A program made the translations under genes and the position numbers. DNA of 17,686 nucleotides from Candidatus Thorarchaeota archaeon (GTDB lineage Archaea > Asgardarchaeota > Thorarchaeia > Thorarchaeales > Thorarchaeaceae). Shown one piece after another: positions 1 to 17,686 of this stretch. Under the pieces are notes generated by a model. It worked only from the letters and a program-made list of their open reading frames with translations. It made no database searches and had not been told where the DNA came from. The stretch is taken from assembly GCA_016840385.1 (NCBI GenBank), contig JAEOSL010000071.1, positions 1 to 17,686 of the forward strand, read 5' to 3'. The stretch's first letter is position 1. Each line of letters opens with the position of its first letter.

Positions 1-1327
1 ATAGATATGCTCGACCACCTGCAGTACGTGCGACAACATATGCACCAAAGGTCTTTCGAAATGAATCAAATGCAAGAATGGTTTCGATGGGATCTTCTAA
101 GCCTTCTTTTCGTGTACGAAGCATGGCGGCTAATTCAAGTGCTTCATGATAGGGTCTCTTCAGGAACTTAGGCCAATGGGCTTGTTCAGGGTCCACATTC
201 ACGGCAGCAACTCTGACGTGAGCCTTTCGAAGCATTCTAGATGTTCTAATGAGATCCTGAATGGGAGTAAATTCATGATGCCCGGGACCAGTTGACTGGG
301 CTAAGGGAATGTTCGGTGAAAAGTCTGACACGATGATTACGAGTGGTTCGATATCAACATTCCTCATTCGCTCCCTTTGGATAGTTTCCATCGCTTTTCT
401 GAGTGCTTCAGCCAATGGGGTTAATCCAGAAATTTTCAGCCTACCAAGAGCTCGGTAGATTTTATTCCAGTTTGTTGTCGGGGCTTGGACCTCCACAGCT
501 CCACTATCTTTGAATGCCACAATTCCTGTTCTATCCTTGGATCCTCTAGTTTCATTCTCAATACGTTCAAGGAACTGACGTACTTCATTCATGCTTCCTT
601 TCATCGATAAACTAACGTCGATTACAAGAATAATTGTGAGTGGAGTCTTCCCTGTAAATACACTCTCACGAATATCATCCCTCGTTATTCTAATTGGAAA
701 TTTACCAGCTCTCCCAATTCTAGCCACAGCTGCCATGACTGTTGATGGAAGATGAATATTTCCAATCTCTTTTACTGGAATTCTTGATCGAACAGGACGT
801 CCGTGTTTTTGAGTATCAGCGGATTTGAGAGATCCCATTGCCCTCGAACTCACCCTCTTCTTTATCCAGCCACCAGATGTAACTCTAGAACGAATCATAG
901 CACGTTCCCGAAGTTTCTCAACATCAAAGAGCTGCTCACCAGTGTCAATATCTGGCATCTTCACAAAGAATCCATCGTCAAGGCCAACGGGACTATAACG
1001 AAGCTCAGACTTCGGACCAGTTACCAAAGTTTTTTTCTGTTCTGTGTATGGGCGTGTTGCAAGACCCCATTCGTCACCTTCCTCAGGAATTCCTTCCCCA
1101 GGTTCTACTGTGTCGATACCTGCAGCAGGCCCTCCAGATCTTCGAGTCATTACTTCAAGCCATTTACCGATGAGTCTGATTATCAATGGGACATAGACTA
1201 TAGTATCAATAATGATTACAAGAGGAGAAGGAAATTGCAATATCCAGTAACCGAATATCCAGTTTATGGGGCTAACGAAAATCCACAAAAAATACGTGAA
1301 GACAACAACCATCATGACTGCACACAT
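1..1327 (-). CDS. Membrane-anchored VWA-domain protein, ChlD/BchD-like (C-terminus off the left edge)
   Basis: This frame is open from an ATG at 1327 to the window edge: 442 codons with no stop. Two hydrophobic segments at about residues 3-20 and 30-53 should anchor it in the membrane. A charged linker of about 170 residues follows. The segment from about residue 205 resembles the part of BchD/ChlD just before its VWA domain. The VWA domain starts near 228 and has an intact MIDAS site: DVSLS at 237-241, Thr303 in GLTPL, and Asp335 in VSDFS. In the family, VWA subunits bind a divalent metal and work with an AAA+ motor to insert metal or remodel a partner. The gene lies directly after the AAA+ gene on the same strand, and its frame stays open back into that gene's A10 run. 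The start is uncertain: the ATG has only a weak AAAGGA close before it. Membrane anchoring is unlike soluble BchD, so the substrate is unknown. Confidence 0.85.
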   Translation of the reverse strand, partial: MCAVMMVVVFTYFLWIFVSPINWIFGYWILQFPSPLVIIIDTIVYVPLIIRLIGKWLEVMTRRSGGPAAGIDTVEPGEGIPEEGDEWGLATRPYTEQKKTLVTGPKSELRYSPVGLDDGFFVKMPDIDTGEQLFDVEKLRERAMIRSRVTSGGWIKKRVSSRAMGSLKSADTQKHGRPVRSRIPVKEIGNIHLPSTVMAAVARIGRAGKFPIRITRDDIRESVFTGKTPLTIILVIDVSLSMKGSMNEVRQFLERIENETRGSKDRTGIVAFKDSGAVEVQAPTTNWNKIYRALGRLKISGLTPLAEALRKAMETIQRERMRNVDIEPLVIIVSDFSPNIPLAQSTGPGHHEFTPIQDLIRTSRMLRKAHVRVAAVNVDPEQAHWPKFLKRPYHEALELAAMLRTRKEGLEDPIETILAFDSFRKTFGAYVVARTAGGRAYL

Positions 1328-1359
1328 GGTTCCTTTGATGGGGTCACCATGTGGGTTTC

Positions 1360-2541
1360 TTACTCCTTGAGCTTTTTTTTTTGACCTTCTTGTCTACCAT
1401 ATTGAGCGAATTTTTGCCCACGACCAAATCGACCACCACTTTTCCGGACGCCCTTCTCACCAGATTCATCATCTGATTTATCTGGGGGAACTTCTGTGGG
1501 TGACTTGCGTTTTTCTTTCTTCTTTGTAACTTCTACAGCTCTTGTTATGGCACGGTCAATATCATCAGATGATGGTGGTTCTAAAAGACCTCCTCGTCGG
1601 GTTCGATGGCTGAGAGTAAGCTGAGATGCTAGTTTCATGTCTTCCAAGCCCACCTCTTTTCGACCTTCTTTGGCTGCATGAGTGATTGCAGTCTTACTGA
1701 TTACAATGTCAGGTCGGACACCATCAACTTCCAGAGCATCACAAGCCATAGCAATAGCTCGTAGATTTTCTTCAGGAAGAATGACATCATTGAGGATTAT
1801 CTTTGCCTGAGAAATCTGGTCTCGTAATTTTTGTTGTTCTTCATCCCAACCGACTCTGAACTCATCGGGATTATCCTCAAATTCAAGATTACGTCGTACG
1901 AGTTCCATTCGGTCGTCAATCGAGTGGTGGGAACCAGCAGCAACGTGTAGTGCGAATCTATCAAGTAGCTGAGGTCTCAACTCACCCTCTTCAGGATTCA
2001 TTGTACCAATTAGTACAAAATCAGAAGGATGTGAAACTGATATTCCTTCACGTTCAATCGAGTTGATTTTAGTTGCAGCTGCATCAAGCAGATCATCAAC
2101 CAAGTGATCGGGTAATAGATTCACTTCATCGACATACAATACATTTTGATGAGCTTCTGCAAGAATTCCAGGTCTCAATGCCTGTATACCATCCTGCAAT
2201 ACTTGTTCAATATCTAGAGCTCCGATTAAACGGTCTTCTGTTGTCGAGAGGGGTAGGTTGACAACTCGCATCTTCCTCGTCTTGGATTTGAGCTTCTCAC
2301 CTTTGGCAACCTTTGCACTGCAATCATCACAGAGAAAATCTACTGCATCAGGATTGCATCCAAAACGACAGCCATCAACAGCTTCCACATCGGGAAGAAG
2401 ATCAGCTAGTGCTCTGACCACTGTCGTTTTACCAGTACCTTTCGGACCGGAAATGAGAACTCCACCAATCTGTGGATTGATGCCATTTAGAATTAGGGCT
2501 AGCTTTAGCTTATCAAGACCAACAACAGCCGTGAACGGCAT
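1360..2541 (-). CDS. BchI/ChlI-like AAA+ ATPase (magnesium-chelatase subunit I family)
   Basis: The 393-residue protein begins MPFTAVVGLDKLKLAL, as BchI/ChlI proteins do. It has Walker A (GPKGTGKTT), a Cys-rich insert with CRFGC and CDDC that is typical of the family, Walker B (VLYVDEVNLL), and sensor 1 leading into the arginine-rich stretch GTMNPEEGELRPQLLDRF. The last 60 residues are a highly charged linker. A TTG at 2565 would add eight residues, but homology favours the ATG at 2541. AT-rich boxes lie upstream near 2577-2585 and 2608-2614. The VWA gene follows 32 bases after the stop, so the pair resembles BchI-BchD or MoxR-VWA systems. The end of the gene contains A10 read as CAA AAA AAA AAG, a possible frameshift site. 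Whether the substrate is a tetrapyrrole or a protein cannot be told from the sequence. Confidence 0.9.
   Translation of the reverse strand: MPFTAVVGLDKLKLALILNGINPQIGGVLISGPKGTGKTTVVRALADLLPDVEAVDGCRFGCNPDAVDFLCDDCSAKVAKGEKLKSKTRKMRVVNLPLSTTEDRLIGALDIEQVLQDGIQALRPGILAEAHQNVLYVDEVNLLPDHLVDDLLDAAATKINSIEREGISVSHPSDFVLIGTMNPEEGELRPQLLDRFALHVAAGSHHSIDDRMELVRRNLEFEDNPDEFRVGWDEEQQKLRDQISQAKIILNDVILPEENLRAIAMACDALEVDGVRPDIVISKTAITHAAKEGRKEVGLEDMKLASQLTLSHRTRRGGLLEPPSSDDIDRAITRAVEVTKKKEKRKSPTEVPPDKSDDESGEKGVRKSGGRFGRGQKFAQYGRQEGQKKKLKE
1369..1382 (-). promoter_or_regulatory. Slippery A10 / A AAA AAG site joining the AAA+ and VWA frames
   Basis: Near the 3' end of the AAA+ gene the minus strand reads CAA AAA AAA AAG CTC AAG GAG TAA. 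The last seven bases of the run form A AAA AAG, the classic heptamer for -1 ribosomal frameshifting (as in bacterial dnaX). A -1 slip, or one extra A in the transcript, moves reading into GCT CAA GGA GTA AGA and on without a stop into the VWA protein. Function is inferred; the sequence and the frame relationship are seen directly. A homopolymer sequencing error would look the same. Confidence 0.45.
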
Positions 2542-2656
2542 AGTCGTACGTTTCAGCCCGCCCAAGTTATCTCAACCTATATTCGCATGGGAATCAAATG
2601 TCCGGTGATAAATAAGGATGTGCATTCAATCAATCCTACACGCTTGAGACCCATCC

Positions 2657-2985
2657 TTACAATTGTGAGTGAACTGTAAGAGACTCCTGTGTTTCACCTT
2701 TCTCACGACTGCTGTCACCAACATCCGATAGACCTGAGTCTTTCAGAGTGTCGCAAGCTTTGCCCCTCTTCACTGGAACATCGTTCCTCCGATGGGACCT
2801 GGCTTCTGTCCGCTGCGTTAGCTCACACTCACCCGCTTCATGCCCCTCGAGAACTGCAGCAGATCTATCATCCCCTCCAAGTCCACCAACCGACCATCCT
2901 GCTCTGCTTGCACCTGGATTTCCGCTTCTGCTGTATTCAGCATCACACTAACTCTCAGGGGTTGCACTTCTATCACCACTGTCAT
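2657..2985 (-). pseudogene. Possible small or frameshifted gene in a GC-rich gap
   Basis: The 2542-3249 gap has no confident gene. On the minus strand an ATG at 2985 opens a 55-residue frame (stop at 2818-2820), beginning MTVVIEVQPLRVSVML, with the acidic composition seen in neighbouring proteins. In the -1 frame an open stretch without ATG runs from 2947 to a TAA at 2657-2659, so one frameshift would join the two into about 109 residues. I count 132 G+C in 240 bases for 2701-2940 (55%), higher than the flanking genes appear. High GC alone lowers stop frequency, and the plus strand is open here too. No homology is recognised and no clear promoter is seen. Treat it as an unresolved relic, small gene or non-coding region. 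Confidence 0.2.
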
Positions 2986-3206
2986 GTGTGGTTCGTGTCG
3001 GAATTCAAGACTCGTCTATTAGCAGGTCTGTTCAGTTATTAACAGAAATAGCATGTTTGGAGTAGAGTAACCCCAAGTTTTTCATCTGTGTATTCTAGAA
3101 CATACGTAAAATAGGCGCGTAAGTGTAATCATAAACTGCGAAGGTTTAAACATCTCCTTTGAAGAGGTTGATGAGGATATTATTGGAGAATATAGCAAAC
3201 TACATG

Positions 3207-3217
3207 CTTATGTATAA
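3207..3217 (+). promoter_or_regulatory. TATA-like box of threonine synthase
   Basis: CTTATGTATAA lies 33-43 bases before the GTG start. Initiation about 26 bases downstream would give a leader of only a few bases, in the archaeal manner. Confidence 0.45.
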
Positions 3218-3249
3218 GTGACCTGCATTAATTGTAGTGAAAGTTAGAG

Positions 3250-4416
3250 GTGCACTCGTTGATTTCTCACATATCACATCTTGAATGTCCTCAATGTAGA
3301 AGGAAACATTCTTCGGATACCATCAATGCATTTTGCGTTTGTGGAAGTCCGTTATACGCAGTTTATGATATGGAAGGAGTAAGAGAGGAAATAGTCGGTG
3401 GTGATTTTCCCACAAACATGAATTCTATGTGGAGATACTCACAGGTGCTACCCGTGAAGTCACCATCATACATCATAAGTCTTGGAGAAGGATGGACACC
3501 TCTACTATTATCGCGACACCTAGGGAAACATCTCGGTCTCAGAATGTTACGAATCAAGGATGAGGCCCAAAATCCGACTGGTAGTTTCAAAGATAGAGGT
3601 CTTTGCGTAGCGGTTTCTAAGAATCTAGAACTTGGTGCAACAAGCTTCGGACTTCCTTCAGCAGGTAATGCAGCGGTTTCCACTAGTGCATATAGTGCAG
3701 CTGCAGGCGTTCCATCACATATCTTCATGCCTGATGATACTCCTGAACCCTTCTTTGAATCGTGCAAGCTCTTTGGTGCAGAAATGGTTCGTGTAAGTGG
3801 AAATATCTCTGATGCAGGTAAGGAAATGAAAAGCCGAAATGGAGACTGGATGGATCTATCCACAACAAAGGAACCATACCGTGTAGAAGGAAAGAAGACT
3901 CTGGGATTCGAGATTTCTGAACAGATGAGCTGGGGAGTTCCTGATGCAATCATTTGCCCGACAGGTGGTGGAACTGCCATCATAGGTATATGGAAAGCAT
4001 TCGAAGAACTGGAAGCTTTGGGGCTTATTGGAAGTGAACGACCACGTATGTACGCGGCTCAAAGTGGTGGGTGTGCACCAATTGTCAGAGCTGTTGAGAA
4101 AGGTATGGATAATCTTGAGCCTTGGGTGAATGGGGAAACAATGGCACTTGGTCTTCGTGTCCCAAGTCCGTTTGCTGGAAGATTGATACTGAATGCCATC
4201 CGAAGTTCTGGAGGAGGAGCTGTCGCAGTAGCCGATCAAGACATCGAACCAATCCGCCGTATGACCGGCAAGTTAGAGGGGCTTGATATTTGTCCAGAAA
4301 GTGCTGTTGGAATTGCAGGACTTCGAAACCTGGTTGATGCAGGTACAATCGATTATGATGAGGAAGTAGTTCTACTGAATACAGGCGGAGGAGAAAGGTA
4401 CACTAACATTAGCTAA
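3250..4416 (+). CDS. thrC: Threonine synthase (PLP-dependent)
   Basis: It converts O-phosphohomoserine to threonine in the cytosol using pyridoxal phosphate. The 388-residue protein has an N-terminal zinc-ribbon-like Cys set (CPQC at 13-16, CVC at 29-31), common in archaeal threonine synthases. The PLP-binding lysine is Lys114 in GSFKDRG. A glycine-rich phosphate-binding loop (PTGGGTA) lies near residue 240, and NTGGG near the C-terminus is the usual end motif. The start is GTG; the first in-frame ATG (Met41) would remove the Cys motif, so GTG or the nearby TTG must be used. The length is normal for the family. No homoserine kinase is adjacent; a phosphoserine-phosphatase-like HAD gene lies 1.2 kb away on the other strand. 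Confidence 0.93.
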   Translation: MHSLISHISHLECPQCRRKHSSDTINAFCVCGSPLYAVYDMEGVREEIVGGDFPTNMNSMWRYSQVLPVKSPSYIISLGEGWTPLLLSRHLGKHLGLRMLRIKDEAQNPTGSFKDRGLCVAVSKNLELGATSFGLPSAGNAAVSTSAYSAAAGVPSHIFMPDDTPEPFFESCKLFGAEMVRVSGNISDAGKEMKSRNGDWMDLSTTKEPYRVEGKKTLGFEISEQMSWGVPDAIICPTGGGTAIIGIWKAFEELEALGLIGSERPRMYAAQSGGCAPIVRAVEKGMDNLEPWVNGETMALGLRVPSPFAGRLILNAIRSSGGGAVAVADQDIEPIRRMTGKLEGLDICPESAVGIAGLRNLVDAGTIDYDEEVVLLNTGGGERYTNIS

Positions 4417-4437
4417 ATGTTACTTTGAAAACCAGCA

Positions 4438-4449
4438 CTATTAATAATC
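4438..4449 (+). promoter_or_regulatory. TATA-like box of the exchanger gene
   Basis: CTATTAATAATC is centred about 38 bases before the ATG at 4481, with no Shine-Dalgarno sequence between them. This fits a short-leader archaeal promoter. Confidence 0.4.
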
Positions 4450-4480
4450 AGAAGAAAGTACATCCCTAACTTGAATACTC

Positions 4481-5656
4481 ATGGGAGAAGTACACGAAGA
4501 ACACTCTACTGATAACTCAGAACATTATCACAGTGTCAGAGAATCTCTAATGGCAAGTAAGAAAGAGTTTGCTTTCTTCCTAGGTCTTATTGTTGTGTAT
4601 TTCTACTTCAGATTTTCCGGAATAGAACCAACTCTTGTTATTGTGTTAGGCATTATTGTTGGAATTTGGCTTGCGTTCAGACCTTCAGAATGGGCTGTCG
4701 AAGGAATGGAAAGCGGGGCAGGACATTTAGGTTTTACAGTATACGTTGCTGGAATGCTTTCGAGTCTAGCAAGCAACATGCCTGAAGCAGTGATAAGCGG
4801 ATTTGCTGCTTACAATGGATGGATCACAAATAATCAAGATTTGCAGGACATTGCGGTACTATCAATTCTCATTGCTGCAGGTTTCAATATGCTACTTCTA
4901 GGAATTACTATTGTTATTGCCACTAGAGGAAAACCTGACATGGATGTTCCTGAAGAGGCTATCAAGAAAGATTCAGTCTTAATACGCTGGGCTATTGTCG
5001 CGTTAGTAGCTATGTTTGCACTCGGTGTAATGGATATGATTGCAGCAGTTGGCATACCCGGTGTTGAAGTTCCTCGATTCCCACCAGAGGCGGCATTCGT
5101 TCTTTTCGTATCATACATAATCTATGCAGGAGCGCTAACCACTGGTGATGTTGTTGAATCCTCAGAGCTCGCAAAAGCTAGTCACTCAAAGAGAACTGCA
5201 GTCATTCTAGCAATAATGGGATTCATTGGTATATTCTTTGCAGGTGAGATTCTAACCAGCTCAGTCGAGATGCTTCTTCATGATTATTCTGCTCAGATTG
5301 GTCTCTTTGGAAATCATATTGCTATTGCTGCTCTAATCCTTGGAGCTGCAGGTGCACTTCCAGAACATGGAATCGCACTTATCGCTGCTACAAAGGGAAA
5401 GGTAGGACTTGCAGTTGGAAATCTCATTGGAGGAGTTCTACAGATTATTCTCCTTGTTATGGGAGGTATTGGAATGTTCATCCCTATCCCAATGGATAGG
5501 TATGTGCTGTTTCAAATCGTTGTGATTGCAGGAAGCCTTTGGTTCCTAAAACGAGCAATAACGGATGACCATAAGTTGGACTTCTTCGAAGGAGCAATGA
5601 TCATATTGCTTCAAGCGTACGTCTTTGTACTCCTCATCTTCGGAACCCCGATATGA
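4481..5656 (+). CDS. Sodium/calcium exchanger (CaCA) family membrane protein
   Basis: A 391-residue integral membrane protein with about ten to eleven hydrophobic helices. CaCA proteins exchange Ca2+ for Na+ or H+ and have two inverted alpha repeats carrying a Pro-Glu pair. Both pairs are visible: SSLASNMPEAVISG (PE at 101-102) and GAAGALPEHGIALI (PE at 294-295), the latter followed by LAVGNLIGG. The first repeat has lost the usual GN-x-IG pattern and reads ILIAAGFNML instead, so the two ion-binding repeats are unequal. A soluble N-terminus of about 28 residues carries four His and many acidic residues. A Lys- and Asp-rich loop at 150-168 separates early helices. Its 3' end overlaps the convergent HAD gene by 23 bases. 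The ion specificity is not known. Confidence 0.82.
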   Translation: MGEVHEEHSTDNSEHYHSVRESLMASKKEFAFFLGLIVVYFYFRFSGIEPTLVIVLGIIVGIWLAFRPSEWAVEGMESGAGHLGFTVYVAGMLSSLASNMPEAVISGFAAYNGWITNNQDLQDIAVLSILIAAGFNMLLLGITIVIATRGKPDMDVPEEAIKKDSVLIRWAIVALVAMFALGVMDMIAAVGIPGVEVPRFPPEAAFVLFVSYIIYAGALTTGDVVESSELAKASHSKRTAVILAIMGFIGIFFAGEILTSSVEMLLHDYSAQIGLFGNHIAIAALILGAAGALPEHGIALIAATKGKVGLAVGNLIGGVLQIILLVMGGIGMFIPIPMDRYVLFQIVVIAGSLWFLKRAITDDHKLDFFEGAMIILLQAYVFVLLIFGTPI

Positions 5657-6281
5657 CATGAGGAAGAATTGCTCGGAGATCATTCTCCCGTATAACAATT
5701 TGAGCTGTATCAGCTACTTCTTGGTCTTCAGGATTGAAGGCAATAGAGAGACCCACGATCGATAGGACACTCATATCATTACGACCATCACCAACGAAAG
5801 CAGTTTCTTCTAGGGTCACATCAAAATGGTCAAGGATAGTATGGATGTACTTTGCCTTCTCAGCCCAACCGATTAAATTCTCTACAGTCCCAGTAAGAAC
5901 GTCATCCTTGATACCGAGTTTATTTGTCAAAACATACTCAATCCCTGCTCTTCGAGCGATATCATCAGCCATGATATCAAGACCGCCAGAAAGAATAGCA
6001 GTCTTAATCCCATGATCATTAAGGGTAGCAATTGTTTCGGGAACGCCATCAACTAATTTTGTTGCAGATACAATCTCCATTACTTTGGAGACAGGTTCTC
6101 CAGTCCATAAAGCCGCGTCATAATCTGCCCACTGTTCGTAGTTTATCTCTCCTGCAAAATACTGATCGAAATAGAGCTTACCTTCTTTGGTTGTACCAAA
6201 TAATTCGTGGAGTCTCCACCAAACACTGCTATGCTGAGTTAGGGTTCCATCAACGTCAAAGACAACTAGTCTAACATCCAT
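5634..6281 (-). CDS. HAD-superfamily phosphatase, phosphoserine phosphatase (SerB)-like
   Basis: A 215-residue HAD hydrolase. Motif I is DVDGTLT (nucleophile Asp9, general acid Asp11), motif II is LSGG (98-100), the motif III lysine is Lys142 or Lys144, and motif IV is GDGRND (164-169). This arrangement and the helical cap are typical of the SerB-like group, which usually hydrolyses phosphoserine; a different small phosphoester is possible. The gene starts 38 bases after the ESCRT-III stop on the same strand and has an AGGTG sequence at 6291-6295 about nine bases before its ATG, so it is probably translated from the ESCRT-III transcript. The stop lies inside the 3' end of the exchanger gene (overlap 5634-5656). 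Confidence 0.82.
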   Translation of the reverse strand: MDVRLVVFDVDGTLTQHSSVWWRLHELFGTTKEGKLYFDQYFAGEINYEQWADYDAALWTGEPVSKVMEIVSATKLVDGVPETIATLNDHGIKTAILSGGLDIMADDIARRAGIEYVLTNKLGIKDDVLTGTVENLIGWAEKAKYIHTILDHFDVTLEETAFVGDGRNDMSVLSIVGLSIAFNPEDQEVADTAQIVIRENDLRAILPHVISGFRR

Positions 6282-6319
6282 TATTTATCGCACCTGTTGA
6301 AAAGAAGAATCTTGGTACC

Positions 6320-7000
6320 TCAGCCTTCGGCTTCTCTTTCGCGTTCTTCTTTGGCTTCCTTCTCAAGGTCAGCCAATAGGTCATCTATACGTTTCTCTCC
6401 GGCCTTTTCAGCTGATCCTTCAGCAGGTTTAGTGCGGCTCCCTTCAACTTCAAGAGGCGGGAGTACACCTTCCTTCTCCAGAAGAATCTCAGCTTCCATT
6501 GCATCGAGTTGACGATCTACACGTTCGTCGGACTCAATGGTGGAATCTGCACCAGTCAAGTCTTCTGACAGTAATTCACCAGCGATTGAGATGTGTTCGA
6601 ATGACTCAGATAATTTGTCCAGCTGCATCTGAATTTCTTCAGGACGGAGCATAGATCGTGCTTCAGTCAATGCATCGTTTGCAATAGTGAAAGCACGCAA
6701 GACATCAGCTTGAGTCTTTGCTTCTTCTAAATTCAAAAGAGCAGTTTCAAGTGTTAGGAATTGTTGTTTATATCTACCTTTTCGATTCTCTAAATCTACA
6801 ACTATACTCAGATGAGACCTAGCCATGGTCCGGCTGCCTTTAGACATTGCTTCCTTAGCTGCTTTTTGCTCCTCGACCATTCTAGTCTCGAGTCTTCGTA
6901 CTCGCAGGGTCAATGCATTCATTGTACCCTTCATCTCGAGGATGCCACGTTCGGTATCGACTTTCTTCTTGCCGCTTAGGAAGCCCATTGCAACCACCAT
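6320..7000 (-). CDS. ESCRT-III (Snf7/CHMP family) protein
   Basis: ESCRT-III proteins polymerise on membranes and drive fission or cell division, and are pulled apart by Vps4. The 226-residue protein shows the family layout: a short basic start (MGFLSGKKK), a long basic helical hairpin (about 20-90) with LENRKGRYKQQ matching the conserved RK-RYEKQ region of CHMPs, then acidic helices (about 95-170). After a Pro-containing linker (PPLEVE, 181-186) the tail carries EKRIDDLLADLE at 202-213, which matches the spacing of the MIM1 Vps4-binding motif (acidic-xx-L-xx-R-L-xx-L-K) with some substitutions. The start may be ATG 7000 or ATG 6988; the latter has GGTGG before it. A TTAAATG box lies at 7034-7040. 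No Vps4, ESCRT-II or ubiquitin gene is in the window, so this copy stands apart from such a cluster. Confidence 0.88.
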   Translation of the reverse strand: MVVAMGFLSGKKKVDTERGILEMKGTMNALTLRVRRLETRMVEEQKAAKEAMSKGSRTMARSHLSIVVDLENRKGRYKQQFLTLETALLNLEEAKTQADVLRAFTIANDALTEARSMLRPEEIQMQLDKLSESFEHISIAGELLSEDLTGADSTIESDERVDRQLDAMEAEILLEKEGVLPPLEVEGSRTKPAEGSAEKAGEKRIDDLLADLEKEAKEEREREAEG

Positions 7001-7033
7001 ATAGTGCTTAACACTTCTATGTCATTTTTGAAC

Positions 7034-7040
7034 CATTTAA
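7034..7040 (-). promoter_or_regulatory. TATA-like box of the ESCRT-III gene
   Basis: Minus-strand TTAAATG lies 34-40 bases before the ATG at 7000, within the divergent gap shared with the IMPase-family gene. It would give a leader of roughly 10-25 bases depending on which ATG is used. Confidence 0.35.
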
Positions 7041-7097
7041 GGTATTGTCTAACCGTGTTGTTACGATTTTGAACAGTAAAAATCATGGATAGATGAA

Positions 7098-7964
7098 ATG
7101 TCAAACCACACAAGTGATATAGAGAATACTGAATATTCGATGCAGTGGCATATTATGACCGCACTAAGGACTCTCAAAGAAGCAGTAAAAGCTGCGAAAA
7201 CCTGCATACTTGATAATCTTGACCAAGCAGCTGAGCTTACAGGTGAAGTCAATCCGTATGGTGACAAAACCCTGTTGCTCGATGTCAAGGCAGAAGATGA
7301 GATAATCGAAGTGCTTCATAGTTCGGATATTGCTTTCGATATTCTTTCTGAGGAGAAAGGATTACTCAAGACAGCCAGGAAACCGGAATACCTCGCACTC
7401 GTTGATCCTATTGATGGGTCAGCAAATCTGAAGAGAGGAATTCCACTTGTGTCACTAGGAATTGCCATTGTCCCCTATAGTGATACTATGTCCTCTGATG
7501 ATGCAGAAATCAGTATCATTGATTCAGTATTTACTGATGAAACATACATTGCAGTCAAAGGAAAAGGAGTTACAAGAAACGGGAAGAAGGTGAAGGTTGC
7601 AGATTCTATTGCGTTAGAGAATGCGATTATCTCTTATGATACCAAGAGAACCTTTGATCCATCTTTCGTTGAGAGTTCAGTAAGGACCATAAAATCAGTC
7701 CATGATACTCGGAGAACAGCAAGCAACCTTCTTGACCTATGCTGGACTGCTGCGGGTTTTCTTGATGGGATGGTTGACGTGAGAAATCTACTTCCAATAA
7801 TTCACCTCTGTGGAACCCACATGGTGTTCGAAGCAGGGGGATATGTTATTGGTCTTGATGGGAAGAGGTTTGTGAGTTCTCTAGAACCAGATGTCATGAT
7901 GAATTTTGTAGCTGCATCAAATGAAGAATTAGCAAGACAAATTCTCCATGCATTCCAAGGATAG
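7098..7964 (+). CDS. Inositol monophosphatase / archaeal FBPase family phosphatase
   Basis: This family removes phosphate from inositol phosphates, fructose 1,6-bisphosphate or PAP, using two or three Mg2+ ions. In this 288-residue protein the metal-site signature is clear: LSEEKG (Glu85, Glu86) and DPIDGSAN (Asp103, Asp106). The C-terminal signature is VFEAGGYVIGLDGK. The Asp usually found in WDxAAG, a metal ligand just before EAGG, appears as His236 in IIHLCGTHM. This may mark a subfamily or altered activity. The ATG at 7098 has no Shine-Dalgarno; Met15 is an alternative start. The gene is divergent from ESCRT-III and 68 bases ahead of mrp on the same strand. Confidence 0.85.
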   Translation: MSNHTSDIENTEYSMQWHIMTALRTLKEAVKAAKTCILDNLDQAAELTGEVNPYGDKTLLLDVKAEDEIIEVLHSSDIAFDILSEEKGLLKTARKPEYLALVDPIDGSANLKRGIPLVSLGIAIVPYSDTMSSDDAEISIIDSVFTDETYIAVKGKGVTRNGKKVKVADSIALENAIISYDTKRTFDPSFVESSVRTIKSVHDTRRTASNLLDLCWTAAGFLDGMVDVRNLLPIIHLCGTHMVFEAGGYVIGLDGKRFVSSLEPDVMMNFVAASNEELARQILHAFQG

Positions 7965-7994
7965 TCATTCTGAATCATAGTTCATATCCCATGC

Positions 7995-8002
7995 TTTATT
8001 AG
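7995..8002 (+). promoter_or_regulatory. TATA-like box of mrp
   Basis: TTTATTAG lies 31-38 bases before the mrp ATG with no Shine-Dalgarno sequence, predicting a nearly leaderless transcript. Confidence 0.4.
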
Positions 8003-8032
8003 AAATCATCAAACGCGTTTTCCTCGATAACT

Positions 8033-8842
8033 ATGGCTAAGTCTATGGTACCTCCTGAAATTACTGAAAACATGAAAGGAATAAAACACAAGATTGTGGT
8101 CCTTTCAGGTAAGGGAGGGGTAGGTAAAACAACAGTGGCAACTAATCTGGCAATGTCATTTGCCATGAGAGGGAAATCCGCGGGAATTCTCGATGTAGAC
8201 ATCTATGGTCCCAATGTTCCAAAGCTACTGGGTCTTGAGGGACAACATCCAACGGTTGTGGATGAAACTCTTGAGCCAGTACGTGGCCCACTCGATACTA
8301 AAGTTATGAGTATGGGATTTCTTCTAAGGAAAGATGATGATGCTGTAGCTTGGAGAGGTCCTCTCGTTGGGAAGGCTATCAGCCAATTTCTTTCTGATGT
8401 TAAATGGGGAGAACTTGAGGTCCTTGTTGTAGATTTACCACCCGGAACTGGTGACGAGATTCTCAGTGTCCTTCAATTGATTCCAAATATAGATGGTGTT
8501 GTCATAGTTTCCACCCCACAAGAAGTGGCAGTCCTAGATGCTAGAAGAGCAATTCAACTTGTAGAAAAGATGGGAGTGCCAGTTCTTGGAATTGTTGAGA
8601 ATATGTCAGAATTCGTTTGTCCAAAATGTGGAGAATCTTACAAGATATTCGGAGAAGGTGCAGCTAAGAAAGCATCTGAAGAATATAATATCGAACATCT
8701 GGGAACTCTACCTCTGGATCCACGTGTTATCACTTTGAGTGATGAAGGAACACCTTTTGTAATCGAAGAACCAGACTCCAAGGTAGCTAGTGCTTTCTCA
8801 GAACTTGTTGATAAGCTAGCAGACAAAGTAGGTCTAGCTTAG
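8033..8842 (+). CDS. mrp: Mrp/Nbp35-family iron-sulfur cluster carrier ATPase
   Basis: It is a cytosolic P-loop ATPase that carries [4Fe-4S] clusters to apoproteins, by family knowledge (ApbC/Mrp/Nbp35). The deviant Walker A is GKGGVGKTT at 26-34, followed by DVDIYGPNVP (54-63), the Mrp signature LVVDLPPGTGDE (131-142), and CPKC at 196-199, the cluster-bridging pair at the dimer interface. Length (269) is normal, without the DUF59 domain often fused at the N-terminus in bacteria. It follows the IMPase-family gene but has its own TATA-like box. It could supply clusters to the radical SAM enzyme downstream, but that is only proximity. Confidence 0.93.
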   Translation: MAKSMVPPEITENMKGIKHKIVVLSGKGGVGKTTVATNLAMSFAMRGKSAGILDVDIYGPNVPKLLGLEGQHPTVVDETLEPVRGPLDTKVMSMGFLLRKDDDAVAWRGPLVGKAISQFLSDVKWGELEVLVVDLPPGTGDEILSVLQLIPNIDGVVIVSTPQEVAVLDARRAIQLVEKMGVPVLGIVENMSEFVCPKCGESYKIFGEGAAKKASEEYNIEHLGTLPLDPRVITLSDEGTPFVIEEPDSKVASAFSELVDKLADKVGLA

Positions 8843-8886
8843 CGTTTCTTCTGACAAAATAAAATGAGAATTGAGTGGAGAAGGAA

Positions 8887-9369
8887 CTAGTCCTCTTCAC
8901 TCTCTTCCTCTATTGATTTTTCAATCTCATCGAGATCAGGTTCTTCCTCTTCTTCTTGGTCTTCAAGCGGAATATCCTCAGCAGTTTCTTCAACAATTTC
9001 CTCAGTTTCGGTTTCATCAACTGCTTCGTCAGATTCTTCTTCTTCCTCATCATCGTCCTCGTCGGAGTCATCCTCTTTAGCAACGGATGTGTCACCAGGT
9101 TTGAGTTTGATGATATACAGATAACCAATAGTTAAGCTCACGAGCCCAAGAAGTAATGTTACCCAAAGGGTACCATCAATACCCCACCAATTCGCAGGAT
9201 TGATCGTCAATTCAGTACGTGGAACATCGAAGAATACATGCTGGAACCACATAGGAATGGTGAATGCCAACGGTATGCATATAGTCACCAGCAGAATGAT
9301 GGATATGATAATCTCTGCTGTGTAATTCAATATTCGTTTAAGAGTGCTATCAACTGCTTTCTTTGCCAT
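8887..9369 (-). CDS. Two-helix membrane protein with a highly acidic C-terminal tail
   Basis: The function is not recognised. From the ATG at 9369 the protein has 160 residues: a basic N-terminus, a hydrophobic helix at about 18-40, a roughly 25-residue loop with three Trp (positions 41, 61, 62), a second helix at about 68-88, then LKLKPGD-like polar residues and a tail from 99 to 160 that is about two-thirds Asp and Glu. The basic N-terminus and even helix number suggest both ends face the cytosol. A longer frame from 9477 would add 36 residues (Cys- and Pro-containing) over what looks like the promoter: a minus-strand TTTTAATG at 9411-9418 fits the later start. It converges on mrp with 44 bases between the stops. 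Confidence 0.7.
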   Translation of the reverse strand: MAKKAVDSTLKRILNYTAEIIISIILLVTICIPLAFTIPMWFQHVFFDVPRTELTINPANWWGIDGTLWVTLLLGLVSLTIGYLYIIKLKPGDTSVAKEDDSDEDDDEEEEESDEAVDETETEEIVEETAEDIPLEDQEEEEEPDLDEIEKSIEEESEED

Positions 9370-9410
9370 TGACACGGTATCTCGCCTTGGCTTGGCACAC
9401 TTTGCAACTC

Positions 9411-9418
9411 CATTAAAA
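9411..9418 (-). promoter_or_regulatory. TATA-like box of the acidic-tail protein
   Basis: Minus-strand TTTTAATG lies 42-49 bases before the ATG at 9369. It supports the short form of the protein. Confidence 0.35.
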
Positions 9419-9510
9419 CCTTCTGGATGAAAAACGATTGTACAACAAAACTCTGTGAAGACTTGAATGACGCTCAATCAAAGTGGATAATCACTTCATT
9501 GATGTTATTG

Positions 9511-9626
9511 AAGAAGAAGGAGGAGAGAGGGGGGTCCAATAAAGAGAGGGGAGGGAGTGACAGATTCATGATGGTCGCGTTTGGACCCCCAGTCTAATTA
9601 ATAATAGGATATAATAACATATAAGC
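9511..9626 (+). repeat. Purine-rich stem/promoter element, copy A
   Basis: From left to right: a GA-rich tract beginning AAGAAG; GGGGGTCCAA (9530-9539); 41 mostly purine bases; the exact complement TTGGACCCCC (9581-9590); ten bases; then ATAATAG and an AT-rich block ending TAAGC (9601-9626) that contains a TATA-like CATATAAGC. The same order and near-identical spacing occur in copy B (11263-11383). It lies between divergent genes, so it cannot simply be a transcription terminator for either. The TAAGC block sits 43 bases before the ATG at 9669. Confidence 0.6.
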
Positions 9627-9668
9627 ATTGCTGATATCTACGCCGAGAATTATAGCTCAATATTATTT

Positions 9669-10310
9669 ATGAGAAAACTTATCGGTAGAAAATACAATAG
9701 TCGGAAGTTACAAACAGGCAAATTCCAGCGGGCGGTTACTGTGAATGACGCATTGAAATCAAATTGGGAGAACAAAGTAGTTGTAATCCTATTTGCTATA
9801 ATAGCCCTTGGATTCTTAGTTTCAGGAGTGTCGGGATCCGCCTGGCAAATCCTCACCTTGACTGATTTCAACTTCTACTTGGTTATCCTCTCAATCGTGT
9901 TAGCTGTAACAGCAGGAGCTCTCCTGACTTATTCATTCGTATCATTCTTTCAGAGTCGCGAAGTTAAGCATCTTATGCTACTTGTGATGAGCGTGAATAT
10001 TGTAATCTGGATAATCCTGTTTCTCCTCTCACACCCATCATCTATAGATTGGTCTATTAACTTCGCGAATAGAGACCGTAACCGCACACTAGCTATGGCA
10101 TTGGTTTTGATCGTTATCCCTACAATTATTCTTGGTTCATTTACAGGTGAAATGAAACCATCAAGACCCAGTGTGTTCCTCCTAATCCTCTGGGGAGCAA
10201 TCATTCTACCGATTCTGAGTTTGTTCCTGTTTTTCAGCCCCGATCCTCTATTCATTATGGTCACATCGGGAGGAATACAAGGATTAACTCCAATAGGAGC
10301 AGCGGATTAA
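9669..10310 (+). CDS. Five-helix membrane protein, end altered by a tandem duplication
   Basis: The function is not recognised. The 213 residues start with a basic cytosolic-type segment (MRKLIGRKYNSRKLQ) and contain five hydrophobic helices at about 36-58, 66-93, 100-122, 138-160 and 168-190. Positively charged loops (QSREVKH, EMKPSRPS) suggest the N-terminus is inside. The last codons and the TAA lie in the second unit of a 23-base tandem repeat (10281-10326). Without one unit the protein would continue for about 18 more polar residues to a TGA at 10379-10381. The next gene, kinase-like, is in the same frame 78 bases on, so the two may be sensor and kinase partners or pieces of one former gene. 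Copy A of the repeat element provides the likely promoter. Confidence 0.65.
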   Translation: MRKLIGRKYNSRKLQTGKFQRAVTVNDALKSNWENKVVVILFAIIALGFLVSGVSGSAWQILTLTDFNFYLVILSIVLAVTAGALLTYSFVSFFQSREVKHLMLLVMSVNIVIWIILFLLSHPSSIDWSINFANRDRNRTLAMALVLIVIPTIILGSFTGEMKPSRPSVFLLILWGAIILPILSLFLFFSPDPLFIMVTSGGIQGLTPIGAAD

Positions 10311-10326
10311 CTCCAATAGGAGCAGA
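10281..10326 (+). repeat. 23-base tandem duplication
   Basis: Two adjacent units, 10281-10303 and 10304-10326, are identical at 22 of 23 positions (each starts GGATTAACTCC). The period is not a multiple of three, so it shifts the frame of the membrane-protein gene and creates its TAA. Confidence 0.9.
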
Positions 10327-10391
10327 TAATCACACTCCCCTGGTTAATTCAGAAATGTCGAAAGACCAGAAATTCAACTGATCTTTCTTTG

Positions 10392-11252
10392 ATGTTAGCT
10401 TTAACGCTCTGGATTATAGGAACTCTCTTTATTATCATTCTCTGGGACCCACTTCAGAGTGCAGAGTTGCTATGGATTAGCTCAATAATTGCAGGATTCT
10501 TACTTATTGGAATATCCCAATTTATGAATGCAATAATTCACCCACATAGATTTCTTGAACAAAAGGTGCAACAGAGAACAAGAGAATTAAATCGGTCAAT
10601 AAGTGAAAGTGAATTTTACCTCAAGATGTGGACTCATAAAATGGGAAATCTATTACAGGGAATGGTCACATATCTCGATATTCTGGAACATGCAGCTCAG
10701 CATAGTGAAGAAGATGCAGATACGAGAACAGCTGCAAGAAATCTTAGTCGAGAAGCAACATTTGTCAATCATCAAGTAAGTCAACTCACTAGAATCAAAG
10801 AAAGTTTGTATGAATCATTATGGCCAGTGAATATTGTTCATGTTCTTGAAGAGGCAATAGAATCAGCTGGAGAAATAATCGGAGAAGATAATTTCAGTGT
10901 CCAATTTACTAAAACAAAGAGTTTCTCTATTACAGCTGATGGTTTTCTCCCACTAGTTTTCCAGAGTTTATTCATTTTTCATATCAAGAAAGGAATCAAC
11001 GACGGTAATCAATTCAAAATAACAATGAGTTCTGAAGATGACTCCCACATCATTACTATCAATTCACGGGGAAAAGAAATACCCGGCGAGTTTATTGAAT
11101 TCATGGAAGGAGATCAGAATGTCGAACAGATTGCCCTTGATTTAAACCTCTTCACTATGAAACTATTAATGACCAGATACAATGCTCGAATTCTATGTAC
11201 ACGAAATGAAGAAATTTTTGAGAATTCCTGTTCACTCATTTTCCCAAGTTGA
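10392..11252 (+). CDS. Degenerate membrane-bound histidine-kinase-like protein
   Basis: Two helices at about 3-20 and 28-50 anchor the N-terminus. They are followed by a coiled linker (LEQKVQQRTRELN) and a HisKA-like helix with a candidate phospho-acceptor His in WTHKMGNLLQG. The C-terminal part is about as long as an HATPase domain but lacks its standard motifs: no Asn-rich N box at LFIFHIKKG, NSRGKEIP where a DxGxG is expected, and no GLGL lid motif. It is probably unable to bind ATP normally and may act as a scaffold, a phosphotransfer partner or a decaying kinase. The ATG at 10392 is preceded by an in-frame TTG. It follows the five-helix protein and ends 10 bases before element copy B. 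No response regulator is nearby. Confidence 0.6.
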   Translation: MLALTLWIIGTLFIIILWDPLQSAELLWISSIIAGFLLIGISQFMNAIIHPHRFLEQKVQQRTRELNRSISESEFYLKMWTHKMGNLLQGMVTYLDILEHAAQHSEEDADTRTAARNLSREATFVNHQVSQLTRIKESLYESLWPVNIVHVLEEAIESAGEIIGEDNFSVQFTKTKSFSITADGFLPLVFQSLFIFHIKKGINDGNQFKITMSSEDDSHIITINSRGKEIPGEFIEFMEGDQNVEQIALDLNLFTMKLLMTRYNARILCTRNEEIFENSCSLIFPS

Positions 11253-11262
11253 AGATAGAACA

Positions 11263-11383
11263 AAGAAGTAAGAGAGAAGAGAGGGGGTCCGAAGAGAACA
11301 TGGAAGGAAAGAGAGAAACATTGTTTCTGAGAGAGAAGGACCCCCTGGCCCTTACGAGATAATAGTATTGAATATATTTAAGC
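11263..11383 (+). repeat. Purine-rich stem/promoter element, copy B
   Basis: Same architecture as 9511-9626: a GA tract starting AAGAAG, GGGGGTCC (11283-11290), a purine-rich interior of 47 bases, GGACCCCC (11338-11345), 13 bases, then ATAATAG and an AT block ending TTTAAGC (11359-11383). The interior also has a small hairpin, AGAAAC-ATT-GTTTCT. It begins 10 bases after the kinase-like gene and precedes the radical SAM gene. Confidence 0.6.
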
Positions 11384-11460
11384 GAATGTATGATTGCGGA
11401 TAATTATACTACAAAATTAGCCTAAAAATTGACATTTCTATCATCATTATGTCTGCTTAC

Positions 11461-11469
11461 ACTTATACT
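11461..11469 (+). promoter_or_regulatory. Proximal TATA-like box of the radical SAM gene
   Basis: ACTTATACT lies 26-34 bases before the ATG at 11495, at leaderless spacing. It would act in addition to the promoter-like block in element copy B. Confidence 0.3.
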
Positions 11470-11494
11470 GTTTCACGTATTGTGCAACTCTACA

Positions 11495-12382
11495 ATGAAT
11501 CATAACAATGAAGAAATTAGATATGCAACTAAAAACGAGCGAGGAGAATATTTACCACCCTTTCCAGTTGACCCCATATCTCTCACTGAACAAACACGAC
11601 GTACTGTATGCAAAACATCTGATGGAGTACCTTTACGAAAATATACAAGATTCTATGCAGTAGGAGTGTATGGCGGAATCGCTACAGCCTACTCAGTTGG
11701 CTGTAACTATCGCTGCACATTTTGCTGGGTTGATTGGAGTCGAGACTGGCCAGAGAAGTATGGCGAGTTCTATTCTCCATCTGACGTGTATCAAAAACTC
11801 AGACAAATCATGAAAGTCCAGGATATTCGCAGAGCACGAATCAGTGGTGCAGAACCTACACTATGTCCCTCACATCTCTTGGGTGTGCTCGAACTTGTAC
11901 ACAGAGACCGCGAGGATTTCGATCTATTCGTCATCGAATCGAATGGAGTCGTATTCTCACAAGATCAGGACCTTGTGAATAATCTAGCCAGATACGCGTC
12001 CACTGATACGAACACCGTAGGACACGTTAGACTATCAATACGTGGCGGACTCCCTCAGCCGTTTGAAGAGAAGACAGGATGTCAAGGCAAGTTTGTTGAC
12101 CTCCCCTATATCGCGGCTCAGAAACTAAGGGATGCTAACGTATCATTCCATGTTGCAGTTGTAGTCGATCCTCGATTCACAACCGAGGAAGAAAAACAGG
12201 TCATCTACAACAAACTTTCAGACATCGACAAATCAATTAGAGAAAATGTAGAGGAAGAGTACCTAGATCCATACCCTCACGCCCTTGTTAGACTACGAGC
12301 AGTTGGTAGAGAAGATGTTACCGGTAAGGAAGTTTCTCGAGTAGAAGAATCAAGGCTGAGAGAGCGGCCCGAGGAGATATAG
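11495..12382 (+). CDS. Radical SAM enzyme of unknown specificity
   Basis: Radical SAM enzymes use a [4Fe-4S] cluster to cleave S-adenosylmethionine and start radical chemistry. The cluster motif CxxxCxxC is Cys70-NYR-Cys74-TF-Cys77, followed by WVDWSRDW and YSPSDV. The SAM-binding GGE-like motif is ISGAEPT at 116-122. The barrel core ends about residue 240, and the last 50 residues are highly charged. There is no second Cys-rich cluster domain, although Cys39, Cys124 and one in TGCQGK remain. The 295-residue ATG form is preferred. A TTG at 11429 would add 22 hydrophobic residues, but these overlie likely promoter sequence and a membrane segment would be unusual. The subfamily and product are not recognised. 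Confidence 0.82.
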   Translation: MNHNNEEIRYATKNERGEYLPPFPVDPISLTEQTRRTVCKTSDGVPLRKYTRFYAVGVYGGIATAYSVGCNYRCTFCWVDWSRDWPEKYGEFYSPSDVYQKLRQIMKVQDIRRARISGAEPTLCPSHLLGVLELVHRDREDFDLFVIESNGVVFSQDQDLVNNLARYASTDTNTVGHVRLSIRGGLPQPFEEKTGCQGKFVDLPYIAAQKLRDANVSFHVAVVVDPRFTTEEEKQVIYNKLSDIDKSIRENVEEEYLDPYPHALVRLRAVGREDVTGKEVSRVEESRLRERPEEI

Positions 12383-12402
12383 GTCACTAAAAACAATAAA
12401 AA

Positions 12403-12449
12403 TTGCACTTATTGCAAGTTCCAAACCCCATATTGCGATATTCGCAATA
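12403..12449. promoter_or_regulatory. Two related palindromes, possible operator
   Basis: TTGCA-CTTAT-TGCAA (12403-12417) and the perfect TATTGCGA-TAT-TCGCAATA (12431-12449) share the half-site TTGC and lie 13 bases apart, between the radical SAM stop and the next promoter. They have no T-run, so a regulator site is more likely than a terminator. Confidence 0.4.
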
Positions 12450-12481
12450 AATTAATAGGGTAGTTGAATATATCACAATTC

Positions 12482-12499
12482 TTATATACAAATTTGTAT
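12482..12499 (+). promoter_or_regulatory. Strong TATA box overlapping a perfect palindrome
   Basis: TTATATAC (12482-12489) is followed by, and shares bases with, the 14-base perfect palindrome ATACAAATTTGTAT (12486-12499). Initiation about 26 bases on would start near 12511. A dimeric repressor bound to the palindrome would block transcription. Confidence 0.45.
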
Positions 12500-12510
12500 T
12501 AATTATATTT

Positions 12511-12600
12511 GAAGTGTGAGAGGCGCTTTCCCTCCTGAAATCCTAACACACATACTCTCCTCCTCAAACGCAAGCAACTAATTTTAGCGCCTCTCATCCT
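12511..12600 (+). ncRNA. Candidate structured small RNA
   Basis: The 327-base gap 12383-12709 has no gene I can support. After the TATA box an 11-base perfect stem closes: TGAGAGGCGCT (12517-12527) pairs with AGCGCCTCTCA (12586-12596). The 58-base loop is rich in C and T and contains CCCTCCT (12530-12536) and CTCTCCTCCTC (12555-12565), which resemble the anti-Shine-Dalgarno of 16S rRNA. A T7 run at about 12642-12648 could be a termination signal. No start codon opens an ORF in it. It could instead be the leader of the methyltransferase mRNA. It has no C/D or H/ACA box that I can see. Confidence 0.4.
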
Positions 12601-12709
12601 TTGCATTTTGCCGCGCTACCGCACCTTTCTTCTCTTGGAATTTTTTTCTCGGAGTGAATACACTCAAAAGATGAAACACTAGCTAGGAAGTATATTTGGA
12701 GAAGATCAG

Positions 12710-13357
12710 ATGTGTCCAGAAAGAACTCCAGAAATGTTTGATGCATGGTCCTCAGATTATGATAATTACATAGGGATTGGAAAACTCTCTTTTCCGTTTA
12801 GTGGCTACGATAATGTGTTAGATAGAATCGTTGAGCTGGCTAATCCTAAGCCAGGCCTAAAGATTCTGGATATAGGTATTGGGACAGGTAACCTTGCACA
12901 GAAGTTTCTCGAGTATGAATGTGAGATCTGGGGAATTGATTACTCCTCAAGTATGCTGGAGGAAGCAAAGAAGAAGCTACCAAATGTCAAACTAGTACTT
13001 GCTGACATTATGTCAGAATGGCCATCAGATCTTAGAATTGGTTTTGATAGGATTGTATCAGCATATACTCTCCACCACTTGAGAATTGAAGAAAAAGTTA
13101 CAGCAGTACAGAGAATGGCTAAAGAACTACTCAGAGAGAATGGGAGATTAATTATCGGCGATATCTCTTTTCTAACTGCCGAAGCACGCGTCAAAGCACG
13201 AGCCAATCTCGAAAAAGTGTGGGATGATGATGAGTACTACTGGGCCGCAGATGAATTCAAAGATATGATGTTGGGAAAGGGATTCACTATTGATTATGAA
13301 CAAATTTCGGAGTATGGAGGTATCTACATCATCAAGTACAAACAAAATCGGAGTTGA
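12710..13357 (+). CDS. Class I SAM-dependent methyltransferase
   Basis: A 215-residue Rossmann-fold methyltransferase. Motif I is ILDIGIGTGNLA (52-63); Asp77 in GIDYS is the acidic residue binding the SAM ribose; VLADI (96-100) is the next strand; and FDRIVSAYTLHHL (112-124) is the motif IV region with the common small-molecule-methyltransferase pattern. The N-terminus (FDAWSSDYDNY) is typical of UbiE/YrrT-like enzymes. The substrate is unknown. GGAG at 12698-12701 lies eight bases before the ATG, one of the few plausible Shine-Dalgarno sequences here, which would fit a leader such as the upstream RNA. The gene converges on the next one with eight bases between stops. Confidence 0.85.
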   Translation: MCPERTPEMFDAWSSDYDNYIGIGKLSFPFSGYDNVLDRIVELANPKPGLKILDIGIGTGNLAQKFLEYECEIWGIDYSSSMLEEAKKKLPNVKLVLADIMSEWPSDLRIGFDRIVSAYTLHHLRIEEKVTAVQRMAKELLRENGRLIIGDISFLTAEARVKARANLEKVWDDDEYYWAADEFKDMMLGKGFTIDYEQISEYGGIYIIKYKQNRS

Positions 13358-13365
13358 TTATTCCG

Positions 13366-13896
13366 CTAGATGGTGGGTATCATATTCATGACAATCGGAG
13401 CATAACCGTGTGAGAACACTTCTACAACAAATGGATCACTAGCCTCAGCGACCTTGGTCCACGATTCATTGTCCCGCCTATAGTATGCAAAATGAGAGTT
13501 ACCATGGCGAATCTCAATAATGGATTTGGTTGGAAGTTGGGTTAGATCCTTGGTGACAAGATAGGTTGAGGAATCTGATGATTCTTCTTCTGGTTGTGAG
13601 AGATATACTGAAAAAATACCAGAAACATCTGGAAGAAGCAAGGCAACATGCGGTCTGTCAACTGGATTCCATTTCTTCGGCACGGGGGGATAGCGGCAGG
13701 TGAACGCACCCGAAGCCGAACGGAGAACCAAATACGTCCCTTCATCAATCGATGACATGTCTGTGTTAACCTCTAGGGTGCTGTCGTATCGATCCAACCT
13801 TTTTTCTGACAAGTTGTACTTTCCATCAGACCTTGAAGTATCTATTGATGGTGTACCACTGTCATTGTCGGAGAAACTGCCTGTCACAAGATACAT
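13366..13896 (-). CDS. Hypothetical protein, no recognised family
   Basis: A 176-residue soluble protein with no signal peptide or membrane helix. It is rich in Ser, Asp and aromatic residues with alternating hydrophobic stretches (TYLVLRSASGAFTCRY, HVALLLPDVSGIFSVYL, HFAYYRRDNESW), which suggests a mostly beta fold. There are no catalytic motifs I can name. A very good TATA sequence, minus-strand GGTTATATACT at 13908-13918, lies only 12-22 bases before the ATG at 13896. A leaderless start at the GTG of residue 4 (13887) would fit the promoter better. Codon use looks like its neighbours. Confidence 0.6.
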   Translation of the reverse strand: MYLVTGSFSDNDSGTPSIDTSRSDGKYNLSEKRLDRYDSTLEVNTDMSSIDEGTYLVLRSASGAFTCRYPPVPKKWNPVDRPHVALLLPDVSGIFSVYLSQPEEESSDSSTYLVTKDLTQLPTKSIIEIRHGNSHFAYYRRDNESWTKVAEASDPFVVEVFSHGYAPIVMNMIPTI

Positions 13897-13907
13897 AGTC
13901 GCGAATC

Positions 13908-13918
13908 AGTATATAACC
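13908..13918 (-). promoter_or_regulatory. TATA box of the hypothetical gene
   Basis: Minus-strand GGTTATATACT; 26 bases from its centre falls at about 13887, a GTG codon in frame with the gene. Confidence 0.45.
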
Positions 13919-14108
13919 TTCATTTCGTTGTGAGACAACTAATTGACCTTCTTAGACTTGATTCCAGCTACGTTTCAAGCCTATCCAGCTTCTGTTTTTT
14001 TGAAGTTCAGAAAAATCAATGAAACACGAATAAACTTACTAGAATACGATTTTACAACAAGCCAGTATCGAAAATGCTTACTTAACAAATGGCCAACTGA
14101 CGCCAGGT

Positions 14109-14804
14109 CTAGTTCGACTTTCTTGCTAGAGCTTCTTCAAGGATTCCATCAAGCGTGTCAAACACTCGAGTTGCCCCTGCATCATGTAGTGCACTTGCAG
14201 AAGTTTCTCCAGTGGCAACTCCCCAGAACTCAATTCCCGCCCGTAAGGCAGCTGTTCCATCAATAAGCGCATCACCAATGTAGACCGCCTCTCCAAGTTT
14301 TACACCCAGGTCTCTAATGATTTTCAAAATCCCATCAGGATGTGGTTTGGGTTTCGGAGACTCATGCCGAGTTTGAATTATCTCAAAGTGGTTAGCAAGT
14401 GGAATCTGTGTCATTATCTGATTAACTGAGCTTCGGCTATTGTTCGTAAGAATGGCTGTGAGAAATCCATGACCCTGAATTTTTTCTACAACTTCGAGTG
14501 AACCCGGAAGAAGTTCTGCGCTTGATGCAGCAGAACCTTCATGATTAGTGAGAATGACATCTACTTCTTGATCCATTTCATTCCACTTTTCTATCGAGTA
14601 ACCATTCGATAGAAAGTAATCTCTTGCCTTAGCTGTTGAGCTTGAAATCCCATCAGCAGGCTCTAGTAATTCAGCAGGTAATCCATTAGAAGTGAAGTAA
14701 TCTTTGGTGTCTTGTCTCATCGCCTCAAGTGGTAACGAAAGTTTAGTAATAGTACCATCCATATCAAACACTAAAGCTTTGAGCACTGTAGTCACCACAT
14801 TCAC
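14109..14804 (-). CDS. HAD-superfamily hydrolase, phosphoglycolate-phosphatase-like
   Basis: The 231-residue protein has all HAD motifs: DMDGT (Asp14, Asp16), LTNN (Thr120), KPKPHPDG (Lys151 or Lys153), and GDALID (Asp178, Asp182). A helical cap at about 20-90 places it in the Gph/beta-phosphoglucomutase-like group that acts on small phosphoesters. Substrate is unknown. It starts 46 bases after the alpha/beta-hydrolase stop on the same strand. An AT-rich CTTAAAATT lies close upstream (about 14819-14827), so it may also have its own promoter and start at GTG codon 3 rather than the ATG. About 200 bases beyond its end, up to 13897, I see no gene. Confidence 0.82.
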   Translation of the reverse strand: MNVVTTVLKALVFDMDGTITKLSLPLEAMRQDTKDYFTSNGLPAELLEPADGISSSTAKARDYFLSNGYSIEKWNEMDQEVDVILTNHEGSAASSAELLPGSLEVVEKIQGHGFLTAILTNNSRSSVNQIMTQIPLANHFEIIQTRHESPKPKPHPDGILKIIRDLGVKLGEAVYIGDALIDGTAALRAGIEFWGVATGETSASALHDAGATRVFDTLDGILEEALARKSN

Positions 14805-14850
14805 ATCAAAAAGATGCTACTTAAAATTACCCGTGATTATGTTGTATGGA

Positions 14851-15525
14851 TTAGAGGTTTTCTATGAAATCTATTACTTCATCATGCACCCTATCAAGTG
14901 ATCGATGGTAGAAGTGCCCTTCATTTTCCAAGGAGATGCACTTTACCGCACTCTGAATTTGGGATGATATATTCGTCATATTTTCAAATGGAGCAGTCGA
15001 GTCAGAAGTTCCATGAAACATCAGAACTGGGCATTCAATTCTAGAAAGATTATCCATCGGAAACCCATCTTCCCGATAGAGATCCAGTGAAGAGCTAACA
15101 GAAACAACAAACTCAACTTTGTTAAACGAACTAAATCTCAGTGTGGTGGACCCACCAAAAGAATACCCGGCAATCCCTGCTAATTCGAAACCAAGAGAAT
15201 CCAACATCTCTGCGGCAGTAGTACTATCATCGACAGCACCAGAAACTCCAGCAAAGTCGGATCGTGAAGTTGCCCCTCTGAAATCAAATCTAAATGTTGC
15301 ATAGCCAGCTTCAAGAAAAGTATCAACTAATGTTTGGACCACAGGATTGTACATATCTCCCCCCTGCAGAGGGTGAGGATGCAGCACCAAGACAACCAAG
15401 GTTGTTTCAGTACTTGGTTTTTCTAATATCCCAGAGAGCTCGGATTCCCCAACTTTAAACTTCACATGTTCTGAACTCAAGGTTCCCACACAGATTTCTA
15501 TTTTGTTGATAATCCCTTTATACAA
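14851..15525 (-). CDS. Alpha/beta hydrolase, COG2945-like
   Basis: A 224-residue frame (from ATG 15525) with the family signature HPHPLQGGDMYN (49-60) and FRFDFRG (78-84). The catalytic triad is visible: Ser122 in GYSFGG, Asp175 in HGTSD and His204 in EGHF. Such enzymes hydrolyse esters or related bonds of unknown small molecules. Residues 1-12 overlap the upstream gene by 28 bases, and conserved sequence begins only near residue 19, so a GTG at 15489, nine bases after that gene's stop, is a good alternative start. It is probably co-transcribed with the gene before it. No signal peptide. Confidence 0.8.
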   Translation of the reverse strand: MYKGIINKIEICVGTLSSEHVKFKVGESELSGILEKPSTETTLVVLVLHPHPLQGGDMYNPVVQTLVDTFLEAGYATFRFDFRGATSRSDFAGVSGAVDDSTTAAEMLDSLGFELAGIAGYSFGGSTTLRFSSFNKVEFVVSVSSSLDLYREDGFPMDNLSRIECPVLMFHGTSDSTAPFENMTNISSQIQSAVKCISLENEGHFYHRSLDRVHDEVIDFIENL

Positions 15526-15986
15526 GGTCCATCTTCATCTGCAGCCTTCACAACATCAGTTTCTACACCTTTGCCCATTGCACCAACTGCGCTAACATAC
15601 GGTAGGCATACTGAATCACAGTATAATTTCCCACGTTCCTTGAACGCATCATATTGTGGACAATAGAGGTGATGAAACTCTACGCGATTTTCAGAAATCC
15701 ACTCTGCTTTCATCTTAGACCCCATTATATGACCAATTACCATCCAAGCATCATGAGCATCCTTCAATGTATCACCAAATCCAAGGCGATCTTTCATTGC
15801 TTCTGCATCATCTTCTCCTAAGCGTCTGAATATCTCTGAAACAGCTTCGAGACCTTGGGACCCAAATCGCTCTTCCAATACTATAGACATCTCGGTCATA
15901 AGACGCATCAGATTCGACCGTAATTCACTTACTTTGTTACCTGCAGGAATTATTCCTTTCACAGCTGCTGTTTTCATAACACCCAT
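15498..15986 (-). CDS. Putative ATC-hydrolase-family (L-2-amino-thiazoline-4-carboxylate hydrolase-like) protein
   Basis: A 162-residue soluble protein. A helical N-terminal half (about 20-100) is followed by a Cys-containing half: HLYCPQYDAF (Cys109), LYCDSVC (Cys123, Cys127) and DGPC (Cys155). That spacing of Cys residues, with a final G-x-C near the end, resembles the ATC-hydrolase-like family and related small Cys-rich enzymes; I give it as a resemblance, not an identification. The bacterial namesake opens a thiazoline ring to make cysteine. The start is ATG 15986 (or ATG 15977). An AT-rich TCTATATTG lies just upstream. It heads a minus-strand group with the hydrolase and the HAD phosphatase. 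Confidence 0.5.
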   Translation of the reverse strand: MGVMKTAAVKGIIPAGNKVSELRSNLMRLMTEMSIVLEERFGSQGLEAVSEIFRRLGEDDAEAMKDRLGFGDTLKDAHDAWMVIGHIMGSKMKAEWISENRVEFHHLYCPQYDAFKERGKLYCDSVCLPYVSAVGAMGKGVETDVVKAADEDGPCIKGLSTK

Positions 15987-16080
15987 AGTCAGTCAACTCA
16001 ATATAGATAGACGTAACCGCTGGGAATTTTGTCTTACTTTAGTGTTCTCATTCAGAAAATAATTCTATCTCGTGAAACAA

Positions 16081-16092
16081 TTATCTTTAAGG
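16081..16092 (+). promoter_or_regulatory. TATA-like box of the isomerase gene
   Basis: TTATCTTTAAGG lies 29-40 bases before the ATG at 16121 and favours that start over the TTG at 16103. Confidence 0.4.
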
Positions 16093-16120
16093 TACCAGTG
16101 ATTTGCATAGAACGGACACA

Positions 16121-17134
16121 ATGAAGCTTCCCACAACTATCAACCCGGATGATATGAGAAATCTTGTAGAGCATTTCCCCCAATTACTTAGATCTCTGCA
16201 AATTGATGAAGCGGTGCTGGATATAGCTAGCAAGTATCAAAAAGAGGGATTGAGTGGCATCTGTTTCTTGGGTATGGGAGGAAGCTCCATTACAGGAAAT
16301 TATGTGGCAACTCTCTTGTCAGAGGAATCCGAAATTCCTCTTCTAATTGTAAGAGATTATACAATCCCTACATTCGTGACCAAAGAATGGGTGGTAATTG
16401 CAGTTAGTTATTCAGGAAATACTGAAGAAACATTATCAGCATTATCCATGGCACAGAAGACCGGTTGCAGAATATTTGCTATGTCGTCTGGAGGAAAAAT
16501 AGCTCAAGACGCAAAGTACTCGCTTATCCATTTTCCCAAAGGACTTCAACCTAGAGCAACATTACCTCTAATGCTATCCGCAGTATTGCCTATCACTGAA
16601 GCTTTACTGGGTTTGAAGACAACTAATCTTCAAGCTATGGAGGGAATGTTAATCGAAAAATCTGCAACTTGGCAAGATTGGCTTGCACCACCAAGGGAAG
16701 TAGCGAAATCATTCAGTGAAAAGATACCACTATTCATTGGAGCCAAGCATCTGGTTCCTGTTGCATATAGAGCAAAGTGTCAGATAAATGAAAATTCCAA
16801 AGCACTGGCATTCTATTCAGAGATACCAGAATCCAATCACAACGAGATTGAAAGTTTTGTTCAAACTCATGAATGTTCCATCATCCCGATTTTCTTGAGA
16901 AGTAATTTTGAATCCTCCGAAATTGAGAGAAGATTTTCTGTTACATTTGACCTCTATCATGATATGGAACTTAGTCCTTTGAATCTAAAAGCAAATGGAA
17001 ACACGAAATTAGAAGAGATGCTTTTGTTGACACACTTTCTAGATATGGTTTCTGTAGATCTCGCAGAACTTCGTGACGTGAATCCAATCAGTGTTGAGAA
17101 AATACACGAACTCAAGCACCGACTGAATGTATGA
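16121..17134 (+). CDS. Bifunctional phosphoglucose/phosphomannose isomerase (SIS family)
   Basis: The enzyme interconverts glucose-6-phosphate or mannose-6-phosphate with fructose-6-phosphate, linking glycolysis or gluconeogenesis to sugar-nucleotide synthesis. The 337-residue protein has two SIS domains. The first shows GMGGSSITG (51-59), SYSGNTEET (96-104) and MSSGG (121-125). PRATLP (144-149) is the archaeal Pgi/Pmi signature. PESNHNEIESF in the second domain contains the conserved Glu-x-Asn-His-Asn-Glu region with catalytic Glu and His. The C-terminal helix EKIHELKHRL matches the family. A TTG six codons upstream (16103) is unlikely given the TATA position. Confidence 0.92.
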   Translation: MKLPTTINPDDMRNLVEHFPQLLRSLQIDEAVLDIASKYQKEGLSGICFLGMGGSSITGNYVATLLSEESEIPLLIVRDYTIPTFVTKEWVVIAVSYSGNTEETLSALSMAQKTGCRIFAMSSGGKIAQDAKYSLIHFPKGLQPRATLPLMLSAVLPITEALLGLKTTNLQAMEGMLIEKSATWQDWLAPPREVAKSFSEKIPLFIGAKHLVPVAYRAKCQINENSKALAFYSEIPESNHNEIESFVQTHECSIIPIFLRSNFESSEIERRFSVTFDLYHDMELSPLNLKANGNTKLEEMLLLTHFLDMVSVDLAELRDVNPISVEKIHELKHRLNV

Positions 17135-17145
17135 TTGGACCTAGG

Positions 17146-17686
17146 TCATAGAAATGTAGTCATTGTTGTGTTGAAGCTAATCCTACGGGAAGTTCTTGTT
17201 CCAAGTTCATCAAAGACAATGAAGGCGTATCTAAATTCAACCTCCCAGTTCCAATTATCAGATGTATCAGCATCTAGAATAGCTTGTCTATCACTGACAG
17301 AGGTTGCTGTGTTACTCATTATATAATCATTATCAAAATCTGGATACAGGTTCTGTTGTGCAATTGGAGGGATATATGAAAAGCTCGTGTAAGAGAGTAG
17401 GTCCTCATTTAGCCAAACTGTTGCACCCATAAAGATAATTCTAACGTTCCCCTCCATTTGTGATGATGTAGCAAGATTGAAAGTTAGTCTAATACTGGGA
17501 TGGATAGATTCATTCGTGTGGTCGATATTACCAACCGCAACTTCAAGTAATGTCACATTCAATGTTCCAGCAAGTGAATAACTTCCACCATAGTATGTGG
17601 CATTACTTACTAGAAGCCCAGAGCTTACAATTGCAACCATGATGACGGTTACTATAATCACATTTTGTGTACGTTCACTTGCAATC
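17146..17686 (-). CDS. Membrane-anchored, probably surface-exposed protein (N-terminus off the right edge)
   Basis: This frame is open from the right edge, reading ...ASERTQNVIIVTVIMVAIVSSGLLVSN, so the start probably lies outside the window; a GTG at 17661 is possible but would shorten the segment before the helix. One hydrophobic helix is followed by about 150 residues with no Cys, many aromatic and polar beta-type stretches, and several N-x-S/T sequons (NAT, NVT, NES, NTT). This fits an archaeal single-pass protein with an extracellular beta-sandwich-like domain. No family is recognised. It converges on the isomerase gene with 11 bases between stops. Confidence 0.6.
   Translation of the reverse strand, partial: IASERTQNVIIVTVIMVAIVSSGLLVSNATYYGGSYSLAGTLNVTLLEVAVGNIDHTNESIHPSIRLTFNLATSSQMEGNVRIIFMGATVWLNEDLLSYTSFSYIPPIAQQNLYPDFDNDYIMSNTATSVSDRQAILDADTSDNWNWEVEFRYAFIVFDELGTRTSRRISFNTTMTTFL

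Follow-up and report, generated by a model that had tools for sequence, protein, structure and literature searches.

Three short elements of a Candidatus Thorarchaeota contig, here called E1, E2 and E3, are very probably genes for small non-coding RNAs, as predicted by comparing sequences among relatives. In the window, that is, the whole 17,686-base stretch that was analysed, they share one locus flanked by F1 and F3, two conserved protein genes. The elements are conserved and syntenic, their stems show compensatory changes, TATA-like boxes are placed on their 5' sides and their loops are enriched in CCUCC. In the proposed account, every RNA would be transcribed from a TATA promoter of its own and would consist of a terminal stem rich in G+C and a long, open loop rich in C and U. 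E2 and E1 would follow one another on the minus strand, with E3 divergent from them. The stem might shield the RNA and display the loop, whose CCUCC-type anti-Shine-Dalgarno (anti-SD) segments would base-pair in trans with mRNAs where translation starts and keep ribosomes from binding there. The whole statement, of three separately transcribed RNAs from one locus with anti-SD masking in trans, is modestly favoured.

The locus and its neighbours

A sequence-only reading of this DNA had drawn two elements on the plus strand, and both exist as drawn, with all landmarks located at both sites. In E1 these are a GA tract (9510-9534), GGGGGTCC (9530-9537), GGACCCCC (9583-9590) and a block running from ATAATAG to TAAGC (9601-9626, 26 nt); in E2 the GA tract is at 11270-11287, GGGGGTCC at 11283-11290, GGACCCCC at 11338-11345 and the block at 11359-11383 (25 nt). 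The window contains no other GGGGGTCC/GGACCCCC inverted repeats. Read on the minus strand, both elements present a TATA-like box, a 5' stem arm, a C/U-rich loop, a 3' arm and a pyrimidine-rich tail, in that order. The landmarks are best explained if the ATAATAG...TAAGC block contains the TATA box of an RNA, read backwards, GGGGGTCC/GGACCCCC forms the terminal stem of this RNA and the purine tract is its 3' tail. E1 and E2 are probably small non-coding RNA genes of the other strand, and not promoters of neighbouring genes.

The predicted E1 gene covers about 9510-9594 (minus strand, ends estimated), with a 10-bp stem (9530-9539 with 9581-9590), a pyrimidine-rich 3' tail (9510-9529) and an open, C/U-rich loop that contains CCUCC. 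E2 is predicted at about 11262-11351 (minus strand, ends likewise estimated) and has a 9-bp stem (11282-11290 with 11338-11346), a C/U-rich loop with a small hairpin, and a pyrimidine-rich 3' tail. The loops between the arms measure 45 nt in E1 and 47 nt in E2. E3, absent from the earlier reading, first showed up in the intergenic DNA of more distant relatives, as a third inverted repeat that separates E2 from the conserved gene that follows. In the window it is a predicted small non-coding RNA at 12510-12605 on the plus strand (estimated ends), diverging from E2, with a stem at 12517-12527 and 12586-12596 and two CCUCC motifs in the loop. It has the same build as E1 and E2 and a TATA-like box of its own. 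Its loop is conserved blockwise (CUCCCUCCUGAAAUCC; ACACAUCCUCUCCUCC; CUCAAGCAACCAAGCGAAC, with variations). In some relatives (L090-L100), sequence-variable hairpins are inserted at the same points between the conserved single-stranded blocks of E3.

The fixed neighbours are F1 on the E1 side (8887..9372, minus strand) and F3 on the E3 side (13366..13896, minus strand), both conserved protein genes with no Pfam match. In the window and at the loci of 15 relatives, as far as contigs allow, the order is F1 (minus), E1, variable genes, E2, variable genes, F3. Between E1 and E2 the window carries F16, a sensor-like gene in two pieces (9669..11252, plus strand), which is a variable insert outside the RNA locus proper. 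The F16 family occupies this place in the window, G023, G024, G030, G031 and G034, and is missing from the interval elsewhere; other inserts here are F19, on the minus strand (G001, G020, G024, G028), and F27 (G024). Only in the window and in G001 is E2 followed by a radical SAM gene.

Several side observations concern the neighbourhood itself. The F1-F3 interval (9669-13357) is a hot spot of gene insertion, where F16, F19, F22, F23, F27, the radical SAM gene and a methyltransferase gene occur in differing combinations. F16 consists of two ORFs in the window (213 and 287 aa) and is likewise in two pieces in G034; it is a single ORF of 506-526 aa in G023, G024, G030 and G031. A 22-base tandem duplicate (10281-10302 and 10304-10325) is found in the F16 region. 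Relatives of the radical SAM protein occur at six loci in the genome collection, five on Ca. Thorarchaeota contigs (67-82% identity) and one in Methanocellales (48%). A homologue of Snf7 (ESCRT-III) lies at 6320-7000 (minus strand) within the same conserved neighbourhood.

How widely is the locus distributed? The relatives searched are 47 genomes from a single class, the one that includes Ca. Thorarchaeota and G001 (the genome of contig SOKL01000081). Used as a DNA query, E2 matches 15 of the 47 (13 strongly, and two by short matches inside open frames) and E1 matches 14; that the likeness of the two elements is not due to chance, as had been supposed, is upheld by these matches. Three short E2 matches that fall within open frames were rejected, in G027 (134 codons), G028 (134 codons) and G005 (548 codons). 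In 12 genomes both strong matches are on one contig, in constant order and orientation and about 0.1 to 3.4 kb apart. The region after F2 was taken from 17 genomes, and 16 were analysed, the G026 piece being too short; an F1-F3 or F1-F5 interval with inverted repeats around C/U-rich loops is present in 14 of them. The best F2 match of G003 and G010 is without an adjoining F1, and the RNAs of G010 lie on another contig.

One covariance model each for E2, E1 and E3 was searched against 227 genomes from the phylum, a number at which stricter filters apply. The models match 21, 17 and 26 genomes, of which 13, 14 and 19 are training genomes. Beyond the training set, the E2 model has its match at the syntenic position in seven genomes and a false one in G045; the E1 model finds G027, known from the DNA search, and G045, both credited, with a false match in G120; the E3 model adds G009, G010, G017, G028, G032 and G047. 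E3 of G009, G010, G028, G032 and G047 lies in the same interval as in the training genomes, and E3 of G017 has different neighbours, near a contig start. Matches left uncredited are those of the E2 model in G045 and G042:C104 (inside an 865-codon ORF), of the E1 model in G120 (a 606-codon open frame) and of the E3 model in G183 (a 252-codon open frame, without synteny). The other 180 genomes of the phylum gave no convincing match to any of the three models.

By the union of these searches, E1 is credited in 35 of the 47 class genomes, E2 in 35, both in 32, E3 in 25, all three in 20 and at least one in 39; as the genomes are related, the locus counts are not independent. The total for E1 includes G010, read by eye and kept out of the pair and TATA counts. 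E2 is present and E1 unidentified in G014, G039 and G040, and the E2 of G014, which is without the usual core, is the least certain entry. The F1-F3 interval was unrecovered in eight of the 47 (G003, G005, G016, G026, G035, G036, G041, G044). Nearly all credited RNAs sit in a single interval with the same protein genes on either side, at no more than one credited locus per model per genome (the two E2 matches of G002 are overlapping contig ends), which is not the pattern of a dispersed or mobile repeat. The elements had also been viewed as repeats through which the enclosed genes could be lost or gained. Genomes without the enclosed segment were looked for and do exist: G022, G025, G029 and G033 keep E1 and E2 with no fitting gene between them, just short ORFs that overlap the elements. 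The repeat view itself loses ground, as the 32 genomes with both elements have them whatever sits between. No Rfam family reached its gathering score for the elements, none appeared at E up to 1 for 9400-12700, and a plasmid collection held no match to the E1 stretch.

Loops and possible modes of action

CCUCC is present in 25 of 35 E1 loops, 29 of 36 E2 loops and all 20 E3 loops, against shuffle expectations of 12.4, 7.3 and 7.1, respectively; the window's own E2 is without it. The 3' end of 16S rRNA is GGATCACCTCCT in three of four genomes inspected (the pattern missed it in the fourth). With a crude choice of starts, SD-like motifs precede 51 of 410 ORFs, with a peak at -13, vs 27 of 410 further upstream. 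The loop motif, the 16S end and the SD-like motifs together lead to the proposal that the RNAs act in trans and mask ribosome-binding sites. In some loops, CAU lies just 5' of the C-rich segment (CAU followed by C[U/C]CC within 2-8 nt in 5 E1, 13 E2 and 16 E3 loops, a count without shuffle control), and such a loop would be complementary to the SD sequence, the spacer and AUG. Three siblings might provide partly redundant or differently timed control.

Which mRNAs could be the targets? Beyond the locus, exact 14-base complements of the E3 core occur at three sites, each within a long open frame (473-1004 codons), and those of the E2 core at ten sites, most of them in open frames; neither core gave a shared target. 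At L161 (G019), GAAGGAGGAGAGAGAATG places an SD sequence directly before ATG and is an exact complement of the E2 core; it was seen in one genome only. Complementarity to 16S rRNA (four genomes) or 23S rRNA (three genomes) is not above control, as 9 to 100 of 100 shuffles reach the longest match. Because a conserved exact target and rRNA complementarity did not emerge from these searches and the E2 of the window is without CCUCC, the anti-SD mechanism is held tentatively, at just short of an even chance.

Its chief rival keeps the same three RNA genes and lets them act via a protein, which would bind the C/U-rich strand displayed by the stem, either as a sponge or as the RNA of a ribonucleoprotein, with no mRNA pairing. 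The conserved unpaired segments are far longer than an anti-SD motif requires (the E3 core extends over about 40 nt), and the want of a conserved exact target for the E2 and E3 cores and of CCUCC in the window's E2 points the same way. The enrichment of CCUCC beyond shuffles speaks against it, and this role is considered rather unlikely. A broader reading, possible though loosely held, takes in both modes of action: a class-particular Asgard locus of three core non-coding RNAs may serve general translation-initiation control or supply the RNA part of a ribonucleoprotein, and this locus would stay in one chromosomal interval while the surrounding genes come and go.

TATA-like boxes, stem pairing and strand

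The TATA-like boxes of the window are at 9617..9625 for E1 (minus strand; CTTATATGT, with CTTATAT among the conserved letters), 11373..11382 for E2 (minus strand; CTTAAATATA) and 12481..12489 for E3 (plus strand; CTTATATAC). YTTAWATA is a pattern that reflects archaeal TATA boxes; it was picked after the sequences were viewed, and a box was scored when at least 7 of its 8 letters occurred within 60 nt outside the arm, with the mirrored 3' side as control. The loci scored, window included, number 35 for E1, 36 for E2 and 20 for E3. A box is on the 5' side at 34, 30 and 14 of them, vs 5, 1 and 0 on the mirrored side, or 78 vs 6 of the 91 loci pooled, and 67 of the 78 boxes stand 28-37 nt from the arm. 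The A+T fraction at 21-45 nt beyond the 5' arm is 0.72-0.76, and beyond the 3' arm it is 0.58-0.62. The stems themselves give a weak strand hint, with 48 G-U vs 34 A-C pairs when extended, barely favouring the RNA strand. A protein-coding frame running through the elements on the plus strand was considered and rejected on the loop lengths, which cover all three classes modulo 3 (remainders 0/1/2: 11/16/8 for E1, 18/7/11 for E2 and 6/9/5 for E3).

Could E2 and E1 instead be cis elements, E2 as the 3' region of F3 and E1 as the leader of F1, with leader or terminator functions? All four share a strand, and in some genomes nothing separates them, as such a role would have it; yet each RNA has its own TATA-like box, E3 is on the opposite strand, and other genes can occupy the E2-F3 and E1-E2 gaps. 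A conserved block, TTTAAAGG-like or of the GCCAGCAAGTTTTAAAGGAG type, is also found between E1 and F1, downstream of E1, at 25 of 35 loci (L049-L051 among them). The GCCAGCAAGTTTTAAAGGAG-type block before F1 is probably F1's own promoter, and since a TTTAAAGG-like box sits between the two, E1 appears to be independent of F1. A cis role is improbable.

That the three are RNA genes is further suggested by their stems. For E3, a sequence-only alignment of 20 loci, with the ends trimmed at the stem, has 98.4% of cells in the 10-bp stem paired and 33 cells changed on both sides, values reached by 0 of 500 shuffles on each measure; slid registers of the alignment give 0-9 double-changed cells. Two of the five covariation measures for E3 are unclear (double-change pairs, reached in 48 of 500 shuffles, and further pair types, in 462 of 500). 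The E1 arms, registered by hand, are 99.0% paired, with 13 distinct arm pairs and 21 double changes, and the E2 arms, registered in the same way, 91.7% paired, with 21 distinct arm pairs and 43 double changes (0 of 500 shuffles in both cases). The arms used were checked against the sequences. MAFFT alignments, made of 34 of 35 E1 and 35 of 36 E2 loci (the near-identical G030 was left out of both), misregister the E1 and E2 arms and were kept out of the pair counts. RNAalifold found no pairs with double changes in an alignment of close relatives only, a narrow set with arms out of register.

Dinucleotide shuffles equal the strength of the best stem in 8 of 700 cases for E1, 28 of 720 for E2 and 2 of 360 for E3 (18 of 20 E3 loci, owing to a length limit). 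Folding of the window's predicted RNAs gives, for each, a terminal stem around a long and largely unpaired loop, with fold z values of -1.87 (E1), -2.44 (E2) and -3.54 (E3). E1 loops diverge strongly across deep branches. The literal pattern GGGGGTCCN{30,60}GGACCCCC occurs in none of five relatives, so the stem letters themselves are not the conserved part. What had been taken for a real, conserved and structured pair, plausibly regulatory, is borne out by these comparisons.

The plus-strand DNA device that the sequence-only reading had in mind fares less well. As a shared promoter cassette, a G-quadruplex or a cruciform, it would draw on the two copies upstream of plus-strand genes in the window, on the palindromic arms and on the weak G-U excess. 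The position upstream of separate plus-strand genes holds for the window and is not conserved in relatives. A shared plus-strand promoter is unsupported because the enclosed genes change from genome to genome or are missing. Among the neighbours, the radical SAM gene is confined to the window and to G001, and F19 is a minus-strand gene; the TATA-like block lies on the 5' side of the putative minus-strand RNA. A G-quadruplex or pure DNA structure does not agree with arms in which letters, G-runs included, are replaced and pairing is kept, also where long G-runs are lacking (E2 of G015, G018 and G019; E1 of G038), nor with loop sequence that is conserved in its own right. A DNA device is thus very unlikely. 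Least probable of all, with hardly any likelihood, are guide or partner RNAs of rRNA, for which CCGCTAC in 9 of 35 E1 loops, a complement of GTAGCGG close to the 3' end of 16S rRNA, would speak, and against which stand the shuffle controls on 16S and 23S complementarity and the lack of an Rfam match.

Comparison with known systems

Asgard archaea are regarded as the nearest archaeal relatives of eukaryotes. Do they control translation with RNAs antisense to ribosome-binding sites? The triplet poses this question, and with its fixed synteny and covarying stems it constitutes a concrete set of putative regulatory RNAs to seek in metatranscriptomes of uncultured Thorarchaeota. A search of full-text literature, in which most subscription papers are missing, gave no title on Asgard archaeal non-coding RNAs and no RNA locus of such a kind described for archaea among the matches listed.

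Closest in working logic, as far as the cited accounts go, are the alpha-r14 sRNAs of Rhizobiales (NfeR1, SmelA075), of which E1-E3 are not members. These are described as trans-acting sRNAs in which unpaired CCUCCUCCC anti-SD motifs persist as the stem letters diverge; three hairpins in one RNA each carry CCUCCUCCC, and NfeR1 silences ntrB at the ntrB initiation region (PMC3927594, PMC10746234). E1-E3 differ in having one terminal stem and one long open loop per RNA, with three genes together, in their longer conserved loop segments and in their archaeal host, and no sequence relation is shown. Among archaea, the masking of a ribosome-binding site has a precedent in sRNA162 of Methanosarcina mazei, likened here by its description: an unstructured stretch masks the predicted ribosome-binding site, and the RNA has two targeting domains (PMC3510493). 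It is a single sRNA, compared with the three predicted here. In Staphylococcus aureus, RsaA and other C-rich sRNAs are reported to pair with the SD sequence by means of C-rich sequence (PMC3961350); this group is bacterial, and E1-E3 gave no Rfam match, the relation having been checked by Rfam search alone. The Cuckoo RNAs of Rhodobacter, among them CcsR1-4, offer a likeness in arrangement, as sibling sRNAs that lie side by side and, by the published description, are processed from one precursor together with a protein gene (PMC10253847), whereas separate promoters and two strands are predicted for E1-E3.
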